DNA of 64,000 bases from a virus. Each line of letters opens with the position of its first letter. Position 1 is the first letter of the stretch. Position numbers and translations under genes: made by a program. The stretch covers positions 1-64,000 of IMG/VR virus record IMGVR_UViG_3300037086_000458. The stretch is one strand, 5' to 3'. Of the stretch, positions 1 through 64,000 are shown one piece after another. The notes under the pieces were generated by a model, which saw nothing but the letters and a program-made list of their open reading frames with translations, ran no database searches and had not been told where the DNA came from.

Positions 1-127
1 GACTTCACGGTACTGATCTTAACCACTCTAGTCTCCCAATTGCTCTTGCAGAGCCCTTAAGGGCTTGGCATTTATAAGCCCTGACTCTAAGTTACAAGCC
101 ACGGGCCTTGTGCCCGTGGTAGTTGAC
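1..127 (+). mobile_element. Right end of an IS200/IS605-type element (partial)
   Basis: The stretch ends in a perfect 8-bp hairpin (99-119) followed by TAGTTGAC. This is the right-end architecture of IS200/IS605 elements and of the omega-RNA scaffolds made from them. It aligns along its length with 4159-4273 (shared blocks such as ACTCTAGTCTCC and TTGCTCTTGCAGAGCCC). The left end lies outside the window. No transposase or TnpB gene is visible here. It overlaps the 3' end of the leftward gene at 87-308. Confidence 0.7.
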
Positions 128-308
128 CCCAGCTTCTTTTACAATGATGGGTTCCGATAACAGCTTGATACTCTTCTCCCCATTCTTTAATGCATTTAGC
201 TTTATAGGAGCAGTCATCACAGTTGATTTTCTTAACAGGTTCTTTCATGGCACAGTCTATACAATCGCTTGGATCTTGCGATCGGCATGTAGGCATATTA
301 CAACTCAT
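87..308 (-). CDS. Small cysteine-rich protein, C-terminus from a mobile-element end
   Basis: This 73-residue protein is rich in cysteine, with CxxC-type pairs near residues 16-19 and 30-33, so metal binding is likely. I do not recognise the family. It lies one base from the downstream methyltransferase gene (310-1092 ends where this one starts to be read), consistent with one leftward transcript. The last 13 or so residues (QLPRAQGPWLVT) are encoded by the inverted complement of the IS200/IS605-type right end. The original C-terminus therefore seems to have been replaced when the element inserted. The start ATG is chosen because it is the only one giving the cysteine-rich region. Confidence 0.6.
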   Translation of the reverse strand: MSCNMPTCRSQDPSDCIDCAMKEPVKKINCDDCSYKAKCIKEWGEEYQAVIGTHHCKRSWGQLPRAQGPWLVT

Positions 309-309
309 C

Positions 310-1092
310 TTAAAAAATCTCCGCTCCAGGGATTTGATGCCCTAATAGTGCCCAAAGCTTAGCTTGTTCAACATTAAAATCAGGTTGATTTTCTGAAGAT
401 TTTAAATATTCCTCATGAGCTTTTTTAAAAAAGTCAGAAGGTTCTGCATTTTTATAAAACTCATCTATAATGTTTTCATTTGGGTTATACTTGGCATCCT
501 TCAACCAGTTATCATCCCATTTTATTTTATTACTACCATAGATTACATAACTGGTATACTTTTTTATTCTCGGATCAAAGAGATGCCCGTAAATTTCTAC
601 GAAGGTATAGAATCTTTTAAAAATGTTTTCAAGCTCATCAATCGTATAATGCCAGACATGATACCCTCGTCTTTCACTGATAGTTCTTGGTTGATAGGGC
701 ATCGTAATACCCTCAGGGGTAGTGCAGGCTATCTCGGGGACGATCTTACTATAGGAGTCTAATAGCCTTAAGAAGTCTTCCTTCTCTATGTGCTCTAAAA
801 CTTCGACCATAGCTATAATATCTACGGATGTTAAATGCATTACTGTTACAACATTTATGAAGGATAGATTCAGTTTTTTGAAATTGTTTGACGCTTCTTG
901 TATTGCTTCCAAATTTTTATCAAATCCAATAACTTTTTCAGCATAGAAGCTAAGCATGTGGGAGCCAAGACCTATACCACAACCGTAATCAATAACTTTT
1001 TTATTTGTCACAAAAGGTAGAATAGATTTATATCTAAGTCTGGATCCTTCTACTTCTTGGCCAAGTGTAGGTCTTTCGCCAGTAAAATCCAT
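310..1092 (-). CDS. Class I SAM-dependent methyltransferase
   Basis: The 260-residue protein has the Rossmann-fold motif I DYGCGIGLGSHML at residues 35-47, which binds S-adenosylmethionine. An acidic strand (VIGFDKN) follows, then EVLEHIEKED, typical of the Methyltransf_11/UbiE-like group. The substrate cannot be read from sequence. Phage enzymes of this type modify DNA, sugars or small molecules. No DNA-specific catalytic motif such as DPPY is present, so a small-molecule or glycan target is as likely as DNA. Length is normal for a single-domain enzyme. The C-terminal 80 residues match no domain I know. Confidence 0.75.
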   Translation of the reverse strand: MDFTGERPTLGQEVEGSRLRYKSILPFVTNKKVIDYGCGIGLGSHMLSFYAEKVIGFDKNLEAIQEASNNFKKLNLSFINVVTVMHLTSVDIIAMVEVLEHIEKEDFLRLLDSYSKIVPEIACTTPEGITMPYQPRTISERRGYHVWHYTIDELENIFKRFYTFVEIYGHLFDPRIKKYTSYVIYGSNKIKWDDNWLKDAKYNPNENIIDEFYKNAEPSDFFKKAHEEYLKSSENQPDFNVEQAKLWALLGHQIPGAEIF

Positions 1093-1259
1093 GTTATAGG
1101 CCTTTTTTAAAAAATAAAGTGTTGCGACCCCTGTCCAAATTTAATATTAGCTCTACAGATAACCCGCAGAGAACAACATTACGGAGAATCCCCCACTACG
1201 TTGCGTACGCAATTATAATATACTGGGAAATTCAGTAAATTTAAATATAAAAAATAAAA

Positions 1260-1332
1260 TGGGCTAACAGGGATTCGAACCCCGAACTAACGGATTATGA
1301 GTCCGCTACTCTAACCATTGAGTTATTAGCCC
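1260..1332 (-). tRNA. tRNA with CAU anticodon (Met or lysidine-modified Ile)
   Basis: A complete cloverleaf is read on the minus strand: acceptor GGGCTAA/TTAGCCC, D-stem CTC/GAG, anticodon stem GCGGA/TCCGT around loop CTCATAA, and T-loop TTCGAAT. The anticodon is CAU. It could be elongator Met, or Ile with C34 converted to lysidine by TilS; the sequence alone does not settle this. The discriminator is A, and the 3' CCA is not encoded. Confidence 0.88.
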
Positions 1333-1396
1333 TATAAACAATAAATATAGTGTTTTAAAAGGTTTTAAATTTTGTTAAATTAAATGGGGCTTGTAA

Positions 1397-2692
1397 TTAC
1401 AAAGGAATAAATTTTCCATTTTTATTTCTCAAAAGCATCGGATTCTCTTTAAATGCAATATTACTATCAATCCAATTTAGTTTATTCCTGTCTTTAAAAT
1501 AGATTTGGGAATTTTCTTTATAGATATTGTCACCATAAAGAATATATGCTTTTAATCTGTGAATTTTTATATGCTTAACTGTATTATTATACGTAATATT
1601 AATAAAAGGATATTCACTTTTATTGTATATTATTTTTAATATCTTTCCTTTATGACTTATAACGTTGTTGCACCCATCAAAATGGTAACCTTTTTCTACA
1701 GCAAATTTTTCTAATTTATGAAAAGGAACCTTCCCTTTTTTTATAGATTTAACATACTTATGCTCGCTTTTAAGGCACTGTACGCTTTCATAGGCTGTTT
1801 CTAATATATCTGGACAGAAATTTTTCATCCACCTGTGGATTTTTTGATGATGCTTTTTTATTAATTTAGCTACTAAAGTAACCCATCCATATTTTGTAAA
1901 ATCAATATTACTACTCCTGATTTTAAAAATATTTTCTTTTTCTTTTTCGGCATACTCGTTTTTACGCTTTTTAAAATACTCTTCTTTTGACTGAATATTT
2001 TTTAATTTATGTTCAGCAAATTTATAAAGCCTACATTCTAAAATTTTTGTTTCGTATTTTCCAACATTGTTCAGAGTGTTTAAAAAATCTGATATTTTTT
2101 CCTGAGTAAGTTCATTAAATCGTATCCTATAGACTTTCCAGCCTCTTTCTACCAAAAGAGCTTGTTTTTTAATATCCCGATTTTGATTTTTAATATTTCT
2201 GAAGTGTTGTTTTCCATCCAACTCAATAGCTAATTTTACATTTAAAAAAACAAAATCTATAAAATACGGATATTCCGGGTACTCATTAATTATATCATAT
2301 TTTTTTAGTAAACTATGTTTGATAATGACACTATCAAAAAACCACTGTTCTATATAGCTCATTTCTCCATTTCTTCTTCTTTCCCATGCCGTTTTACCAA
2401 GTTTTTTCTTTAAATAATTGAATCTGGCGAGCCTTATCTTTTCTTTAGTTTCTTCTTTATATATCATTTTTATATGTGCATCTCGACAGATTTTATCTCC
2501 ACAGATAGAGCCGAATATGCTACCGTGTCCTCTATATTTACAATCTTTACCACATACCGGACATTTTGGTATTTCAAAATTTTCATGCTTAACTATGTAT
2601 TCCAAATAGGTGATATTATGAATTGTTTTTACATGTTGTGATAAAGTTATCTTGTTTGCACATTCTTTAGTACATATTTTACATTTTACCAT
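1397..2692 (-). CDS. Free-standing homing-type endonuclease (Vsr/DUF559-like)
   Basis: The 431-residue protein starts with a C2H2-like zinc finger (CKICTKEC...HVKTIH, residues 4-25). A second cysteine cluster follows (CPVCGKDC...CGDKICRDAH, about 44-72). A PD-(D/E)XK/Vsr-like nuclease core comes next: EQWFFD, then YPYFIDFVFLNVKLAIELDGKQH, then GWKVYRIRFNE. A C-terminal segment (KIHRLKAYILYG) resembles the HNH-associated modules of phage homing nucleases. Many free-standing phage homing endonucleases sit beside tRNA genes, as this one does between 1260-1332 and 2766-2865. It probably spreads itself by cutting phage lacking the insertion. Base composition is markedly AT-rich even for this genome. 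Confidence 0.75.
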   Translation of the reverse strand: MVKCKICTKECANKITLSQHVKTIHNITYLEYIVKHENFEIPKCPVCGKDCKYRGHGSIFGSICGDKICRDAHIKMIYKEETKEKIRLARFNYLKKKLGKTAWERRRNGEMSYIEQWFFDSVIIKHSLLKKYDIINEYPEYPYFIDFVFLNVKLAIELDGKQHFRNIKNQNRDIKKQALLVERGWKVYRIRFNELTQEKISDFLNTLNNVGKYETKILECRLYKFAEHKLKNIQSKEEYFKKRKNEYAEKEKENIFKIRSSNIDFTKYGWVTLVAKLIKKHHQKIHRWMKNFCPDILETAYESVQCLKSEHKYVKSIKKGKVPFHKLEKFAVEKGYHFDGCNNVISHKGKILKIIYNKSEYPFINITYNNTVKHIKIHRLKAYILYGDNIYKENSQIYFKDRNKLNWIDSNIAFKENPMLLRNKNGKFIPL

Positions 2693-2765
2693 AAGTTGAA
2701 CCTTTACCCAGTTAATGTTTATAATAGAGGTTCGACTATTAGTAGATTAACAGTCTAAAAGGAAT

Positions 2766-2865
2766 TAGCGCGGATGGGAATCGAACCCATATTCCGGCCT
2801 TTCTTAGAGGACTTTTAATAATCCACTAAGAAAGGGCCGTATCCTAACCATTAGATGACCGCGCC
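2766..2865 (-). tRNA. tRNA-Glu(UUC) with a 28-nt insert in the anticodon loop
   Basis: On the minus strand the ends form a normal tRNA-Glu: acceptor GGCGCGG/CCGCGCT (one G-U), D-arm ATCTAATGGTTAGGAT, T-arm ATGGG-TTCGATT-CCCAT, discriminator A. The anticodon stem CGGCC/GGCCG is present. The 7-nt loop is instead 35 nt, starting CTTTC, which places UUC at 34-36. Removing 28 nt after C36 restores loop CTTTCAA and a 72-nt tRNA-Glu. The insert is self-complementary: CTTTCTTAG pairs exactly with CTAAGAAAG, burying the anticodon in a long helix. No group I intron core fits in 28 nt, and the archaeal bulge-helix-bulge shape is not seen. It may be a spliced tRNA, a decoy or a pseudogene. Confidence 0.8.
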
Positions 2866-2918
2866 ATCAAAGGTGCTTCGCTTGATATAGAATGTTAAAG
2901 AACAAATAAACTTATATA

Positions 2919-2960
2919 AAACAAAAAACCCTACCAGGGGGTTTAGTCCTGGTAGGGTTT
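2919..2960 (-). terminator. Rho-independent terminator, leftward
   Basis: A 13-bp stem (2926-2938 with 2948-2960, AAACCCTACCAGG) is followed on the minus strand by TTTTTTGTTTT. It ends leftward transcripts coming from the 3110-3754 gene, ahead of the tRNA genes. On the plus strand the tail is poor in T, so it is mainly one-directional. Confidence 0.75.
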
Positions 2961-2984
2961 GAGTTCTCTTTTTAGTAATGGCTC

Positions 2985-3046
2985 ACCTATCAGGACTGTG
3001 TTACATTCCCTCCGCGTTCTCTACCCGTACCTATATTCCTGATATT
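2985..3046 (-). ncRNA. Possible small folded RNA element
   Basis: A 7-bp closing stem (ATCAGGA at 2989-2995 with TCCTGAT at 3037-3043) encloses a G-rich 41-nt interior on the minus strand. No coding sequence covers it. It lies between the 3110-3754 gene and the terminator at 2919-2960, so it would be in that gene's 3' UTR. I do not recognise it as any known riboswitch. Confidence 0.25.
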
Positions 3047-3109
3047 TTTAATCATAATTTTACCTTGTTACTAATATAACACTAAAAAGAAAAAAAATCA
3101 AGGATTATT

Positions 3110-3754
3110 TTATTCATCCTCCTTTTCCTCTTTTTTTCCTTCCATGATTTTTTTCCCTTCTAAGTATATCTCATTGTTAATTTCAATTGAGGTCATACCT
3201 CGAAGTTGAGCAGCTTTATTACTGATATTCTGTAAAAAAACATGATCAGAAAAATCAGGACTTTTTATTATTTTAGGTTTATTGCTCAGAGTATTAACAA
3301 AATTAATAATGGGTGCTCCAAAGGGTAATAATCCTGTGTATTTTTTAGCCTTCTCTAAATGATGCATAAGATAGTGCTTTAAGGGATACAGAATAGCCCA
3401 TCTAGCTTTCATATATGAGAAAGCTATTAAATCCTCAACGGAAGGATCTTCTGAAATGGCAATTCTGTACGCATCATTATTACTCGCCATAAGTTCTGAT
3501 CTTATTTTAAAGATAGTTACATCATTAGGGGCCATTTTAAAAATATCTAAATGGTCCGGATGTTGCCTTTCAGTAAGTACTCTTTTGGCTTCAAAAAAGT
3601 TAAAACCGTTATGTATGATTCGAGGCTGGGCGAGATAATAAATAAGATTGTTACCAAATCTACTTATCTCTCTGGTATTCCCTTTTTCATCTTTAAATAT
3701 TAAGTCGTAGTCGAATGAAGCGTGAAGTTCATAAATTTCTCTGAGGGTAATCAT
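3110..3754 (-). CDS. Unrecognised protein, 214 aa
   Basis: I do not recognise the family. The protein is mixed alpha/beta in appearance, with no membrane segment or cysteine cluster and a highly charged lysine/glutamate tail (GKKEEKEDE). A good ribosome site (AAAGGAG) lies upstream of the ATG. The gene stands alone between the IS200/IS605-type element at 3861-4273 and the terminator at 2919-2960, so it is probably a single-gene transcript. No functional inference is safe. Confidence 0.6.
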   Translation of the reverse strand: MITLREIYELHASFDYDLIFKDEKGNTREISRFGNNLIYYLAQPRIIHNGFNFFEAKRVLTERQHPDHLDIFKMAPNDVTIFKIRSELMASNNDAYRIAISEDPSVEDLIAFSYMKARWAILYPLKHYLMHHLEKAKKYTGLLPFGAPIINFVNTLSNKPKIIKSPDFSDHVFLQNISNKAAQLRGMTSIEINNEIYLEGKKIMEGKKEEKEDE

Positions 3755-3860
3755 GAAGAATCTCCTTTGTTTTACGGTTCATGTTTGAAACGTTGTCCAG
3801 TCAGTATATCCCAACTGGGCATTACACAAGATTGTTTGTTGCTATTTATTTTTAACTCAT

Positions 3861-4273
3861 GATCCTCCACGAGAGGAAACCCACGGCTTTAGTCGTGGGA
3901 GGAATCGAGTCCTCCCACGACTGAGCCGGGAACCTGATAGAACTTAAAACCAAAACTCCTACAGGCTTACGGAATTCTGGACTCTATCTTGCCATTACTG
4001 GCAAGATAGGTAATTACTCCCTTCGAGACTGGCCTACGCAGAGGACGGGGACTTGGGAAGCATCCCTGACGTGCTCTGTCCTGCCACGGACAGTAGGCTC
4101 AGTTTCCTTCAAACGACCATTACCTGCCCTTACGGGCTTTGTATGGGTCCTTTCGGACGTCACGTTACTGATCTTGGACACTCTAGTCTCCATTTTGCTC
4201 TTGCAGAGCCCGTAGGGCTTGGCATTAGCCCTGACTCGAGGCAAGCCCACGACTTTAGTCGTGGGTAGTTGAC
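3861..4273 (+). mobile_element. Transposase-less IS200/IS605-type element with structured interior
   Basis: The left end has GATCCTCCA then a CCCACG...CGTGGG hairpin (3880-3899). The right end has CCCACGAC-TTTA-GTCGTGGG (4246-4265) followed by TAGTTGAC. The interior carries many perfect hairpins, for example ATCTTGCC/GGCAAGAT near 3990-4011, CTGTCC/GGACAG near 4080, GCCC/GGGC and GTCC/GGAC near 4130-4160. No convincing reading frame exists inside. This fits a non-autonomous element whose transcript is an omega-RNA-like structured RNA. The left end matches that of 20655-20979 and the right part matches 1-127. Confidence 0.7.
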
Positions 4274-4306
4274 ATAGGACCCCCTTTCACTATCCTTAAG
4301 TATAAC

Positions 4307-4723
4307 CTATTTTTGGTCATTTGTCAAATCTTTTTCTTCTTCTTTAATTTTTTTAACCAGTCCTTTTACTATATTCATAAGGAAATCAAATACATGCGGG
4401 TCTCTTTTTTCTCCAGAAACTCGTGAACAATAATAGCTATATGCTTCATGTGTTATAAAATTATTGTTTATTAATAAAGGCAAATTATCATCAGGAGTAT
4501 CCTCTATTTCTTTTAATTCAGCAGTTATTATACATTCTAAACAGACTCCTTTTACCCCTTCTTTTATAGTTTCCTTTATGGCTACGGGTATTTGTTCCTC
4601 GGGAAAACCATTAAGGATATAATAGTGCTCTTCGCATATGGGTCTATAGCATGTATCACAATTTCGTATCGTAGCGTTATTATTACAACCTTTTATAGAG
4701 CATTCTGTTCCTTTGGGGTTCAT
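4307..4723 (-). CDS. Zinc-finger (B-box-like) protein
   Basis: The 138-residue protein opens with a double-cysteine metal site (C8, C13, then CDTCYRPICEEHY around residues 22-34) resembling a B-box or ZZ-type zinc finger. A later CLEC pair is near residue 97-100. The rest is helical and acidic. Its ATG overlaps the stop of the upstream gene 4720-4983 by 4 bases, so the two are translationally coupled. The function is unknown; a nucleic acid or protein adaptor role is plausible but not shown. Confidence 0.6.
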   Translation of the reverse strand: MNPKGTECSIKGCNNNATIRNCDTCYRPICEEHYYILNGFPEEQIPVAIKETIKEGVKGVCLECIITAELKEIEDTPDDNLPLLINNNFITHEAYSYYCSRVSGEKRDPHVFDFLMNIVKGLVKKIKEEEKDLTNDQK

Positions 4724-4983
4724 ACTACATTTGAACCGCCGTTAATTAGCTTTTTTAATATCCTGCAAGATATTACTCGATGTTTGTAATCCAAGCCTTT
4801 ATCTATTAACTTAAGGTTGTTGGTAGGGCAGGAGGTATTTAAACAACTTTGTGGGCCAACGATCAAGAATCTTCTAGTTACAGAGCTATGACAGATAGGA
4901 CAAAGGAGATTAATCCCCATACGGACAAGTTTAACTTTAGCATATTGTTTTTTTAATTCACTGATATCTTCAATATTTGACAT
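4720..4983 (-). CDS. Small zinc-ribbon protein
   Basis: This 87-residue protein has CPICHSSVTRR near residues 28-38 and a second cysteine pair (CLNTSCPTN near 47-55), giving a four-cysteine zinc ribbon. The ribbon resembles those of nucleic-acid-binding proteins. It is translationally coupled to 4307-4723. The family is not recognised. Confidence 0.6.
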   Translation of the reverse strand: MSNIEDISELKKQYAKVKLVRMGINLLCPICHSSVTRRFLIVGPQSCLNTSCPTNNLKLIDKGLDYKHRVISCRILKKLINGGSNVV

Positions 4984-5018
4984 AGATAGTAGTCACTTTT
5001 TAAGTAAATTTTCTATTT

Positions 5019-5408
5019 TCAGCTATGTTTTATTTGGATATATTTGGTTTTTATATGTAATCTTTTAAACCATTTCCCATATACATCTGAATCGTCAAAA
5101 ATAAAATCAATTCTGAGCTCTTTGCAAATTTTGGCTTTTGTAGAATTCCAAGTATCCGGAGCCATCCAAGGATTGTCGGGATCCTCGTATTTTATTTTAG
5201 TTCCTTTTTTCTTATTATAATTCGTTATTGAGTGAATAGCGGTATATTTTATACCAAACTTTTCTAAATCTTTTAAAAGTTTATCGGTTATCTCTTGGCC
5301 AGTGATAACGTGTATTTCATGCTTATGCAGCATAAAGAGCTTACTTAGTTCTGAAAATAATTCAGGGTATTTATCCAAAACCCCGTGGATATCTAAGGCT
5401 ATTCTCAT
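5019..5408 (-). CDS. HAD-superfamily phosphatase-like protein
   Basis: The 129-residue protein starts MRIALDIHGVLD, a HAD motif I (DxHGVxD). A threonine motif follows in VITGQE (motif II), then a lysine in KAKIC, and the acidic pair IDFIFDDSD (motif IV, near residue 100). This is a minimal cap-less HAD fold like NT5C-type 5'-nucleotidases or polynucleotide 3'-phosphatase domains. It lies just downstream of the nicotinate phosphoribosyltransferase gene (24 bases), so a role in nucleotide turnover is likely. The substrate is uncertain. Confidence 0.65.
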   Translation of the reverse strand: MRIALDIHGVLDKYPELFSELSKLFMLHKHEIHVITGQEITDKLLKDLEKFGIKYTAIHSITNYNKKKGTKIKYEDPDNPWMAPDTWNSTKAKICKELRIDFIFDDSDVYGKWFKRLHIKTKYIQIKHS

Positions 5409-5432
5409 ATTAATTTGAACTACCTACAACTT

Positions 5433-6605
5433 TTATTTTATTAGAGTTTTTTTGCAGAGTTCGATCGTTTCGAGGTCTCCTGTATTTTTGTTTATGTCGT
5501 CCGAAAGTTTAATTGTATTGACCCATCCATATGTTTCATCAAATAAGCAACCAATCAGTTTAATAACCATGTTTAAAGGTTTGACCCCTACATGGTTTGA
5601 GAGCCACGTCCCGATACCGTAACGATCATTTGTCCTGCCTTTGCAAGCCTCGTGTATGGTTTTAATCTGTTCAATGCTTTTGAGATTATCCGAAAATAAA
5701 AGCATCTTGTATAATGGATTTACCCTTAGTTTGTTATAATGGGCTAATACTTTTTCAAGGAAAGCGAGAGGTTCACCAGAGTCCTGGCGTAACCCGTCAT
5801 AGAGCTTGGCATATTTCGTATTAAACGATTGAAGAAAAACATCTGTGGTAAACGTGTCTGGAAGTCCGGTGCCTAGGTCCCCATGAAATACAGAAATCCA
5901 AGCGTCATTGGCTTTTTCGTTTGCCATAATGAAACCGTACAAAGCGGCGTGTAAAGAATACCATTCGTGAGCTACTGTTCCGGCTGGCATGAGATCGTGT
6001 ATCATTGCAAGATAAACATTACTCGTTCCAAGTAGGTGACCTTTTCCATATTTTTTAAGATCCTCGACTACTTTATTTTGGTTTTCAAAAGATTTTCTTC
6101 GACGTGTCCCGAATTCAGAATAATAAACATCAATATAGGCGAGATCCTGAGCCTTTTGTTTATTGATTTCGGTAAGTTTCTCGAGATCATACCCTCGTTG
6201 GCCAGTCATCTCAAAATAAAGCTCGCTAATCGTGGCCATTAAGGGTACTTCCCAAAGAACCGTATGATAAGCAGGGCCTATGATGTCCAAGCTTAATTTA
6301 GGCCCTTCTTGTTTGATTATGACCTCTTTTGGGTCGTATCGGTAACCGGATAAGAAATCGAGATAGACAGGATTTAGATAATAACATTTCTCCAGCATGA
6401 AGTCTTTTTCGTCTTTTTTAAGGGCAATGCCTCTGAAGCTGTCTACAATTTCAATTAGGCACTTATCGAACCCGTCTGGGAATTCGCGGTTGTCTCGGTT
6501 CACGAATCTGTAATGATTGAGGACCCTGGGATAGAGCTGGCAAATTGCCATCTGCATGGTGAATTTATAAATGTCTGAGTCTATTAGACTTACATGGTAT
6601 TTCAT
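5433..6605 (-). CDS. pncB: Nicotinate phosphoribosyltransferase
   Basis: The enzyme converts nicotinate and PRPP to nicotinate mononucleotide, the committed step of the Preiss-Handler NAD pathway. Diagnostic segments are the N-terminal DIYKFTMQMAI, the FGTRRRKSF motif near residue 165, GTVAHEWYSLHAALYG with the conserved phospho-accepting His near residue 213, and the C-terminal DRYGIGTWL region with the GIGT phosphate loop. The length of 390 is normal. The start ATG overlaps the stop of the 45-residue gene 6602-6739 by 4 bases. Phages use NAD-synthesis genes to support replication or to refill NAD drained by defence systems; which applies here is inference. Confidence 0.9.
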   Translation of the reverse strand: MKYHVSLIDSDIYKFTMQMAICQLYPRVLNHYRFVNRDNREFPDGFDKCLIEIVDSFRGIALKKDEKDFMLEKCYYLNPVYLDFLSGYRYDPKEVIIKQEGPKLSLDIIGPAYHTVLWEVPLMATISELYFEMTGQRGYDLEKLTEINKQKAQDLAYIDVYYSEFGTRRRKSFENQNKVVEDLKKYGKGHLLGTSNVYLAMIHDLMPAGTVAHEWYSLHAALYGFIMANEKANDAWISVFHGDLGTGLPDTFTTDVFLQSFNTKYAKLYDGLRQDSGEPLAFLEKVLAHYNKLRVNPLYKMLLFSDNLKSIEQIKTIHEACKGRTNDRYGIGTWLSNHVGVKPLNMVIKLIGCLFDETYGWVNTIKLSDDINKNTGDLETIELCKKTLIK

Positions 6606-6739
6606 ATTTTTCCTTTTTCACATAACGATGAAATAACTTTCCCAGATAGCATCCCCGATACAGATTCTTTAATAGATTTGCTATTAAGAGCGTCATCTGG
6701 TAAATTATTGACCCAATCTTTTAACGTTTTGGCATTCAT
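6602..6739 (-). CDS. Small unrecognised protein, 45 aa
   Basis: The reading frame (MNAKTLKDWVNNLPDDALN...) fills the whole gap between two genes. Its ATG is directly adjacent to the TAA of 6740-7066, and its TGA overlaps the ATG of pncB. This perfect packing is the main evidence that it is real. The N-terminus resembles the short segment TLKDWVNxLPDD seen at the start of many small phage proteins. No function can be assigned. Confidence 0.55.
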   Translation of the reverse strand: MNAKTLKDWVNNLPDDALNSKSIKESVSGMLSGKVISSLCEKGKI

Positions 6740-7066
6740 TTAATTTTTCTTTTTTGTAGGCTCTGAAGTTAAAATAGTATGAGATGCGATAATAGCTTCT
6801 GGGATCCTTTTTCTTATTTCTGTAATTATTTCATCTTCGTTATCTTCATAGTTTTTGTCTGACTCAATAATTAAACTTTGTAATATCATGCCTTCATATT
6901 TATTTCCAAAGTTATCAACTGCATCCTGTACCGAAGGATTATTTGAAAAAAGATCTCCTACAAGCTTCTTGAACTTATCCATGAACCCATTTTGTTCAGC
7001 AAGTTCAAAACCACTTTTAGGGTAAACCCAGCAATCTATTCTGTACCTGTAAAGCATATGCACCAT
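6740..7066 (-). CDS. Unrecognised protein, 108 aa
   Basis: Family not recognised. The N-terminus (YRYRIDCWVYP) looks like a beta strand, and the middle is helical and acidic (NYEDNEDEIITEIRKRIPEAI). No metal site or membrane segment is visible. It heads a compact leftward cluster with the 45-residue gene, pncB and the HAD-like gene. A short gap with weak promoter-like AT-rich sequence lies upstream (7067-7137). Confidence 0.55.
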   Translation of the reverse strand: MVHMLYRYRIDCWVYPKSGFELAEQNGFMDKFKKLVGDLFSNNPSVQDAVDNFGNKYEGMILQSLIIESDKNYEDNEDEIITEIRKRIPEAIIASHTILTSEPTKKKN

Positions 7067-7137
7067 TTGTTAAAGATAGAAAACTATACCCACCTATAAT
7101 ATACAAGTTAGAGCCATAATTTTAAAGTAAAAGATTA

Positions 7138-8139
7138 TTATTGTTTTACTTTTGTAATTTCTTCTATTATTTTAGGCCAATTTTTTTTGCAATAAGGGGT
7201 TTTAGAAAACCACATCAACCATCTTCTGTTTATCTCGGATTCGCTTAGATTTATATACTCTGGATTCTTTTTTGAAATCCTACCAACAATCTTGCTATCT
7301 TTAACTTCTTTAAAAATAAACGGGGGTTTTCCTTTATTATTTTTTGTTTCTTTTGGTGTTAAGAAATCATCTTTATTGTAGTCACCAAAAATTTTTTTGA
7401 ATTTGGTCCCAAGATTTATGATTAGTTCTTCAAAATTGCTACCTTTTGCTTCGACTCCAGAATATCTTTGCCATTTTTTATAATTATACTGGTCTTTAAA
7501 ATCTTTTCCTAAAAATATCAGAGGAGATAAAGACCCCCAATATTCAATGTGGTCTGAGCACCATTTTTCCCCATATAATTTTTCATAGGGGATATCAATT
7601 GAAATTAAAGATTTACATTTTAATTCAAACTCAGAGCATTCTTTAAATTCTTTATCAAATTCAGCCTTAAACTTTTTATATCTCTCAGGGGTGTAATAGA
7701 GGTTTACCATACCTTTCATGGGATTTGTGTAGCCATTTTTACACACATTGGATATCTCAATGGATAATAATTCAAAAGGGCCGTGGATAGGAGATTCTAA
7801 AGCTGGGTGACAATAAAAAAACCATAGCATACTTTGAGCCTTTAAATGCTTTTCATCGAGACTCTTTGGGGTCCAATATAAGATAGATCCGTCCTTTTGT
7901 TCCGCAAGATTTAATCTAAATTCAGACACACCTGCATAAGAGCTTCTGGAAGATATCATAGCTGGGCCAAATTGCGGTCGTATATCTTTTTTATCTTTGA
8001 GTAAAGAAACAGGTTTAACAGGTCTATGCTGATAGCAGCTATGGACAGTATTATTAATATCTCCGCACTGATTTCTTGGGCCACTTCCTGTTTCAAGAAA
8101 TATCGCCCTATATTCACAACGGAAACAAAGACCATTCAT
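7138..8139 (-). CDS. Unrecognised protein with N-terminal cysteine cluster, 333 aa
   Basis: Residues 5-35 carry four cysteines (CFRCEYRAIF...QCGD...HSCYQHRP), a probable zinc or iron-sulfur site. The same kind of N-terminus is common in small proteins of large phages. The remainder is a mixed, aromatic-rich sequence with no motif I can place. It is separated by two bases from the upstream 8142-8726 gene, so they are co-transcribed. Confidence 0.55.
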   Translation of the reverse strand: MNGLCFRCEYRAIFLETGSGPRNQCGDINNTVHSCYQHRPVKPVSLLKDKKDIRPQFGPAMISSRSSYAGVSEFRLNLAEQKDGSILYWTPKSLDEKHLKAQSMLWFFYCHPALESPIHGPFELLSIEISNVCKNGYTNPMKGMVNLYYTPERYKKFKAEFDKEFKECSEFELKCKSLISIDIPYEKLYGEKWCSDHIEYWGSLSPLIFLGKDFKDQYNYKKWQRYSGVEAKGSNFEELIINLGTKFKKIFGDYNKDDFLTPKETKNNKGKPPFIFKEVKDSKIVGRISKKNPEYINLSESEINRRWLMWFSKTPYCKKNWPKIIEEITKVKQ

Positions 8140-8141
8140 AT

Positions 8142-8726
8142 TTATTTGTCCTTTTTGTCTGTGAGTGCTTTAAAATTTTTGTTCAGGAGTTTTTTATAAT
8201 CTTTGGCAATTTTCCAGATGTAATCGCTGCCTTTTATGTTAAAGCCTAATTTTTTACTAATTATTTTAAGATATGCTTCGTAAGATTTATTACTCCCTAT
8301 GCTTAAGAAATCAGAAACTGTACTTTCATCTGTAATTAGAGCTCCTTTGAATCCCATAAGAGTAGTAACATATGATCCCCACTCATAGCCTACTTTTTCT
8401 AATTTGACTTGCGAGGCCAGGAAGAATTTTTTGATTTTAGTTGATAAGGTTGCTAAATGCATTATCTGCTTAGTCAAAAATTCGGCTAAACATTTATGGG
8501 AACAGGCATAGAATTCAAATTGACCTGTAGAACAGTTACTTATAATATCCAAAGATTGATAATTCTTTTTTGAATCAAAATGATTATTTACAGTTAAGAA
8601 ACCAAAGAGATTTTTATCACCCATCGTGGCACCTGTTTTTGTTTTAATCATGGCACCACCATTTAATGTCACAAACTCACCTCTTTTAAGAGGTTTTTTG
8701 CAGTTGATACATTTTGAATAATCCAT
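8142..8726 (-). CDS. Unrecognised zinc-ribbon protein, 194 aa
   Basis: The protein has CINCKKPL at residues 6-13 and a second pair in FYACSHKCLAEFL near residues 71-83, arranged like a treble-clef zinc finger. A helical basic C-terminus follows. Its ATG overlaps the TAA of the upstream frameshifted DUF551-like gene (TAATG), indicating coupling. Function is unknown. Confidence 0.55.
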   Translation of the reverse strand: MDYSKCINCKKPLKRGEFVTLNGGAMIKTKTGATMGDKNLFGFLTVNNHFDSKKNYQSLDIISNCSTGQFEFYACSHKCLAEFLTKQIMHLATLSTKIKKFFLASQVKLEKVGYEWGSYVTTLMGFKGALITDESTVSDFLSIGSNKSYEAYLKIISKKLGFNIKGSDYIWKIAKDYKKLLNKNFKALTDKKDK

Positions 8727-8991
8727 TATTTAGGTCCTTTCGGTAACTCTGACCAATGTGTTATTTCAGCTGATACCCAACAACTTTTACCATCTGGGCC
8801 ATAGGCAATTTGATAGAAACATTTTTCTATAAACAAAAAAGATACCATAAAAGGTTTGCAATTTCCGCTGTCCTTATATTCTCTTTCATCAAAACCAAGA
8901 ACTAATACTCTATACTTATTGGCATAGTTTGTTTTTTTATTTGGTAATTTTTAGATACTTTGTACCATGTTGTTTCTTTAGATGTTTTCAT
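8726..8991 (-). pseudogene. DUF551-like gene with an apparent frameshift
   Basis: The first 14 codons (MKTSKETTWYKVSK) are in one frame. The rest (KLPNKKTNYANKYRVLVLGFDE..., ending EITHWSELPKGPK) is in another. Joined, they match the DUF551 pattern: an early W, then a VSxxLP segment, VLVxxFD, and the C-terminal THWxxLPxxPK. The switch falls at a run of five A (TCTAAAAATTA); one extra A would restore the frame. It is a recent mutation, a sequencing error in the run, or programmed frameshifting. Both edges overlap neighbours in the tight way of intact phage genes. Confidence 0.6.
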
Positions 8992-9190
8992 CTTCAAACC
9001 TATCTCTTTCTTCAGGTTCTCCTTCAGAAAAATATCCTATGATATCACAAATTGTTTCAGCTAATTCAGGGCAGGCTAAATTAACAGAATCCACTTGATA
9101 AATACTTTCTGCACATAGGGGCTTATTCTGATCTCTCCATGCTTCGCAAGCTTTATATAAAGCCAATAATTCATCAAGAGTCGGTTCCAT
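8978..9190 (-). CDS. Unrecognised small acidic protein, 70 aa
   Basis: An acidic protein (MEPTLDELLALYKACEAW...EEPEERDRFEDENI pattern) with three cysteines that do not form an obvious metal site. A GGAGAT ribosome site precedes the ATG. It overlaps the start of the DUF551-like gene by 14 bases. No family recognised. Confidence 0.5.
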   Translation of the reverse strand: MEPTLDELLALYKACEAWRDQNKPLCAESIYQVDSVNLACPELAETICDIIGYFSEGEPEERDRFEDENI

Positions 9191-9201
9191 CAGATCTCCT
9201 T

Positions 9202-9432
9202 TTATACAAATTTATCCAGTATCTTTTCCCCATAGTTACATTCGATTATATCTTTCACAGAAAACCAATCTGTATGGACACCGCCAAATGCTATAGTAGC
9301 TCTTAATTTAACATACTTTCCATCAGGGTAAACATCCCTTACTGAGATATCGTGGAATGATTGATGTTTATATCTATTTTTCCAAGGTAGTTGCAGATAA
9401 CCTATTGTCATACCTTTTTCTAATTTTTTCAT
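9202..9432 (-). CDS. Unrecognised protein, 76 aa
   Basis: The sequence (MKKLEKGMTIGYLQLPW...) looks like a small all-beta domain with alternating hydrophobic strands. I chose the ATG at 9432, preceded by GGGA at good spacing, over an upstream TTG that would add four residues. It overlaps the last codons of the topoisomerase-type zinc-finger gene upstream only if the longer start is used. Function unknown. Confidence 0.5.
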   Translation of the reverse strand: MKKLEKGMTIGYLQLPWKNRYKHQSFHDISVRDVYPDGKYVKLRATIAFGGVHTDWFSVKDIIECNYGEKILDKFV

Positions 9433-9434
9433 GT

Positions 9435-9620
9435 TTATTCCCAAACAGAAGCAGCGTCAGGGATGTTATTATCATCTGTTTTTTCCATAGGCTGAGTATA
9501 CTTACATTTAGGAAAATTAGTACAACCAAGAAATATATTCCCTGATTTGCTTTTTCTTTTAATAAGTTTGCCATTACTGCATTGGGGGCAGTCCCATATG
9601 GTTATGTCATCATCTTTCAT
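9435..9620 (-). CDS. Topoisomerase-type C4 zinc-finger protein
   Basis: The 61-residue protein is essentially one zf-C4_Topoisom finger: CPQCSNGKLIKRKSKSGNIF, then LGCTNFPKCKYT. This domain forms the C-terminal repeats of bacterial topoisomerase I and binds single-stranded DNA. As a free-standing finger it may bind DNA or RNA. It belongs to a run of zinc microproteins in this cluster. Confidence 0.7.
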   Translation of the reverse strand: MKDDDITIWDCPQCSNGKLIKRKSKSGNIFLGCTNFPKCKYTQPMEKTDDNNIPDAASVWE

Positions 9621-9629
9621 CTGCCACCT

Positions 9630-9794
9630 CTATAGTTTATTACTTAAAAAAGCTTTATTTGCTGAGACTCTCCATCTTTTCCCGCAATGAGGGCATTTTC
9701 TTTTCCAGCTTACTCGCGGATGTTTTTTAGGAATATTGACCTCAAATTCTTTTCCACAGGAGATACATGGAATTTTTTTAACGTACTTTAACAT
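9630..9794 (-). CDS. Small zinc-ribbon protein, 54 aa
   Basis: Two CxxC knuckles (CISCGKEF at residues 10-17 and CPHCGKRW at 34-41) form a compact zinc ribbon in a basic protein. The ATG lies inside the end of the nucleotidyltransferase gene, giving a 17-base overlap, and the stop is ten bases before the next gene's ATG. The two-knuckle pattern and tight packing argue that it is real despite its size. Confidence 0.6.
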   Translation of the reverse strand: MLKYVKKIPCISCGKEFEVNIPKKHPRVSWKRKCPHCGKRWRVSANKAFLSNKL

Positions 9795-10923
9795 TTAGTG
9801 TTGCTTTTTCGAGGATACGATAATCGTGAAGGTATCGTTCACAGGTTGAAAAGCAAAGCTCCTTGATTTTTTTAATATTTGGAGATTTTTGCAAGGGAAC
9901 AGTTTTATATAGTTCCCCGGCTTCGTCATCCAGTTTTTTTGCATATTCCTCAAGCTTGTCAAAAGGCCAAGACCCCTGCCGGATCTCTTTTAGTTCCTCA
10001 GCGTCGATACCTGTTCGGTCGACATTAACTTTGCCTGTCTCAAGGATTTCTTTACACATGCGAATTAAACGCACTAGGTGAGCCGCATGCTTTGTGTCAA
10101 AACCAAATTTCTCCTCGAGCACGGCCCGGGCCTTGTTTCTGCTTTTTTGCCATTGAAGGAACCGATCCCACTCATGCTTGGCCGTATAATATTTCAGTTC
10201 TTTCTCAGCCTCTTCTAAGAATTCGTCCTTGATGTAGGATGGCCCAAGATTTTTGAGTGTGTTGGCTTGGGACTTTATCCCAACTTGAAGATATTCCAGG
10301 GCCAGGGCCCGACGATCCTCTTTGATGAACCGGGTAAATAAAGGCATAAGGTAATTTGAGTAGACGTTATCAAGCTCGTCTAAAAAATTTTGTTTCTCAT
10401 CTTCAATAAAAAAATCACCCATAGCAGAATAAACTATTGCCTTGATTTGGGCAGTCGGAAATTTTGATTTTTCGGTAAGTCCGAAGCTCTCCCGAGATGG
10501 TTCAATTTTTAATGGGTTTAAGAGGTATTTCCTATGAGTTTTTATTCTTTCAAGCTGTGCATATGCGTAACCTGAGAAAGTATACCGGCATTTTTTTGAG
10601 ACAAACAGGTCTCTATTTTCAACAAAAACTTGCCAGAAAGGAGTCATCTTAACAATGCAACGTTCAGGGATGAACAAAAGGTCCATCATATTCGGATTGT
10701 TATCCGCGATGAGAGTAAGGGCCTTACGAATATCATAGATAGTTTTGTCTTCATCCGGGTAATCAGAGAATTGATCGAACTTATCCAAACCATAGAAATA
10801 CTCCGGCCCTGGGATCATAACACCTGTTTTGTCAAAATCTGAATCAGGGGTGCTGATGCCATAAGCTTGGCTACCTACGATTGCTTCAAAAATGGTATGT
10901 TCTTCTACGTATTTGACGTCCAT
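9778..10923 (-). CDS. Predicted nucleotidyltransferase (RlaP/COG3541-like)
   Basis: The 381-residue protein has GSQAYGISTPDSDFDKTGV at residues 17-35: the DNA polymerase beta-type nucleotidyltransferase signature GS...DxD with metal-binding aspartates. It matches the RlaP/YcgL group (COG3541), found in many large phages. These proteins are thought to transfer a nucleotide to RNA or another target, but the substrate is not established. A charged helical C-terminal half follows. It is the first leftward gene across the divergent region facing the ribonucleotide reductase gene. Confidence 0.75.
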   Translation of the reverse strand: MDVKYVEEHTIFEAIVGSQAYGISTPDSDFDKTGVMIPGPEYFYGLDKFDQFSDYPDEDKTIYDIRKALTLIADNNPNMMDLLFIPERCIVKMTPFWQVFVENRDLFVSKKCRYTFSGYAYAQLERIKTHRKYLLNPLKIEPSRESFGLTEKSKFPTAQIKAIVYSAMGDFFIEDEKQNFLDELDNVYSNYLMPLFTRFIKEDRRALALEYLQVGIKSQANTLKNLGPSYIKDEFLEEAEKELKYYTAKHEWDRFLQWQKSRNKARAVLEEKFGFDTKHAAHLVRLIRMCKEILETGKVNVDRTGIDAEELKEIRQGSWPFDKLEEYAKKLDDEAGELYKTVPLQKSPNIKKIKELCFSTCERYLHDYRILEKATLNVKVR

Positions 10924-11261
10924 TATTAAGCTCCTATATTGAATAATCTATCACTATATATGCCAACCACTTCTGTAATATACTAAATAGTGTGGTTATT
11001 TTTAACCAAAATAAAATAGGATATTCAATAACATTATAACAAAGCATGCTATTGAAAAATCTAATGTAATTTTATTTTAGTATATCATCTTAAAAATTCA
11101 CTTTAATAATACCGATTAAGACTATTATATTCTTGTATCTTTTGTGTTGGAATCGTGTGAATATCCTATTAATACGGTTTATATTGACGATGTAAAAATG
11201 TCCGACTCAATAATATAAAAATACGAGATAAAAATACATATAAGAAAGGTATGATATTCTC
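10924..11261. promoter_or_regulatory. Divergent promoter region between nucleotidyltransferase and ribonucleotide reductase
   Basis: No gene is seen in this 338-bp AT-rich gap, which must hold promoters for both directions. A 13-bp inverted repeat, AATAGGATATTCA at 11015-11027 and TGAATATCCTATT at 11158-11170, could be an operator pair. Two sequences at 10951-10963 (TCACTATATATGC) and 10980-10994 (ATACTAAATAGTGTG) each resemble half of an NrdR box. Both readings are weak. No cobalamin riboswitch was recognised. Confidence 0.35.
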
Positions 11262-14200
11262 ATGGCTGAAAAGATAAATTTGACAGATAATGCTAAAAAA
11301 GTTCTCGCCTTAAGATATCTTAAAAAAAATGATAATGGTGAACCGATAGAAGAACCTGAAGATTTATTTCTTCGAGTTGCAGAAAATATAGCATCTATTG
11401 AAAAAAATCCAGAGAAATGGACTAAAATCTTTTATGATGTTATGGCTAACTTAGAATTCCTCCCCAACTCCCCTACACTTATGAATGCCGGTCGTGAACT
11501 TCAACAATTATCGGCGTGCTTTGTGCTCCCTGTTGGTGATTCTATGGAGGAAATTTTTGAAGCAGTAAAGAACACGGCATTAATCCACAAAAGTGGCGGT
11601 GGAACTGGCTTCTCCTTCTCTCGTCTTAGACCCGCAAATGATCGAGTTAAATCCACTAAAGGAGTATCTTCCGGTCCTCTATCTTTCATGAAAGTCTTTG
11701 ATGTAGCTACCGAGACTGTTAAACAAGGGGGCTGTTTTGTTGGAGACACTTTAGTAGCTACGGTAAAAGGCCCTAGGAAAATTAAAGAATTAAAAAAAGG
11801 TGAATTATTATATAGTATGTCTGAAAAAGGTTATGTTCTACGTCCTTGTTCTGATTCCTGGCTAACTATAAAAAATGCAGAAGTATGGAAAATTACTACA
11901 GATAAAGGATTGATTATATATGCTACTAAAAATCATCCTATTATGCCAAAAGTTGATTTTGATTTTGAAAAGAAAAACTATGTTAAAATTGAAGATTTAA
12001 AACCTGGATTTTCTTTAATGTCTATGGGTAGCTATATTCATAAAATTGCATCTGTAGAAGTATCCCATATAGAAGATGTCTATAATGTTGAGGTGGAAGA
12101 TACACATAACTTTGTTGTATGTAATGATACGATGAGTACAGGTGTTGTTGTTTCTAATACTAGACGTGGAGCAAATATGGGGATTCTGGATGTCTCCCAT
12201 CCAGATATTTTAGATTTTATCAGTATTAAAGAAAAAGATGGTGTACTTTCTAATTTTAATATATCTGTAGCTATTACGGATGAGTTTATGAAGGCTCTGG
12301 AAGATGATACAGAATATCCCCTACGTAATCCTCGAAGTGGTCAAATTGTCTCATATTTAAAAGCTTCAGATGTCTTTAAAAAGATAATTAATTGTGCCTG
12401 GAAAAACGGTGAACCTGGGATAATTTTCATAGATAAAATTAATGATAAAAACCCAACTCCTCATGTAGGGAAAGTCGAAAGTACAAACCCTTGTCTTGCA
12501 GGGGAAACTTTAGTAGCAGTAGCCGATGGTCGCATAGCTGTTCCAATAAAACAATTGGCTGAAGAAGATAAAGACGTTCCTGTATATTGTCGGAATGATG
12601 AAGGAAAAGTCACTATTAGAATGATGAGACATCCTAGGGTTACTGCTGAAGAGGCAGAAGTTTATAATGTAACCTTAGATGATGGGAGTGTAATAAAAGC
12701 TACAGCTAATCATAAAATTCTTTTATCAGATAATCATATGGTAAAAGTTTCAGATTTAAAATATGGTGATAGTGTCCATATTTTAAATAAAAAACTAGCT
12801 TCTTTTCATGAAATTATTGAAAAATGTAGAACTACCTCTTTAAAAGAATATTATTGGATAAGTAATAGGCCGGAACATCGAATAATTTATGAATTTTATA
12901 ATGGGCCTATCCCTAAAGGGTATGTTATTCATCATTATAATTTTGATAGTAAAGATAATAGAATAGAAAATTTAAAGTGTATGACAGTAGAAGCACATAA
13001 TGACCTTCATAAAGAGGGCAAAATAGGTGATAAGAATCCTATGCGACGGGCCCAAACTGAATGGTCAGAAGAAAAATGGCAACAATATCATGATAATATG
13101 AGTGAAGCAGTTTCTGGAGAATTAAATGGCCGTTTTTCAGGGATTTCTAATGAAACTCTTTTTACTATAGCTGTTGAGCTATCTAAAGAGTATAAAAGAA
13201 AATTATCTGTACATGATTGGGAGCAGATTGCTCTTAAAAATGGATATCCTTCTCAATTTTCAGAATATAGAATTAAAGTATTTGGAACTGTAAGTGATTT
13301 TCTTGATAAAGCAGCGATTGTAGCAGAAGTGCCTGGAACAGGATTAAATCATGCGCATTTAACTGGGTTTATAAATTTCTTAAGGATTAAAGAGACTTCA
13401 GATCTAGACTTGTTTTTTGATGAAACATACAATGAGTGTATTCGTGTACGTAAGATTTGTGAAGGTTGTGGCAAAAATTTTATTGTTCCTTATTCTCATA
13501 GAGAGCAGGGATATTGCTCTATAAGTTGTGCCAACAAAAATAGAGAAATTACAGAATATGACTTAAGAAAAAGACGTGAAACTAAAAATGTTATAAGGGA
13601 ACAAAAAAGAATTCAACAAATTAATGCTTTTAATGATTTGAAACTTCAGATAGGTCGTATTCCTATGAAAAAGGAATACACTGTATATTGCAAGAATAAT
13701 AGGATACCTTTTAGACTCCCTGTAAAACGTGAAATTGCTAATGGTATATTAATAGGGACTTTCACAGATTGGGAAGATTTAAAAGAAAAATCTCTGCAAT
13801 ATAACCATAGAGTTGTTTCTATTGAATACGCTGGAAAAGTTCCTGTTTATAATGGAACTGTAGATGATTTTCATAATTTTTATTTTGGTGGTTTTAAAAA
13901 TATAGCTGACGGAAGAGAAAAAATTGTATTTATAAATGGAGAAAATTGTGGTGAACAGCCATTACTTCCTTATGAATCTTGCAATTTAGGTTCTATTAAC
14001 TTAATCAAAATAATTGACGAAAATAATGACATCAATTTTGATAAGCTTGAAGGTATCGTCAAAATAGCGGTAAGATTTTTGGACAACGTCATAGATCTTA
14101 ATAAGTACCCCCTCCCAAGTATTGATAAAATGACTAAAAGTAACAGGAAAATTGGTCTTGGTGTCATGGGATTTGCGGATATGTTGATTAAATTAGGCAT

Positions 14201-15389
14201 ACCCTATAATTCTCCTGAGGCTTTAAACTTAGCTGAAAAGATAATGAAATTAATACAAGAAAAAGGGCGGGAAGAAAGTCGTGCTTTAGCAAAAGATCGT
14301 GGAATATTTCCAAATTTTAAAGGTTCAATATATGACAATGGCCCTGAATTACGTAACGCAACTATAACAACTATTGCTCCTACGGGTACTTTAAGTATGA
14401 TCGCCAGTTGTTCATCAGGGATAGAACCTTTATTTTCCCTTGTGTATGAAAAGAATGTCTTGGATGGAAGAAAATTTTTAGAAGTCCATCCTGAATTTTT
14501 AAAGGTAGCGAAACAAGAAGGTTTTTATTCAGAGAATTTAATGAAACAAGTAATGAAGAGTGGGAGTATATCAGAAATCCAAGAGATCCCACAGAAAATT
14601 AGGGATACCTTTGTAACAGCTCATGATGTAGATCCTAAGACTCATATCAATATACAGGCGGCATTTCAAAAATATACTGATAACGCTGTTTCTAAGACCA
14701 TTAATTTTAGGCATGATGCTACGATAAAGGATGTGGAGACTGCCTATAAGATGGCTTATGAGTCGGGTTGCAAAGGGGTTACAGTATATCGAGATGGATC
14801 TCGAGGAAATCAGGTTATGACTGTTGGGTCTTCCGAGAAACCTAATAAAATTATTGCCAGAGATATTAAATTACCAACAATTTTTAATAATGGACCCACT
14901 CGTATAATAAAAAAGGAGGGCAAAAAATTCTATCTTCATTTCTCATACCTGCCTGAGGATACAAGGAATGAGTTCCCGGTTGTTTTTTGGATACACACTA
15001 ATGCCAAATATAAGGCTGATGAGTTAAAAGTGTGCAATAAAGCTGCTCGAAATCTTGCTACTCTAGCATTAACTAGTGGTGTAGACCATAAATTCGTTAA
15101 TGAAACCATTGATAAAGCTAATGCAGATTACCCCCATAATAGACTTGGCAGGATGGTGAGCCTATGCCTTCGTCATAATGTCCCAAGAGAAGATATTTTA
15201 GTTTCACTATCTGATATCGATGGGGATAATATCTCCACACTCTTAACAGCTGTTAGAAAATTTTTGTCTGAAACATTACCTAATGGTACCGTGTTAAGAG
15301 GTTTAAAGTGCCCTGAATGTGGGGCCGTACTAATAATGCAGGAAAATTGTAAGAGATGCAGTTCGTGTACGTGGACGGCATGTGGTTAA
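11262..15389 (+). CDS. nrdJ: Class II (adenosylcobalamin-dependent) ribonucleotide reductase with two inteins
   Basis: The enzyme reduces ribonucleotides to deoxyribonucleotides for phage DNA synthesis. The precursor is 1375 residues; removing inteins at 158-299 and 411-895 leaves about 748, normal for NrdJ. Exteins carry SACFVLPVGDSMEEIF, the SGGGTGFSFSRLRP loop, NxCxE-type active-site region (PCGEQPLLPYESCNLGS) and the PTGTLSMIA phosphate-binding segment. The C-terminus holds CPECG and CKRCSSC cysteine pairs used in re-reduction. Both inteins sit in conserved active-site segments, as usual. This and the small gene behind it are the only rightward genes in the left 38 kb. Confidence 0.93.
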   Translation: MAEKINLTDNAKKVLALRYLKKNDNGEPIEEPEDLFLRVAENIASIEKNPEKWTKIFYDVMANLEFLPNSPTLMNAGRELQQLSACFVLPVGDSMEEIFEAVKNTALIHKSGGGTGFSFSRLRPANDRVKSTKGVSSGPLSFMKVFDVATETVKQGGCFVGDTLVATVKGPRKIKELKKGELLYSMSEKGYVLRPCSDSWLTIKNAEVWKITTDKGLIIYATKNHPIMPKVDFDFEKKNYVKIEDLKPGFSLMSMGSYIHKIASVEVSHIEDVYNVEVEDTHNFVVCNDTMSTGVVVSNTRRGANMGILDVSHPDILDFISIKEKDGVLSNFNISVAITDEFMKALEDDTEYPLRNPRSGQIVSYLKASDVFKKIINCAWKNGEPGIIFIDKINDKNPTPHVGKVESTNPCLAGETLVAVADGRIAVPIKQLAEEDKDVPVYCRNDEGKVTIRMMRHPRVTAEEAEVYNVTLDDGSVIKATANHKILLSDNHMVKVSDLKYGDSVHILNKKLASFHEIIEKCRTTSLKEYYWISNRPEHRIIYEFYNGPIPKGYVIHHYNFDSKDNRIENLKCMTVEAHNDLHKEGKIGDKNPMRRAQTEWSEEKWQQYHDNMSEAVSGELNGRFSGISNETLFTIAVELSKEYKRKLSVHDWEQIALKNGYPSQFSEYRIKVFGTVSDFLDKAAIVAEVPGTGLNHAHLTGFINFLRIKETSDLDLFFDETYNECIRVRKICEGCGKNFIVPYSHREQGYCSISCANKNREITEYDLRKRRETKNVIREQKRIQQINAFNDLKLQIGRIPMKKEYTVYCKNNRIPFRLPVKREIANGILIGTFTDWEDLKEKSLQYNHRVVSIEYAGKVPVYNGTVDDFHNFYFGGFKNIADGREKIVFINGENCGEQPLLPYESCNLGSINLIKIIDENNDINFDKLEGIVKIAVRFLDNVIDLNKYPLPSIDKMTKSNRKIGLGVMGFADMLIKLGIPYNSPEALNLAEKIMKLIQEKGREESRALAKDRGIFPNFKGSIYDNGPELRNATITTIAPTGTLSMIASCSSGIEPLFSLVYEKNVLDGRKFLEVHPEFLKVAKQEGFYSENLMKQVMKSGSISEIQEIPQKIRDTFVTAHDVDPKTHINIQAAFQKYTDNAVSKTINFRHDATIKDVETAYKMAYESGCKGVTVYRDGSRGNQVMTVGSSEKPNKIIARDIKLPTIFNNGPTRIIKKEGKKFYLHFSYLPEDTRNEFPVVFWIHTNAKYKADELKVCNKAARNLATLALTSGVDHKFVNETIDKANADYPHNRLGRMVSLCLRHNVPREDILVSLSDIDGDNISTLLTAVRKFLSETLPNGTVLRGLKCPECGAVLIMQENCKRCSSCTWTACG
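11733..12158 (+). other. Intein 1 of NrdJ, mini-intein without endonuclease
   Basis: A 142-residue intein starting at Cys158 (CFVGDTLVAT, block A) and ending VVVSN before Thr300. Block B is ATKNHPI with its TxxH; block F is VYNVEVEDTHNFVV. There is no endonuclease domain between B and F. It splits the reductase segment KQGG/TRRGANMG. The terminal residue is Asn; the penultimate is Ser instead of His; the +1 residue is Thr. Confidence 0.85.
12492..13946 (+). other. Intein 2 of NrdJ, with HNH homing endonuclease
   Basis: A 485-residue intein from Cys411 (CLAGETLVAV) to the Asn before Cys896, inserted in STNP/CGEQPLLP. Block B is ATANHKI. An HNH endonuclease lies near intein residues 142-172 (GYVIHHYNFDSKDNRIENL...). 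A zinc finger follows (CEGCGKNF...CSISCANK). Block F is VYNGTVDDFHNFYF. The C-terminal end INGEN has Glu at the penultimate position where His is usual. Confidence 0.88.
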
Positions 15390-15430
15390 TCCATGCTAAA
15401 TAACAAACTTTAAACAGAGGGAGTTTATCA

Positions 15431-15586
15431 ATGAATCAGAGAATTTGTCATAACCCTGATTGTAATAAGATTTATGATGCTAATGAAGAAGATTCTGATA
15501 TTGATTATTGCTCGTTCTCCTGCTGGGAAAAAGTTAATTGCAAGCCCATTCCTGAAGTTCAGTTTGAAAAACTTGAAATTGCTTGA
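15431..15586 (+). CDS. Small cysteine-rich protein, 51 aa
   Basis: A GAGGGAG ribosome site lies 8 bases upstream of the ATG, and the gene follows nrdJ by 41 bases in the same direction. The protein has CHNPDCNK (residues 6-13) and CSFSCWEKVNC (27-37), a treble-clef-like zinc finger. It may act with the reductase or only share its transcript. Function is unknown. Confidence 0.6.
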   Translation: MNQRICHNPDCNKIYDANEEDSDIDYCSFSCWEKVNCKPIPEVQFEKLEIA

Positions 15587-15594
15587 TATTTTCA

Positions 15595-16332
15595 CTAAAT
15601 AGGGTTCACAATAGTTGTATAGACCGTTTTTCCATTCTGTTTTGAAGCGATTAAGTTTTGACCAACTTTACCCGGATAAAGTACATGGTCGATTAGACTT
15701 ATGTGGACCCATTGATCAAACTCAAGAATTAATTGCGCGTAGGGTATTTTTGATGAGAATGCTATCTTATTATAGGCTTCTCTTAAAGGTATTTTATAAT
15801 GGGTGTCCGCTGCTTCAGCTACCGTGTGCTGAGAATTCTTAGCTCCACCAACTGAGCTATTTAGGGCAAAACATCTAAATGCTGATGTGATAAAGGTAGG
15901 CCCTATAAGAATGATGACAGGCTCAAGTATTTCATTACATAGTCTCCTAAGATTATCAAGGTATTTAAGACCTTCCTGTCTGTTTTGTTCAATAATATTT
16001 CTATTTTCTGTTATAGTCATCATTCCAAAATTAAAATTAGGGCTAAGCTGGTAATCTAGACCTATTATTATGTTAGGGGTAATAGGTACAGGGGCTGTTG
16101 AAGCTTGTGGTGCTGGAGCAGTTGTAGGGGCAGCTGTAGGAGGTATTGTTGAAGTCCTTGGTACTGATGCTGGGGCAGCTTTTTTAAGAGCTCCTAAGGC
16201 AAATATTACAACAGGAGCGATAGCTACAATATACTTCCAGGACTTTTTGACCCATTGAGTACGTCTAAAAATTATAAGTATTATGCCTATTATTACAAAA
16301 CCTGCTAGTGCCTCCCATTGGTAGGTGTTCAT
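15595..16332 (-). CDS. Membrane-anchored M15-type peptidase (cell-wall hydrolase)
   Basis: The 245-residue protein has two hydrophobic segments near residues 8-22 and 33-48. A proline/alanine/threonine linker spans about 53-85. The C-terminal domain is like Peptidase_M15_3: ITSAFRCFALNSSVGG, then SQHTVAEAAD (metal His and Asp) and WVHISL (second metal His). Such enzymes cleave peptidoglycan cross-bridges during entry or lysis. The tether suggests a host-membrane-anchored lytic or cell-wall-modifying role. Its stop faces the small rightward gene. Confidence 0.75.
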   Translation of the reverse strand: MNTYQWEALAGFVIIGIILIIFRRTQWVKKSWKYIVAIAPVVIFALGALKKAAPASVPRTSTIPPTAAPTTAPAPQASTAPVPITPNIIIGLDYQLSPNFNFGMMTITENRNIIEQNRQEGLKYLDNLRRLCNEILEPVIILIGPTFITSAFRCFALNSSVGGAKNSQHTVAEAADTHYKIPLREAYNKIAFSSKIPYAQLILEFDQWVHISLIDHVLYPGKVGQNLIASKQNGKTVYTTIVNPI

Positions 16333-16342
16333 ATGATCTCCT

Positions 16343-17266
16343 TTAAGGGTAATTGGTAACTTCTTTTTCTAAATCAAGTATTTTTTTATAAAGCTCTATT
16401 GTTTTATCATTTAATATGGGCTTCGTTTGATACGTTCTTATTAATATCCTCTTAGGATGCAAAAATTCTTTTCTATTATCTTCTATTACGACCCTGTTGT
16501 TTATTAAAGGGACTTTAAATTTAAATACACTGCCGAATACATCTATTTTGCACTCATCACCTATAAGATCTTGTGTAGGAGTTATACCGTAATTTACACA
16601 AAGTTTATCTTTTTCTATGGTATACCTAAGATCTTCTTTTATTTTTAATTTTATTATAACATCCCCTGGTGAACTGTGGGGATAATGATTGCCTCTCCCG
16701 TTTAAAACTATACATTTATTATGATAGTCGGATATTTTTACATGAAAGTTATACTCTATAACTTCCTCTTTTGTCTTTTTCCCCTTACAAGTTTTACAAA
16801 TGTATCCTTTTTTAACACCAAGCCCATTACAGGATGGACATGAACAGATACTCTTTTTTTTAAACATCCCTAATATCTTATTATCTATCTTCCCAGTACC
16901 TTTACATAGATCACACAGTCCGTTTTCTATGTTATTGGTTCCAAATCCTGAACAAATTGGGCAGGGTATTATTTTTTTTATGTTTATACTTTTTTTTCTA
17001 TCAAAATAGAGATCTTCTATAGTAATGTCCATCTCTACATAAATTGTATCGCCTGTATTAGAAATAATTATGTTTTTCTTAAGTATTGAGGGATCTTTTC
17101 TAATTATTTCATAGGCGTTTGTTATTTTTTTGAAAGATTCTTCAGCCTCTTGATCATTAGGGTGTTTATCAGGGTGATATAAAAAAGAAAGACGTCTAAA
17201 GCTATCTCTGACGTCTTCTTCTGAACATCCCGGTTGTAATTCTAAAGCTTCAATAGGGTTTATCAT
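16343..17266 (-). CDS. dnaJ: DnaJ-type co-chaperone
   Basis: A J domain occupies residues 1-60 with the HPD signature at 31-33, which stimulates DnaK ATPase. A zinc region of four CxxC-type repeats follows (CPICSGFG, CDLCKGTG, CPSCNGLG, CKTCKGKK). The C-terminal substrate-binding beta domains complete it. The glycine/phenylalanine linker is nearly absent. At 307 residues it is shorter than host DnaJ (about 375). A phage copy probably redirects host DnaK to capsid folding or replication-complex remodelling. The start ATG overlaps the stop of 17263-17658 by 4 bases. Confidence 0.88.
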   Translation of the reverse strand: MINPIEALELQPGCSEEDVRDSFRRLSFLYHPDKHPNDQEAEESFKKITNAYEIIRKDPSILKKNIIISNTGDTIYVEMDITIEDLYFDRKKSINIKKIIPCPICSGFGTNNIENGLCDLCKGTGKIDNKILGMFKKKSICSCPSCNGLGVKKGYICKTCKGKKTKEEVIEYNFHVKISDYHNKCIVLNGRGNHYPHSSPGDVIIKLKIKEDLRYTIEKDKLCVNYGITPTQDLIGDECKIDVFGSVFKFKVPLINNRVVIEDNRKEFLHPKRILIRTYQTKPILNDKTIELYKKILDLEKEVTNYP

Positions 17267-17658
17267 TTAACATTAAGACCTGCTTTTGATAATTGTTTAA
17301 TGAGGTCTTTCTCCAAATTTTTTTCTATTTCTTTGTCTTCTTTTTTATCCCCAGTTAATTTATAGACTTTTCCATGTAATATCTTTGCAGTATCCTCTAT
17401 ATTGGGATCTTCGATTGGGGTTGTAGCAATATTTTCTCTTTTATACACTACAAAAGAAAGAAGTAGTATCTTATCTTCGTAGGAAAGACCCTTAAGAGGG
17501 TCCTTCGCATTATTATCTACGTGATCCTTTACTTTTTTTATTAATTCCGGAGAGTTTTCATTGAGCTTTTTAACATCTTCTTCAGTGAGACTTTCCAAGC
17601 TTAATTTATTAAGATCTTCCGAAATTTTTTTTATGATGCTGCTTAGAATTATTCTCAT
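17263..17658 (-). CDS. Unrecognised helical protein, 131 aa
   Basis: A charged, mostly helical protein without cysteines; family not recognised. It is translationally coupled to dnaJ and lies five bases from the tandem virion-like pair upstream. A short assembly or scaffold role is possible from context only. Confidence 0.5.
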   Translation of the reverse strand: MRIILSSIIKKISEDLNKLSLESLTEEDVKKLNENSPELIKKVKDHVDNNAKDPLKGLSYEDKILLLSFVVYKRENIATTPIEDPNIEDTAKILHGKVYKLTGDKKEDKEIEKNLEKDLIKQLSKAGLNVK

Positions 17659-17663
17659 ATGGA

Positions 17664-18092
17664 TTAATTATATTCAAAAACGAATCTATAGTTAGCAGTA
17701 CCAGCACCAACTATTGAGTTAGATCCTATGTTAAGATCAAGCCATATGTATTCTGGATGTATTGGGTCTAAAGATAATCCATAATCACTTGTAGTAAAAT
17801 CACTGACACCAGGATCTGTTATAAAATAATCTGAAATCCTAGGGTCCCCAGGATAGATTCCTGTTATTGCATCAGATGCTTTGGCACAACCAAACATAGC
17901 GTGGTTAAAACCACCATTATTCTCAAGAAAAATGGAAAGGGCCGACATATCCCCAACAATAATTGGTTTTATTACTGCGGTATGTTGACAATAACTGCCT
18001 TTTATGATGGTCCCAAAATTAAGTCCCGTGATATCAGAGGACAATAAACTCATATCAAACGGGTTATAGGCTTCTACTCTTGTGATTGACAT
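17664..18092 (-). CDS. Virion-like beta protein, paralogue A
   Basis: This 142-residue protein and its neighbour at 18108-18530 are tandem paralogues. Shared features include SxDITGxxFG near residues 19-27, a central NNGG(F/Y) segment, a YIWLD motif, and the identical C-terminus NYRFVFEYN. The composition (beta-rich, few charges, ITG repeats) suggests a virion surface or decoration protein with an Ig-like fold. No family name can be assigned. Confidence 0.55.
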   Translation of the reverse strand: MSITRVEAYNPFDMSLLSSDITGLNFGTIIKGSYCQHTAVIKPIIVGDMSALSIFLENNGGFNHAMFGCAKASDAITGIYPGDPRISDYFITDPGVSDFTTSDYGLSLDPIHPEYIWLDLNIGSNSIVGAGTANYRFVFEYN

Positions 18093-18107
18093 AATATTTT
18101 TCCTTTC

Positions 18108-18530
18108 TTAATTGTACTCAAAAACAAATCTATAGTTCACATTATTCGTTGAGCCTGTTTCAGTTAAACCTACCTGTACGTCTAGCCAAATGTAATCACA
18201 AGGATTGCCTGATACTCCATAAGGGCCGGTGGCATCGCTTACTAAAATAAAGTGATCTGATATTATTGGTCCTGATGCTCCAGGGATGTCTGATTCTACT
18301 CCGGTAATAAGATCGGAGGATACCATATATCCAAATTGTGACTGGGAATACCCGCCGTTGTTCTGCAGATATAACAAAATTCCGGTGAATAGATCTTCAT
18401 TAGTCTTAAAAGGCTGAATAAGAACTGGAGATGCGCAATGCTCCCCTTGATGGATATTGCCAAAATCAATACCTGTTATATCTTCAGAAATTAAATTACC
18501 AGTTTGAGGACTGTATGCTCTAATTTGCAT
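18108..18530 (-). CDS. Virion-like beta protein, paralogue B
   Basis: A 140-residue paralogue of 17664-18092, separated by 15 bases and sharing the N-terminal DITGIDFG, the YIWLDVQVG segment and the C-terminal NYRFVFEYN. The two differ most in the central loop (residues about 65-105), the usual pattern for surface-exposed proteins that duplicate and diverge. Confidence 0.55.
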   Translation of the reverse strand: MQIRAYSPQTGNLISEDITGIDFGNIHQGEHCASPVLIQPFKTNEDLFTGILLYLQNNGGYSQSQFGYMVSSDLITGVESDIPGASGPIISDHFILVSDATGPYGVSGNPCDYIWLDVQVGLTETGSTNNVNYRFVFEYN

Positions 18531-18603
18531 TAAAAACCTGTGGTTAAGATTTATTTAATGAAATTATTATTAATAAAGTATTATCGGGACCGCTAATTAA
18601 AAA

Positions 18604-19704
18604 CTACAAATCCTTTTCAAGGATTTCTTTTATGAATAGGGCCCGGTGGGTGTAAGTATGGTTTTCTGAGATTTTTTTGTAGGCATTAAAAGCCATTGTT
18701 TCTCTTTTACGTTTACCCTCACCTATAAGATAATACTCAGCTGCTTTAGCTAAAGAGGGCCCATCTGAGAAGAACCCAACTTCTTTATCCGTGAAAATTT
18801 CATGAGCTTCTGCTCGGGTGTCATCAAGAAGCATGAATCCTTGGCATAAAGGCACCTCATAGGCCCTAGGATTTAAGCTTTCGGCTTGGGTAGGTATCTT
18901 GTAGGGGTTCTTATAAGAGTTGTTCCTGGCATTCCATTTGGGATCCCTGTGGATGTTTATAACTATCTTGGCCCCGTTATAATAACTTATGGTCTCTGCA
19001 TGAGGTACAGTCCTTGCATCAAACACATATTTCCAAAGAGGGGATTTTCTGGACATATACATCATATGACCACATATTTTGAAATTAAGCTTATATTTTT
19101 CTACGACAGGGATTAAATGTTCTAATAATTTTGCTCGGTTAGGGTATAAAGCCCCCAAAAAGAGGATATCACTATGATATTTTTTAGAGAGTTTGTTTAT
19201 TGGAAGCTTTCCGCATTCAAAAGTGCATGCAGCAGTAGGACAGTAATAAGTGTTTTTTAAATTTTCATTATTTCCTATGACACGTTCATTGGAGAAGTAA
19301 TAGTCTATGGAGTCTAAATTGTCCAAAAGGGGTTTACTTGTATGGGGGTCTTCGGTGGCGACTACTACATTTTTTATGTGATAGAGATTTTTATATATAA
19401 AAGATGGGATATTTAAACCACCAATGAACATTACGTGGGTAAAATTGTTGTCTTTAATCAGGGCGGTTGAGTGTGCTATATGGTAGCACATTTTTTCAGA
19501 TAGGACTTCTCTGAACTGGTGGTAGGGGAACCCTTCATAAGCGACCCCTAAGCTCTTAAAAGCTCTTTGATATCCATAATAAACATCTGTAAGAGCAAAA
19601 GAGGCTGTATCAGCTACCAGAAGTATCTTTAATTTTGGATCTTTGTTGTCTTTATGAGAGAAAACCCCAGGCTTTGTATTGATAGCTGAATTGAGTTTTA
19701 ACAT
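18604..19704 (-). CDS. CgeB-like glycosyltransferase
   Basis: The 366-residue protein has two Rossmann-like halves. Characteristic segments are KILLVADTASF near residue 26, VVVATEDPHTSK near residue 113, SDILFLGALYPNR near residue 179, and the donor-binding region ending LNPRAYEVPLCQGFMLLDD near residue 286. These match the CgeB/Glyco_trans_1_2 group of GT-B enzymes. In phages they glycosylate DNA, virion proteins or cell-surface sugars; the acceptor is unknown. The gene is next to the two virion-like paralogues, so virion glycosylation is one possibility. Confidence 0.75.
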   Translation of the reverse strand: MLKLNSAINTKPGVFSHKDNKDPKLKILLVADTASFALTDVYYGYQRAFKSLGVAYEGFPYHQFREVLSEKMCYHIAHSTALIKDNNFTHVMFIGGLNIPSFIYKNLYHIKNVVVATEDPHTSKPLLDNLDSIDYYFSNERVIGNNENLKNTYYCPTAACTFECGKLPINKLSKKYHSDILFLGALYPNRAKLLEHLIPVVEKYKLNFKICGHMMYMSRKSPLWKYVFDARTVPHAETISYYNGAKIVINIHRDPKWNARNNSYKNPYKIPTQAESLNPRAYEVPLCQGFMLLDDTRAEAHEIFTDKEVGFFSDGPSLAKAAEYYLIGEGKRKRETMAFNAYKKISENHTYTHRALFIKEILEKDL

Positions 19705-19746
19705 ATATAAATTGATTTTGTATGCTGGAGTAGATCCACTTCGAGG

Positions 19747-19952
19747 TTGTTTAAAGTCAGTACTTTATCCTGTACACTGAGACTTTGGTCTCTGTTTAAT
19801 ACAGAATTTTCAGAGCTACAGACTTGTGGAGTATCTGTAGGTGAGTTCTGGAACTTTACTTTAAACTTCTGCATAAGATTTCTCTTAAGCCCTCTAATCA
19901 ACTCTTACGTTGAATCTCACGATTCAAGCCACGTTATTCTGTGGTAGCTGAC
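19747..19952 (+). mobile_element. Degenerate IS200/IS605-type right end with structured RNA-like body
   Basis: The end CAAGCCACG...GTGGTAGCTGAC (hairpin 19929-19944) matches the right ends at 127 and 4273 with changes. Upstream are hairpins GAGAC-TTTG-GTCTC and CTACAGA/TCTGTAG extended by TTCAGA/TTCTGGAA, the look of an omega-RNA scaffold. No left end is recognised. It covers the 3' end of the leftward gene 19924-20319. Confidence 0.5.
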
Positions 19953-20319
19953 GTACAGAAGTTCTCAATATTCCGGTTTCTTCCTCTACGGAATAAACCT
20001 GTATTATCTTATCTTTATTAAATCCTATATTCCTTGCAAGTACTTTTACTTTTCTATCTTTTAAATCAAATATCCCTGTCTGTGTAAAGAACCAATCTTC
20101 AGGTTTAATATGGGGATAATCGTTTTTATCTATTTTAATTATACTTTTACCTTGCCATAATAATTCAAGTGCCACTAATTCATTCTTATCAATCTCGGAC
20201 CAATTAGTGGCACATTTTTTTTGTAATTTGTTACTATAATAATTTTCTCTTTCTTTGGCTATGCTTCCATTAGCATAGTGAGCAATGAGCCCTGTGAAGT
20301 TAGGTTCTTTTTGGAGCAT
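19924..20319 (-). CDS. Unrecognised protein, 131 aa, end formed by a mobile-element end
   Basis: Family not recognised; an alpha/beta protein with no clear motif. Its final residues (RQLPQNNVA) are encoded by the complement of the IS200/IS605-type right end at 19929-19952, parallel to the gene at 87-308 (QLP shared). Its start overlaps the upstream basic protein gene by 20 bases. The original C-terminus may have been lost. Confidence 0.5.
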   Translation of the reverse strand: MLQKEPNFTGLIAHYANGSIAKERENYYSNKLQKKCATNWSEIDKNELVALELLWQGKSIIKIDKNDYPHIKPEDWFFTQTGIFDLKDRKVKVLARNIGFNKDKIIQVYSVEEETGILRTSVRQLPQNNVA

Positions 20320-20638
20320 GTATTTTTTTCGGTTTGAAAGGTTTCGCTACAGAGTGTGTTGGCTTCTTAGGTTTAATTATTTTTAATTTAGGTATTTTAG
20401 GTTTTAATGTTCTTCTCTGAGACAGCCATTTTGGTTTTTGTCTTTTATATAATTTTCTTGTACTTAAAAATGGTTTGTTTTTTACTAGATATCTTTTTCT
20501 TCTTAGTAATATTTTCCTTTTATTTTTTCTATAGTATGTTCTTCTCTTGAGCTTCTCGCCAGGTTTTCTTCTTTTAAGTTTTTTAAACAGTCTTCTTTTA
20601 TAGCTAAGAATAACTCGAAATACTTTTTCTTCTACCAT
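20300..20638 (-). CDS. Highly basic lysine/arginine-rich protein, 112 aa
   Basis: More than 40 percent of residues are lysine or arginine, with runs such as KLKRRKPGEKLKRR, YYRKNKRKILLRRKRY and repeated PK(I/L)PKLK segments. It should bind nucleic acid or condense DNA. Similar basic proteins are found as minor components of large phages. The family is not identified, and low complexity lowers confidence. Confidence 0.5.
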   Translation of the reverse strand: MVEEKVFRVILSYKRRLFKKLKRRKPGEKLKRRTYYRKNKRKILLRRKRYLVKNKPFLSTRKLYKRQKPKWLSQRRTLKPKIPKLKIIKPKKPTHSVAKPFKPKKIHAPKRT

Positions 20639-20654
20639 TGGTTTTCCTTTTTAT

Positions 20655-20979
20655 GATCCCCATGAGAGAAAACCACGGGCCTTGTGCCCGTGGATGAATC
20701 GAATCATTAAATTACTTGATATTCTTAATCACTTCTATTATATTTAAAATCGGATTTAAGGTCTCATCAAAGCTGAAAATGCTGGATGAAAATAAAAACT
20801 TTAAATCTAACTTTGTTCCTTGCTTCAACTTTAATTAGTTGATTCGGAGCACTTAAATTTCTGTTAAAAACTCAGACTAGGGATGTAGTCTGTTGAGCGA
20901 CCACCGCTTCGCCATAAGGCGTATGCGTTGGTAAGGGCTCATGGAAGCCACGCCCCTTGTGGGCGTGTGGAGCATTCAC
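20655..20979 (+). mobile_element. Transposase-less IS200/IS605-type element, second full copy
   Basis: The left end GATCCCCATGAGAG with a CCACGGGC...GCCCGTGG hairpin (20673-20693) aligns with the left end at 3861-3910, including the following GAATCGA. The right-end hairpin CACGCCC-CTTGT-GGGCGTG (20949-20967) precedes GGAGCATTCAC. Interior stems include CAGACTA/TAGTCTG and the nested CCAcCGC...GCGTTGG. There is no reading frame inside. It fills the gene-free gap 20639-21064. Confidence 0.65.
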
Positions 20980-21064
20980 ATAGTACACCTCATTAGATAT
21001 TATATAAAAAGGTTATTAAAAAAGCATTTTCTCCGGCCATACTTATTCAGAAGGTAGGGGACAT

Positions 21065-21280
21065 TTAATCTTTTTTAAAAAAAGTAACTGTTGCACAATC
21101 ACAATAAATACTTTTTACGGTGTTCAAATAATCTTCTTGTGCTGGTTTTAAATAGAGCCCACGGATAAGAACCTTCTTAAGTCCGTCTTCAGATGGGATT
21201 TCCTCAGCTGAAATATATTTATCTATGACAAGATTATCGTGTACAGATTGGCTTAATTTACTTACGGATTCGTTATCCAT
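21065..21280 (-). CDS. Unrecognised protein, 71 aa
   Basis: An acidic protein with no recognisable motif, apart from a C-terminal SIYCDCATVTFF segment with two cysteines. It sits at the end of a leftward cluster that continues at 21312. Function unknown. Confidence 0.45.
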   Translation of the reverse strand: MDNESVSKLSQSVHDNLVIDKYISAEEIPSEDGLKKVLIRGLYLKPAQEDYLNTVKSIYCDCATVTFFKKD

Positions 21281-21311
21281 AGAATTTAGCTTTCTTTAAA
21301 GTACTTAAATA

Positions 21312-21623
21312 TTATTTATTAAAAGCGTCATATTTGGAAAGTTGTTTCACAAGAATTCTATGCGTGACTTTGGCCATTTTAATAGCATCAATAAGTTCTT
21401 CCTTAGTCCAATCGCGGTGAGGGCATCCTACTTCATGGAACCAGTCCGTAGGGTGGAACCGGCAACAAAAAGTAACTTTTTCTTTTAGCTCGTCCATTTT
21501 TTTATCGGATAACTTATCAAGGCTGTCCGGAAAACCATCATCCACTACAATATACTGAAGGCTATCTGTGGAAGTAAGTTGTGCCATGGTGTCCTTCAAA
21601 TCTGTGTCATCTTTTAAATTCAT
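21312..21623 (-). CDS. Unrecognised protein, 103 aa
   Basis: The C-terminal half carries a clear cysteine/histidine cluster (CCRFHPTDWFHEVGCPHRDW, residues about 52-71) that probably binds a metal. This follows a helical acidic N-terminus. It ends in a helical segment resembling small phage regulators. Family not recognised. Confidence 0.5.
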   Translation of the reverse strand: MNLKDDTDLKDTMAQLTSTDSLQYIVVDDGFPDSLDKLSDKKMDELKEKVTFCCRFHPTDWFHEVGCPHRDWTKEELIDAIKMAKVTHRILVKQLSKYDAFNK

Positions 21624-21626
21624 ATA

Positions 21627-22313
21627 TTAGACCTCTCTGTCCAAAGGAGCTATTATTTCTTTTTGAGGATCAACATAATCGTCTACCTGTTTTAAGTGGG
21701 GGACTATCCAGCCTTGTTGTTGGAACCACTGTAATTGATCATCGCACCCCATCCCATTTGTATTTACCCAAGTGGTTGGAATTGGAACAGGATTTAATTT
21801 TAATCTTGGTAATGCTTTAACTAAAAAGGCAAAATATTCTAAGAGGAATGTACCAAACATAGCACATACAGGTCTTTTAGGATCAGTAGGTTTGTTTTCA
21901 AGGTCACGTATAAGGTTATCAATCCCATAAGTGTAGCCCATTTTATCTTGACCGTGTAACCAAGCAGCAACTTTATCTTGCAACATAGGGTATTTTATAA
22001 GGGCTGGCCAAATGGCCACGGCTGAAATATATTTAACCTCATCTGAACCTAATTCTTGTTCATAGTAATACCTACCCTGATCATCTGCAGGCCAAGACAT
22101 CCCTCGTGATTCAATGAGACCGTTGTCTTTGATTAGCACAATATCTGTGTGCGAAGGTACATCTTTTATAGTACAACCAAGCAGCCCACGCCAGAAGCCT
22201 GCTTTGCGATCAATCTCTCCAAAGGAAACAAGATCTGATATTATACTCGCTGAATCTTTCCATAGACAAAAGGCCCCTGTGCATAAAACTGAAGTATCAA
22301 GTACTGATTTCAT
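21627..22313 (-). CDS. Possible permuted papain-fold (YiiX/NlpC-like) protein
   Basis: The 228-residue protein has SHTDIVLIKDNG near residues 55-66 and RPVCAMFGTFLLEY near residues 148-161. In permuted NlpC/P60 (YiiX/LRAT-type) enzymes a His in SHxGI(V/Y) precedes a Cys in xCSxLVxxAY, and the order and spacing here fit loosely. If so, it could hydrolyse an amide or ester in the cell wall or membrane. It could also be an unrelated protein, so the assignment is tentative. Confidence 0.35.
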   Translation of the reverse strand: MKSVLDTSVLCTGAFCLWKDSASIISDLVSFGEIDRKAGFWRGLLGCTIKDVPSHTDIVLIKDNGLIESRGMSWPADDQGRYYYEQELGSDEVKYISAVAIWPALIKYPMLQDKVAAWLHGQDKMGYTYGIDNLIRDLENKPTDPKRPVCAMFGTFLLEYFAFLVKALPRLKLNPVPIPTTWVNTNGMGCDDQLQWFQQQGWIVPHLKQVDDYVDPQKEIIAPLDREV

Positions 22314-22315
22314 TT

Positions 22316-22972
22316 TTATTCCTTTTGGTTTATTGGATTCAAAGGTTCTGGCACTATTTTATTAGCTGCTGCATGATCTTTTTGGAATTTCCACAATCTG
22401 TATTCAGGGCTTTGGTTTAATTCTCTTTCTATCTGCTCATACTCTAAAAGAAGACTTTTAGATTTTTCTAAGTTTGGTCTTCTTTTAAGAAGAACTGATT
22501 TTATAGCTTCAAGTCTTTTTAATGGCTTTATAACTTTTTTATATCTCTTTGTTGCCCCTAAAAGCGATGAAGAATTTTTTAAACCATGACATTTTTTACA
22601 CTGATATATTTGTTCTTTGTCTTTATAGTTATTAGGTAAATAAAGCTTTAAGCAAATTTTTTTACATTGAGGGCACAAGACATACCATCTATACCCTCCT
22701 AAATAATTCTTCCTATATGAATATTCAAAAGTTTGTCCATTAAGGTTAAATTTTTTGAGACTCCTCTGGATCATTGCATGGACTAGCTCTTCATTCGCTT
22801 CTATGTCTCTATTTTTAATTTGTGAGGGTAATATCGTGGGCCAAAGATCTATCATTTCCTCAGGAGTTAAAGTATTTAATTTCTCCTTCATCTCTTTTTT
22901 TATTCTCAGACATAATTCTGAAAAACAAAAATACGTAGCAGATTCTGAAGGGATATATTTTGTTTTATTCAT
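22316..22972 (-). CDS. Zinc-ribbon protein of unknown role, 218 aa
   Basis: The centre (GGYRWYVLCPQCKKICLKLYLP...YQCKKCHGL) matches a zinc ribbon pattern, GGxRxxxxCPxCxxxxxxLY...CxxCxxL, found in many proteins of mobile elements and phages. The C-terminus is helical and basic. It is separated by two bases from the upstream gene's stop. The role is unknown. It is not a TnpB-type nuclease: the RuvC motifs are missing. Confidence 0.55.
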   Translation of the reverse strand: MNKTKYIPSESATYFCFSELCLRIKKEMKEKLNTLTPEEMIDLWPTILPSQIKNRDIEANEELVHAMIQRSLKKFNLNGQTFEYSYRKNYLGGYRWYVLCPQCKKICLKLYLPNNYKDKEQIYQCKKCHGLKNSSSLLGATKRYKKVIKPLKRLEAIKSVLLKRRPNLEKSKSLLLEYEQIERELNQSPEYRLWKFQKDHAAANKIVPEPLNPINQKE

Positions 22973-23049
22973 ATTTACTTGAAATATTATTTATTCTTAT
23001 AAGTATCTTGCATATATTTAATGAAAAATTATGCATAGGATATTACAAA

Positions 23050-23520
23050 TTATCTATCATCCATCAGTCTTTTTTGATCTTTAACAGTAATTTTTATAAT
23101 GCTCTCAAGAAAATTTATAGCTATAACTATTATTTTTACAAAAATAGATGGATTCTTTTTAGCATCATCAAGAGATTTGTCGAGGATCCATTCCAAACAA
23201 TTTAATTCCGGGTATTTTTTATTTCTTAATGTAGGATTTTTAAGTTCATTATTGAATTCATCCTCGATATCTTTTTTTGAAAATTTGTAAACGAAGGCAT
23301 TACAACCATCTGGATTATTACACACATCTAAACCATTATTAAGATTTTTATTATATAAGCATACGTATAATTTTAAATGCTTGCTTCCATCTATGATTTC
23401 TAACTCCTTCCCATAAAAGCAATTTTTAGCCAACTTTTTTTTAGCATCTTGTAATTTATCAAACAATATTTTTCTCTTTAATTGCCTGTATCTGCGATAT
23501 ATTACGCCTGGACTTTTCAT
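23050..23520 (-). CDS. Unrecognised protein, 156 aa
   Basis: A lysine-rich protein with cysteines in the middle (LYVCLYNK, VCNNPDGCNAFVYKF) that may form a small metal site. A hydrophobic C-terminal helix (IFVKIIVIAINFLESII) could be a membrane or packing segment. The start overlaps the NYN gene stop by 4 bases. Function unknown. Confidence 0.5.
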   Translation of the reverse strand: MKSPGVIYRRYRQLKRKILFDKLQDAKKKLAKNCFYGKELEIIDGSKHLKLYVCLYNKNLNNGLDVCNNPDGCNAFVYKFSKKDIEDEFNNELKNPTLRNKKYPELNCLEWILDKSLDDAKKNPSIFVKIIVIAINFLESIIKITVKDQKRLMDDR

Positions 23521-24038
23521 TTTTTTTCTTCTTTACTTTTTTCATAATAAAAAAAGTTTTCATTTAAGAAATGTACACTGTCAGCATAGTCGCAAAGTTT
23601 CTTATTAAAACTAAGGCCTGGCAGCGACCATATCTCAACAGTTTTATTATTGGTCTTTAAGTGATCGCATAAATCAATGAAATCCCCGTCACCGCTCATA
23701 AGCACCCATTTATCAAATTCATCTATACGCTTCATACAATCTACGCATATAGACATATCCTGATCAGTACCTTTATAAAATTTTTTACCATCAGATCTTG
23801 TTACTACAGTAGCTATTTTAGAAGACAGTGTATACCCAAGGGATTTTAATAGGTTCTCAAAATTATATCCTTTTGATGAGGGCTCATTACTTCGAGCAGT
23901 GTAAGCTACCATGTCTACGATCGTTTCATCTTTTCTACTGTAGAAATGTTCCTTGATTTTATTGAAATCTATTTTTTTCCCTATGTTTTTTGCTGAAAGA
24001 AATAAATTCTGCACATCAAGTTGTATAAAAGTTCTCAT
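23517..24038 (-). CDS. NYN-domain (LabA-like) predicted ribonuclease
   Basis: The 173-residue protein shows the three acidic blocks of the PIN-like NYN fold: FIQLDVQNLF near residue 4, GTDQDMSICVD near residue 90, and VLMSGDGDFIDL near residue 112. NYN proteins such as LabA and YacP are metal-dependent RNases or RNA-binding regulators. It is translationally coupled to the Rad50-like C-terminal half (ATGA overlap). Whether the target is tRNA, mRNA or host RNA is not known. Confidence 0.8.
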   Translation of the reverse strand: MRTFIQLDVQNLFLSAKNIGKKIDFNKIKEHFYSRKDETIVDMVAYTARSNEPSSKGYNFENLLKSLGYTLSSKIATVVTRSDGKKFYKGTDQDMSICVDCMKRIDEFDKWVLMSGDGDFIDLCDHLKTNNKTVEIWSLPGLSFNKKLCDYADSVHFLNENFFYYEKSKEEKK

Positions 24039-24646
24039 TTTGCTTTTTCAATCTCCAGACTATTGTTTTTGGATGTATACCTGAAGGAGTTCTCTGTCCT
24101 GTCAGAAAATCCAAGATTGTGTGTTACTAATAAGGCATCCAATTTTAATTTCTTGGATAGGTGATCCATCAGTTTTCCGACATTTTCTATGTACTCGGAA
24201 TCTACGGCGTCAAATGTTTCATCCATAAGTAACAAACGTGCTTTTTTCATTTTTATAATACAGATCATTCGTAAAAGCAGGCTCTCTATCACTGATACAC
24301 TACTTCTGGAGCTTGGATCTACTGTTTCTCCATTATAAATAGTTTGAAGATTTATCTTTATTTTACTACCTCTTTCTTCAATATCTGATTTAAAAGAAAG
24401 ATTTTTATCCGGGAAAACCGTATTTAATCCGTATGTGATAAGCATATCCATTTTACTCAGGTCTTCTTTGACTAATTTATCTATAAGATATTTCAAAGCT
24501 TTTTCTGTTTTTATAAGTAATAGCTCTCTCTTCTCAAGATTTCTAACAGTATCTTGGAGATTTTTTTTAATCTCTTTTTTATTCTGGCAAACTCCATCTA
24601 AATAGAGAAGCCTTGCTTTAACATTGTCAAAAAATTCGAAATCCAT
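24035..24646 (-). CDS. Rad50/SbcC-like ATPase, C-terminal half
   Basis: The 203-residue protein begins with a coiled coil (about residues 15-65). It ends with ABC ATPase motifs: a degraded signature region (SSRSSVSVIESLLLR), Walker B LLLMDETFDAVD near residue 157 and the H-loop VTHN near residue 180. There is no Walker A or zinc hook. It completes 28861-30024, which has the Walker A and ends at the hook CPACG. The two halves are separated by about 4 kb in the same operon and presumably assemble with the Mre11-like protein. Confidence 0.7.
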   Translation of the reverse strand: MDFEFFDNVKARLLYLDGVCQNKKEIKKNLQDTVRNLEKRELLLIKTEKALKYLIDKLVKEDLSKMDMLITYGLNTVFPDKNLSFKSDIEERGSKIKINLQTIYNGETVDPSSRSSVSVIESLLLRMICIIKMKKARLLLMDETFDAVDSEYIENVGKLMDHLSKKLKLDALLVTHNLGFSDRTENSFRYTSKNNSLEIEKAK

Positions 24647-24933
24647 TATATTTTTTTCTCTTTATTGATTTTTTGAAGTTTTCTACCACAATGAGGACAG
24701 TATTTAAAACCAACTTCAATGAAACCTTCACGGATATGCGGTCGATCACACTCATTACATATTATTACTTTTGAGTTACTTTCTTTTAATTGGGCCTCAA
24801 TTAATAACTTTGAGTCCCTTTCTTTTAATAGTTTCCAAAATTGTTTGCATCGTTTGTCATTTGGTTGGACTTTGAGACTGCAAATAAAACCTATTAAACA
24901 ATTATTGCATTTTACGGATAAAAGATTAGACAT
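24646..24933 (-). CDS. Zinc-ribbon protein, 95 aa
   Basis: Several CxxC pairs (CNNC near residue 9, CNECDRPH near 57 and CPHCGRKL near 78) suggest two zinc sites in a mostly helical protein. It shares one base with the downstream Rad50-like C-half gene. Its function is unknown. Confidence 0.55.
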   Translation of the reverse strand: MSNLLSVKCNNCLIGFICSLKVQPNDKRCKQFWKLLKERDSKLLIEAQLKESNSKVIICNECDRPHIREGFIEVGFKYCPHCGRKLQKINKEKKI

Positions 24934-24999
24934 ATAAATCCTTAATATAGGTATTAATATTTTATTTTTTAAAAATGCTGTGTCTCGCTGTTAAATTAT

Positions 25000-25302
25000 T
25001 TATTTTACTTTCAATTTGTCAACTCGAGAATCGGTATAACTATTACATTTCTTCTCCAATACAGGCAAATCACAATTTAACAGATCACCTCTACATTTTG
25101 CAAGGTCATCTGCCGCATTTTTAGACTCATAGCTAATTTGCAGCGAGACTTCATTGAACCTTTGCCAGACATTCATTAGCTGATCTGTATGTCCTTTAAC
25201 AGTCTTCCTCAACTTAAGCACTATCACTACCAAAGCAACAATAACAATTATCACCGCAGCAGTAATAACACCTAAACTGAATGAAGTTACTTCAATATTC
25301 AT
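25000..25302 (-). CDS. Small single-pass membrane protein
   Basis: The start ATG at 25302 is preceded by GGAGGC at ideal spacing, so the longer form is less likely. The protein has an N-terminal hydrophobic helix (LGVITAAVIIVIVALVVIVL). A coiled and charged C-terminus follows, containing three cysteines. The layout resembles phage spanins, holin partners or inner-membrane anchors, but no specific family is recognised. Confidence 0.55.
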   Translation of the reverse strand: MNIEVTSFSLGVITAAVIIVIVALVVIVLKLRKTVKGHTDQLMNVWQRFNEVSLQISYESKNAADDLAKCRGDLLNCDLPVLEKKCNSYTDSRVDKLKVK

Positions 25303-25331
25303 AACGCCTCCGATTTGCGAGGCACAGCATT

Positions 25332-25583
25332 TCAAGCATGGTGAAGTTTTCCAGCTATAATAGCAACAAACTTATCTCGCACTTCGGAACACTGCGTACG
25401 AGTTAGATAATTATTACGAATCAAGTGATTGAGTTGGTCATCAACAACCTGACAAATCTGCGATAGCTCGGTAGTCTCAGTATCTACTTCAGCTATGGAT
25501 TCCTCGATGCATAGATCACATTTTTCAACAGTTGTGTGATGGACTATACCGTGCTTTTTACATCGTTTAAAATTTATTGGCAT
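25332..25583 (-). CDS. Unrecognised small protein with Cys/His cluster, 83 aa
   Basis: The N-terminus (CKKHGIVHHTTVEKCDLC) has the spacing of a zinc finger, followed by an acidic middle and a short helical end. It lies between the membrane protein gene and the sliding clamp gene. No family recognised. Confidence 0.5.
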   Translation of the reverse strand: MPINFKRCKKHGIVHHTTVEKCDLCIEESIAEVDTETTELSQICQVVDDQLNHLIRNNYLTRTQCSEVRDKFVAIIAGKLHHA

Positions 25584-25594
25584 TTTAAATCATC

Positions 25595-26761
25595 TTAATT
25601 TGATTTTTGGCGTATCTTTGAATAGGCCCCTACACCTACTGTCATATATTTTATATCTTTTTTTTCTTCTTTTACTGATTCAATAACTTTAAAGAAAGAT
25701 CCCGATGTGTTAATATAAATGTTTATGCTATCAGTTATAAAAGAAGAAATTTCTGTAATAAATAATTTATAATCCAATATGTGTTTTATTTCTTCTGTTG
25801 AGTCATCGTTGACCCTTTTACAGTTAATTCTTTCTTTTGCTTTTAAATTAGATAGCAGAGCTATATCTAAAAAGGAATTATCCCCAGCCCCAGATAATAC
25901 TATTTCTATACCCGCTCCTATCATGGTTGCTCTTGTGGACCCCAACCTATTAAGCTTTTTTACTAACTCGATACGATTTATCTCTGTAAAAGGTCCGTCT
26001 TTCTTAAGATAACTGAGATCCATCTTGGGGGCTTCAACAGCCGATTTTAGACAACTAAAATAGGTGCTAAGATTATCAGTGCGTATAACCACATCATTAT
26101 CTGATTCCCCTAGGATTAAAGTATCTTCGGGTATTTTTTCTAAAACTGATATAAAAAGTGGGGTTGCATTTTTTCTTATTTTTATATTATTTATGCCTCT
26201 GAAATTAGGAGCAACAAAATACCCCATTTTATTTAATCCGTTTGCAGAAAAAATAACGCCATTGTTTATAATTACAAAGTCAAATTTTTTATTTTCTTCA
26301 TTGGCGGCTTCAAGATATTTTACAGAGAATTTTAAGGATGCTAATAAAACCTCTCTGCTAATTGTGTGCGTGATATTAAGAGCTTTATCAACATTACTTA
26401 CGGTAAGCATTTTATCTGGCGGGAACGATTGTAATGTATTAAAAGACTGCTCATCCACTGTAGTGAATACCTTTAAAGTAAGGTTACTCTGATCAAACTC
26501 CATTTTAACGGTATCACTATCAATCTTCGTTAAAAGCTTATCCAACATCTTAGGATCGGCTGTAAAGGAGCATTCTGTGTCACACTCAATTACAGGGATA
26601 ACACTCTGGGCTTTTAGGTCATTGTTAGTCCCTGAAATTTTCATTTCAGTTTTTGTTACTTTAAAAAGTAAATGCCCTCTTTCAACTTGTATTACAGCTT
26701 TAGAAAGAGCTTTAGAAGATATGGCTATAGCTTCTTTTAATTTATCCTTGGATATTTTCAT
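25595..26761 (-). CDS. dnaN: DNA polymerase III beta sliding clamp
   Basis: The 388-residue length and repeated domain pattern match the bacterial beta clamp, which encircles DNA and tethers the polymerase. Supporting segments are MKISKDKLKEAIAISSKAL at the N-terminus, ATPLFISVLEKIPEDTLILGE in the middle domain, and the C-terminal YMTVGVGAYSKI. It belongs with the clamp-loader genes encoded rightward at 40474-47226. Clamp loading in this phage may thus be independent of the host. Confidence 0.8.
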   Translation of the reverse strand: MKISKDKLKEAIAISSKALSKAVIQVERGHLLFKVTKTEMKISGTNNDLKAQSVIPVIECDTECSFTADPKMLDKLLTKIDSDTVKMEFDQSNLTLKVFTTVDEQSFNTLQSFPPDKMLTVSNVDKALNITHTISREVLLASLKFSVKYLEAANEENKKFDFVIINNGVIFSANGLNKMGYFVAPNFRGINNIKIRKNATPLFISVLEKIPEDTLILGESDNDVVIRTDNLSTYFSCLKSAVEAPKMDLSYLKKDGPFTEINRIELVKKLNRLGSTRATMIGAGIEIVLSGAGDNSFLDIALLSNLKAKERINCKRVNDDSTEEIKHILDYKLFITEISSFITDSINIYINTSGSFFKVIESVKEEKKDIKYMTVGVGAYSKIRQKSN

Positions 26762-26764
26762 GCC

Positions 26765-27031
26765 TTAACCCTCTTCGATAACGGATAATTTTTTTGAGAC
26801 ATCTTGAAGTCCAGATTCAAAGAGAGCCAGCTCTTCTTTAAGCTCAGTTTCTTTCTTTTGGATAACTGATTTTAAATCTTTTGGCTCATATCCGGCATCT
26901 TTGATTTCCTTAATAAGATTCTTTAACTCTGCTTCTTTGCTTTTGCACTGTTCTTCCAGGCGAATTTTTTTAGTTTTTAATTCGTCTTGAGTCTTCTTAA
27001 GCTCTACAAATTTTTGAGTTTCCGTATCCAT
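26765..27031 (-). CDS. Short coiled-coil protein, 88 aa
   Basis: Nearly the whole sequence is heptad coiled coil rich in K, E and L (KKTQDELKTKKIRLEEQ). The gene lies three bases upstream of the sliding clamp gene and one base from the nuclease gene, within the recombination operon. A partner of the Mre11-Rad50 complex is possible, but this is inferred only from position. Confidence 0.5.
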   Translation of the reverse strand: MDTETQKFVELKKTQDELKTKKIRLEEQCKSKEAELKNLIKEIKDAGYEPKDLKSVIQKKETELKEELALFESGLQDVSKKLSVIEEG

Positions 27032-27032
27032 A

Positions 27033-27869
27033 TTAATCCTCTCCTACGCCGAGAGAAATTATTCCACCCTCGGTATCTGTGTGTAATTTGGATCTTTTTT
27101 TAGCGTTAGCTTCTTTTTTTTCTAAATAAGGATTACATGTTATCCTGTATGCACACCAAGCGCATGTTTTACTTAACTTAACTACTGATTCAAAAATCTT
27201 ATCTTTTTTTATGGCTTCTTTAGCCATAGCTAACTTATTTTTGAATTTTAACAGGATATCTGAGTTGAAATCTATGTACTGGATAGTTTTGTATTTATAG
27301 AATAAAAATCCTAATCTCTTAGGTAACTTTTCATGTTTAAGAAAATATAATAATGCGTAGAAAAATAATTGCTCAGGATCTACCCTATCTAAATGAGTTG
27401 TACTTTTACCATCTAATATCTCTACGGATCCATCTAGGCATTTTCTGATAAAATCTAATCTACCGTTTAAAATGTCCCCGCTTTTTTTAAGTTTTATCTC
27501 TATGTTTACTTCAGACTTGCACTCATTAAATAAAGGGAAAGTTTTTATATTCTCAAGTATGTCTTTAAACGCTTCCTCGAAGATCTCGTCAGCTGTTTGT
27601 TTTACCCAGGGATCCTTCCAGTTGACATAATTTTTTTCTAATATTTTTTCCCATTGTTTTTTTAATACAGCCCTCACTAATTCAGGGGTAATAGTAATCG
27701 TGCTGTTAATGAGGACGTTGGAGTATTCTTGAAAGAACCTTTGAATTAATATACCATATAAAGCAAAATATTTACTGTCTTCCATGGGTGGCTTTATACC
27801 ATCCAATTCATATTTAAATTTACGAGGGCATTTTAAATAGGTGTCATATTTCGAGAAGGATAGCTTCAT
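27033..27869 (-). CDS. PD-(D/E)XK nuclease (RecB/Cas4-like)
   Basis: The 278-residue protein begins with SFSKYDTYLKCPRKFKYE, the RecB/Cas4-type N-terminus with its first cluster cysteine. It has a nuclease core with GRLDFIRK and VEILDGKST (motifs II-III), then QLFFYALLY. A C-terminal CAWCAYRITC triplet could complete an iron-sulfur cluster. Such nucleases process DNA ends during recombination. It is translationally coupled to the Mre11-like gene. Confidence 0.8.
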   Translation of the reverse strand: MKLSFSKYDTYLKCPRKFKYELDGIKPPMEDSKYFALYGILIQRFFQEYSNVLINSTITITPELVRAVLKKQWEKILEKNYVNWKDPWVKQTADEIFEEAFKDILENIKTFPLFNECKSEVNIEIKLKKSGDILNGRLDFIRKCLDGSVEILDGKSTTHLDRVDPEQLFFYALLYFLKHEKLPKRLGFLFYKYKTIQYIDFNSDILLKFKNKLAMAKEAIKKDKIFESVVKLSKTCAWCAYRITCNPYLEKKEANAKKRSKLHTDTEGGIISLGVGED

Positions 27870-28864
27870 CTGAATATTTCCTTTATTGCTAAATCTGCTT
27901 GTTCTAAGTAATATTTAACGGAATCTATTATTTCTTTCTCAGCCTGGAGATTACTAATCTCGTACTCTATGGAGTTTGTATTCGTTAACCCTTCGTCCAA
28001 ATTTTTTTGTAATTTTTCTACAAATTCCTCTGTGGCCGATATTTTGTCCTTTTCGGCTTTCTTTTCTTCTAAATCAAAAACTTCTTCCGCAGGCTTTACC
28101 TTGAGTTTTATAGCCTGGGCTTTAATAGTAATTTTTCCTGAATCTTCTTTTGTTATTTCTACATAACCTATTTTAGGATCTCTTTTGATATTATCCTCAG
28201 AAGTAGTCCCTCTACTTACTGCTCCTACGTTAATGAAATATTGCAAATGTCCATTATTTACTTGTGTTTGGATACCTTGATCAATATGGTAGTGACCTAA
28301 GATATAGATATCGTAACCAAGCTCTCCTAATTCTTTATAAGAAAAAAGTTTGTTTTTAAACAGCACCCCTCCGTCTGAGGAAGAATATAAGTGTAAGGCA
28401 CAGATATTAACGTCATGTTTGTCTCTTTGTGCTTTGCTTGCGGTACATTCCCACTCTTTAAATTGGAACCCCATTAAGGATACGTTGACCCCTTTTATAC
28501 CTATCTCAATTTCTCTTAGTTGCGTTAGAGTGTTGCTGGTATATAATACTTTTAAAGGCTGCTCATCAAAATTATTATAGCTGCCCCTAAGATCGTGGTT
28601 CCCTTCGATAGAGTAGATAGGTGCCCCAAAATCTTTAAAAACTTCCATAAGAGTAGTGTTTAGATGGTGCGTATTTTTTATAGGGGCTTTTATATGATAA
28701 AGATCACCAGCAAACACATAAAAATCTACCCCTAATTTTTTCCCAGCAGCTCCTATTTGCTTAAGTTTAAGAAGTATATCCTTTTTATAACTTCCAAGAC
28801 GTGCAGAAGGATTAATATCACTTATATGAACGTCTGAAAAGGATATAAACTTTATTTTTGTCAT
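27866..28864 (-). CDS. sbcD: Mre11/SbcD-like nuclease
   Basis: Calcineurin-like phosphoesterase motifs occur in order: FSDVHIS (motif I), FAGDLYH (II), SIEGNHDLRG (III), ICALHLY (IV) and ILGHYH (V). These coordinate two manganese ions for DNA end trimming. The ATG at 28864 gives the typical MTKIKFISFSDVH start; another ATG five codons upstream overlaps the Rad50-like gene more. It should work with the split Rad50-like proteins at 28861-30024 and 24035-24646. Confidence 0.85.
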   Translation of the reverse strand: MTKIKFISFSDVHISDINPSARLGSYKKDILLKLKQIGAAGKKLGVDFYVFAGDLYHIKAPIKNTHHLNTTLMEVFKDFGAPIYSIEGNHDLRGSYNNFDEQPLKVLYTSNTLTQLREIEIGIKGVNVSLMGFQFKEWECTASKAQRDKHDVNICALHLYSSSDGGVLFKNKLFSYKELGELGYDIYILGHYHIDQGIQTQVNNGHLQYFINVGAVSRGTTSEDNIKRDPKIGYVEITKEDSGKITIKAQAIKLKVKPAEEVFDLEEKKAEKDKISATEEFVEKLQKNLDEGLTNTNSIEYEISNLQAEKEIIDSVKYYLEQADLAIKEIFR

Positions 28865-30024
28865 AATTTTGATCCGCATGCTGGGCAGCGATCATAAATA
28901 CTTAATTCTTTATCCACTTTTATTAGCTCTTCCCCGGCGATTTTAATTGAACTTCTGGTCTTATTAACATCGGTGACGAGATCCGCAGTTTTATCATATA
29001 AAAATTTCAAATTGTTTATAAATTCAATTTTTGTATCAGGTACTTCAGGTATTTTAATATCTTTAATATTTTTTAAGACATTAACAGAGGTTGCTAAAGA
29101 ATCATATCTTGATTGAAAGTTTCTGAGATTTTTGATCTCTGATAATTTGCTTTCAATTTCAGATGTTTCCTTTTCGGATATAATGATACTGTTAACTTCC
29201 CTGAGGCGTAAAAAATCTTTTTTTATATCTTGGATATCTGAAAGAAAATTTTTTATTTTATCACACTCTACTATGTTTTTCTCTATAGAAATATACGATG
29301 GAATCTCGATACTTTTAACTGGTTTAAATCTTTTTATTTCTTCTGTATTTTTTTCATAAATATAAAACCAAGATTTTAATCCGAAGATGTCATCATATTT
29401 CTTGTTTAGTTTTATTTTTTCATCATCAAGACTTTTAGCTACTATCTTTACCTTATCAAAATCTTCAAATCTTTCTAAATCTTTTTCGGCTTGATCAAAA
29501 TCGTTTTTTCTTAATTTACAAAGATTTGAATTTTCTCTTTGATCCCTAGCACACAAATCTATAGCTTTATAAAGCTTATCAAGACCGTAGATAGAAATAA
29601 GTAAGTCTGCGCTCTTAGTATCAAGCCTATCAACGAGGAATAGTGGAAAAAATTGCTCTGCATAAAATAAATTTATTTTTTCTTTGCCAACATTTAATAA
29701 ACCAAACCCAGCGTCTATAAGGGGCTTAGGAGGGGGTTGATTGCCAACCTTGTCATAGACATCCTCGTTATTTATCTTGTAGAAATTATTACCGCTTTCC
29801 TTATGCCATAGTAATTCTATGTCGGTTGTCTTAATTTTTACTTCACAGAATTTCTCACCCCACCTAATAAAGTCTGTACCTTGTTGATTGGTAAGTGCAG
29901 CATTAATGGCTCTTAATGATGCACTTTTACCAATAAAATTCCTACCTACAATAGTAGTGAATCCCTCAAACTTAAGAGATAAGTTTTTTATAGACTGAAA
30001 GTTTGTTATATCAACTTCGAACAT
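28861..30024 (-). CDS. Rad50/SbcC-like ATPase, N-terminal half ending at the zinc hook
   Basis: The protein has ABC-type Walker A GRNFIGKSASLRAI at residues 28-41 (GxxxxGKS). A long helical coiled coil follows from about residue 170. The C-terminus is CPACGSKL, a Rad50-type CxxC zinc hook, directly before the stop. The matching ATPase half is at 24035-24646. Two hook-bearing subunits could still dimerise through zinc. The break at the hook is the clearest place to split such a protein without harm. Confidence 0.7.
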   Translation of the reverse strand: MFEVDITNFQSIKNLSLKFEGFTTIVGRNFIGKSASLRAINAALTNQQGTDFIRWGEKFCEVKIKTTDIELLWHKESGNNFYKINNEDVYDKVGNQPPPKPLIDAGFGLLNVGKEKINLFYAEQFFPLFLVDRLDTKSADLLISIYGLDKLYKAIDLCARDQRENSNLCKLRKNDFDQAEKDLERFEDFDKVKIVAKSLDDEKIKLNKKYDDIFGLKSWFYIYEKNTEEIKRFKPVKSIEIPSYISIEKNIVECDKIKNFLSDIQDIKKDFLRLREVNSIIISEKETSEIESKLSEIKNLRNFQSRYDSLATSVNVLKNIKDIKIPEVPDTKIEFINNLKFLYDKTADLVTDVNKTRSSIKIAGEELIKVDKELSIYDRCPACGSKL

Positions 30025-31385
30025 TATCCTTGTTCTCCACTACCCATAACGGATTTAAGATCGTCGAGTTCCTCTTTACCATCTTCAGATATTTCAACGG
30101 AATCAATTTTGTCATCTACCTCAACTTCTAAAGAGTCATCGTCGAGTATAGATCCTTTTAACTGACTCCTAAGTTTATTCAATTCCTCGAGGTCATCTTT
30201 GGAAAGATCCTTTTCATCCATACCCTCAAGTTCCTTTTTCCTCTCTATCATAGCTTCTGTGCTGGCTGATGGGATAAGGTATGGGGTTACTGCTTCCAAT
30301 ATCTCAGAGTGTTCCTCTAAGTATTTAACAACATTCATTCTGCCTTGGATGTTAAAACTATACTTACCGTTAGGGTCTTCCCAGGAGATATATCCAGCAG
30401 CTTTATCTTTGAATACCTTTGTATTTTCCCCAAGATAAACTAAAGACAAGATATTATCTACACCTTTTCCGAAAGTAATGTAAATAGGTCCAGATTTATA
30501 GGCTACATCAAATTTATTTTTTACACATATAGCTTTAACCATCTGGCTGACCATTTTCTTTTCGCTTAATCCAGAGAGATTGCTAACACCCATTACGCTT
30601 TCTCTTTCACTGGTTTGCTTAAGCTCTATCCTTACGGTCGTGTAATATTTAGGTGCCTGACCTCCTGAGCTTATTTTCTTAGGACCACCATGCATCCCAG
30701 GCATCGAAGACATTTTAATATCTACACGGGTTTGATTGATAAGTACAAGGGCAGTGTTGTACTTGTCTAATCTTTTTGTTATCCAATTCAAAAATTGGCT
30801 TGTAAGCTTTGCATGTTTTCCTATCTGGACCATTTTTGTTGGATCTTCGTTATCTTCAGATTCAGGAATCATACCGGTAACTGAATCTATGACTATAATA
30901 GCTGGGTGATAAGCTACCATGGCTTTGGCTATTTTTTCCACGCCACTCTCAAAATTCATGGGAGTAATACCAAAAAAATTTGGGGAGTTTGTATCAATCC
31001 CTAAATTTTCTACGTAAGTTTTTTGTAGACGAAGGCTGTGTTCAAAATCTGCCCATACTACAGGCTCCCCAGCATCCAAAACATTTTTGCAAGCGAGGAG
31101 GGCTAGTGTAGTTTTACCCGTAGCTTCATCACCAAATATTTCTGTTACACCGCCTCTGGGGAATCCACCTGGTTCGTTATTTAAAGAGCCATTCCCTATT
31201 AATCGGTTCAATATAAGAGAACCAGTAGGTATGACTTCTATTTTTTTCATATGGAGATAAGTGCCTTCTTTCTCACACTCGGCCCTTAACTCTTTTTTAA
31301 GATCGCCTTTTCCTTTTGGCTTACTTTTATTTTCTTCAGGTTCCGGAGTCTTCTTCTTTCCCCAGGTCCCTTTTTTCTTTTGCAT
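30024..31385 (-). CDS. recA: RecA-family recombinase
   Basis: RecA forms filaments on single-stranded DNA for strand exchange. Walker A is GDEATGKTT at residues 85-93. Walker B is AIIVIDSVTG near residue 163. The DNA-binding loops include MHGGPKKISSGGQAPKYY. The protein is long (453), with a lysine-rich N-terminal extension and an acidic C-terminal tail like host RecA. It overlaps RuvC by 50 bases and precedes the Rad50-like gene by one base overlap. Confidence 0.9.
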   Translation of the reverse strand: MQKKKGTWGKKKTPEPEENKSKPKGKGDLKKELRAECEKEGTYLHMKKIEVIPTGSLILNRLIGNGSLNNEPGGFPRGGVTEIFGDEATGKTTLALLACKNVLDAGEPVVWADFEHSLRLQKTYVENLGIDTNSPNFFGITPMNFESGVEKIAKAMVAYHPAIIVIDSVTGMIPESEDNEDPTKMVQIGKHAKLTSQFLNWITKRLDKYNTALVLINQTRVDIKMSSMPGMHGGPKKISSGGQAPKYYTTVRIELKQTSERESVMGVSNLSGLSEKKMVSQMVKAICVKNKFDVAYKSGPIYITFGKGVDNILSLVYLGENTKVFKDKAAGYISWEDPNGKYSFNIQGRMNVVKYLEEHSEILEAVTPYLIPSASTEAMIERKKELEGMDEKDLSKDDLEELNKLRSQLKGSILDDDSLEVEVDDKIDSVEISEDGKEELDDLKSVMGSGEQG

Positions 31386-32040
31386 CCTCTAATCTCCTTT
31401 TGATTTTTTTAAAATCGAAGAACATTTCGTTTTCCCGATAGATATATCCGACATACTCTGTAAATCCTGTTTTTATACCTTTAGTAAAAGTATGCTTACC
31501 ACAAAAAACTTCTCGCTCATACTTGCCGAGATCTTCTTCTTTAAGATTTTTTAAAATAAAAAATTTGTAAAATCTTTTTCCAAAATACCCAGCCCAATAA
31601 GCGTCAGCTATGTCGTTTGCTAACCTGTGCCCTTGCATCCCTAAGATGGTTTTGGCGGCATCAACCATATGGGCTTTTCCGACATCTTGAACACTCAGAT
31701 CCGGTCTAACCAATTTTTTAAGCTGCTGTGGCGGGAATGCAACAACAAATGTGCCAAGATCCAGGAAGGTTTTATGTATGAATTGATTTAAAGCAAATAG
31801 ATGCTCTGCTTCATTACCACCAAAAAAAGGGGCTTCCATCCCAACAATATTGATGTTATGTTCAAGTAGCTTATCCTTAATCTGCTTTTGCTGTTTAAGA
31901 ATACGCTGGATTAAAATACCATCAAGTTCGGATGTTTTTAATAAACCCTTATCTATAAGCTTATCGTCTGGGCCATCTATGTCTAAAACAACATATCCGG
32001 CCTTTCGTAGAGATGGGTCCATCCCTAATATATAGGCCAT
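31336..32040 (-). CDS. ruvC: RuvC-like Holliday junction resolvase
   Basis: The ATG at 32040 follows GGGG at good spacing; an upstream TTG gives four extra residues. The RuvC catalytic acids are visible: ILGMDPSLRKAG (first Asp near residue 7), NIVGMEAPFFGG (Glu near residue 66), and ANDIADAYWAGYF (Asp pair near residue 145). It resolves four-way junctions left by RecA recombination and before packaging. It overlaps recA by 50 bases out of frame. Confidence 0.85.
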   Translation of the reverse strand: MAYILGMDPSLRKAGYVVLDIDGPDDKLIDKGLLKTSELDGILIQRILKQQKQIKDKLLEHNINIVGMEAPFFGGNEAEHLFALNQFIHKTFLDLGTFVVAFPPQQLKKLVRPDLSVQDVGKAHMVDAAKTILGMQGHRLANDIADAYWAGYFGKRFYKFFILKNLKEEDLGKYEREVFCGKHTFTKGIKTGFTEYVGYIYRENEMFFDFKKIKRRLEDAKEKRDLGKEEDSGT

Positions 32041-32050
32041 ACATATCCCC

Positions 32051-32085
32051 AAAAAAGGTACCTGTAGGACTTACAGGTACCTTTT
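32051..32085 (-). terminator. Rho-independent terminator, leftward
   Basis: A 14-bp stem (32053-32066 with 32072-32085, AAAAGGTACCTGTA) is followed on the minus strand by TTTTTT. It lies between the 32097-32738 stop and the RuvC ribosome site, so it may attenuate transcription into ruvC and recA. Confidence 0.65.
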
Positions 32086-32096
32086 AATTCGGTGTT

Positions 32097-32738
32097 TTAA
32101 ATGCCTTCCAACACGTCGCCTACAGCAACATCGGTAGCTGCATCCTGTGAGCCAGGAGCATCTACCCCAAGGAGTTCTCTAATCTCTTCGATACTGAGAT
32201 CTTGGCCTAGGTTGCTTTTTGCATCTTCTAACACCGCTGGATATTCAGCAAGGACCTTTTTCTGAAGCTCAGGATTCTTTCTCCAGATAGAGTCATTACA
32301 AGCTATGACCTCTATGTTCTGGAATTCCTCCACCTTACACTTGAGCTTTATATCATGTGAAATGAGGGCGAATTCATTATTGGTTTCTTTAAGAGTATTA
32401 TACATGCTCTCTCCAAAAACCCATGGAAGGAGTTCCCAACCCATCAACTTTGGTTTGCCATCTTTTACTTGGATATCATAAACAATAATTGCGGCTGCTA
32501 TTCTCCATTTTGGCTTGTTTTTTTCATAGCTGGTAGTGCAACAAATGGCTTTGCTTTCTTTTGTTGATTTACATACAAAGTATTTGTCCTTATAATGGAT
32601 CATGGCACCTTTGTATATATTTTTAGGGTCGGTAAAAATAATACCTACGCGGTCTGTTTGACCTTCTTTACCTTTGTAACTCTTGAATTTTGTGGAACGG
32701 ATGTCATCTCTTTCCATTCCAAAGGATTCCACTGTCAT
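32097..32738 (-). CDS. Possible single-stranded DNA-binding protein
   Basis: The 213-residue protein has a compact beta-rich centre (KPKWRIAAAIIVYDIQ, GWELLPWVFGE, ISHDIKLKCKVEEFQNIEVIAC) and an acidic C-terminal tail ending VGDVLEGI. This layout fits gp32-like or gp2.5-like phage ssDNA-binding proteins, whose acidic tails contact replication partners. It lies between recA/ruvC and an HU-like gene. No diagnostic motif is present, so the call rests on shape and position. Confidence 0.4.
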   Translation of the reverse strand: MTVESFGMERDDIRSTKFKSYKGKEGQTDRVGIIFTDPKNIYKGAMIHYKDKYFVCKSTKESKAICCTTSYEKNKPKWRIAAAIIVYDIQVKDGKPKLMGWELLPWVFGESMYNTLKETNNEFALISHDIKLKCKVEEFQNIEVIACNDSIWRKNPELQKKVLAEYPAVLEDAKSNLGQDLSIEEIRELLGVDAPGSQDAATDVAVGDVLEGI

Positions 32739-32749
32739 TGTAACTCTCC

Positions 32750-33070
32750 TTATAGAAATTGTTTTATAAAATCCCCGGGTTTATAAATGACACGGTTACC
32801 TCTAATTTTTTTTGTAACCATGCCTTTGACTTTTTTGTCAAAAACTTTTTTATCTTTTTCACCAATATTTTTGATAAGTACTGTACCAAAACCGCTTACA
32901 AGGTTTAGTTTTTTATCTTTAAGTAAATTATAGAAAATTTCTTCCGTTAGTTTTTTGTATATTTCTTTTTTTACAGGCTTTGAAAGAGCCCTCTTAAGTA
33001 CTTTTTTTTCTATTCCCCTACTGGATAATACATTGATAAGAGTGTCAGAAATAATATCTTCCATAGCCAT
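32750..33070 (-). CDS. HU/IHF-like DNA-binding protein
   Basis: The 106-residue protein ends in the HU-type beta-arm region: LVSGFGTVLIKNIGE then KKIRGNRVIYKPGDFIKQFL, which matches the GFGxF...RNP...IxFKPG pattern. HU-like proteins bend DNA for replication and packaging. The N-terminus is a basic helix pair. Length and pattern are close to canonical HU (about 90 residues). Confidence 0.7.
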   Translation of the reverse strand: MAMEDIISDTLINVLSSRGIEKKVLKRALSKPVKKEIYKKLTEEIFYNLLKDKKLNLVSGFGTVLIKNIGEKDKKVFDKKVKGMVTKKIRGNRVIYKPGDFIKQFL

Positions 33071-33073
33071 AAA

Positions 33074-34300
33074 TTAGAGATTGCTAAGGTCATCTAAGAT
33101 ATTATCTATGTTCACTTCCCCTGAGATAGTTGCAGTATCTCCTTTTGGTGCAGTCTTAGGACTTTTCTCTTTGGATGAAGGCTCTCCTTGGCCTGACTTT
33201 TTTGCAGGTTTATTGGTGACCACCGGAACATCTTCAGAAAGTATGTCTTCTAAGATAGTGCCCGCGTTACTCTCATCAATTATCTCGGCAGAAGATCCTT
33301 GATCAACATCTATCAAAGTATTCTCCTCTGACCCGACATCAGTAGCTGCTTCTATTTCCGCATCAGCAGTTGATGCGACATTAGTAGGCCTTGAATCAAT
33401 ATCTACAGGAGCGTCCCCCTCAGAAATATTATCCAAACCGTCTAAAACAGTATCCATATCTAAATCTGAATCCTCACCATCTTCTGGATTTTCACCATCA
33501 GATGTTTGAGATTCTTCTTCAGATGAGACGCTGTCTGGTTCAATAACCGTTGAACCTTTAGAATCTGTATTACCTAAATCAAAATCTGAAGTATCTACTT
33601 CTGTAGAAGATGACACTTTAGGTTCTTGTAAGGTAACGTCTGACGGCACAGGATCTGATTCAAGCGTAATATCCATATCTTTATTATCGACGGTAACATC
33701 CTCTTCTTGTTCTATAAATTCTTTTCCTTCTTCAGCTTCGAGACTTCTTTCAAGCGCCTCTACTCCTCCCAAAGCTTTCATTAATTTAGCTGTATCTTTA
33801 TCATCTGGTAGGGGCACATTGATCTTAAGAAGGTCACTCATCATCCTGGATTGATCTTGGATGTTTCTCATCTTTTTTATTATAATACTCTGCTTAGTCT
33901 TTATAAGACCAGAGAGACTCCTAAGAGCAAGAATCTTACGGCTAAGTTTATTAAATTCAGCCATACTGTCTTTCATTAATAGCTCTATGGCTGATTCACG
34001 CTCTTTACCGGTTGCATATTTTTTTAGGAGGTCTTGGTTATTGGCGAACTCATTTCTTTTTTTATTATTTATTTCTTCTTCGACTATACTCTGGCGTATC
34101 TCATAGTTCGTAAGCTCGCGGACTACCTTAGTATTGATTTTGTCTAATAAGTCAAGTGCTTTATCACATTCAACAATTTTTTGATCTATATAATGCCTGT
34201 TATAAGTGCTCTGCATCTCCAAAGGGACTTCTATTTTGGAGATTTGATCATAGATAAAATTTGTATCTAAATTCTGTAGAGATTTTTCAAAGTCGCCCAT
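33074..34300 (-). CDS. Coiled-coil protein with a long acidic disordered tail, 408 aa
   Basis: The ATG at 34300 follows GAGG at good spacing, favoured over a GTG six bases upstream. Residues 1-170 are coiled coil. About residues 195-370 are acidic and serine-rich, with many D/E/S/T repeats, and the end is lysine-rich then acidic (NIDNILDDLSNL). The plan suggests a scaffold or a protein binding basic partners or nucleic-acid machinery. No family is recognised. Confidence 0.55.
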   Translation of the reverse strand: MGDFEKSLQNLDTNFIYDQISKIEVPLEMQSTYNRHYIDQKIVECDKALDLLDKINTKVVRELTNYEIRQSIVEEEINNKKRNEFANNQDLLKKYATGKERESAIELLMKDSMAEFNKLSRKILALRSLSGLIKTKQSIIIKKMRNIQDQSRMMSDLLKINVPLPDDKDTAKLMKALGGVEALERSLEAEEGKEFIEQEEDVTVDNKDMDITLESDPVPSDVTLQEPKVSSSTEVDTSDFDLGNTDSKGSTVIEPDSVSSEEESQTSDGENPEDGEDSDLDMDTVLDGLDNISEGDAPVDIDSRPTNVASTADAEIEAATDVGSEENTLIDVDQGSSAEIIDESNAGTILEDILSEDVPVVTNKPAKKSGQGEPSSKEKSPKTAPKGDTATISGEVNIDNILDDLSNL

Positions 34301-34442
34301 AAGCACCTCTGCCTTTATCTTAATTATAGTTTTCTTAACATCTAAATATAATGATGTTGTTATTAATTATTAAAGTGGTTTTTTATTATTTTTTAAGCAA
34401 TTTATTTTGTTATGCCTGTGGTAGTTGGCTCGGGTGTTATTA

Positions 34443-34616
34443 CTAACATTTGTGCTCTGATATAATGAGTGTTAATACATTGTCTCGTAGTTGAAATGTT
34501 TGCTTTGCTCCACAATCAACGCACTCAATCTCAAAAATCTGATCGCCTTTTGGTATATCATACCCATATTTTGTTATATTTTTTGCTACCTTCTCGCCCT
34601 TCCAAACATTACCCAT
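34443..34616 (-). CDS. Small unrecognised protein, 57 aa
   Basis: AAAGGAG lies upstream of the ATG at 34616. The protein (MGNVWKGEKVAKNITKYGYD...) has one CVDC pair and a C-terminal cysteine, so it may bind metal. It fills most of the gap between the coiled-coil gene and the deaminase-like gene. A GCCTGTGGTAGTTGGC sequence just past its stop (34415-34430) resembles the IS200/IS605-type right ends elsewhere. Confidence 0.55.
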   Translation of the reverse strand: MGNVWKGEKVAKNITKYGYDIPKGDQIFEIECVDCGAKQTFQLRDNVLTLIISEHKC

Positions 34617-34649
34617 AATAAACTCCTTTTACTGTTATTTTACATCTTA

Positions 34650-35129
34650 TTATTCTGTAGCAGCTGATTCCAGCTGTGTTATTTCAAAAAAAGCTTTTTT
34701 AGAATCAATATCGTGTTTGGTATCTTTAACATTATTTAAAAATTCAACAGCTAACTCATCATCTATATCGCCAAAAAAATACAGCTCATGTATGTCTGCC
34801 TGATAGAGTAATTTTAATTCATCTATATGCGGGAAATAAGTTAGAAAGGCAGCTCCTCCAGATCCTTGAACTTCTCTTCCATCGTCTGTAGAACTTTTTC
34901 CAGAGAGATAGGATCTAATTGCTTCGAAGATTGGCGATGTGAAGACTGGGTGTAATTCGGTTGACTCTCTGAATTTTCCAACCTCTTCTGCAAAGATACA
35001 CTTGTTGTACCCGATTCCGCAGATGCTCTCTCCTCGAACAATAAGAGCTGCTTTAGGGTTTCTGCATTCTGATAGTTGCTTGGATTGTTGTACAACTGTC
35101 GCAAAGAAGTTCCTTTGTTTTCCATCCAT
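34650..35129 (-). CDS. Deaminase-fold protein lacking zinc ligands
   Basis: The 159-residue protein follows the cytidine/dCMP deaminase order: RNPKAALIVRGESICGIGYNKCI (first strands), FTSPIFEAIRSYLSG where an active enzyme has HAE, then AAFLTYFPHIDELKLLYQADIHELYFFGDID where an active enzyme has PCxxC. The zinc-binding His and both Cys are absent, so it is probably catalytically dead. Its first 96 or so codons overlap the last 96 codons of the helicase gene in another frame (34841-35129). The two products have no common sequence. Confidence 0.65.
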   Translation of the reverse strand: MDGKQRNFFATVVQQSKQLSECRNPKAALIVRGESICGIGYNKCIFAEEVGKFRESTELHPVFTSPIFEAIRSYLSGKSSTDDGREVQGSGGAAFLTYFPHIDELKLLYQADIHELYFFGDIDDELAVEFLNNVKDTKHDIDSKKAFFEITQLESAATE

Positions 35130-37333
35130 TCTGCAATCCTTTGTGAAAAAAGAGTGTTTCTTTCTTGGATCTTATCATTTTCAATAGCACCAACTATAGC
35201 TGACCCTTGCCCAAAAACTATGATTTTTTTTCTAGCCCGGGTAATAGCCGTATATAATAAATTCCTTTGCAGGATACGTTTGCCGTGAAATTTAATGAAG
35301 GGTAATAGAACAAGGTCATATTCCATGCCTTCCGCTTTATGTACAGTAATTGCGTATGCAAGTTTTAAAAGTTCATCCGCAATCTCTATAGGGATATTAA
35401 CTTCTTTTTTACCCTCATAATCATCTATTTCAACAAGGATGTCTGTAGCTAAAAATTTTATTACCTTACCTATATCACCATTAAACACTCCTAATTGATA
35501 ATCATTTTTTCTTATTAAAACTCGGTCTCCTATCCTAATAACTCCTCCATTAACATAAATTTCTCTATCTCCTTCAACTTTTGGGTTCAAACTTTCTTGA
35601 AGGGCTATATTCAGAGTGTCTACAGATAAAGGTCCGCTGTTTCGAGGAGTTATTATCTGGAAAGTCTTCTTAAGACCTTTTGCCTTGATCTGATCTTTTA
35701 AATCCTTAGCTAATTTTATTATGGTCTTTTCGAGCTCTTTTATGTTCTGGTTCCTTATAAACCATATATCAGCCTTAGGATCGCTTTTAAATAAAGATAA
35801 ATCTATATCTCCTTCTCTTATTTTTTTAGCCTCTTTAATAATATCAGACTGCTCCTCTTGCCGGAAGATATTCTTTAGAGAGATAGTCTTTATGACGTTG
35901 CTCTTAATAAGTTCGTTTAAAACACGTCCGGGGCCTACAGAAGGCAGTTGATCGTTATCCCCTACAAACACCAGCTTGGTGTGGGTGTAGAGGGCAGAAA
36001 CAAGCCTGTAGAACACTTCCATGTCGACCATGCTCATTTCGTCGATTACTGCAACAGATGTGTCATATTTGTTGTTTATATTATAGTCCCAGCTGTTACC
36101 TTTATATCCAAGTTTCCTATGGATCGTGTAGGCTTCGTACCCAGCTGTTACACCTAATTTTTTTGATGCTATCCCGGTAGGGGTTAAGAGATCAAAATTT
36201 ATTTTATTTTTAATCATTAATTCTACGAAAGATTTAATAATCGTGGTTTTTCCCGTACCCGGTGAGCCGGTTACTATTAAAATTTTTTCTTTTATAAATG
36301 ATCTTATGGCGTCTCTTTGTTCTTCACTTAACTTAAATGCTCCTGGTTTTGTTGGATCCTGTTGTGATAGCTCATACTCTTCAATGAACTTTTCAGTATC
36401 TATATGACTTAAATCACAACTATCAGGCTTATTGGCTATTAAACTTAAGATCCTCGCTGATTCGTTCTCATAAAAGAATAAGTTTACCTCATAATATTTA
36501 TCACCATTCCTGACCAAATATCCTTCATTTTCTAAATGGATTAAGTGAGCTTCTATATCCTGTAGAGTTATTTCTGAGCTTTTAAATTTAAAAGTTGTTC
36601 CTTGGTTATAGACATTAATTGCTTTTATAATTTGATGATCATATAAAAACAGATGCCCTGAGTTTACAGCTTCTTTAAGGACCCACAATATAAAATGGGT
36701 GTATCTTAGCTTATCCTCGGCTGAGAAGTGTAATTTCCCTGCTATAAAGTCACAAGTGGTAAATCCAAACCCAGCGAAGCATAATAGATATGGATTCTCT
36801 TTTATTTTGGTCTCAGCGTCTATCCCAAATCGAAGGAGTATCTTTTTAATGTTATTTTCTGATAGTCCTAACGAATAAAGAAATATTTTTACGCTTTTCT
36901 CTTCTCTATGCTCATTCCAGGCTTTGACTATGTTTTGAGCTATTTTTTCACCAATGTTAGGTACTTCGCAGAGTCTTTCCGGATGATTTTCTATGATATC
37001 TTCAAGTTCTTCACCGAAGTGGTTGGCGAGGTCATGTGATTTTATAGGTCCAACGAATTTTGCAATAGACTGAAGATATAAAGCTAAGCTTATTGTTGAG
37101 GTTTTGTCATAGGTGAATGTGTGGGCTTTTGCTCTAAAACCTTTTCCATACTTTGGATGATCTCGATAATCTCCATGTACTTCTATCGAAACACCCTCTA
37201 CTATCTCCTGAAAATCGCCTGAGACAGTACTATACTGACCATTTTTATTTTTCAAGATAAAAATTTTGAAGTTGTTGTCTTTTTCTGGGGATGTCCATAC
37301 TATCCTGTGGACAGTGCCTGTGAGTGTTTCCAT
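34841..37333 (-). CDS. recD2: RecD2-type superfamily 1 helicase
   Basis: The 830-residue protein has an N-terminal OB-like region (METLTGTVHRIVWTSPEKDN) with helix-hairpin-helix elements near residues 125-150 (VPNIGEKIAQNI). The SF1 motor follows: Walker A GSPGTGKTT near residue 356, DEMSM (motif II), and LAYAITVHKAEGMEYD with LLYTAITRARKK near the end. It probably unwinds 5' to 3' in replication or repair. The last 90 residues are low in structure and end DLEELPF, which resembles the C-terminal tip of bacterial SSB. This tail is encoded over the deaminase-like gene. Confidence 0.88.
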   Translation of the reverse strand: METLTGTVHRIVWTSPEKDNNFKIFILKNKNGQYSTVSGDFQEIVEGVSIEVHGDYRDHPKYGKGFRAKAHTFTYDKTSTISLALYLQSIAKFVGPIKSHDLANHFGEELEDIIENHPERLCEVPNIGEKIAQNIVKAWNEHREEKSVKIFLYSLGLSENNIKKILLRFGIDAETKIKENPYLLCFAGFGFTTCDFIAGKLHFSAEDKLRYTHFILWVLKEAVNSGHLFLYDHQIIKAINVYNQGTTFKFKSSEITLQDIEAHLIHLENEGYLVRNGDKYYEVNLFFYENESARILSLIANKPDSCDLSHIDTEKFIEEYELSQQDPTKPGAFKLSEEQRDAIRSFIKEKILIVTGSPGTGKTTIIKSFVELMIKNKINFDLLTPTGIASKKLGVTAGYEAYTIHRKLGYKGNSWDYNINNKYDTSVAVIDEMSMVDMEVFYRLVSALYTHTKLVFVGDNDQLPSVGPGRVLNELIKSNVIKTISLKNIFRQEEQSDIIKEAKKIREGDIDLSLFKSDPKADIWFIRNQNIKELEKTIIKLAKDLKDQIKAKGLKKTFQIITPRNSGPLSVDTLNIALQESLNPKVEGDREIYVNGGVIRIGDRVLIRKNDYQLGVFNGDIGKVIKFLATDILVEIDDYEGKKEVNIPIEIADELLKLAYAITVHKAEGMEYDLVLLPFIKFHGKRILQRNLLYTAITRARKKIIVFGQGSAIVGAIENDKIQERNTLFSQRIAEWMENKGTSLRQLYNNPSNYQNAETLKQLLLFEERASAESGTTSVSLQKRLENSESQPNYTQSSHRQSSKQLDPISLEKVLQTMEEKFKDLEELPF

Positions 37334-37576
37334 TTACTTCTTTGATTTTAGATTGATATTAATTTTGAACAGGTGCAGGAAGGTATTCCGTAGACTCCAA
37401 GCTACTAAGACTATCCCGAAGCACATTAATATTACCACCAAGGCTGCACAGAATACTATACCGATCCACCTTATGACTACAAACACCATAGGCTCATATT
37501 TGCAAAATAAAATGATGCCTATGACGGATAATAAGGTTGGTGTAAAATAAAGAAGACCTTTAAGAACGTTTTTCAT
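37334..37576 (-). CDS. Small membrane protein with two or three hydrophobic segments
   Basis: The 80-residue protein has hydrophobic helices near residues 8-28 and 33-65 and a short basic C-terminal tail (INLKSKK). Its start ATG overlaps the KptA-like gene stop by 4 bases, and its stop is adjacent to the helicase ATG. It could be a holin or membrane anchor; the sequence does not decide. Confidence 0.6.
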   Translation of the reverse strand: MKNVLKGLLYFTPTLLSVIGIILFCKYEPMVFVVIRWIGIVFCAALVVILMCFGIVLVAWSLRNTFLHLFKININLKSKK

Positions 37577-38466
37577 AATACCCCCTTGATATACTCTTTT
37601 TTTACGTCTGTTATGATATATTCACCCTCTTCATACGTTGAAAATTTTAACCCATCCCCATATGCTTTTTTTGCATCGATTACTAATAAGGATATTTTGT
37701 CATCCATATGTACTGCAAATTTTTTTGCGAAGTTTGTTGCATTGTCCTTATTGCAGTAAAGTTTGATATATTTTTTTGTATTGCTAAAAATACCTTTATC
37801 TTTCATTTTGTTGGCTAAGTTTGTTAGGGTGCCAAAATAGAGCTCATCAGGAGGGCAGAGATACACTTTCAATTTATATTTAATAAGATTTTGGTCTTTA
37901 AATATTATTTTTCTATGCTTATCTTTAAAAAAGAGCTCTATGATGTGATTTTTGGTTATGTAGGATAAAAATGGCATTCTTTTTTTGATGGTTCCACAAA
38001 GATCGTTAACCTTAAAATATCCCTCCGTGTCTTTATCTAAACTAGCAATATTGTTACGTAGAAGATGCACTGAGGAAATAAGAGTGGTGTCTAAATCACT
38101 TTGACTTGAAAATAAGGTGGAGGTTGGCTTACCTACGTGTAATATTTCTGTTGCCTGAACCTGAGAGTCAATGTCATATTTTATGTAATCGTCATCTTTA
38201 AATGAAATTTTCCTTACCAGATCTTTGAAATAAAATTCAATGATGTGATTTCTGTTGATATAATATAAGGCTGGTATTTTGTCTTTTAAGGTGGATATTA
38301 TGTAATTTATTGGAAAAAATCCATCAGAGTCCATAGGAAGATAAGAATAAGCTGAATATAAAATTTCTACGGAAGCAGTTAAAGCCATATCAAGATCTTT
38401 TTGAGATTTATAGAAAGTAGGAGAAGGTCTAACATCAAGCTCGTTAAGGATCATTTTATTCCCCAT
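37573..38466 (-). CDS. KptA/Tpt1-like protein with duplicated winged-helix domain
   Basis: The C-terminal half matches RNA 2'-phosphotransferase KptA: PPDELYFGTLTNLANKMKDKGIF (family PPxxLYHGT), IKLYCNKDNATNFAKKF (family VHLS...), VIDAKKAYGDGLKF and YIITDVKKEYI. KptA removes a 2'-phosphate from RNA, such as a tRNA splice junction, using NAD. The N-terminal winged-helix segment occurs twice (about residues 13-95 and 110-195; NHIIEF(Y/F)FKD is repeated). The HGT histidine is Phe, and the RH pair and the Arg of the IRA motif are altered. It may be inactive, have a changed activity, or only bind RNA or NAD. Confidence 0.6.
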   Translation of the reverse strand: MGNKMILNELDVRPSPTFYKSQKDLDMALTASVEILYSAYSYLPMDSDGFFPINYIISTLKDKIPALYYINRNHIIEFYFKDLVRKISFKDDDYIKYDIDSQVQATEILHVGKPTSTLFSSQSDLDTTLISSVHLLRNNIASLDKDTEGYFKVNDLCGTIKKRMPFLSYITKNHIIELFFKDKHRKIIFKDQNLIKYKLKVYLCPPDELYFGTLTNLANKMKDKGIFSNTKKYIKLYCNKDNATNFAKKFAVHMDDKISLLVIDAKKAYGDGLKFSTYEEGEYIITDVKKEYIKGVL

Positions 38467-38472
38467 TTTGAT

Positions 38473-38805
38473 TTAATTTCCATCAAATAGCTTCTTTTTC
38501 TTTAAAAGCTCACTTAATATTATATTAGTGGTTCCTGAGATAACTTTGAAATCCTCATAAATATCCGTAATAAAAGCTGAAATTTTAGCTTTTTCTAATA
38601 AAGCTCTTTTAATAGAATTATCCTTGGAGTCCGTAATTGAATTTATAATGTCTGATAATTCTCTTAGGACTCTTGTATTATAATTCATCTTTTTTTGGAG
38701 GATTTCTTGAATATCTTTAGTAATTCCCTCAATAGAGAAAGTCATAGCCATATTCTTGAAGATTTGCTCATTTTTTTCTTCATCAGGCAGTTTGTTAGAA
38801 TTCAT
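38473..38805 (-). CDS. Unrecognised helical protein, 110 aa
   Basis: A charged helical protein without cysteine clusters; the family is not recognised. It is the most upstream gene of the leftward block, reading from the divergent region at 38806-39045 across from the rightward block, so it is likely expressed early. A function cannot be assigned. Confidence 0.5.
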   Translation of the reverse strand: MNSNKLPDEEKNEQIFKNMAMTFSIEGITKDIQEILQKKMNYNTRVLRELSDIINSITDSKDNSIKRALLEKAKISAFITDIYEDFKVISGTTNIILSELLKKKKLFDGN

Positions 38806-38926
38806 AACATCCTTTCTTTCACTGATAAATATAAATACTCCGATTTTTGTTTTTAAAGTAGATTCTTCTTTTTCTTTAATTATTATATATTATTTATTAT
38901 CTTTTATTATTAACGTAGTTAATAGA

Positions 38927-38989
38927 AAAGCAATAGATATAGTAATGGTTATATATTCAGATTAAGTTTAAGAAAAAGGTATTTTAAAA
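38927..38989 (+). repeat. 63-bp direct repeat, copy 1 (promoter-like)
   Basis: This sequence recurs at 39732-39794 with one mismatch (GATATAG against GATTTAG). It is AT-rich, containing GGTTATATATTCAG and GTTTAAGAAAAAGG. It lies 56 bases upstream of the rightward gene at 39046, suggesting a promoter module of the phage. It begins AAAGCAATAGAT. Confidence 0.75.
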
Positions 38990-39045
38990 TTTTCCTTTAA
39001 TTTTAAATATTCTTAATCTTATATTTAAATATCAAAAGGAGACTT

Positions 39046-39420
39046 ATGAAGATTGTTACTGTAATTTCTCCGGATAAATTAAGTATGACTATGTTCTATG
39101 ACTTTTATAAATCCGTCTATGTAGGGGATGGGTCTTTATCTGTTTTAGATATAAATTGTTTATTTTCTAAAGAAGTTCAGAATGCTAAGACCAGAGAATT
39201 TATAAAGGCTAATGAGAATTCAGAGAATATTTTGATTAAATATAAGATTAAACTTAAAACAGTATTATCATTACCGGCTGAAATTGAGCAGAATTCTGAT
39301 TATATAATTAAATTTGATATGTTTTCCAATCATCCTGAGCTCTTAAAAGATAAGGATGAAAAAGGAAAAGCTATGATCGAGAGATATATTTTAAACGTTA
39401 CGAACATGAACAAAGGTTAA
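39046..39420 (+). CDS. Unrecognised protein, 124 aa, first of the rightward block
   Basis: AAAGGAG precedes the ATG. The protein (MKIVTVISPDKLSMTMFYDF...) is alpha/beta with no motif I can name. It begins the rightward transcript after repeat copy 1, and an apparently untranslated structured region follows. An early regulator is possible but not shown. Confidence 0.55.
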   Translation: MKIVTVISPDKLSMTMFYDFYKSVYVGDGSLSVLDINCLFSKEVQNAKTREFIKANENSENILIKYKIKLKTVLSLPAEIEQNSDYIIKFDMFSNHPELLKDKDEKGKAMIERYILNVTNMNKG

Positions 39421-39715
39421 AGGAGGTATCTGGCAATATTATCTGCTGTAGCTTATAAGGAACCTCTTATTCGGGATAAGCAGTGGAGATCGTAACCCGA
39501 CTGACCATGGTGGCCTTAATAACGTTCCCCAAGCGGCTATAGTGCTTTTAATGAGGTTTCTTGAAATCTCTCTTGAGTGCCTCACCCTGGAATAAGTGAT
39601 GAGGGTAGATTCACCTTGAAATAGCCAAGCTATCCCCCTACACTAGCGAGTAGGGGAGTAAGGCGCTAAGATTATGATTATCAATAAATAAATGATCTTA
39701 GCTTAAACAAATGTT
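39421..39715 (+). ncRNA. Candidate large structured RNA
   Basis: No reading frame covers this stretch, although gene spacing elsewhere is nearly zero. It contains several paired segments: GCTTAT (39451-39456) with ATAAGC (39476-39481), CCCCTAC (39635-39641) with GTAGGGG (39650-39656), and the end hairpin GCTAAGAT (39665-39672) with ATCTTAGC (39695-39702). The higher GC content and hairpin density stand out against the AT-rich surroundings. I do not recognise GOLLD, ROOL, HEARO or a group I intron core in it. It would be read from repeat copy 1 through the 39046 gene. Confidence 0.5.
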
Positions 39716-39731
39716 TAAAATCACCATCGAC

Positions 39732-39794
39732 AAAGCAATAGATTTAGTAATGGTTATATATTCAGATTAAGTTTAAGAAAAAGGTATTTTAAAA
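39732..39794 (+). repeat. 63-bp direct repeat, copy 2 (promoter-like)
   Basis: It is 62 of 63 bases identical to 38927-38989, 805 bases apart, and in the same orientation. It lies upstream of a second folded stretch and of the rightward replication genes beginning at 40028. Its position suggests a duplicated promoter. Confidence 0.75.
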
Positions 39795-39837
39795 ATTCTG
39801 TCTCTCTCTTTGAGGGGCATAAAAATTTATTTTTTAA

Positions 39838-40020
39838 GATGGAACTAGAGCATCCCTAATGTGTTATATAAGTTACCACACTTCAACAGTGGCGAGAGTG
39901 ACCGTTCCATCCATTAATTTATAATAAAGATTCTAAAGAAGGTTAGCATGACTTTTGTTGGGTTATAAAAGTGGTGGCTATAGTTGCTGGATAAGCTACC
40001 TTGGTGTAGATAAGAAGAAG
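39838..40020 (+). ncRNA. Second candidate structured RNA or 5' leader
   Basis: An 8-bp closing stem GATGGAAC (39838-39845) with GTTCCATC (39904-39911) encloses smaller stems (GTGT/ACAC, CACT/AGTG). A second domain has GGTTAGC (39941-39947) with GCTACC (39995-40000) and ACTTTT/AAAAGT inside. No frame is open. It lies between repeat copy 2 and the gene at 40028, so it could be a regulatory leader of the clamp-loader operon or an independent RNA. Confidence 0.45.
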
Positions 40021-40027
40021 GTTTAAA

Positions 40028-40471
40028 ATGGTAAAAAATTATACATCTACCGTTGCTGCTTCTCGATCTGTTCAACATATAGAAGAGAGATTAGTTGAGC
40101 ACGGAGCAATGAACATTCTTAAACTCTACGAAGATAAACATCTTGTTGGGATCGCATTTATTCTTGATAATAATGGTGAGCAGCTTCCTTTCCGACTCCC
40201 CGCTAGAATAAGCAATGTTGAGAAACAACTTAAATCCGAAGTCAAACGCCCACGTAAGAGTACATTCAATAACATTAAAGAACAAGCAGAACGAACAGCT
40301 TGGAAGCTACTTTCTGATTGGGTGGACATACAATGTAGCCTTGTGGAACTACAACAGGTAAAATTTATGGAAGTGTTTTTGCCATATGTTTATGATCCTG
40401 TTAAAAAACAAACTTTTTTTGAAAAGTTAGAAGAAACAGGATTTAAACAGCTATCTTTTAAGAAAGAGTAA
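40028..40471 (+). CDS. Conserved phage protein of unknown function, 147 aa
   Basis: The segment EQAERTAWKLLSDWVDIQCSLVELQQVKFMEVFLPYV recalls a widely conserved small phage family. Members share TAWxxxKDWVxAQxxLxExxxxxxxxVFLPY, are often beside replication genes, and have no experimentally assigned role that I know of. AAGG precedes the ATG. The gene is two bases upstream of the delta' gene, so it starts the clamp-loader operon. Confidence 0.55.
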   Translation: MVKNYTSTVAASRSVQHIEERLVEHGAMNILKLYEDKHLVGIAFILDNNGEQLPFRLPARISNVEKQLKSEVKRPRKSTFNNIKEQAERTAWKLLSDWVDIQCSLVELQQVKFMEVFLPYVYDPVKKQTFFEKLEETGFKQLSFKKE

Positions 40472-40473
40472 GA

Positions 40474-41475
40474 ATGTTTTTTCAAAAAATAAAAGGCCAT
40501 GAGGAATTATTAAATGAATTTAAAGAATGGCTTCTTAATGATAAGTTTGAGGGTGTTTATTTATTTGAAGGCCCAAAAGGTGTAGGTAAATATTCTATAG
40601 CTAAAACCCTCGCAAAATATATAGTGTGCCCCGGGGTTAAGGATGATTCCTGCAACTGCGAAAATTGTAAGTTATTCCCAGCTATCCCTGATTATATAGA
40701 AATATCTTCAGATGAAGAAAGCGTAATCAAAGTATCTGACATAGAAGCCATCGAAGAATTTGTAACTTTAATGCCTTTCAGAGGCAAAAATAAAGTTATT
40801 CTGATAGATGATGCAGAGAGATTAAATAATTCCTCAGCGAGCCAACTGCTAAAGACCCTCGAAGATTTAAAAAGCCATGTAATAATTTTTTTAATCTCAA
40901 GCTACCCGGAGAGAATAATACCGACCGTGTTATCGAGGTCGAAGAGGATTGCTTTTAAGCAGCTCCATCAGGATATCCTCTTAGAGCTATTAAAAGAAAA
41001 AAATATTAATGTAAAGAACATCGAGGAACTTAATAGAATAATCCCTTTTCTATCTAAGAGTATACTTGCAAATTATCCTATTTACTCTAAACAGATATTA
41101 TTTGTTCAGGATTTTTTGTTGAACTTCAGTAAAAGGGAAGAGGATGAAATACTCTCAATAATAAATGATATAGACATAGAAGGTGAGCTTGTCTATTTTC
41201 TGGAGATATTACTCATTTATGTTTGTGACATTCTAAAGATACATTTTGATGATAATAATATAATTTTCAATGAAGGAAACAATGCAGTCTTGGATAGAAT
41301 GACTATAGGATGGAAGAGTGATATCTGTGTAGCTATGCTTGAGAAAATCAGACCTATTATAAAGGATTACAAAAAAGGTATCAATATTAAACTTAAGCCC
41401 AGGATAGCGTCTTTGATGTCTTGGATATTTTTAATGCTTAAGAAAGAAAAGAAAGACACTTTAAATGCTGGATAG
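40474..41475 (+). CDS. holB: DNA polymerase III delta' subunit (clamp loader)
   Basis: The 333-residue AAA+ protein has a P-loop GPKGVGKYSIAK near residue 31 and a zinc site CNCENC near residues 63-68. Walker B-like LIDDAERL follows, then the sensor-like SRSKRIAF (SRC motif with Ser for Cys) near residue 156. It has the DnaX/HolB domain order. It should form part of the clamp loader that opens the DnaN ring. It overlaps the delta gene by 11 bases. Confidence 0.8.
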   Translation: MFFQKIKGHEELLNEFKEWLLNDKFEGVYLFEGPKGVGKYSIAKTLAKYIVCPGVKDDSCNCENCKLFPAIPDYIEISSDEESVIKVSDIEAIEEFVTLMPFRGKNKVILIDDAERLNNSSASQLLKTLEDLKSHVIIFLISSYPERIIPTVLSRSKRIAFKQLHQDILLELLKEKNINVKNIEELNRIIPFLSKSILANYPIYSKQILFVQDFLLNFSKREEDEILSIINDIDIEGELVYFLEILLIYVCDILKIHFDDNNIIFNEGNNAVLDRMTIGWKSDICVAMLEKIRPIIKDYKKGINIKLKPRIASLMSWIFLMLKKEKKDTLNAG

Positions 41476-42391
41476 AACTTCAATAAAGAAAAATAAGAAA
41501 TTTTTGATTAATTGTTCTGATTCCTATATGGCGAATGTGTTTATTGAGGAATGTAAAACAATTTATAGTGATTATACAGTAAAAATGTGTTTTAACGCCC
41601 AGGAATTTATTGAAGAGCTGAATGGCGGGTTTTTGTTTAATTCAGATAAGAAAATTTTAGCATTGATGAATTTTTCCGATGAGAACATACAGGATATAGA
41701 ACCATTTCTGGACTATGAGACTGAAGATATTATAATTTTGGTCGAGCATAGCGCCATTAAAAAGAATAAAGCTTATATTAAAATAAAAAGCGATTATGCT
41801 TATCAAAAACTTGAAGACATGTCCGAGAAAGAGTGTAGGAGTTGGTTACATACATTTATGGTTAAGGTGGATCTTAAATTCCAGCCAGAGATACCATCTT
41901 TTATAATTAGTAGGAGGGGTAAGGACCCAAGAGCTCTTACAAATGAAGTTAAAAAATTAAAATATTTAAATAAGGAAGTTACTGAATCGTTGTGCTCAGC
42001 AATAGTGTGTGAATCATATGATTCAAATTTTTTTGAGCTTATGGATCATTTTTCGCACAGAAGATCGGAACAATGCTTAAAAGAATTTAATAAAGTAGAT
42101 GAATCAAAGTATATACAGCTATTGCATTTCATAATAGGGCAATTCGAAAAATTGTACAAAGTTACTATCTATAAAGAGCAGAAAAAGTCAGCCGAGGAGA
42201 TATCAGATATAATAGGAGTCCCAAAATTCATAGTACAAACGAAGCTATATACAGCTATAAGTATTTTTAACAAGGTTAAAATTTTGAAAGTTATTGATTT
42301 ATTAAATGACCTTGATGTACAATTAAGGTTGTCAAAATATAGTAATAAGCTTATATTTGAGTCATATATACTGAAGATATTCAATTTATGA
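41465..42391 (+). CDS. holA: DNA polymerase III delta-like subunit (clamp loader)
   Basis: The 308-residue protein lacks a P-loop, as delta does. It has the HolA-like middle (FIISRRGKDPRALTNEVKKLKYLNKE) and a helical C-terminal collar region (IQLLHFIIGQFEKLYKVTIYKEQKK). With delta' and DnaX it would make a complete delta-gamma/tau-delta' loader. Sequence similarity to host HolA is weak, so the call relies on layout plus neighbours. Confidence 0.65.
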   Translation: MLDRTSIKKNKKFLINCSDSYMANVFIEECKTIYSDYTVKMCFNAQEFIEELNGGFLFNSDKKILALMNFSDENIQDIEPFLDYETEDIIILVEHSAIKKNKAYIKIKSDYAYQKLEDMSEKECRSWLHTFMVKVDLKFQPEIPSFIISRRGKDPRALTNEVKKLKYLNKEVTESLCSAIVCESYDSNFFELMDHFSHRRSEQCLKEFNKVDESKYIQLLHFIIGQFEKLYKVTIYKEQKKSAEEISDIIGVPKFIVQTKLYTAISIFNKVKILKVIDLLNDLDVQLRLSKYSNKLIFESYILKIFNL

Positions 42392-42705
42392 TAGATAGAT
42401 CAAACGATAAAATAGATTTAGATATAGATAAGGGTCGGATACGAGAAATCGTTGAAGAAGCTTTGAGGATGATTTATGAGTATGTAGGTGGAGAATATAC
42501 CTTATCCAGGCAAGATGTTTTAAAAGAATTGGAATTATTTTTAAATAACGGTCAGATATCAACTCAATTTTTCCTTAAGATTGGAAGTAAGAAAATACCT
42601 GATTTATTATTGAGGGTTGATCCAAGAAGACGAAAAGTCCTTGGTATATCCGGTTTAAAGAAAAGAGCAGCCAAGATTAACATTTTTCTTAGGATTCTGG
42701 GATGA
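42388..42705 (+). CDS. Unrecognised protein, 105 aa
   Basis: A basic-ended protein (KKRAAKINIFLRILG) with no clear motif. It overlaps the delta gene by an ATGA junction and the next gene likewise, so it is translated with them. A replication accessory role is guessed only from position. Confidence 0.5.
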   Translation: MIDRSNDKIDLDIDKGRIREIVEEALRMIYEYVGGEYTLSRQDVLKELELFLNNGQISTQFFLKIGSKKIPDLLLRVDPRRRKVLGISGLKKRAAKINIFLRILG

Positions 42706-43175
42706 GAAATGAACCTCTGTTTATAAGATATGGCAACGGGCTTGTAGAGCCTGCTCAAGTTATTCAGTCTTTTCTTGAATCAAATTTTGATGAAAAGTCG
42801 AAAGTGATTGCTGAAGAAGCTCTGAAGAATCCCCCAGACTTAACATTATTTAAAAAAGATTTCAGGAACCTTTTGATAGATATAATCGACAATGGAATAA
42901 ATAAGCAAGCTATCAATTATATTAATAATTATATGAAACCTTCTCTTGAAGAGATTGTAGAAGGTGGTACCAGCAGGGCGGGGGAGAAAAGACAAGTTAT
43001 ACTAAAGAACAAAGATGCCCCCTGGGTTGAGGCTATTATATGTTACAACTTAACGCTTTATATAAAGATGTATGGTATCCCTGAGATTAAGTTATGCCCT
43101 ATATGCTCAAGATTTTTTAGTAATAAAGGTAAGTATGCAAAGTATTGTAGCGAAATATGTAAAGGAAATAAATGA
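42702..43175 (+). CDS. Protein with a C-terminal zinc finger, 157 aa
   Basis: The end, CPICSRFFSNKGKYAKYCSEICK, is a CxxC...CxxxC zinc ribbon like those in CGNR- or DUF-type phage proteins. The N-terminal 110 residues are helical. It is translationally coupled to both neighbours. Function is unknown. Confidence 0.5.
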   Translation: MRNEPLFIRYGNGLVEPAQVIQSFLESNFDEKSKVIAEEALKNPPDLTLFKKDFRNLLIDIIDNGINKQAINYINNYMKPSLEEIVEGGTSRAGEKRQVILKNKDAPWVEAIICYNLTLYIKMYGIPEIKLCPICSRFFSNKGKYAKYCSEICKGNK

Positions 43176-43777
43176 TATCAAGTGTCATATATGACGATGT
43201 TGAAGCTATTAAAAGTGCTTTAAAGCTTCATTGTGATAATCAAAATATAGATCTTGATCCAACATATAGTACTGGCGGTTTCTATAAAGGCGGCTTTATT
43301 AAAAAGCCACGTTTTTGTTTTGACATTGATCCACAAGTTCCTGGGGTAATAAAAGCAGATGCATCTAAATTACCTTTGGCTAATTTTTCAGTTAAGACAA
43401 TTATTTTTGATCCTCCGTTTTTAGCGACTACAGGACCCTCTTTAAAAAGTAAAAATAAGAATAATAAACTTAATAAGAGATTTGGAGTTTTTCCAAATGA
43501 ACCGGCTCTTTTTAAGTTTTACGAGGATGCTATTAAAGAACTTTATCGTGTATGTAGTGAAAGTGGTACGTTAATATTTAAATGTCAGGATAAAGTTAGT
43601 TCTGGAAAGCAGTATTTTTCTCATTGTTTTATATATAATAAGGCAATTGAAGTTGGTTGGCATCCTGTAGATTTTTTTATTATGATATCTAAAAGAAGAT
43701 TGATAGCAAATTGGCAGAGAGCAAATCAGTTACATGCTAGGAAATTTCATTGTTATTACTGGATTTTTAAGAAATGA
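43172..43777 (+). CDS. DNA methyltransferase-like protein
   Basis: The 201-residue protein has the amino-methyltransferase motif IV DPPF (IIFDPPFLATTGP near residue 84), with IDLDPTYSTGGFYKGG near residue 26 and CFDIDPQVPG near residue 46. A region that fits motif X/I order is LYRVCSESGTLIFKCQDK. It may methylate adenine (N6) or cytosine (N4) in phage DNA as protection against restriction. The target sequence cannot be deduced. It is shorter than typical stand-alone enzymes. Confidence 0.65.
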   Translation: MISSVIYDDVEAIKSALKLHCDNQNIDLDPTYSTGGFYKGGFIKKPRFCFDIDPQVPGVIKADASKLPLANFSVKTIIFDPPFLATTGPSLKSKNKNNKLNKRFGVFPNEPALFKFYEDAIKELYRVCSESGTLIFKCQDKVSSGKQYFSHCFIYNKAIEVGWHPVDFFIMISKRRLIANWQRANQLHARKFHCYYWIFKK

Positions 43778-44292
43778 ACTTAGTAATAGGCTGCGGATTA
43801 CAAAAGAGTTATTTTAATCCTAAAGGTTCAAGATATTTAGGTGAAAAAGCCGATGTCTTAGACGTTAGATTAAAATCTTATTTCAAGTCTTTAAGTTTAG
43901 ATAAAAATATTGTATATATCTTAAGAGAGATCCACCAACCTGATGATTCTTTTTTTTCAGGTCAGAAATCTGGTTCTATAGTCGGTTCAGAGGATATAGA
44001 GATACCAGAATTTTATAAATCTTATTGTAAATTTGTGTATAATATTATAAGATATAATGGGTTTTATAAGACCCCTTTGGACTCAGAGGTTTATAAGCTA
44101 AAACCTGAAAAAGTTTATATTGTTGGTGTGGAGACACACACCACCGTACTTTTCACCGCAGAAGAATTCAGAAATAGGGGCTACTCAGTGAATGTTATTG
44201 AGCCTCTCGTGTCAGCTAAAGAAGATTATCTTCATGCAGTGGGGATAACTCTTTTGAGAAATTATCTGAGCGTTAATATACAACAGGGGTGA
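43774..44292 (+). CDS. Isochorismatase/nicotinamidase-fold protein without catalytic residues
   Basis: The isochorismatase pattern is clear: LVIGCGLQKSYFNPKGS at the N-terminus, REIHQPDDSFFSG in the middle, and VGVETHTTVLFTAEEFRNRGYSVNVIEPLVSA near residues 114-145. The catalytic Asp (D in DxQxDF) is Gly, and the nucleophilic Cys (THxCV) is Thr. Nicotinamidase would feed the PncB step encoded at 5433-6605, but this copy appears inactive, so it may bind a ligand or regulate. Confidence 0.6.
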   Translation: MNLVIGCGLQKSYFNPKGSRYLGEKADVLDVRLKSYFKSLSLDKNIVYILREIHQPDDSFFSGQKSGSIVGSEDIEIPEFYKSYCKFVYNIIRYNGFYKTPLDSEVYKLKPEKVYIVGVETHTTVLFTAEEFRNRGYSVNVIEPLVSAKEDYLHAVGITLLRNYLSVNIQQG

Positions 44293-44297
44293 AAGTT

Positions 44298-44642
44298 ATG
44301 TCTTATTGTCAATACAAAATACAATGCTCAAATTGTCAGGCTGAAACACATCTTATAAGTTTGGAATGCAACCCTATTGTTTATAGGTGCAATAGTTGTA
44401 ATAGAGTTGTCGTAATCCATAATGATAGAGCTTATACTATTAGTGAAAATTTTTTCATTAAGATGGCTTTGATTCATAATATAAAATATTGCGGACAAGT
44501 AATTAAATGCTCCCAAAAAAATGAGTGCAAGTCCTACACGAAGCTAGTTAAGAGAGAAAGAATAACAGAATCCGATATAATTAAACTGCATGAGTTCCTA
44601 GATAAAAACAAAGATTCGTCAGAAATTATTGATAAGCTGTAA
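44298..44642 (+). CDS. Zinc-ribbon protein, 114 aa
   Basis: The ATG at 44298 is preferred over an upstream GTG that overlaps the previous stop; GGGG lies before it. Two CxxC pairs (CSNCQAET and CNSCNRVV) form a zinc ribbon, with a further C...C pair near the C-terminus. Function unknown. Confidence 0.5.
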   Translation: MSYCQYKIQCSNCQAETHLISLECNPIVYRCNSCNRVVVIHNDRAYTISENFFIKMALIHNIKYCGQVIKCSQKNECKSYTKLVKRERITESDIIKLHEFLDKNKDSSEIIDKL

Positions 44643-44739
44643 CTATATTTTGAAGAGTAATATGTTTCACTCATTTATGAGTGTATGAATTGAAATAAAT
44701 AAACCTTTAAAATTTGTTAGAATTACGTTATATTAGTGT

Positions 44740-45150
44740 ATGGAAACTATTAATGATAAAGACTTAGCGGGGCGTTTAGTCTATTTAACAAGGTATCTTG
44801 AAAAGTGGTATAAGGAACTCAATCCAGCTTTTAATGTACCTATAGCAAATAGATTGGCCAAGGTAGTAAAGGTATTCGATTGGGATACAGATGAAGGAAA
44901 ACTTTTACTAAGTGAGAGAGAAAAAACAGGTAAGTGGAAAAGTTTAGAACCGAAGCTTTTTAAATTCGTACTAAAAGTATATTACCCAGAACTTATACTT
45001 AAAAATTCTAAGAAGGTAATGATAGAGGAGGTAGTGTCTCAGTATTACCCTGGTACTGAAAATAAAATGTTCTGTTTGTTACCAGATTGGATGGTAGAAG
45101 ATCTGAATAAAGAACAAAAGAATATTTTTACTATAGTGAAAAAAGATTGA
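44740..45150 (+). CDS. Unrecognised protein beside primase, 136 aa
   Basis: A helical protein with no diagnostic motif (METINDKDLAGRLVYLTRYLEKW...). It is preceded by the widest gap in this block (97 bases), which includes a CACTCAT/ATGAGTG hairpin. It lies just upstream of the primase gene (two bases apart). It may be a helicase-loader or primase accessory protein, but nothing in the sequence proves it. Confidence 0.5.
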   Translation: METINDKDLAGRLVYLTRYLEKWYKELNPAFNVPIANRLAKVVKVFDWDTDEGKLLLSEREKTGKWKSLEPKLFKFVLKVYYPELILKNSKKVMIEEVVSQYYPGTENKMFCLLPDWMVEDLNKEQKNIFTIVKKD

Positions 45151-45151
45151 T

Positions 45152-45841
45152 ATGTATTTGGACGAATTTACTGAGCATGCCAATAAGGTAATGCTTGAAT
45201 ACGAAGAGCCTTTAAAATATTTATCAGGGCGAGGTTTTAATAAAGAAGATATCCTTAATTTCAAATTAGGTTTTTTAAAAGTAGCAAAAATAAAAAAGGA
45301 AAACTCTGAAGATTATAAAAAGTTACATGACGAGACCTACCATTTTAAATCTTTAGAAAATCGTATCATAATGCCCTTAAGGAACGTTTTGGGCAAAGTT
45401 AATGGGTTAATAGTAAGGTCTATAAAAGAAAAAAAATATAATCTATACTTGTTGAAAGAGGCGAGAGATATAGGGGCTTGGTTTGGTCTATACGAGGCAT
45501 TGCCGTATGCCATTAAATCCGGGAAGATATTTATTCATGAGGGTGGGTTTAATTCAATAGCATTCTCAAAAGTTTTTAAGAACTCAGCAGCCTCTCTTAC
45601 TTCTTTTATAAATGATCAGCAATATGATACTTTAAGGATGTTCGTTGATTTGATCATCCTTGTCTATGATTCAGATAAGGCTGGTATGATAGGTACAGCC
45701 TCTTTAAAGAAAAGATACGGAAAAAGTATAGAGTCTATAACACTCGGTTACGATGACCCTAATAGCTGTTTACAGAAAATGGGGCAATCCCCATTCATAA
45801 ACTATATAAAAAACAAAGTTCCTGTCCTACTACAAAATTAG
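45152..45841 (+). CDS. dnaG: DnaG-type primase core (TOPRIM)
   Basis: The 229-residue protein has a TOPRIM domain: IFIHEGGFNSIAF with the catalytic Glu near residue 132, and IILVYDSDKAG with the DxD near residue 173. Upstream is a DnaG-type N-terminal region (LKYLSGRGFNKEDILNFKLGF). It synthesises RNA primers. The zinc-binding domain and the helicase-binding C-terminus of host DnaG are missing. One of these functions may be supplied by a neighbour. Confidence 0.8.
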   Translation: MYLDEFTEHANKVMLEYEEPLKYLSGRGFNKEDILNFKLGFLKVAKIKKENSEDYKKLHDETYHFKSLENRIIMPLRNVLGKVNGLIVRSIKEKKYNLYLLKEARDIGAWFGLYEALPYAIKSGKIFIHEGGFNSIAFSKVFKNSAASLTSFINDQQYDTLRMFVDLIILVYDSDKAGMIGTASLKKRYGKSIESITLGYDDPNSCLQKMGQSPFINYIKNKVPVLLQN

Positions 45842-45858
45842 GATATTAAGAGATAATT

Positions 45859-47226
45859 ATGTTTGGAACAAAATACAGACCGTTAGATTTTGATAGTGTT
45901 TTAGGGTTGGATAATGTCAAGGACATATTGAAGGCTATCATTAAATCTGGTAGTTATGATCCGGCATATCTTTTTGAAGGGGACTATTCCTCAGGAAAGA
46001 CAACGTTAGCAAGGCTTTTTGCGAGGAGTATTTTATGTAATAATAAAAAAGATGATATGTCCCCCTGTAATGAGTGTCCTTCCTGCAAAGACTTCCTATC
46101 TGAAAGAAACCCTTCTTACATAGAAATAGATGCTGCTAACAACGGATCAAAAGAAAAAATCCAAGAGTTGTTGGAAAAACTAAAATATGAGACAGTATCC
46201 GGGGTTGTGATAATATTCCTGGATGAATGTCACGAAATAAGTAAGGCCGGTAAAGATGCTCTTTTAATAGAGCTTGAAAAGGAAAATAAGAACGTTATAT
46301 TCCTTTTTGGGACAACAAGCATAGATAAGATGCCACCTGAATTACGATCTCGCTGTGTAGAATTTCAACTCCCCCAACCAACCGAAGCCTACGTATTAAA
46401 AAAACTACAAAAAATCTGTGAATTAAATAGTCTTCAATACACTCAAGATGCTTTATTTACTATAGTACAATCTTCAGGGAGGCATTATCGTGATGCAGAG
46501 ATAAAACTTGAGGTAACTTCAAGATTAGGGGATATAAATGAAGAGAATGTCGCCAAAGTAGTGACACTGTATATTAAAGAGATAGCCTACTTATTGATAG
46601 CTTTGCCCTATGATCTATCCAAGACTTTTAAAGCCGCTGAGTACTTAATTAGTAGAATGAATATTAAAGATTTGTACGGAAATATACTTATGATGATTAA
46701 CGACACCATAAAGTATTCTCAAGGTTTTACTTTTGAGAGTGCTTCTTATGTAGAGATACTTAAGATGCTATCAAAGCAATACTCTGCTTCTGCGTTTGAG
46801 GTGCTAGATTATCTTCTATCGAGACAACGATTAAACGATCTCACACTTTTTCATTCTGATTTGCTTATTTTACATTATAAGTTCCTCCAAGGTCACTTTG
46901 ATAAAAAGGAGTTGGTTTTACCCAAAGTTGTTACTCCTAAAGTTTATCCCAGTAATAATGATGCTGAAAAAAAATCTGGTCGTGAAATAGGACTGGACTA
47001 TATAAATCAGCATGCCCCTTGGGAAAGGGAAGAACTTGTAAGACAGATTAAGAATAAAAAGTCTAAAGAGAATCAGGATAATCGCATAGAAGAGAATGTT
47101 TCTAAAGAATGGGGCCCTCAAATAAAAGGATCCACAGCTGACAGAAAAGCTATACTTAGAGGACAGATCACCAAGGAAGCTTTTAAAGAAGCTGTTAAGG
47201 GGTCTCTTGATGGGCTCAAAGTATAA
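45859..47226 (+). CDS. dnaX: DNA polymerase III gamma/tau subunit (clamp loader)
   Basis: The 455-residue AAA+ protein has KYRPLDFDSVLGLDNVK at the start, then P-loop GDYSSGKTTLARL near residue 40. The zinc site CNECPSCKDF is near residue 72, Walker B FLDECHE near residue 118, and ELRSRCVEFQL with the SRC motif near residue 156. The C-terminal 110 residues are variable. It loads DnaN with HolA and HolB. I saw no strong slippery heptamer to give separate gamma and tau forms. Confidence 0.9.
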   Translation: MFGTKYRPLDFDSVLGLDNVKDILKAIIKSGSYDPAYLFEGDYSSGKTTLARLFARSILCNNKKDDMSPCNECPSCKDFLSERNPSYIEIDAANNGSKEKIQELLEKLKYETVSGVVIIFLDECHEISKAGKDALLIELEKENKNVIFLFGTTSIDKMPPELRSRCVEFQLPQPTEAYVLKKLQKICELNSLQYTQDALFTIVQSSGRHYRDAEIKLEVTSRLGDINEENVAKVVTLYIKEIAYLLIALPYDLSKTFKAAEYLISRMNIKDLYGNILMMINDTIKYSQGFTFESASYVEILKMLSKQYSASAFEVLDYLLSRQRLNDLTLFHSDLLILHYKFLQGHFDKKELVLPKVVTPKVYPSNNDAEKKSGREIGLDYINQHAPWEREELVRQIKNKKSKENQDNRIEENVSKEWGPQIKGSTADRKAILRGQITKEAFKEAVKGSLDGLKV

Positions 47227-47845
47227 GAAAAGTATAGTAAAAGAAAAAGTCAAAAGAGCATACAAGAAAAAATCCTGCAAAGATATCGTCCCTGCCATTG
47301 AGAAAGAATTCCAGGATATTAAATATCGATTTAAGAATAATACCGAAAAATGGATGACCATAATTTTAAATGAGAGCTGTGTACTACTCGAATCCTATAA
47401 GGCCATTGAAAATGAAATAGAAGATCTTTTCGGAGAGGATACTATTTATTTCATTCCTGTATATATAGAAAAAGAGAATAATGCCGATATTGGATTCCAG
47501 TTGTTTGATGGATACATTTTTGTAAAGCGTTCCGAAGCCGCTAATAAAGAGTCTTTTAAAAAAACAGAACACCTCGATAAAATTCTGTATAAAGGCTCTA
47601 ACCCCTATTCTGCTACTAATAGAGATATTAACAAATTCAAGACTAAGATGAAATTGGATCTCATTAAAAGAATCCCTAAAAAAGGATCTAAAATAATAGC
47701 TAAAGAGGGTACTTTTAAGAATCAAGAGGGTACTGTTTTGTCGGTAAATACAAGGAAGAAAACAGCAATAATTGAATTTCGTAAGAGGACAAGAATAGTC
47801 ACAGCTAAATTATCAGTTATAAATTTTGAACTGAAGGATGATTAA
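47210..47845 (+). CDS. NusG-like transcription factor with KOW motif
   Basis: The ATG at 47210 follows AAGGGG; a TTG one codon upstream is an alternative. The C-terminal region IPKKGSKIIAKEGTFKNQEGTVLSV is a KOW motif. The middle has a NusG N-terminal-like pattern (WMTIILNESCVLLESYKAI...YFIPVYIEK...GYIFVKRS). NusG-like proteins bind RNA polymerase and act in elongation or antitermination. A phage copy could steer host polymerase through late genes. A basic N-terminal extension of about 25 residues is unusual. Confidence 0.65.
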   Translation: MGSKYKKSIVKEKVKRAYKKKSCKDIVPAIEKEFQDIKYRFKNNTEKWMTIILNESCVLLESYKAIENEIEDLFGEDTIYFIPVYIEKENNADIGFQLFDGYIFVKRSEAANKESFKKTEHLDKILYKGSNPYSATNRDINKFKTKMKLDLIKRIPKKGSKIIAKEGTFKNQEGTVLSVNTRKKTAIIEFRKRTRIVTAKLSVINFELKDD

Positions 47846-48771
47846 TGCATAATTTTATTATAGACGGCAATAACCTTGTTTATCGGTCCCATAACGCTAA
47901 CTTTGAATTAAAGACAGCTGCCGGTCTTTTTTCTGGTATGCTATTTGGATTTACCAGAACGTTAGTGTCTTTAAGAAAAAAGTATCGAGATTTTAATTTT
48001 TCAGTGGCATGGGATAATCGTGCTAAAGAAAAGTTTGAAATACAGCCCGATTATAAAGCAGGGAGATCATCGTTACCAGCAGCTGTTTGGGATCAAGTAT
48101 CGGATATTAGGGATCTTTTAGAAAATACGGGTGTTGATCAGTATGAAAAAGAAGGTCAGGAAGCTGACGATGTTATTGCAAGTTTATCAAAAGAATTCAA
48201 AAAAGATGGAAAAGTTTATATCTATACCAACGATAAAGATCTATTACAGTTGGTAGAAGATGGTAAAGTTATTGTATATAAGCCAAAGGTAGGAGTTAAT
48301 CCTGAAAAATTTTATGATGAAGAGGCAGTGAGGGATCTTTTTGGAGTTCCTCCAAGAAAATTGGGGATATATAGAAGTTTTGATGGGGATGATAGTGATA
48401 ATATAAAAGGTATCTCCAGGGTGCCTAGAAAGATTGTGGCCAGTTTAGTAAATAAGTACTCGAGTATAGATGAAGTTTATGCCAATCTTTCTGAAGTTAA
48501 ATTGACTGATTTTCAGAAAGGATCCTTTGAAGAAGCTAAAGAGCGTATTAAAAAGAATGCCAAGATTGTCTCTCTTAATAGGGACTTAACTGAGATAAAT
48601 AAACGTGAAGCTTCTTTTAATAAAGAAAAAGTAAATACATTGTTAGAAAAATATGAGATTAAATCTTTGAAAGCGGATGATATAGTAGAATTGTTTTTGT
48701 CCACTATAAACATGAGATATAGCGATCCTATGGAGGGGGTAAAATTAGAATTTTTTAGTCTCTTTGGTTAA
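47845..48771 (+). CDS. 5'-3' exonuclease (FEN/Pol I N-terminal family)
   Basis: The 308-residue protein has the family's acidic cluster: FIIDGNNLVYRSHN, FSVAWDNRAKEKF, GQEADDVIASLSKEF near residue 104, and YIYTNDKDLLQLVEDG near residue 126. GDDSDNIKGISRVPRKIV is the helix-hairpin-helix segment. It removes RNA primers and flaps, as T4 RNase H and T5 exonuclease do. The C-terminus KLEFFSLFG resembles a sliding-clamp-binding peptide (xLxLF). Confidence 0.88.
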   Translation: MHNFIIDGNNLVYRSHNANFELKTAAGLFSGMLFGFTRTLVSLRKKYRDFNFSVAWDNRAKEKFEIQPDYKAGRSSLPAAVWDQVSDIRDLLENTGVDQYEKEGQEADDVIASLSKEFKKDGKVYIYTNDKDLLQLVEDGKVIVYKPKVGVNPEKFYDEEAVRDLFGVPPRKLGIYRSFDGDDSDNIKGISRVPRKIVASLVNKYSSIDEVYANLSEVKLTDFQKGSFEEAKERIKKNAKIVSLNRDLTEINKREASFNKEKVNTLLEKYEIKSLKADDIVELFLSTINMRYSDPMEGVKLEFFSLFG

Positions 48772-48809
48772 TTTTTTTAAATTAATAGCAGAAGGGATGG
48801 CGGAGGATC

Positions 48810-49460
48810 ATGAATAAAATAATAGACAGGAATATGGACCCTTATGAGTTACAAAACAGATTTTGTGACGATAACGACAACGAATTTGATGGAGAAGTCC
48901 AATTATTAAATTCGGTAAGTGACAGGAACCTTTTTAGATTTGAGGATTTTGAACCGTTCATACAGAAGCTCCCGCAGAGGGAAATAGATCTTATTGAGAT
49001 GTATTATAAGGATAGGAAGAAGCAGAAGGAGATAGCTGATTTTTTTGGAGTTACGCAAGGAGCCGTCTCTCATAGGTTATCTCGGGCTGAGAAGAGATTA
49101 GATTTTCTTAAAAAAATGCCTAAGCTTTCTGAAGATATTAGAAAAATTTTAAATAAGCATTTTATTATTTTTGAGATAGATCTTATTAATTATATGATTG
49201 AAACAACTTGCCAGTCTAAAACAGCGGAACTCTTAAATAAAAAGTATAAACTACAAGGTAAAAATGTAATGACTCAAATTAAGGTCAGGCATAAATTTGA
49301 TCGTTATATAGATAAAATGAAAAAACTTAAGAGGACATATAAAGATTTAATGGATTGTTATAAATTGGCTCAATATATAAAGAATAACCTCTATATGCTT
49401 CACGAAGTGGTACTCCCCCACTTTGACAAAGGGTATAAAGTTAACTATAACCACCGTTAA
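48810..49460 (+). CDS. Sigma-70 region 4-like factor
   Basis: The 216-residue protein has a clear region 4 helix-turn-helix, LPQREIDLIEMYYKDRKKQKEIADFFGVTQGAVSHRLSRAEKRL (residues about 53-98), which recognises -35 elements. Region 2 is not visible, so it may be a divergent sigma factor or a region 4-only regulator. It could direct host polymerase to late phage promoters. GCGGAGGATC precedes the ATG. The remaining C-terminal half is helical and basic. Confidence 0.7.
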   Translation: MNKIIDRNMDPYELQNRFCDDNDNEFDGEVQLLNSVSDRNLFRFEDFEPFIQKLPQREIDLIEMYYKDRKKQKEIADFFGVTQGAVSHRLSRAEKRLDFLKKMPKLSEDIRKILNKHFIIFEIDLINYMIETTCQSKTAELLNKKYKLQGKNVMTQIKVRHKFDRYIDKMKKLKRTYKDLMDCYKLAQYIKNNLYMLHEVVLPHFDKGYKVNYNHR

Positions 49461-49496
49461 TTAAAAGTTTGAAGTTAATAACCTTTTCATAATTTT

Positions 49497-49546
49497 TCAC
49501 CATTAGAATTCTAAAAGTATCAGTAAAATTCTAATGGTGATTTTTT
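49497..49546 (+). terminator. Rho-independent terminator, rightward
   Basis: A 14-bp stem TCACCATTAGAATT (49497-49510) pairs with 49527-49540 and is followed by TTTTTT directly before the ATG of 49547. It separates the replication and transcription block from the structural block. The next gene's own ribosome site overlaps the stem, so translation may be affected. Confidence 0.8.
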
Positions 49547-49954
49547 ATGTATATTTCTATAGCAAATAGAGTCCGTAAATTAGCTAGAGTCATGATAGCT
49601 GATAATCCTGACACGGATCAATATACGTATACAAATCCTAGCAATGATTACCCCTCAGATATAACCTATGACGTATGGCCTGGCGAACCTAGTAATAAAT
49701 TAAATGATCCCGCTTCTAAGATAGATGATTTAAAGAAAAAATATGATATGCATTTAATAGGCCCCGGGCCTATAGAAGATGATGAGATCCATGTAGGTGA
49801 GCGGCCTAGTTTCCTAGAAGACCCTGATTCTCCTAAGACTGATGATCAAAATAAAGTTCAGGATTTTGTAACGTCAAAAGGGGAAGAAGATTCTGATGTC
49901 TTAGATAGAGAGACATGGGTCGGAGAAGGTATAATAGATCCTTTTAGTTTTTAA
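49547..49954 (+). CDS. Unrecognised acidic protein, 135 aa
   Basis: An acidic protein rich in Asp and Pro (ADNPDTDQYTYTNPSNDYPSD), low in predicted structure, with no motif I can name. It starts right after the terminator, without a clear Shine-Dalgarno site. It begins a run of structural-type genes. A virion component is possible. Confidence 0.5.
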   Translation: MYISIANRVRKLARVMIADNPDTDQYTYTNPSNDYPSDITYDVWPGEPSNKLNDPASKIDDLKKKYDMHLIGPGPIEDDEIHVGERPSFLEDPDSPKTDDQNKVQDFVTSKGEEDSDVLDRETWVGEGIIDPFSF

Positions 49955-49959
49955 TTATT

Positions 49960-50625
49960 ATGACAACTATAGATGGTATCCCTTTTGAATGTATTAAGTG
50001 TGGCAGATGCTGCAAGTGGAAAGGGTATGTTTTTTTATCTAAGCCAGATGTAACGAGCATGGCTAATGCCCTTACTGATGAAGATGAAAATGAGTTTTTA
50101 GATCAATATACAAGGATGCTTGATAAGGGTAAATATCTTGTTTTAAAGGACAAGCCTGATTCAAGAGAGTGTATGTTTTTAGAAAATAATGAATGTTCCA
50201 TATATAAAATCAGACCAGAGCAATGTAAAATATTCCCTGTAAGTTATACGGAGGAATGCCCTGGTTTTATGATAAAAGGAGATGAACCTATGGATAAGAT
50301 GTCTGAAAAAGTAACAGGAGTACAAGAGAAATTGTCAACGGATAATTTTGAAAAAGCCGTTACAAATAATCTCTATGAAGATCTTAAGACTAACCTGAAG
50401 GCTGCTAATGTCGCTGCAAGAGCCATAGAAGGCGGAGTCAGTATGTTTTTTGATCAGAGTAGGATTAAAATATCAAGTTTAGATGATTTATTTGCTTTTA
50501 GCAGGGTAGACGATAAGCATATAGTCCATAAGTCTACACAAGATTTGTGGTCTATTGAATCGGATGATTCTGGGGAAGTTCATATAACAAGGCTTTTTGA
50601 ATCGGGTAAACCCATAAAAGGATAA
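49960..50625 (+). CDS. YkgJ-type metal-cluster protein
   Basis: The N-terminal half has the CxxCxxCC-type site of the YkgJ/FliB family: CIKCGRCCKW near residue 11, then RECMFLENNECSIYKIRPEQCKIFPVSY near residues 68-95. These cysteines bind iron-sulfur or zinc. The C-terminal half (about 120-221) is helical and unassigned. Phage homologues are of unknown role; it could be a metal cofactor donor or a modifying enzyme partner. It is five bases upstream of 50630. Confidence 0.75.
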   Translation: MTTIDGIPFECIKCGRCCKWKGYVFLSKPDVTSMANALTDEDENEFLDQYTRMLDKGKYLVLKDKPDSRECMFLENNECSIYKIRPEQCKIFPVSYTEECPGFMIKGDEPMDKMSEKVTGVQEKLSTDNFEKAVTNNLYEDLKTNLKAANVAARAIEGGVSMFFDQSRIKISSLDDLFAFSRVDDKHIVHKSTQDLWSIESDDSGEVHITRLFESGKPIKG

Positions 50626-50629
50626 AAAT

Positions 50630-51292
50630 ATGGCAAGAGAAAGATTAACAAACAGAATGGTAACAGCAGCTTCTGATCCTAAAAAGAAAAAGGAAAAAGA
50701 AGAAGGTGCCAGGAATTTGGATGGCTTTGAATTTGATAAATCCAAAGCAAAGATTCTTAAAGAATCCCTTCATAATATGAATGTTGCTCTGGGGACGCTT
50801 GTTTCAGCTATGAAGGAACTCGCCATACTGAGAGGTTCCGACATTACTCCTGACGGAAAAATTGGCGGGCGAGGATTTATTATGGAGTTCAAGGAAATTA
50901 AGAGCGTACTGAGCAGAGTCATTGAGGATCTGTCCAACGTTACAGATTCTATTGCTGATGAGCTTACTAACCCTAAATGGGGTCTTAAGGACAAAGAATT
51001 AAAGGTAGTAGAAAAAGAAAAAGAGGATGTGGAAGAAGAGAAAGAGGACGTTAAGGAAAATATTGCTGATAAAAAAATACAGCCAAGCGATACCCAGGAA
51101 ATTAAGAGAGATAATGATGAAGAAGGAAAAATATTTGAAGAAGTTATCGAAGATGATATTAAACCCGGGGATGTTAAAGATGCTTCTTTTTTAGATAGAT
51201 ATAAGGAGCTTTTAGGTAATAATGCAAAAGATAAAGTTGCAAGTGTGCTTAGCAAAAGAATATTAGCAAACATTTCTATTAAAGATAAATAA
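50630..51292 (+). CDS. Unrecognised charged protein, 220 aa
   Basis: A highly charged protein, rich in K/E, with coiled-coil-like segments (for example EKEKEDVEEEKEDVKENIADKK). It ends in a basic helix (LASVLSKRILANISIKDK-like). No family recognised. Its position before the 653-residue gene suggests a virion or scaffold protein. Confidence 0.5.
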   Translation: MARERLTNRMVTAASDPKKKKEKEEGARNLDGFEFDKSKAKILKESLHNMNVALGTLVSAMKELAILRGSDITPDGKIGGRGFIMEFKEIKSVLSRVIEDLSNVTDSIADELTNPKWGLKDKELKVVEKEKEDVEEEKEDVKENIADKKIQPSDTQEIKRDNDEEGKIFEEVIEDDIKPGDVKDASFLDRYKELLGNNAKDKVASVLSKRILANISIKDK

Positions 51293-51303
51293 AGGAGTAA
51301 AAA

Positions 51304-53265
51304 ATGGAACGCGAAAATAAGCCCGATATGATGGATTTCATGGGCGATAAAAATGCTTCAGCAATTAAGGTCCCTGATCTCGATTGGTTGGCACTTTCAG
51401 CAACTGATGTGAAGAATATTCCTGTGCCGCTTAATATTGAGATTGTACCCCAGCTTCAGGAGAATTGGAAGAGTTTTAATGACTCAAATCTAAATCTTAT
51501 AGCAAATACAATTAAATCTGAGGAGATTCCTTCTTCAGATAAAGTCACGCCAGAAACCATAAGAGATGTTGTGTATGCTGCTAAGAAAGATATGATGAAG
51601 GGTATTACTGGAAAAGCTTTGGCTCAAAAGTTAGCCTCAACATACCCAAAGAATCTTATTAAGGCAGCTGGAGAAGACCTGAAGAAGCTTGCCAATGAGC
51701 AAGGTCTCTTGGGTAATGTTTACATCGACCTTACTCCTTTTGACAGTTGTTCTGAAGCTGCTCGAGTTTTAGGTGCAGGTAAGATTAAGTTGGCCAGATA
51801 TGTTACTGGTAATCCACGCGGGCATATGTGCTCGTCTCATACTACAGGGTATTGCAAGGAACTCCGTAAAAATGTAGTTGCCTCTATGGAGTATTCAGAA
51901 GAGCTTCTTAAGAGTTATACGACACACCTTAGGATAGCAGGTATGATAGGGCCTAATGATGTTATAGATTCTAAGGATCTTCTTAGGACAGTTCTTCTAA
52001 GATCAGCGGAGGATAAGAAACCATCAGCTTTAGTAGATCCTACAGTGGATAAGTTTAGTTTTACAACAGTTGAAGCCGATTCAATGATGGATGATTTTAC
52101 AAATCTTCTAATTAAAGAGGCTTCACAAGTTGAAAAGAATCCTGAATTAACCCGTTTTATGGAAGTCAGACCTGTTCTGGCCTTTATCCAGGATGAAATG
52201 CTTAAAGGAAAAATAGGTGGTGATCTTAAAGAATCTATTAATCATAAATTTACCCCTGACATTATTGAGAAGTATTCTTCTGAGATTAAAAGGATAGCTT
52301 CACTACAAGGTTTATTGGGTAATGTTTATGTAGATATCTCCTACTATAAAGATGCGGATGATGCCATTAAAGCTATTAAGACAGCGGCAGTAAATCCTTC
52401 ATATCTTATTCAGAGTTATTCTAAGGGTAAATTTGATGATATCCTTAGAAAAGTTGCATTGAATACTGGATGTGAAATTCTTCCTAGAGATGGGAAGATC
52501 AGTAATAAAGTTGCAAGTAGCTACATAGATGATTTGCAATTCAATCAAAGGATTTCTTCCGATAAGGCTGATTATTCAAGAAGAAGAATTGAAGCAGGAG
52601 ATAATGTTTTAAGTGTTCTTAGGGATGTATTCCTGAATACTATTAGCTATACCCCCAGAACCCGTGAAGGTGGCGTAAAAGCTCATTTCTACCAAGAGCC
52701 TGCAAAAAAGTACGCACATAGGGACAAGCTTAAAGAAGCGGTTTATAAAGCAGTGGAGGCGGGTCTACCTATAGAAAGTATAGAGAATAAACTTATACAA
52801 CATATACCTACAGCAGAAGCTGTAAGTATTGTGAGAAATGTCATTGCTTCTGTTAAAGAAATAGATGCAAATGTACTTACTAAATGTGCCGTAGAGAAGT
52901 ATCAGTTTAGTCCTGATGTATCTCTTAAGAAAGCAAAAAAGTGTGATGATTGTATCATGTGCTCAACAGCTGGATGCACTAAGCATGGGTTAATTTTTGC
53001 TAAGGATAAGTCTAATAAGGAAGATAAGAAAGAGAATACAAAGCAAGACAAACCAAAAGCTAACATAGATACTAAGACTGAAAAAGTCCTTCTTGAAGAG
53101 AATCCTGATCTTACCCAAATGAATATTAGGAAGGAATTTGACATGCCTGATTATCTGGGTTCGAATATTAATGTTTCTTTGGAAAAAATGAGAGGTCAGA
53201 ATAAGCTTAGCATGGATATCAGTTTTAATACAGAAGGCTTAGACGACAATCTAAAAAATTTATAA
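51304..53265 (+). CDS. Unrecognised virion-type protein with internal duplication, 653 aa
   Basis: Two internal copies share QGLLGNVY(I/V)D: about residues 133-160 (GLLGNVYIDLTPFDSCSEAARVL) and about 338-365 (GLLGNVYVDISYYKDADDAIKAI). Each is preceded by a helical AxKIxxxA-type segment. A CDDCIMCSTAGCTKHG cysteine cluster lies near residue 552. The C-terminal tail is charged. AAAGGAG precedes the ATG. Function is not known; a minor head or portal-associated protein is likely from its place before the terminase gene. Confidence 0.55.
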   Translation: MERENKPDMMDFMGDKNASAIKVPDLDWLALSATDVKNIPVPLNIEIVPQLQENWKSFNDSNLNLIANTIKSEEIPSSDKVTPETIRDVVYAAKKDMMKGITGKALAQKLASTYPKNLIKAAGEDLKKLANEQGLLGNVYIDLTPFDSCSEAARVLGAGKIKLARYVTGNPRGHMCSSHTTGYCKELRKNVVASMEYSEELLKSYTTHLRIAGMIGPNDVIDSKDLLRTVLLRSAEDKKPSALVDPTVDKFSFTTVEADSMMDDFTNLLIKEASQVEKNPELTRFMEVRPVLAFIQDEMLKGKIGGDLKESINHKFTPDIIEKYSSEIKRIASLQGLLGNVYVDISYYKDADDAIKAIKTAAVNPSYLIQSYSKGKFDDILRKVALNTGCEILPRDGKISNKVASSYIDDLQFNQRISSDKADYSRRRIEAGDNVLSVLRDVFLNTISYTPRTREGGVKAHFYQEPAKKYAHRDKLKEAVYKAVEAGLPIESIENKLIQHIPTAEAVSIVRNVIASVKEIDANVLTKCAVEKYQFSPDVSLKKAKKCDDCIMCSTAGCTKHGLIFAKDKSNKEDKKENTKQDKPKANIDTKTEKVLLEENPDLTQMNIRKEFDMPDYLGSNINVSLEKMRGQNKLSMDISFNTEGLDDNLKNL

Positions 53266-53283
53266 TATTAAATTGGAGATAAA

Positions 53284-54198
53284 ATGGAAGATAATATGAA
53301 AGATGGCGATGAGGATGATGGTGATGTGGGTGTTGGTGTAAATATTAATATTGAAGATATCCTGGTTGATCCATCTCTTGAAAAAGAGATTAGGGAGATT
53401 GAAAGTAGGTATATTGAAAGGGACATTATTAATCCTCCTAAGCAAAATATTATAAAAGATGTCCTTAGTAACTATAATGCAGATATAGGTCTGGATGAAT
53501 TGGATAACTTTGAGGATATTGAAAATAAGGGTATTGATAGGAATATTATTAATCCACCTAGACAAATTTCAGAAACCCCTACCCCATCTATTACTATAAA
53601 AGATATTCTAAAAGGACCTAAGATAGATGTAAAGCAAGAGATGGTAAAGATGGTACAGGATCAGGAAAAGATACCTATTCCTATTGAACATCCTATAGTA
53701 AATGATCCAAGTGAGATACTTGAAGGGACTATTAATCCTGCTGAGATAATACAGCAATTAATAGCAGACCCATTAAAAAATGACGCATTATACGCTATTA
53801 TAAGAAAAGAAGATTCTACTAACAATTTATTAGTACAGGTAATGAAGGAGATAGCTGAAGAGTTATCATATTTAAAAGCATATAGAAAAGTTCATTTTCT
53901 TGCAAATGAAGATGTCTCTGAAGTATCCGTTAAAAGAGTAAAATCATTAAAGATGTTAGTGGAAACTATTATAGAAAAAGAGAAGCTACAAAACGTATCG
54001 TTTGACGGTAAAATAGATTTTAGTGGTGAGAAATTCGAAAAAGTCATGGAATTTATTCTTACCACCGTTAAAGAAACTTTTGAAAAAGTCGGGATACCAG
54101 AACAGTTTAATGATATCTTTTTCATACAATTAGCTCAAAATCTTGAGGGTTTTGAGAAGAAAGTAGAAAAGATTTATTACGGGACACAGAAAAAATAA
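53284..54198 (+). CDS. Protein upstream of terminase, possible small-subunit or connector partner, 304 aa
   Basis: An acidic N-terminus contains two copies of a short repeat, RDIINPP(K/R)Q near residues 45 and 80. Helical segments follow, ending MEFILTTVKETFEKVG. The stop is TAATG-coupled to the terminase large subunit. Small terminase subunits are usually encoded there, but no helix-turn-helix or diagnostic motif is seen, so the role is inferred from position only. Confidence 0.4.
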   Translation: MEDNMKDGDEDDGDVGVGVNINIEDILVDPSLEKEIREIESRYIERDIINPPKQNIIKDVLSNYNADIGLDELDNFEDIENKGIDRNIINPPRQISETPTPSITIKDILKGPKIDVKQEMVKMVQDQEKIPIPIEHPIVNDPSEILEGTINPAEIIQQLIADPLKNDALYAIIRKEDSTNNLLVQVMKEIAEELSYLKAYRKVHFLANEDVSEVSVKRVKSLKMLVETIIEKEKLQNVSFDGKIDFSGEKFEKVMEFILTTVKETFEKVGIPEQFNDIFFIQLAQNLEGFEKKVEKIYYGTQKK

Positions 54199-56081
54199 TG
54201 ACTATTTCAAATATCTGTACTAACTTCATAAAGAGCAAAACTAGCTCCAAAGCTGCTGCTGAAAAGGATATAATTGAGTTTTGTTCCGCAGAGTGGGGTC
54301 TTGGGTTAGGTACGGTTACTGGAACTCCCCCTCTTTATCCTGCTCAGAAATTTATTTTAAAATGTTATTATGGATTGGAATTAGATGGTAGTAGTAATAG
54401 AAATATTATAATAAATGATCAATTTAATGAAACTGAGAGATATCGTTTTAATGAAATTGAATATGCAAAATATCTGTTTGATGAAGGTAGGATAAATAAA
54501 CCCCTTATAGATCATGCATTTGATCATATAGTTTTAGTAGTTGGAAGAAGGGGCGGAAAAACCTCTTTAACTTCTTGTATAATAGCATATGAAGCATATA
54601 AACTTTTATCGAGATACAGCCCCCAAGAATATTTTGGTATAATGCCAGAGGATGATATAAGACTTACCTGCGTTTCTACAAGTAAAGAAACAGCCTCTGA
54701 GTTGTTTAATAAAGTTACGGGTCATTTAGACAGATCTGAATTTTTTAGAAGATATAGATTAGAGTCTACAAAACAATCTATGTATCTTCAGACCCAAAGA
54801 GATATAGAAAAATATGGTAGAGGTAAAAGAGCCACTATATCAATACATGTGGCTCCTTGTAGCGCAAAAGGTGTTCGTGGTCATGGATCTATAGTTATAG
54901 GTTTGGATGAAATGGCCCATTTTTTTGAAGATGAAAAAGCTAAGGGTTTAGTTACTGGTAGTGATAAAAATGATAGGTCAATATACAATGCTATAACTCC
55001 TGGTGTAGCTAAATTTAAAAGTGCTATCGATAATGTTTTTTGTGGCAAGATTATATGTATATCTTCCCCAAGTATTAAATCAGGAAAGTTTTATGAAGAA
55101 TATGAAAGGTCGTTTAAATCCGATGTAAATGATCTGCTTATGATCCAGGCTCCTTCTTGGGAACTTGATCCAAATATGTCATCGGAGTATTTAAGAAGTA
55201 AATTCAGGGAAAATCCAATAGTTTTCAGATGTGAGCACGGTGCAGCATTTGATGATAGGTTAAAAGGTTGGATAGAAGATCCTGAAGTAGTTCGTCAAAA
55301 TATTGTACCTGGGTTAAGGTATAAGGATAGATCTTCTGAGCGTATTGCCCATTTTATGGGGATAGATATTGGTTTAAAAAATGATGGTACTGCAATAGTA
55401 ATATGTCATAGTGTCCAGGAGATAGTAGGGGGTATTAGACAGAATCTACTAGAGATAGATGCCGCTGAAGTGCGATATGCATCATTGGAAAATAAATCTC
55501 ATTTTGTACCAGATGAAATGGCTGATTGGATAGCAGGATTTACACAGAAGTTCTATATAATTAAAGGATTGATGGACCAATGGTATGGAATGGCTATCGT
55601 ACCACTTTTGGAGGGAAAAGGATTAAAGCAATTCGAATATAGAGAATTTAATGAAAATACAAATTCAACAGTGTTTCAAAATTTGTTAACACATTTTATT
55701 TCTCAGACGATAAGATTCCCTGATGTTGATAAGGTAATGTCTAATAAAGTTGGAGATACAGAATTAATTGCTGAAATATTATCGTTACAAGCGCATCAAA
55801 AATCAAAATACATAATAGCTGTTGCAGCTCCAGAACGTGATGGGGCACACGACGACTTAAGCAGCGCATTATCAAGAGCTGTTTTGTTGGCGTCAGATTA
55901 TAAAAATAAAGGATATGGAATTAAATTTGCAAATGTAGGAACTACTCAAGCTAAATCATTTGGATTGTCCAGGCATAAAGAATTAATGAAAATGTCTTTG
56001 AATAGACCGTCCAGGGGATCAATGTCCGCAAGAGACATGTTTAGTCGATCAGTTTATAGTTCAAATATGCGAACAAGATAG
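54198..56081 (+). CDS. terL: Terminase large subunit
   Basis: The DNA-packaging motor. Walker A is VVGRRGGKTS (about residues 114-123), Walker B VIGLDEMAHF near residue 233, and the coupling motif region follows. The nuclease domain begins MGIDIGLKNDGTA near residue 390 (first Asp), with a second acidic cluster HDDLSSALSRA near residue 553. The length of 627 is normal for a phage of this size. It directs packaging; cos or headful cannot be decided here. Confidence 0.93.
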   Translation: MTISNICTNFIKSKTSSKAAAEKDIIEFCSAEWGLGLGTVTGTPPLYPAQKFILKCYYGLELDGSSNRNIIINDQFNETERYRFNEIEYAKYLFDEGRINKPLIDHAFDHIVLVVGRRGGKTSLTSCIIAYEAYKLLSRYSPQEYFGIMPEDDIRLTCVSTSKETASELFNKVTGHLDRSEFFRRYRLESTKQSMYLQTQRDIEKYGRGKRATISIHVAPCSAKGVRGHGSIVIGLDEMAHFFEDEKAKGLVTGSDKNDRSIYNAITPGVAKFKSAIDNVFCGKIICISSPSIKSGKFYEEYERSFKSDVNDLLMIQAPSWELDPNMSSEYLRSKFRENPIVFRCEHGAAFDDRLKGWIEDPEVVRQNIVPGLRYKDRSSERIAHFMGIDIGLKNDGTAIVICHSVQEIVGGIRQNLLEIDAAEVRYASLENKSHFVPDEMADWIAGFTQKFYIIKGLMDQWYGMAIVPLLEGKGLKQFEYREFNENTNSTVFQNLLTHFISQTIRFPDVDKVMSNKVGDTELIAEILSLQAHQKSKYIIAVAAPERDGAHDDLSSALSRAVLLASDYKNKGYGIKFANVGTTQAKSFGLSRHKELMKMSLNRPSRGSMSARDMFSRSVYSSNMRTR

Positions 56082-56090
56082 GAATAAAAA

Positions 56091-59000
56091 ATGGCAATTA
56101 TACCTTTCCATGGACAATGGTACTCTGATGTAATCATTTATGATGAACGTAAAAAATATTTTTACATGTGGGCCCGTAAGAATAAGCCTCTCTTAGATGA
56201 TGAAATCAGAAACATGAATCTGGCTATTGTGGATCAGATTAGAAGATCCATGCAGAAAACTTTTGGTGAAGTCGGATCTCCTACAGAACCATACTCCAAT
56301 AGTTCTGCTGTAGGTGTTAATAGCGCTTTTAAGATATTGTCGGCTTCACCAGCTAATGGGGGGTCTGGGGACATAGCAGATAATTTTTTGATTACTGGTG
56401 GTGGAAATATAGAGAACCCAGCAGTATTGTTTGCAAAAGGTTTTTATGTTTTCCTCTCAGGAAATATAGAATATAATCAACAAAATGATATTGGGAAAGG
56501 TTTAACTGATGATGGGTTTACTGAGACTCCGATCCCAGATTTAATTTATTCCCCTCCAGGTATCAATAGAGTCGATATAGTCTATATCGATCTTCATTTT
56601 TCTGAAGTTTCTGCGGTACAAGGCCTCAATCAAAGTGAATACCAGGATTTAAATCTCAAGAATCCTATCGTAGGTACTGAAACAGCAAATAGAGCAAGAG
56701 CTGTTTTTGATGTACGTGTATGGGAAAATTGGAGATTTACTAATCTTAACGGTACCCCAAGAAGTCCAAGCCAGATATCTAATTTAAGAATAAGTGAAGA
56801 TATTTTTAATAGTAGTGATTTTCTTGGTTCAATAGATACGGAGATGATGTCTGATCCAAACCCTATAAATAAACATTATAGGATACCAATAGCTATACTC
56901 TATCGCAGAGGTGGCGTACATGAAATATATGATACGGATATTGTTAATTTATTAGACCTTTATAATAAAAGGATACTTAGTCTTCAGGAGCTAACTTATA
57001 GAGTAAATCATGGTGGGTATACTCAGGCTGATGTTGATGAACTTAACCTCATGAATACCTATGCTGGGTTTACTGGTTTAATGACTCCAAGATTCCCTTA
57101 TGCAATAGTTGATGAAAGTGCCGGTGCTACCGGAGCAAACCAGGGTTTAGATACAGAGGCTTTTAATTCTAATTCTGTTACTCCTCGAGTCCTTGATAAT
57201 GAAGGTAAGTTCCAAGTACAGGCTTTATATGTCGGGGATCAGGATCAAAGTAATTTACCCGCAACAGGACCTAACGACTTAAATGATGGGGAGCTTTTAG
57301 CAGAAGATATCTCTGCACAGTCTATTTATGTTGGTTATGATGTAGGAGTACCTGGAGCCCGGGAATATACTGACAGAATAAATGTAAATATGCAAGGGAT
57401 GACCGGGGGATCAGGTGTAGAAATTATTAATGAAACGGGCGAAACAGGAACTGCGTGCGTCAACATTCTTACCAATGATAATTCTATTACCGTAGACTAT
57501 AAAGGTAGGTTAGGTTTAAATACAGATATTCCTGGAGTGACCGGCCCTGATAGTGTCTGGGATACGGAAAGATTTACAGGAACTTTTGATGCAGTAAATA
57601 TAGTCGAAGACATAAATGATTCTGAAATAATCAGGGAACATCTGTTTGTAGAAAAAGACACCTATATAAAACGGGATACTTATGGCCCTACATGGAAAAT
57701 CCCTGGAGTGATAGATAGAGATAATCCTGCTTTATTTGGGTTTACAGGCATGCCACGGGAAGGTGTCACAGGATCCCCTGCAAGTCTTCAGGTGGTCCCC
57801 GGGATAGCCGTAAGAGGCGTTACTGGAAGCCTGAGAGGGTACACAGGTACTTACGGGTTCTATGATATCTATGATGCTGATGGCGAGCGTGTAGCCACTA
57901 TAGGAAGCAAAGGGGACAATTTTGATAGACAAGTCCTATCATTGTATGGAACTTCTGAAAGAAGCCTTTATATATCTTCTGTAGATTTTTTGCACTTGCC
58001 TGATAATTATGTTGGTACGGAATTAACCAGCGGGGACCATGTAACATATACAATTACTCTTTTAAGTGGGAATATTACCAAACGGGTAACTCTGACCAAT
58101 GGTGGATATAGCGGATTATTTGAAGTAGCTGATAATATTAATAGTAATAGTCCGACAGGGGCTGGTTTTAACAGGACTTTTAGTTATCAGTATGCTGTTA
58201 CACAGGAATTTGGGGACACTGGTCCAATAACTTACATAACAAAAACCGGTGAAGCTTTTGGAGCTGCTTTAAATTATGAAGATCCAGCTGATGGTTTGTT
58301 TTTAAGACTCCTTGTAAAATCCATGCCTGAGATAAATCTCCCTGTAGATCAGGTTGTGTTGAGTATAAATAGAAGCGGATATTCCCCCGATCTCTCTGTA
58401 GATTTTATCAGATCAGGTGCTTACGGGTCTTCCACATACGGAGGGGATGTATTAGATCTTCGTTTCTTAAAATTTGATTTAGGTGAAGCAGCTGATGCTT
58501 TTATGTTTAATGGGGATGTTTATTTTAATGGTGGAGGATTGCTCAATAAAGTTACTTTCAGTCCTATAGCCATATTCAGAGATGACGTTTATATTTATGG
58601 AAAATTGTCAGCAGATCGATTATTGATACAGCTTGCTCAATTTACTAATCTTACAGTTGATAGAGATGCTCAAATATCAGAATACTTGAGTGTTTTAGAT
58701 GGTGTTGCTGTAGGATTTGGACCCTATGCTATTAATGGGTTAAATCAACTTTCATTGATGTTGGGTTCAGAGTATGGAACCAGGTATGACCTTAAGATGC
58801 TTATCAATGGCGGGATACAAGCTAATAATATTAATCTTAGGCAGAGCGGTAGTTCTGATTATATAGATTTTGGAGTTAATTGGGAATTGACCCGGTCCAG
58901 GCTTACAGCAGAAGCTCTCGTTTATGTTTTAATGAATGGATCTGTTGATCCTAATTATCCTTTTGGTCTTCATATAATTGATAGACGTGGTTCCCCTGAT

Positions 59001-60263
59001 CCATATGGGTTGTTTGTTTTTGATGGTAGCGATGGATCGGGTAATCCTTTTAATGTACAAATGTGGATAAAGGGAGGATTACAAGTAGGTGATCCTACTG
59101 ATCCTAATAGTACTGGAGCTATTTTAGCAAAAAGACTTACTTTAGGTTTGGCTGCGTCTGCTGTAGATGAGCAGTATATATTATCTCTTAAAACCGGGCC
59201 AGCTTTTATAGATAGTCTCACTGTAAATAGCTTACAATTTAATGCTAATAATCCTTCAAGTGGCGCGATATTTACTAATCCTCAGAATATCATAGTTGTT
59301 AAACCTACTACGGGTGATGTTACTTTTAATAAGAATGACGGGATTACTCGCAGGAAAGAGTTCTCATTTGATACATTTACAGACCCTCCTGCTATAATGA
59401 ATAATACTTTAAGTGGGGGTGGTTCTTCAGATTATGATACTTTAAGTAGCGAAGGAACAGCTGTCTGGGCTAATGACACTTTGAGTTTTACTAAGCAGTT
59501 AATTGAAGACATGACTGCAACAGCAGGTAGAAATGATGATACTATTATAACAACCGATTTTAATGTTCAATCTTTTTCTTTTTACAAAAAATGGGAATAT
59601 TATAGAAATAATTTCAGTAGAATTATCATAGCTAATTTAGGAGTTTTAAAGATAACCTGGGTAGGTTATGATAATGTTCCAGCAGGATCAGGTCCTTCTA
59701 CAGATCAAGATATTGCTATATCTGATTTAATTAATGCCGGAGGTATTAAAGGATATCAATTTAGCTCGTCTCTGTTTAAATCTGATCCAAGTGGAAACAA
59801 TGTATTTGATTGGCAGAGTCCTACTAATAATTTTGTAACTACTTTAAGGGCATCTTTTAATAATAATAATTATGTTAATTCCATTCTTTATAATCTTACT
59901 AAAATGATGGAAATATTTATACCAATATCTTCTTGGAGTGTGAGAGAAATTAAACAAGTTACACCGGGAATAGGGACTTACTATGAAAGAGTGTTCTATT
60001 ATCCATATGCAAATAGTATACTAAATTTTAATGTCCTAAATTTTGATCAGCAATATCCTGCCACACCTGACAAGGTGTGGCAAGCAGCACTATATCCTCG
60101 AATAATTCAGCAGAAGATGTATAGCGTGGATACACAGAATCAGAATGTTAGTAGCGCATATAAGATTTATGAGGCATTGTGGAATGTTGATGTTGTAGTA
60201 TATCCTGTAAATAGCGGGACGTGTAATAACTTGGTAGGGGATCTGTTGATTTCTTATATGTAA
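56091..60263 (+). CDS. Large virion structural protein (tail fibre or baseplate), 1390 aa
   Basis: The N-terminus (MAIIPFHGQWYSDVIIYDERKKYFYMW) and the segment VDIVYIDLHFSEVSAVQG...LKNPIVGTETANRARAVFDVRVWENW (about 160-215) match large phage baseplate or tail-fibre attachment proteins. The remainder is beta-rich with many GxTGx stretches and surface-like loops. There is no transmembrane segment or catalytic motif. It is the first gene after the terminase. It may form the host-recognition apparatus. Confidence 0.65.
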   Translation: MAIIPFHGQWYSDVIIYDERKKYFYMWARKNKPLLDDEIRNMNLAIVDQIRRSMQKTFGEVGSPTEPYSNSSAVGVNSAFKILSASPANGGSGDIADNFLITGGGNIENPAVLFAKGFYVFLSGNIEYNQQNDIGKGLTDDGFTETPIPDLIYSPPGINRVDIVYIDLHFSEVSAVQGLNQSEYQDLNLKNPIVGTETANRARAVFDVRVWENWRFTNLNGTPRSPSQISNLRISEDIFNSSDFLGSIDTEMMSDPNPINKHYRIPIAILYRRGGVHEIYDTDIVNLLDLYNKRILSLQELTYRVNHGGYTQADVDELNLMNTYAGFTGLMTPRFPYAIVDESAGATGANQGLDTEAFNSNSVTPRVLDNEGKFQVQALYVGDQDQSNLPATGPNDLNDGELLAEDISAQSIYVGYDVGVPGAREYTDRINVNMQGMTGGSGVEIINETGETGTACVNILTNDNSITVDYKGRLGLNTDIPGVTGPDSVWDTERFTGTFDAVNIVEDINDSEIIREHLFVEKDTYIKRDTYGPTWKIPGVIDRDNPALFGFTGMPREGVTGSPASLQVVPGIAVRGVTGSLRGYTGTYGFYDIYDADGERVATIGSKGDNFDRQVLSLYGTSERSLYISSVDFLHLPDNYVGTELTSGDHVTYTITLLSGNITKRVTLTNGGYSGLFEVADNINSNSPTGAGFNRTFSYQYAVTQEFGDTGPITYITKTGEAFGAALNYEDPADGLFLRLLVKSMPEINLPVDQVVLSINRSGYSPDLSVDFIRSGAYGSSTYGGDVLDLRFLKFDLGEAADAFMFNGDVYFNGGGLLNKVTFSPIAIFRDDVYIYGKLSADRLLIQLAQFTNLTVDRDAQISEYLSVLDGVAVGFGPYAINGLNQLSLMLGSEYGTRYDLKMLINGGIQANNINLRQSGSSDYIDFGVNWELTRSRLTAEALVYVLMNGSVDPNYPFGLHIIDRRGSPDPYGLFVFDGSDGSGNPFNVQMWIKGGLQVGDPTDPNSTGAILAKRLTLGLAASAVDEQYILSLKTGPAFIDSLTVNSLQFNANNPSSGAIFTNPQNIIVVKPTTGDVTFNKNDGITRRKEFSFDTFTDPPAIMNNTLSGGGSSDYDTLSSEGTAVWANDTLSFTKQLIEDMTATAGRNDDTIITTDFNVQSFSFYKKWEYYRNNFSRIIIANLGVLKITWVGYDNVPAGSGPSTDQDIAISDLINAGGIKGYQFSSSLFKSDPSGNNVFDWQSPTNNFVTTLRASFNNNNYVNSILYNLTKMMEIFIPISSWSVREIKQVTPGIGTYYERVFYYPYANSILNFNVLNFDQQYPATPDKVWQAALYPRIIQQKMYSVDTQNQNVSSAYKIYEALWNVDVVVYPVNSGTCNNLVGDLLISYM

Positions 60264-60266
60264 GAG

Positions 60267-60299
60267 AAAAGGGATGGTTTTTAAATTCATCCCTTTTTT
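60267..60299 (+). terminator. Rho-independent terminator between converging genes
   Basis: A 10-bp stem AAAAGGGATG (60267-60276) pairs with CATCCCTTTT (60288-60297), followed by T's. The 1390-residue gene ends at 60263 and the leftward gene at 60305 ends next to it, so it may serve both strands (the minus tail CTTTTC is weaker). Confidence 0.75.
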
Positions 60300-60304
60300 G
60301 GTAA

Positions 60305-60607
60305 TTATATACTTGATTTTATGTTCTTCTGTATAATACGACAACTTTTCAATCTCTGATATTCACGTTCAAGTTCCAGCCCCACAGCTTTAAGCTCTTT
60401 ATTGAATCTTTTTGAATCCATTTTGCTCACTATTCGTTTATATAATTTATCTAATGGTTTGTAAGAATCAAGTCCAGAAGCAAGAAATTTTTTATGGAAT
60501 TCTTCCGAATCAATTCTATCACAAATACGTTCATATAATTCATCAGCTGGAATTAGGAAGTGTCCTACTTGAATCATTGTTTTTTTAATCATTACCTTTT
60601 TTGTCAT
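60305..60607 (-). CDS. Unrecognised basic helical protein, 100 aa
   Basis: The sequence has two related helical segments (YERICDRIDSEEFHKKFLASGLD and YKRIVSKMDSKRFNKELKAVGLE), so it appears internally duplicated. An AGGAAA site lies upstream of the ATG. It is one of only two leftward genes in the right half. Family not recognised. Confidence 0.5.
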   Translation of the reverse strand: MTKKVMIKKTMIQVGHFLIPADELYERICDRIDSEEFHKKFLASGLDSYKPLDKLYKRIVSKMDSKRFNKELKAVGLELEREYQRLKSCRIIQKNIKSSI

Positions 60608-60621
60608 GTTTTCCTCTGTTT

Positions 60622-61230
60622 TTAGCGTAATGTAATTTTGTCTGTTTTTTTGTAGTTTCCGGCTTTAAACACTTGTAAATAAGTCCCAGCGTAATTCATA
60701 ATAGGTATAGAATAATCGCCAGCATTTTGCTCTTTGTTTACGAATCTACCTATTACCTTGCCTTGCAGATCATAATAAGCTATGCTAACAAAACAAGTTT
60801 TTGTAAGGTTATAACTTAATATGTTAGAATAATTGTTAATAATAGGCATATTGCTTCTGATTATTTTTGATGGTTTTACCTCAGTTATTTTGAAATAAGA
60901 TTTAAAAGATAGACTTGTTATATTACTATTTTTTGTAGTTATTATTGTGCTTTCTGGGGTAAAACAATAGCTATTTTTATCAAAATTTATAGGCATTATT
61001 GTTATATTAGAACTGTCAGGTATATTGCTTATCAAAAAGGATGCCGTTGTTAGGTTACTCATGCGTGGTGTAAAAGGCTTCCCATTAGTGGTACCTGTAG
61101 CTTCTATGTTTATGGATCCAATTCCTGGTGTACCTGAAATAAGAACTGTTCCGCTTATTGTAAGAGAAGCAAAAGACACCACCGAGAACATCAGAATCAT
61201 CACGACTGTCAGTAAAAAACTCTTTTTCAT
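60622..61230 (-). CDS. Exported protein with a sorting-type C-terminal tail, 202 aa
   Basis: The ATG at 61230 follows AAGGAG; a longer reading adds 38 unlikely residues. Residues 1-20 (MKKSFLLTVVMILMFSVVSF) form a Sec signal peptide with SFA cleavage. The body is beta-rich. The C-terminal 60 residues (YYDLQGKVIGRF..EQNAGDYSIPIMNYAGTYLQVFKAG...KITLR) match the FlgD/Por-type domain that targets proteins to type IX secretion in Bacteroidota and relatives. It is probably secreted or surface-exposed by the host. Confidence 0.65.
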   Translation of the reverse strand: MKKSFLLTVVMILMFSVVSFASLTISGTVLISGTPGIGSINIEATGTTNGKPFTPRMSNLTTASFLISNIPDSSNITIMPINFDKNSYCFTPESTIITTKNSNITSLSFKSYFKITEVKPSKIIRSNMPIINNYSNILSYNLTKTCFVSIAYYDLQGKVIGRFVNKEQNAGDYSIPIMNYAGTYLQVFKAGNYKKTDKITLR

Positions 61231-61436
61231 AAAAACTCCTTGGTAAATGGTTAAATATCTTTCCCTACTGATTATATTATACTTTTTTAAAAAACTCAAG
61301 CTTTTTTCTTCACTCATATAATCTCCTTTCTGCCTCCTAATCACAATATACTATTTTAAAATGGTTTTCCCCAAGACTTTTTTTAATAACGTACTAATAT
61401 TTTTTCCCCTTCTAATAAGTCTTTTTATTTTGGGCT

Positions 61437-61471
61437 TTTAGGCATGCTATGCCTAAATCTCTATTTTTTTT
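61437..61471 (+). terminator. Possible terminator or leader hairpin
   Basis: TTTAGGCAT (61437-61445) pairs with ATGCCTAAA (61449-61457) with a 3-nt loop, followed by TCTCTATTTTTTTT. It lies within the 5' region of the next rightward gene, before the ATG chosen at 61491. The stem is short in GC, so strength is uncertain. Confidence 0.35.
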
Positions 61472-61490
61472 ATTAGCTAAAGAGGTTCTA

Positions 61491-61724
61491 ATGCCAGGTG
61501 AGTTAGGTAATGAGTCTGAAAGCCAGCAGCCCGGTTACTATGAACATAGATATCAGCCTCAATCTGAAGTGATGGATGATAATAGATTTGTTCAAGAAGA
61601 GGAGGATTCAAAAAAAAGACAGACTCAGCAGGAAAGACTTATCAAAAGATGGAAAAGAAAACTTTATGTACAAGATCCAGAACATTCAAATCTACCTGAT
61701 GGCGGACCTTCGCCTGGTAAGTAA
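61491..61724 (+). CDS. Unrecognised small hydrophilic protein, 77 aa
   Basis: The ATG at 61491 follows AGAGG at good spacing; the longer start lies inside the hairpin at 61437-61457 and is unlikely. The protein is charged and proline-rich (QPGYYEHRYQPQSE...). It is upstream of 61739 with 14 bases between. Function unknown. Confidence 0.5.
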   Translation: MPGELGNESESQQPGYYEHRYQPQSEVMDDNRFVQEEEDSKKRQTQQERLIKRWKRKLYVQDPEHSNLPDGGPSPGK

Positions 61725-61738
61725 GATAGGAATATAAA

Positions 61739-62059
61739 ATGCCAGATGTTAATAAGATAAAAGATGATGTAGATACATTGACAAAGAAAATTAAGACTGA
61801 CCTTGGGACTCTTGGGAGAATATATAGTGATTTCAGCTCTGAAGTTGAATCACGGTTTAAAGATGAGTTTAGAGAACAAAAAGGTAAAATGGATGGTCTC
61901 GAGGATTTTTATAGCTTAAAGCTTATTGTTAATAGGAATAGTCAGAGTATCAATAATGCCCTTGGTATAATAACCAGATTAAAAAATGTTTCTGATTTTA
62001 ATATATCTGAGTTGGTAGATAAGTCAGAAGATAAAATGATAAAAGAATTGATTAAATAA
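61739..62059 (+). CDS. Unrecognised coiled-coil protein, 106 aa
   Basis: A helical, heptad-rich protein (KIKDDVDTLTKKIKTDLGTLGRIYSDFSSEV...) without a metal or membrane motif. It lies just before the portal gene, so it may be a small virion or chaperone component. Not recognised. Confidence 0.5.
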   Translation: MPDVNKIKDDVDTLTKKIKTDLGTLGRIYSDFSSEVESRFKDEFREQKGKMDGLEDFYSLKLIVNRNSQSINNALGIITRLKNVSDFNISELVDKSEDKMIKELIK

Positions 62060-62085
62060 AATTACTTAAAAAAGGATATAAAATT

Positions 62086-64000
62086 ATGGCAGAAAATGAA
62101 GTTAGTGGAATTAATGCTGGAGCGGATAACCCAGTATCTCGTACCAGAACAAGAGTTAGTAAAACAGCTTCTACTGCATCGGATACGGCAAGAAAAATGA
62201 CCAGAGCAAAAAGGGCTGTAATAGTCCAGGACGATACCCCAGCAAGGGCCCAACCTCTTACAGAGAATGAAATGAAGGCCCGGGCATTTAAAAAATATTC
62301 AACGACCACATTTGGTTTTAATAGCCGAGTAGCTTATTCAGGTATGGGTAGCGTAGACGTATCTGGAAGCTCTCAGGGTAATTTCTACTCCCCACAGCTA
62401 TCTACAGACTTCCTGGAAAAACCACAGAACCTTCGTGAAAGAAGAGCTTGGTATAGGACCTTCTATAATGGCAATGAGTTCGTAGGACAAGCTATAGATC
62501 TCCACTCTACATTACCTATATCAAAAATTAAGCTCGATAAACCTAAATCTGAAAATCAGGATTTTGCCGATTATATATATGACTTTTATGTTGATATGTG
62601 TAATGATCTAAAGTTGACAAAGGTATTATTAGAGACAAGTCATGAGTATCATTTAATGGGGAACGCATTTTTATATAATGAGGATCATGATCCCTATAGT
62701 AAAGTAGATGAAGTTGGTAAAGAAGCTTTAAAAGAAACTGGTAGAGCAAGAACAAAAGAACTGTATGAAAAGTTTAAAATAATAGATAAAGATCCTAATT
62801 ATAAAGGTTTTAGAAAAATAATTATACTCCCACCCGACCAGGTTAGAATTAAGAAAATACCTCTGTCGGATGAATCTCTTATAGAGTTTGTACCAGATCC
62901 TGAAACAAAAAAGACTATTCTTGGTATGGTTGAGGGAAATCCTCTTTCCTACGATTATAGAATATCTGATATAGATAAACAAAAAATACAAGAAGATCTT
63001 CCTGAAGTCCTTTATGAAAAATTAAAGGATGGTGGAGCAATACCCCTGGATACTGATCCTAATAGTGGGTCACATTGCTACCATCTTTCAAGAAAAAAAT
63101 CTCAATATGAGACTATGGGTGTTTCAATACTTGAAAGATGCGTAAACACCCTTCTGTATCAGGATAAACTTCGTCAGTCACAAACTTCCATAGCCTCAAG
63201 GCACATGACCCCTATTAGAGTTATATGGGCTGAGGGTATGAGCGATAATGATACTGATGTCCTTAGAGAACAAGTTGATTTGGCTCTTGTAGACCCAGAT
63301 TTCTCCCTTATATCAAATTTCGAGATACATTGGGAAGAAATGGGATCTAATGGTAGATTATTAGAGCTTTCATCTGAGTTTGAGCATATTGAAAATGCTT
63401 TATTTGCAGGATTGGGAGTTACAAGAGAGTTGTTAACTGGTGAAGGTACTTATTCTGGGAATAAGATAAATCTTGAAATTCTTAATACACAGTATCTTTT
63501 ATTCAGGGAGCAATTGATAGAATATGTTGAAAACAATATATTCAAGCCTGTAGCAGTTAAAAAAGGATTTGAAGAGACAGATAAATTTGGTCGTAAGAAG
63601 CTTCTTTATCCTCATTTAAGTTTCTCACGATTGGCCGTAAGAGATAATGATGCCTTCTTTGATCAAGCTTTTAACATGTTTAATAAAGGATCATTATCTG
63701 TAGATATCATCCATGACATAATGAATATAGATACGCATACTAATAAGAAGAAAATAGAAGCGGATCTATTCACGGTTAATGATGCGAACTTCAATCAATT
63801 CCTTCAGAATCTCTATACATCCCTTGGTACTGTTATCGCTGAAAAATATGATATCTCTGATAAGTTAGCGGCATATCTTGGTTTAAAGCAATTACCACAA
63901 CCCGTAGAAAATGCTGAGGGAGGGGAAGCAGGTGGTGGTCTTCCTGGTATGGGAAGATTCTCGAGTAGTTTAGGTAAAGATAAACAAGCAGCTTTGATGA
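62086..64000 (+). CDS. Portal protein (partial, runs past the right edge)
   Basis: The frame is open from ATG 62086 to the edge (638 codons) and continues. Segments such as AWYRTFYNGNEFVGQAIDLHSTLPISKI, TSHEYHLMGNAFLY, and SRKKSQYETMGVSILERCVNTLLYQDKLRQSQTSIASRH match the portal proteins of large phages. The portal forms the dodecameric ring through which DNA enters the head. The low-complexity glycine-rich segment near 63917-63950 is typical of the C-terminal region. AAAAGG precedes the ATG. Confidence 0.85.
   Translation, partial: MAENEVSGINAGADNPVSRTRTRVSKTASTASDTARKMTRAKRAVIVQDDTPARAQPLTENEMKARAFKKYSTTTFGFNSRVAYSGMGSVDVSGSSQGNFYSPQLSTDFLEKPQNLRERRAWYRTFYNGNEFVGQAIDLHSTLPISKIKLDKPKSENQDFADYIYDFYVDMCNDLKLTKVLLETSHEYHLMGNAFLYNEDHDPYSKVDEVGKEALKETGRARTKELYEKFKIIDKDPNYKGFRKIIILPPDQVRIKKIPLSDESLIEFVPDPETKKTILGMVEGNPLSYDYRISDIDKQKIQEDLPEVLYEKLKDGGAIPLDTDPNSGSHCYHLSRKKSQYETMGVSILERCVNTLLYQDKLRQSQTSIASRHMTPIRVIWAEGMSDNDTDVLREQVDLALVDPDFSLISNFEIHWEEMGSNGRLLELSSEFEHIENALFAGLGVTRELLTGEGTYSGNKINLEILNTQYLLFREQLIEYVENNIFKPVAVKKGFEETDKFGRKKLLYPHLSFSRLAVRDNDAFFDQAFNMFNKGSLSVDIIHDIMNIDTHTNKKKIEADLFTVNDANFNQFLQNLYTSLGTVIAEKYDISDKLAAYLGLKQLPQPVENAEGGEAGGGLPGMGRFSSSLGKDKQAALM

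Follow-up and report, generated by a model that had tools for sequence, protein, structure and literature searches.

A tRNA-Glu gene carrying a 28-nt hairpin in its anticodon loop in a viral contig, and short structured tRNA inserts in its huge-phage relatives

Protein-type tRNA splicing is, to our knowledge, confined to archaea and eukaryotes, whose short introns near position 37 of the anticodon loop pair with the anticodon and, in the bulge-helix-bulge form cleaved by the PF01974 endonuclease, present two 3-nt bulges with a 4-bp helix between them. In bacterial and phage tRNA genes, anticodon loops are interrupted by group I introns (PMC3984707), and circularly permuted tRNA genes have been described in red algae and others (PMC3978253). 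One free-standing homing endonuclease, SegB of T-even phages, acts on the phage tRNA region (PMC13096335). When jumbo phages were compared, RlaP was found alongside RNA ligases and was predicted to put back the nucleotides that anticodon loops lose when they are cut, and KptA and 2H enzymes were predicted to clean up 2'-phosphates (PMC7824862).

The window, meaning the whole stretch of 64,000 nt that was analysed, belongs to an 86-kb viral contig (IMG/VR record IMGVR_UViG_3300037086_000458). An interrupted tRNA-Glu gene lies at 2766-2865 on the minus strand, the coordinates and strand given in a first-pass annotation, and the tRNA-Glu body proposed there was recovered both by Rfam covariance search (RF00005, full model, 49.8 bits against a gathering score of 29) and by ARAGORN, which called a normal tRNA-Glu(ttc) once the 28 nt following C36 had been deleted. 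The 5' exon (2830-2865, minus strand; 36 nt, tRNA positions 1-36, the last nt being C36) and the 3' exon (2766-2801, minus strand; 36 nt, tRNA positions 37-73) were defined from the sequence and from ARAGORN on the insert-free version. Between them lies the 28-nt insert TTAGTGGATTATTAAAAGTCCTCTAAGA (2802-2829, minus strand), whose length is fixed and whose boundary can slide by a few nt. As encoded, the anticodon loop measures 35 nt, as had been noted earlier, and not the 7 nt of a tRNA-Glu; in the RF00005 alignment, 31 nt of the loop stand against 3 in the model. ARAGORN missed the gene at default settings; when introns were allowed, it placed an insertion of 28 nt inside the anticodon loop. 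The acceptor, D, anticodon, and T arms are intact and form a cloverleaf, the closing pair 1-72 is G-U, and the gene encodes no 3'-terminal CCA. The sole phage match to the spliced form was the tRNA-Glu of Salmonella phage SPAsTU (78% identity).

This tRNA cannot decode unless the hairpin is taken out. Removal of 28 nt after C36, as first suggested, does give tRNA-Glu(UUC), but the cut site is not unique: 28-nt deletions after loop position 2, 3, 4, or 5 all keep U33 and A37 and yield the anticodons AGA, UGA, UUA, and UUC, respectively, and ARAGORN's own choice among the possible sites was UUA. The sequence does not fix one position. Of the four anticodons, UUC is preferred, as it alone agrees with the tRNA-Glu body.

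Folding placed the insert and the loop in one long hairpin that extends the anticodon stem, with the order 5-bp anticodon stem, bulged C, 8 bp (UUUCUUAG/CUAAGAAA), U-U mismatch, 5 bp, and 6-nt loop. Of the two arms of this extended hairpin, the 5' one is TTTCTTAG (2826-2833, minus strand), which contains U33-C36, and the 3' one is CTAAGAAA (2800-2807, minus strand). The arm pairing described in the first-pass annotation holds for the 8 bp, but its ninth pair competes with the closing C-G of the stem. The minimum free energy of the anticodon arm was -24.2 kcal/mol, compared with a mean of -10.4 (sd 2.3) in 5000 shuffles in which the exons were held fixed and only the 28-nt insert was permuted in place, and none of the shuffled inserts (0/5000) reached the observed value. 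The whole-gene folding z-score was -5.65, to which the tRNA fold itself contributes a part. The hairpin of the insert exceeds chance, which bears out the self-complementarity reported for it; the anticodon was found paired with the insert, as had also been proposed, and in the predicted fold it would be held in the helix until removal.

Like the protein-spliced tRNA introns of archaea and eukaryotes, the insert is short, lies in the anticodon loop near position 37, pairs with the anticodon, and would on removal restore the tRNA. Unlike them, it lacks the two-bulge motif and follows position 36 and not 37, and no PF01974 endonuclease was found in its contig, which may be incomplete. A bulge-helix-bulge was rejected, in agreement with the earlier reading, since the helix formed by the insert runs on without a break apart from a single bulged C and a single U-U mismatch. 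Group I introns share with the insert a location in the anticodon loop of tRNA genes, phages included; this class had likewise been discounted and was rejected here, as 28 nt is too short for the catalytic core, which takes at least some 200 nt, and Rfam gave no group I match. Neither the insert nor the gene matched any Rfam family other than tRNA. Longer anticodon-loop interruptions, of about 140-200 nt, were seen at L160:10464-10672 (-), L164:11177-11420 (-), and L169:11998-12276 and 12361-12632, and these are possibly group I introns. The disrupted gene order of circularly permuted tRNA genes has a counterpart in a relative of the contig (G002, below), whereas the window tRNA-Glu is unpermuted.

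Upstream of the tRNA-Glu gene are a boxA-like TTCTTTAACA (2893-2902, minus strand), its function being read from resemblance alone, and a terminator-like hairpin (2926-2960). A DUF559-type endonuclease gene (1397-2692, minus strand; Pfam DUF559, 1.1e-9; PHROG HNH endonuclease, 4e-4) is located 73 nt downstream and, judged by these matches, probably encodes a free-standing homing endonuclease; beyond it lies an uninterrupted tRNA with a CAU anticodon (1260-1332, minus strand; ARAGORN and Rfam). The RNA-repair genes of the contig comprise the RNA-repair-associated nucleotidyltransferase RlaP (9778-10923, minus strand; Pfam PF10127, 9.6e-23; phrog_388, 8e-59), a KptA/Tpt1-like RNA 2'-phosphotransferase domain (37573-38466, minus strand; Pfam PF01885, 4.1e-6, and weaker in a genome search), and a 2H phosphoesterase (contig positions 78001-78355). 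RtcB, RNA_ligase PF09414, and the tRNA splicing endonuclease PF01974 were not found in the 86-kb contig, which is possibly a fragment.

Further cases were sought using a pattern that describes a tRNA-Glu carrying an insert of 9-39 nt at the same place and that does match the window gene. The pattern, a strict one (GGTTAGGA D loop and CC/GG beside the loop) with other isoacceptors and divergent tRNA-Glu outside its reach, gave 0 matches in 2.9 million viral contigs and 12 in 84,980 genomes, none of the latter being a true interrupted tRNA-Glu: in 11 of them the tRNA-Glu gene was ordinary and uninterrupted and a GTTCRA happened to lie downstream, and the twelfth contained no tRNA according to ARAGORN. 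An exact D-arm plus anticodon pattern gave 0 matches. A mobile hairpin had also been suggested, and against it the 86-kb contig contains no second copy of the insert and the hairpin arms, which occur in 21 viral contigs, lie within a tRNA in none of them. None of the relatives spans the locus. G001, a near-identical contig (TerL 100%), is confined to the other part of the genome and stops short of the tRNA, and G002 (TerL 74%), which comes next in relatedness, is colinear in part and ends before the tRNA-Glu locus. Neither the ORF at 3110-3754 near the tRNA nor the endonuclease at 1397-2692 had relatives among viral contigs. Comparable inserts in phage tRNAs were not described in the titles and abstracts searched, a scope that excluded subscription papers and preprints. 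The interrupted tRNA-Glu is a real and unusual finding.

The TerL relatives of the contig include many huge phages, and about two dozen of the 492 ARAGORN calls in the tRNA regions of these relatives were interrupted tRNAs, many of which have one short structured element in common. It consists of P1 (about 8 bp), an internal loop with the sequence NNCUC, a P2 rich in GC pairs, 4-6 nt on the opposite strand, P1', and ACA(A/C)G near the 3' exon. A structure descriptor of the element matched 10 times in 575 kb, compared with 0, 0, and 1 in shuffles, and a covariance model (R1/R2) built from 13 sequences identified 23 sites in six of these distantly related huge phages, 10 of the 23 being absent from the model-building set. 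These copies are located at L161:16876-17869 (-), L174:419-1552 (-), L175:18620-18994, L176:104-789, L177:4833-5234, L178:8687-9087, L183:8787-8855 and 10588-10646 (-), and L185:16397-16812. The element covaries strongly: both sides of a pair had changed in 65 cells, compared with 24.8 in column shuffles, in an alignment that was fitted to the structure and is to that extent biased in its favour; the signal was lost when partners were slid by 1-3 columns. At 22 of the 23 sites a T loop follows and the enclosing acceptor stem pairs 7/7, the 5' strand being the best choice within 90 nt. The element occupies the variable loop mostly and the anticodon loop in some cases, and in the three loci scanned it matched no Rfam family besides tRNA.

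A match to RtcB or the RNA_ligase family was present in all six element-bearing phages (that of G015 below cut-off); the association of ligase and element is weak because several element-free phages have such matches too. tRNA interruption in the huge-phage lineage is real, the structured short inserts are apparently new, and the element possibly represents an undescribed class of tRNA intron. The window insert resembles these inserts as a short hairpin in a tRNA gene of a phage of the same terminase family. It differs in lacking the NNCUC internal loop, the 3' ACA(A/C)G, and the mainly variable-loop position, and its membership of the class was rejected, as it has neither the NNCUC loop nor UACA and the R1/R2 models gave no match in the contig of the window.

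In G002, the closest large relative, six RNA units at 161.5-162.8 kb (L082:1544-2700) each lie inside a long covarying stem, or capsule, whose conserved strands resemble GGCATACAT and GACGACTTG, and each unit has a boxA-like motif ahead. The units contain two circularly permuted tRNAs, two unpermuted tRNAs with odd anticodon loops, and two other RNAs. The break point of the permuted tRNAs is the variable loop, and when rejoined they were called by ARAGORN as tRNA-Cys(gca), with C33 instead of the usual U33, and tRNA-Arg(tcg). The capsule strands carry an ACTY internal loop and UACA after P1', and by analogy with permuted intron-exon arrangements the capsule may be the short insert of the other relatives in permuted order. 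The R1/R2 models found nothing in G002, as would be expected because a permuted order would escape them. One unpermuted tRNA (L082:2050-2138) contains a 10-nt tandem duplication (TTTCCATATA) that forms an extra hairpin in the anticodon loop, and without the duplication it was called as tRNA-Ile(tat) by ARAGORN; this duplication is the nearest analogue of the 28-nt insert. Elsewhere, a tRNA-like gene of doubtful identity with a 29-nt anticodon loop and an extended hairpin (L162:8943-9050 (-)) is a possible parallel to the window tRNA-Glu.

An intact tRNA body, an insert lying precisely within the loop, and the healing genes make removal of the insert the leading explanation, and it is tentatively proposed from the sequence that the hairpin may be a small intervening sequence that must be removed to give a functional tRNA. 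A nuclease of host or phage would cut the extended hairpin at its base, after which RNA-repair enzymes of the phage or host would heal and seal the ends, with RlaP, the KptA/Tpt1-like protein, and the 2H phosphoesterase as the phage candidates. This proposal is supported by the normal tRNA-Glu, with all arms intact, that remains once the insert is gone, by an insert that adjoins the anticodon and is structured beyond chance, and by healing genes of the kinds reported for cut tRNAs in jumbo phages (PMC7824862). Further support comes from the relatives, where short non-group-I tRNA inserts and the 10-nt anticodon-loop duplication of G002 occur; such interruptions in phages of the same terminase family raise the odds of splicing without proving it. 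The proposal is weakened by the relatives' inserts being structurally different and their model lacking a match in the window, and by an anticodon that is paired with the insert and an exact cut site that is undefined. It is weakened also by the single instance of the insert and by the lack of a splicing endonuclease, RtcB, or PF09414 ligase among the genes found, and these two points also favour a dead tRNA, nearly as likely as removal, in which an inverted-repeat insertion disabled the gene and the other arms have not yet decayed. Such an insertion could have arisen by template switching at the quasi-palindrome CCTTTCAAGG, the loop being already a partial palindrome, or when a cut by the endonuclease whose gene adjoins was repaired; yet the body carries no other damage, and an insertion into a 7-nt loop in phase with the stem needs luck or a palindrome mechanism.

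The contig is the sole record at the locus, the near-identical G001 stopping short of it, and short inverted repeats are a known signature of chimeras. An artefact of assembly or amplification, by which a single metagenome contig would have gained a chimeric inverted repeat, is nevertheless very improbable, since the arms are imperfect (a U-U mismatch and a distinct loop), unlike those that simple fold-back copying would give, and the tRNA on either side is undamaged. Hardly more probable is a protective change, in which the extended arm would make the tRNA, or its gene, hard to cut for an anticodon nuclease or for the homing endonuclease encoded next to it, or would turn the RNA into a decoy. 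The endonuclease gene beside the tRNA-Glu and the precedent of SegB (PMC13096335) fit this explanation, but an unspliced tRNA would not decode and a hidden anticodon is ill suited to a decoy; the decoy for anticodon nucleases envisaged in the first-pass annotation is unsupported, as the loop offered is base-paired and not exposed. As for removal, protein splicing, which had been raised earlier, is possible: healing-type genes are present, but an endonuclease, RtcB, and an RNA_ligase-family ligase were not found in the 86-kb contig. The narrower proposal that the hairpin could be a minimal protein-removed phage tRNA intron, outside the group I and bulge-helix-bulge classes and handled by phage RNA-repair genes, is rather unlikely. 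If it were true, the insert, together with what is seen in the relatives (short inserts and permuted tRNAs), would imply tRNA-splicing systems operated by phages themselves. Removal of the insert in infected cells would place protein-type tRNA splicing in bacterial viruses, whereas a dead tRNA-Glu gene would be of interest only as a small oddity. Either way, the short inserts and permuted arrays of the relatives would represent testable and apparently undescribed tRNA processing in huge phages.

Several other features were observed. The huge-phage relative G028 encodes an RNase P RNA of bacterial class A (299.5 bits) at L161:14011-14375 (-), and a HEARO RNA (102.7 bits), beside which no HNH endonuclease gene was noticed, lies at 19730-19952 (minus strand) of the window. 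A GC-rich segment at 3870-4275 (minus strand) is flanked by CCCACGACTAAAGTCGTGGG-type palindromes and presumably resembles the termini of an IS200/IS605 element that has no transposase gene; a TnpB-like ORF is located at contig positions 72513-73628. The NAD-related genes of the window encode a nicotinate phosphoribosyltransferase (5433-6605, minus strand), an isochorismatase-like protein (43774-44292, plus strand), and the KptA/Tpt1-like protein (37573-38466, minus strand), and perhaps serve NAD replenishment against host defence. A single ORF at L024:13632-15590 (+) contains both a LAGLIDADG endonuclease region and a DNA modification domain of the Mom type and is perhaps an interrupted Mom gene, and the ribonucleotide reductase of the window (11262-15389, plus strand) contains two intein-like interruptions, one of which bears an HNH domain.
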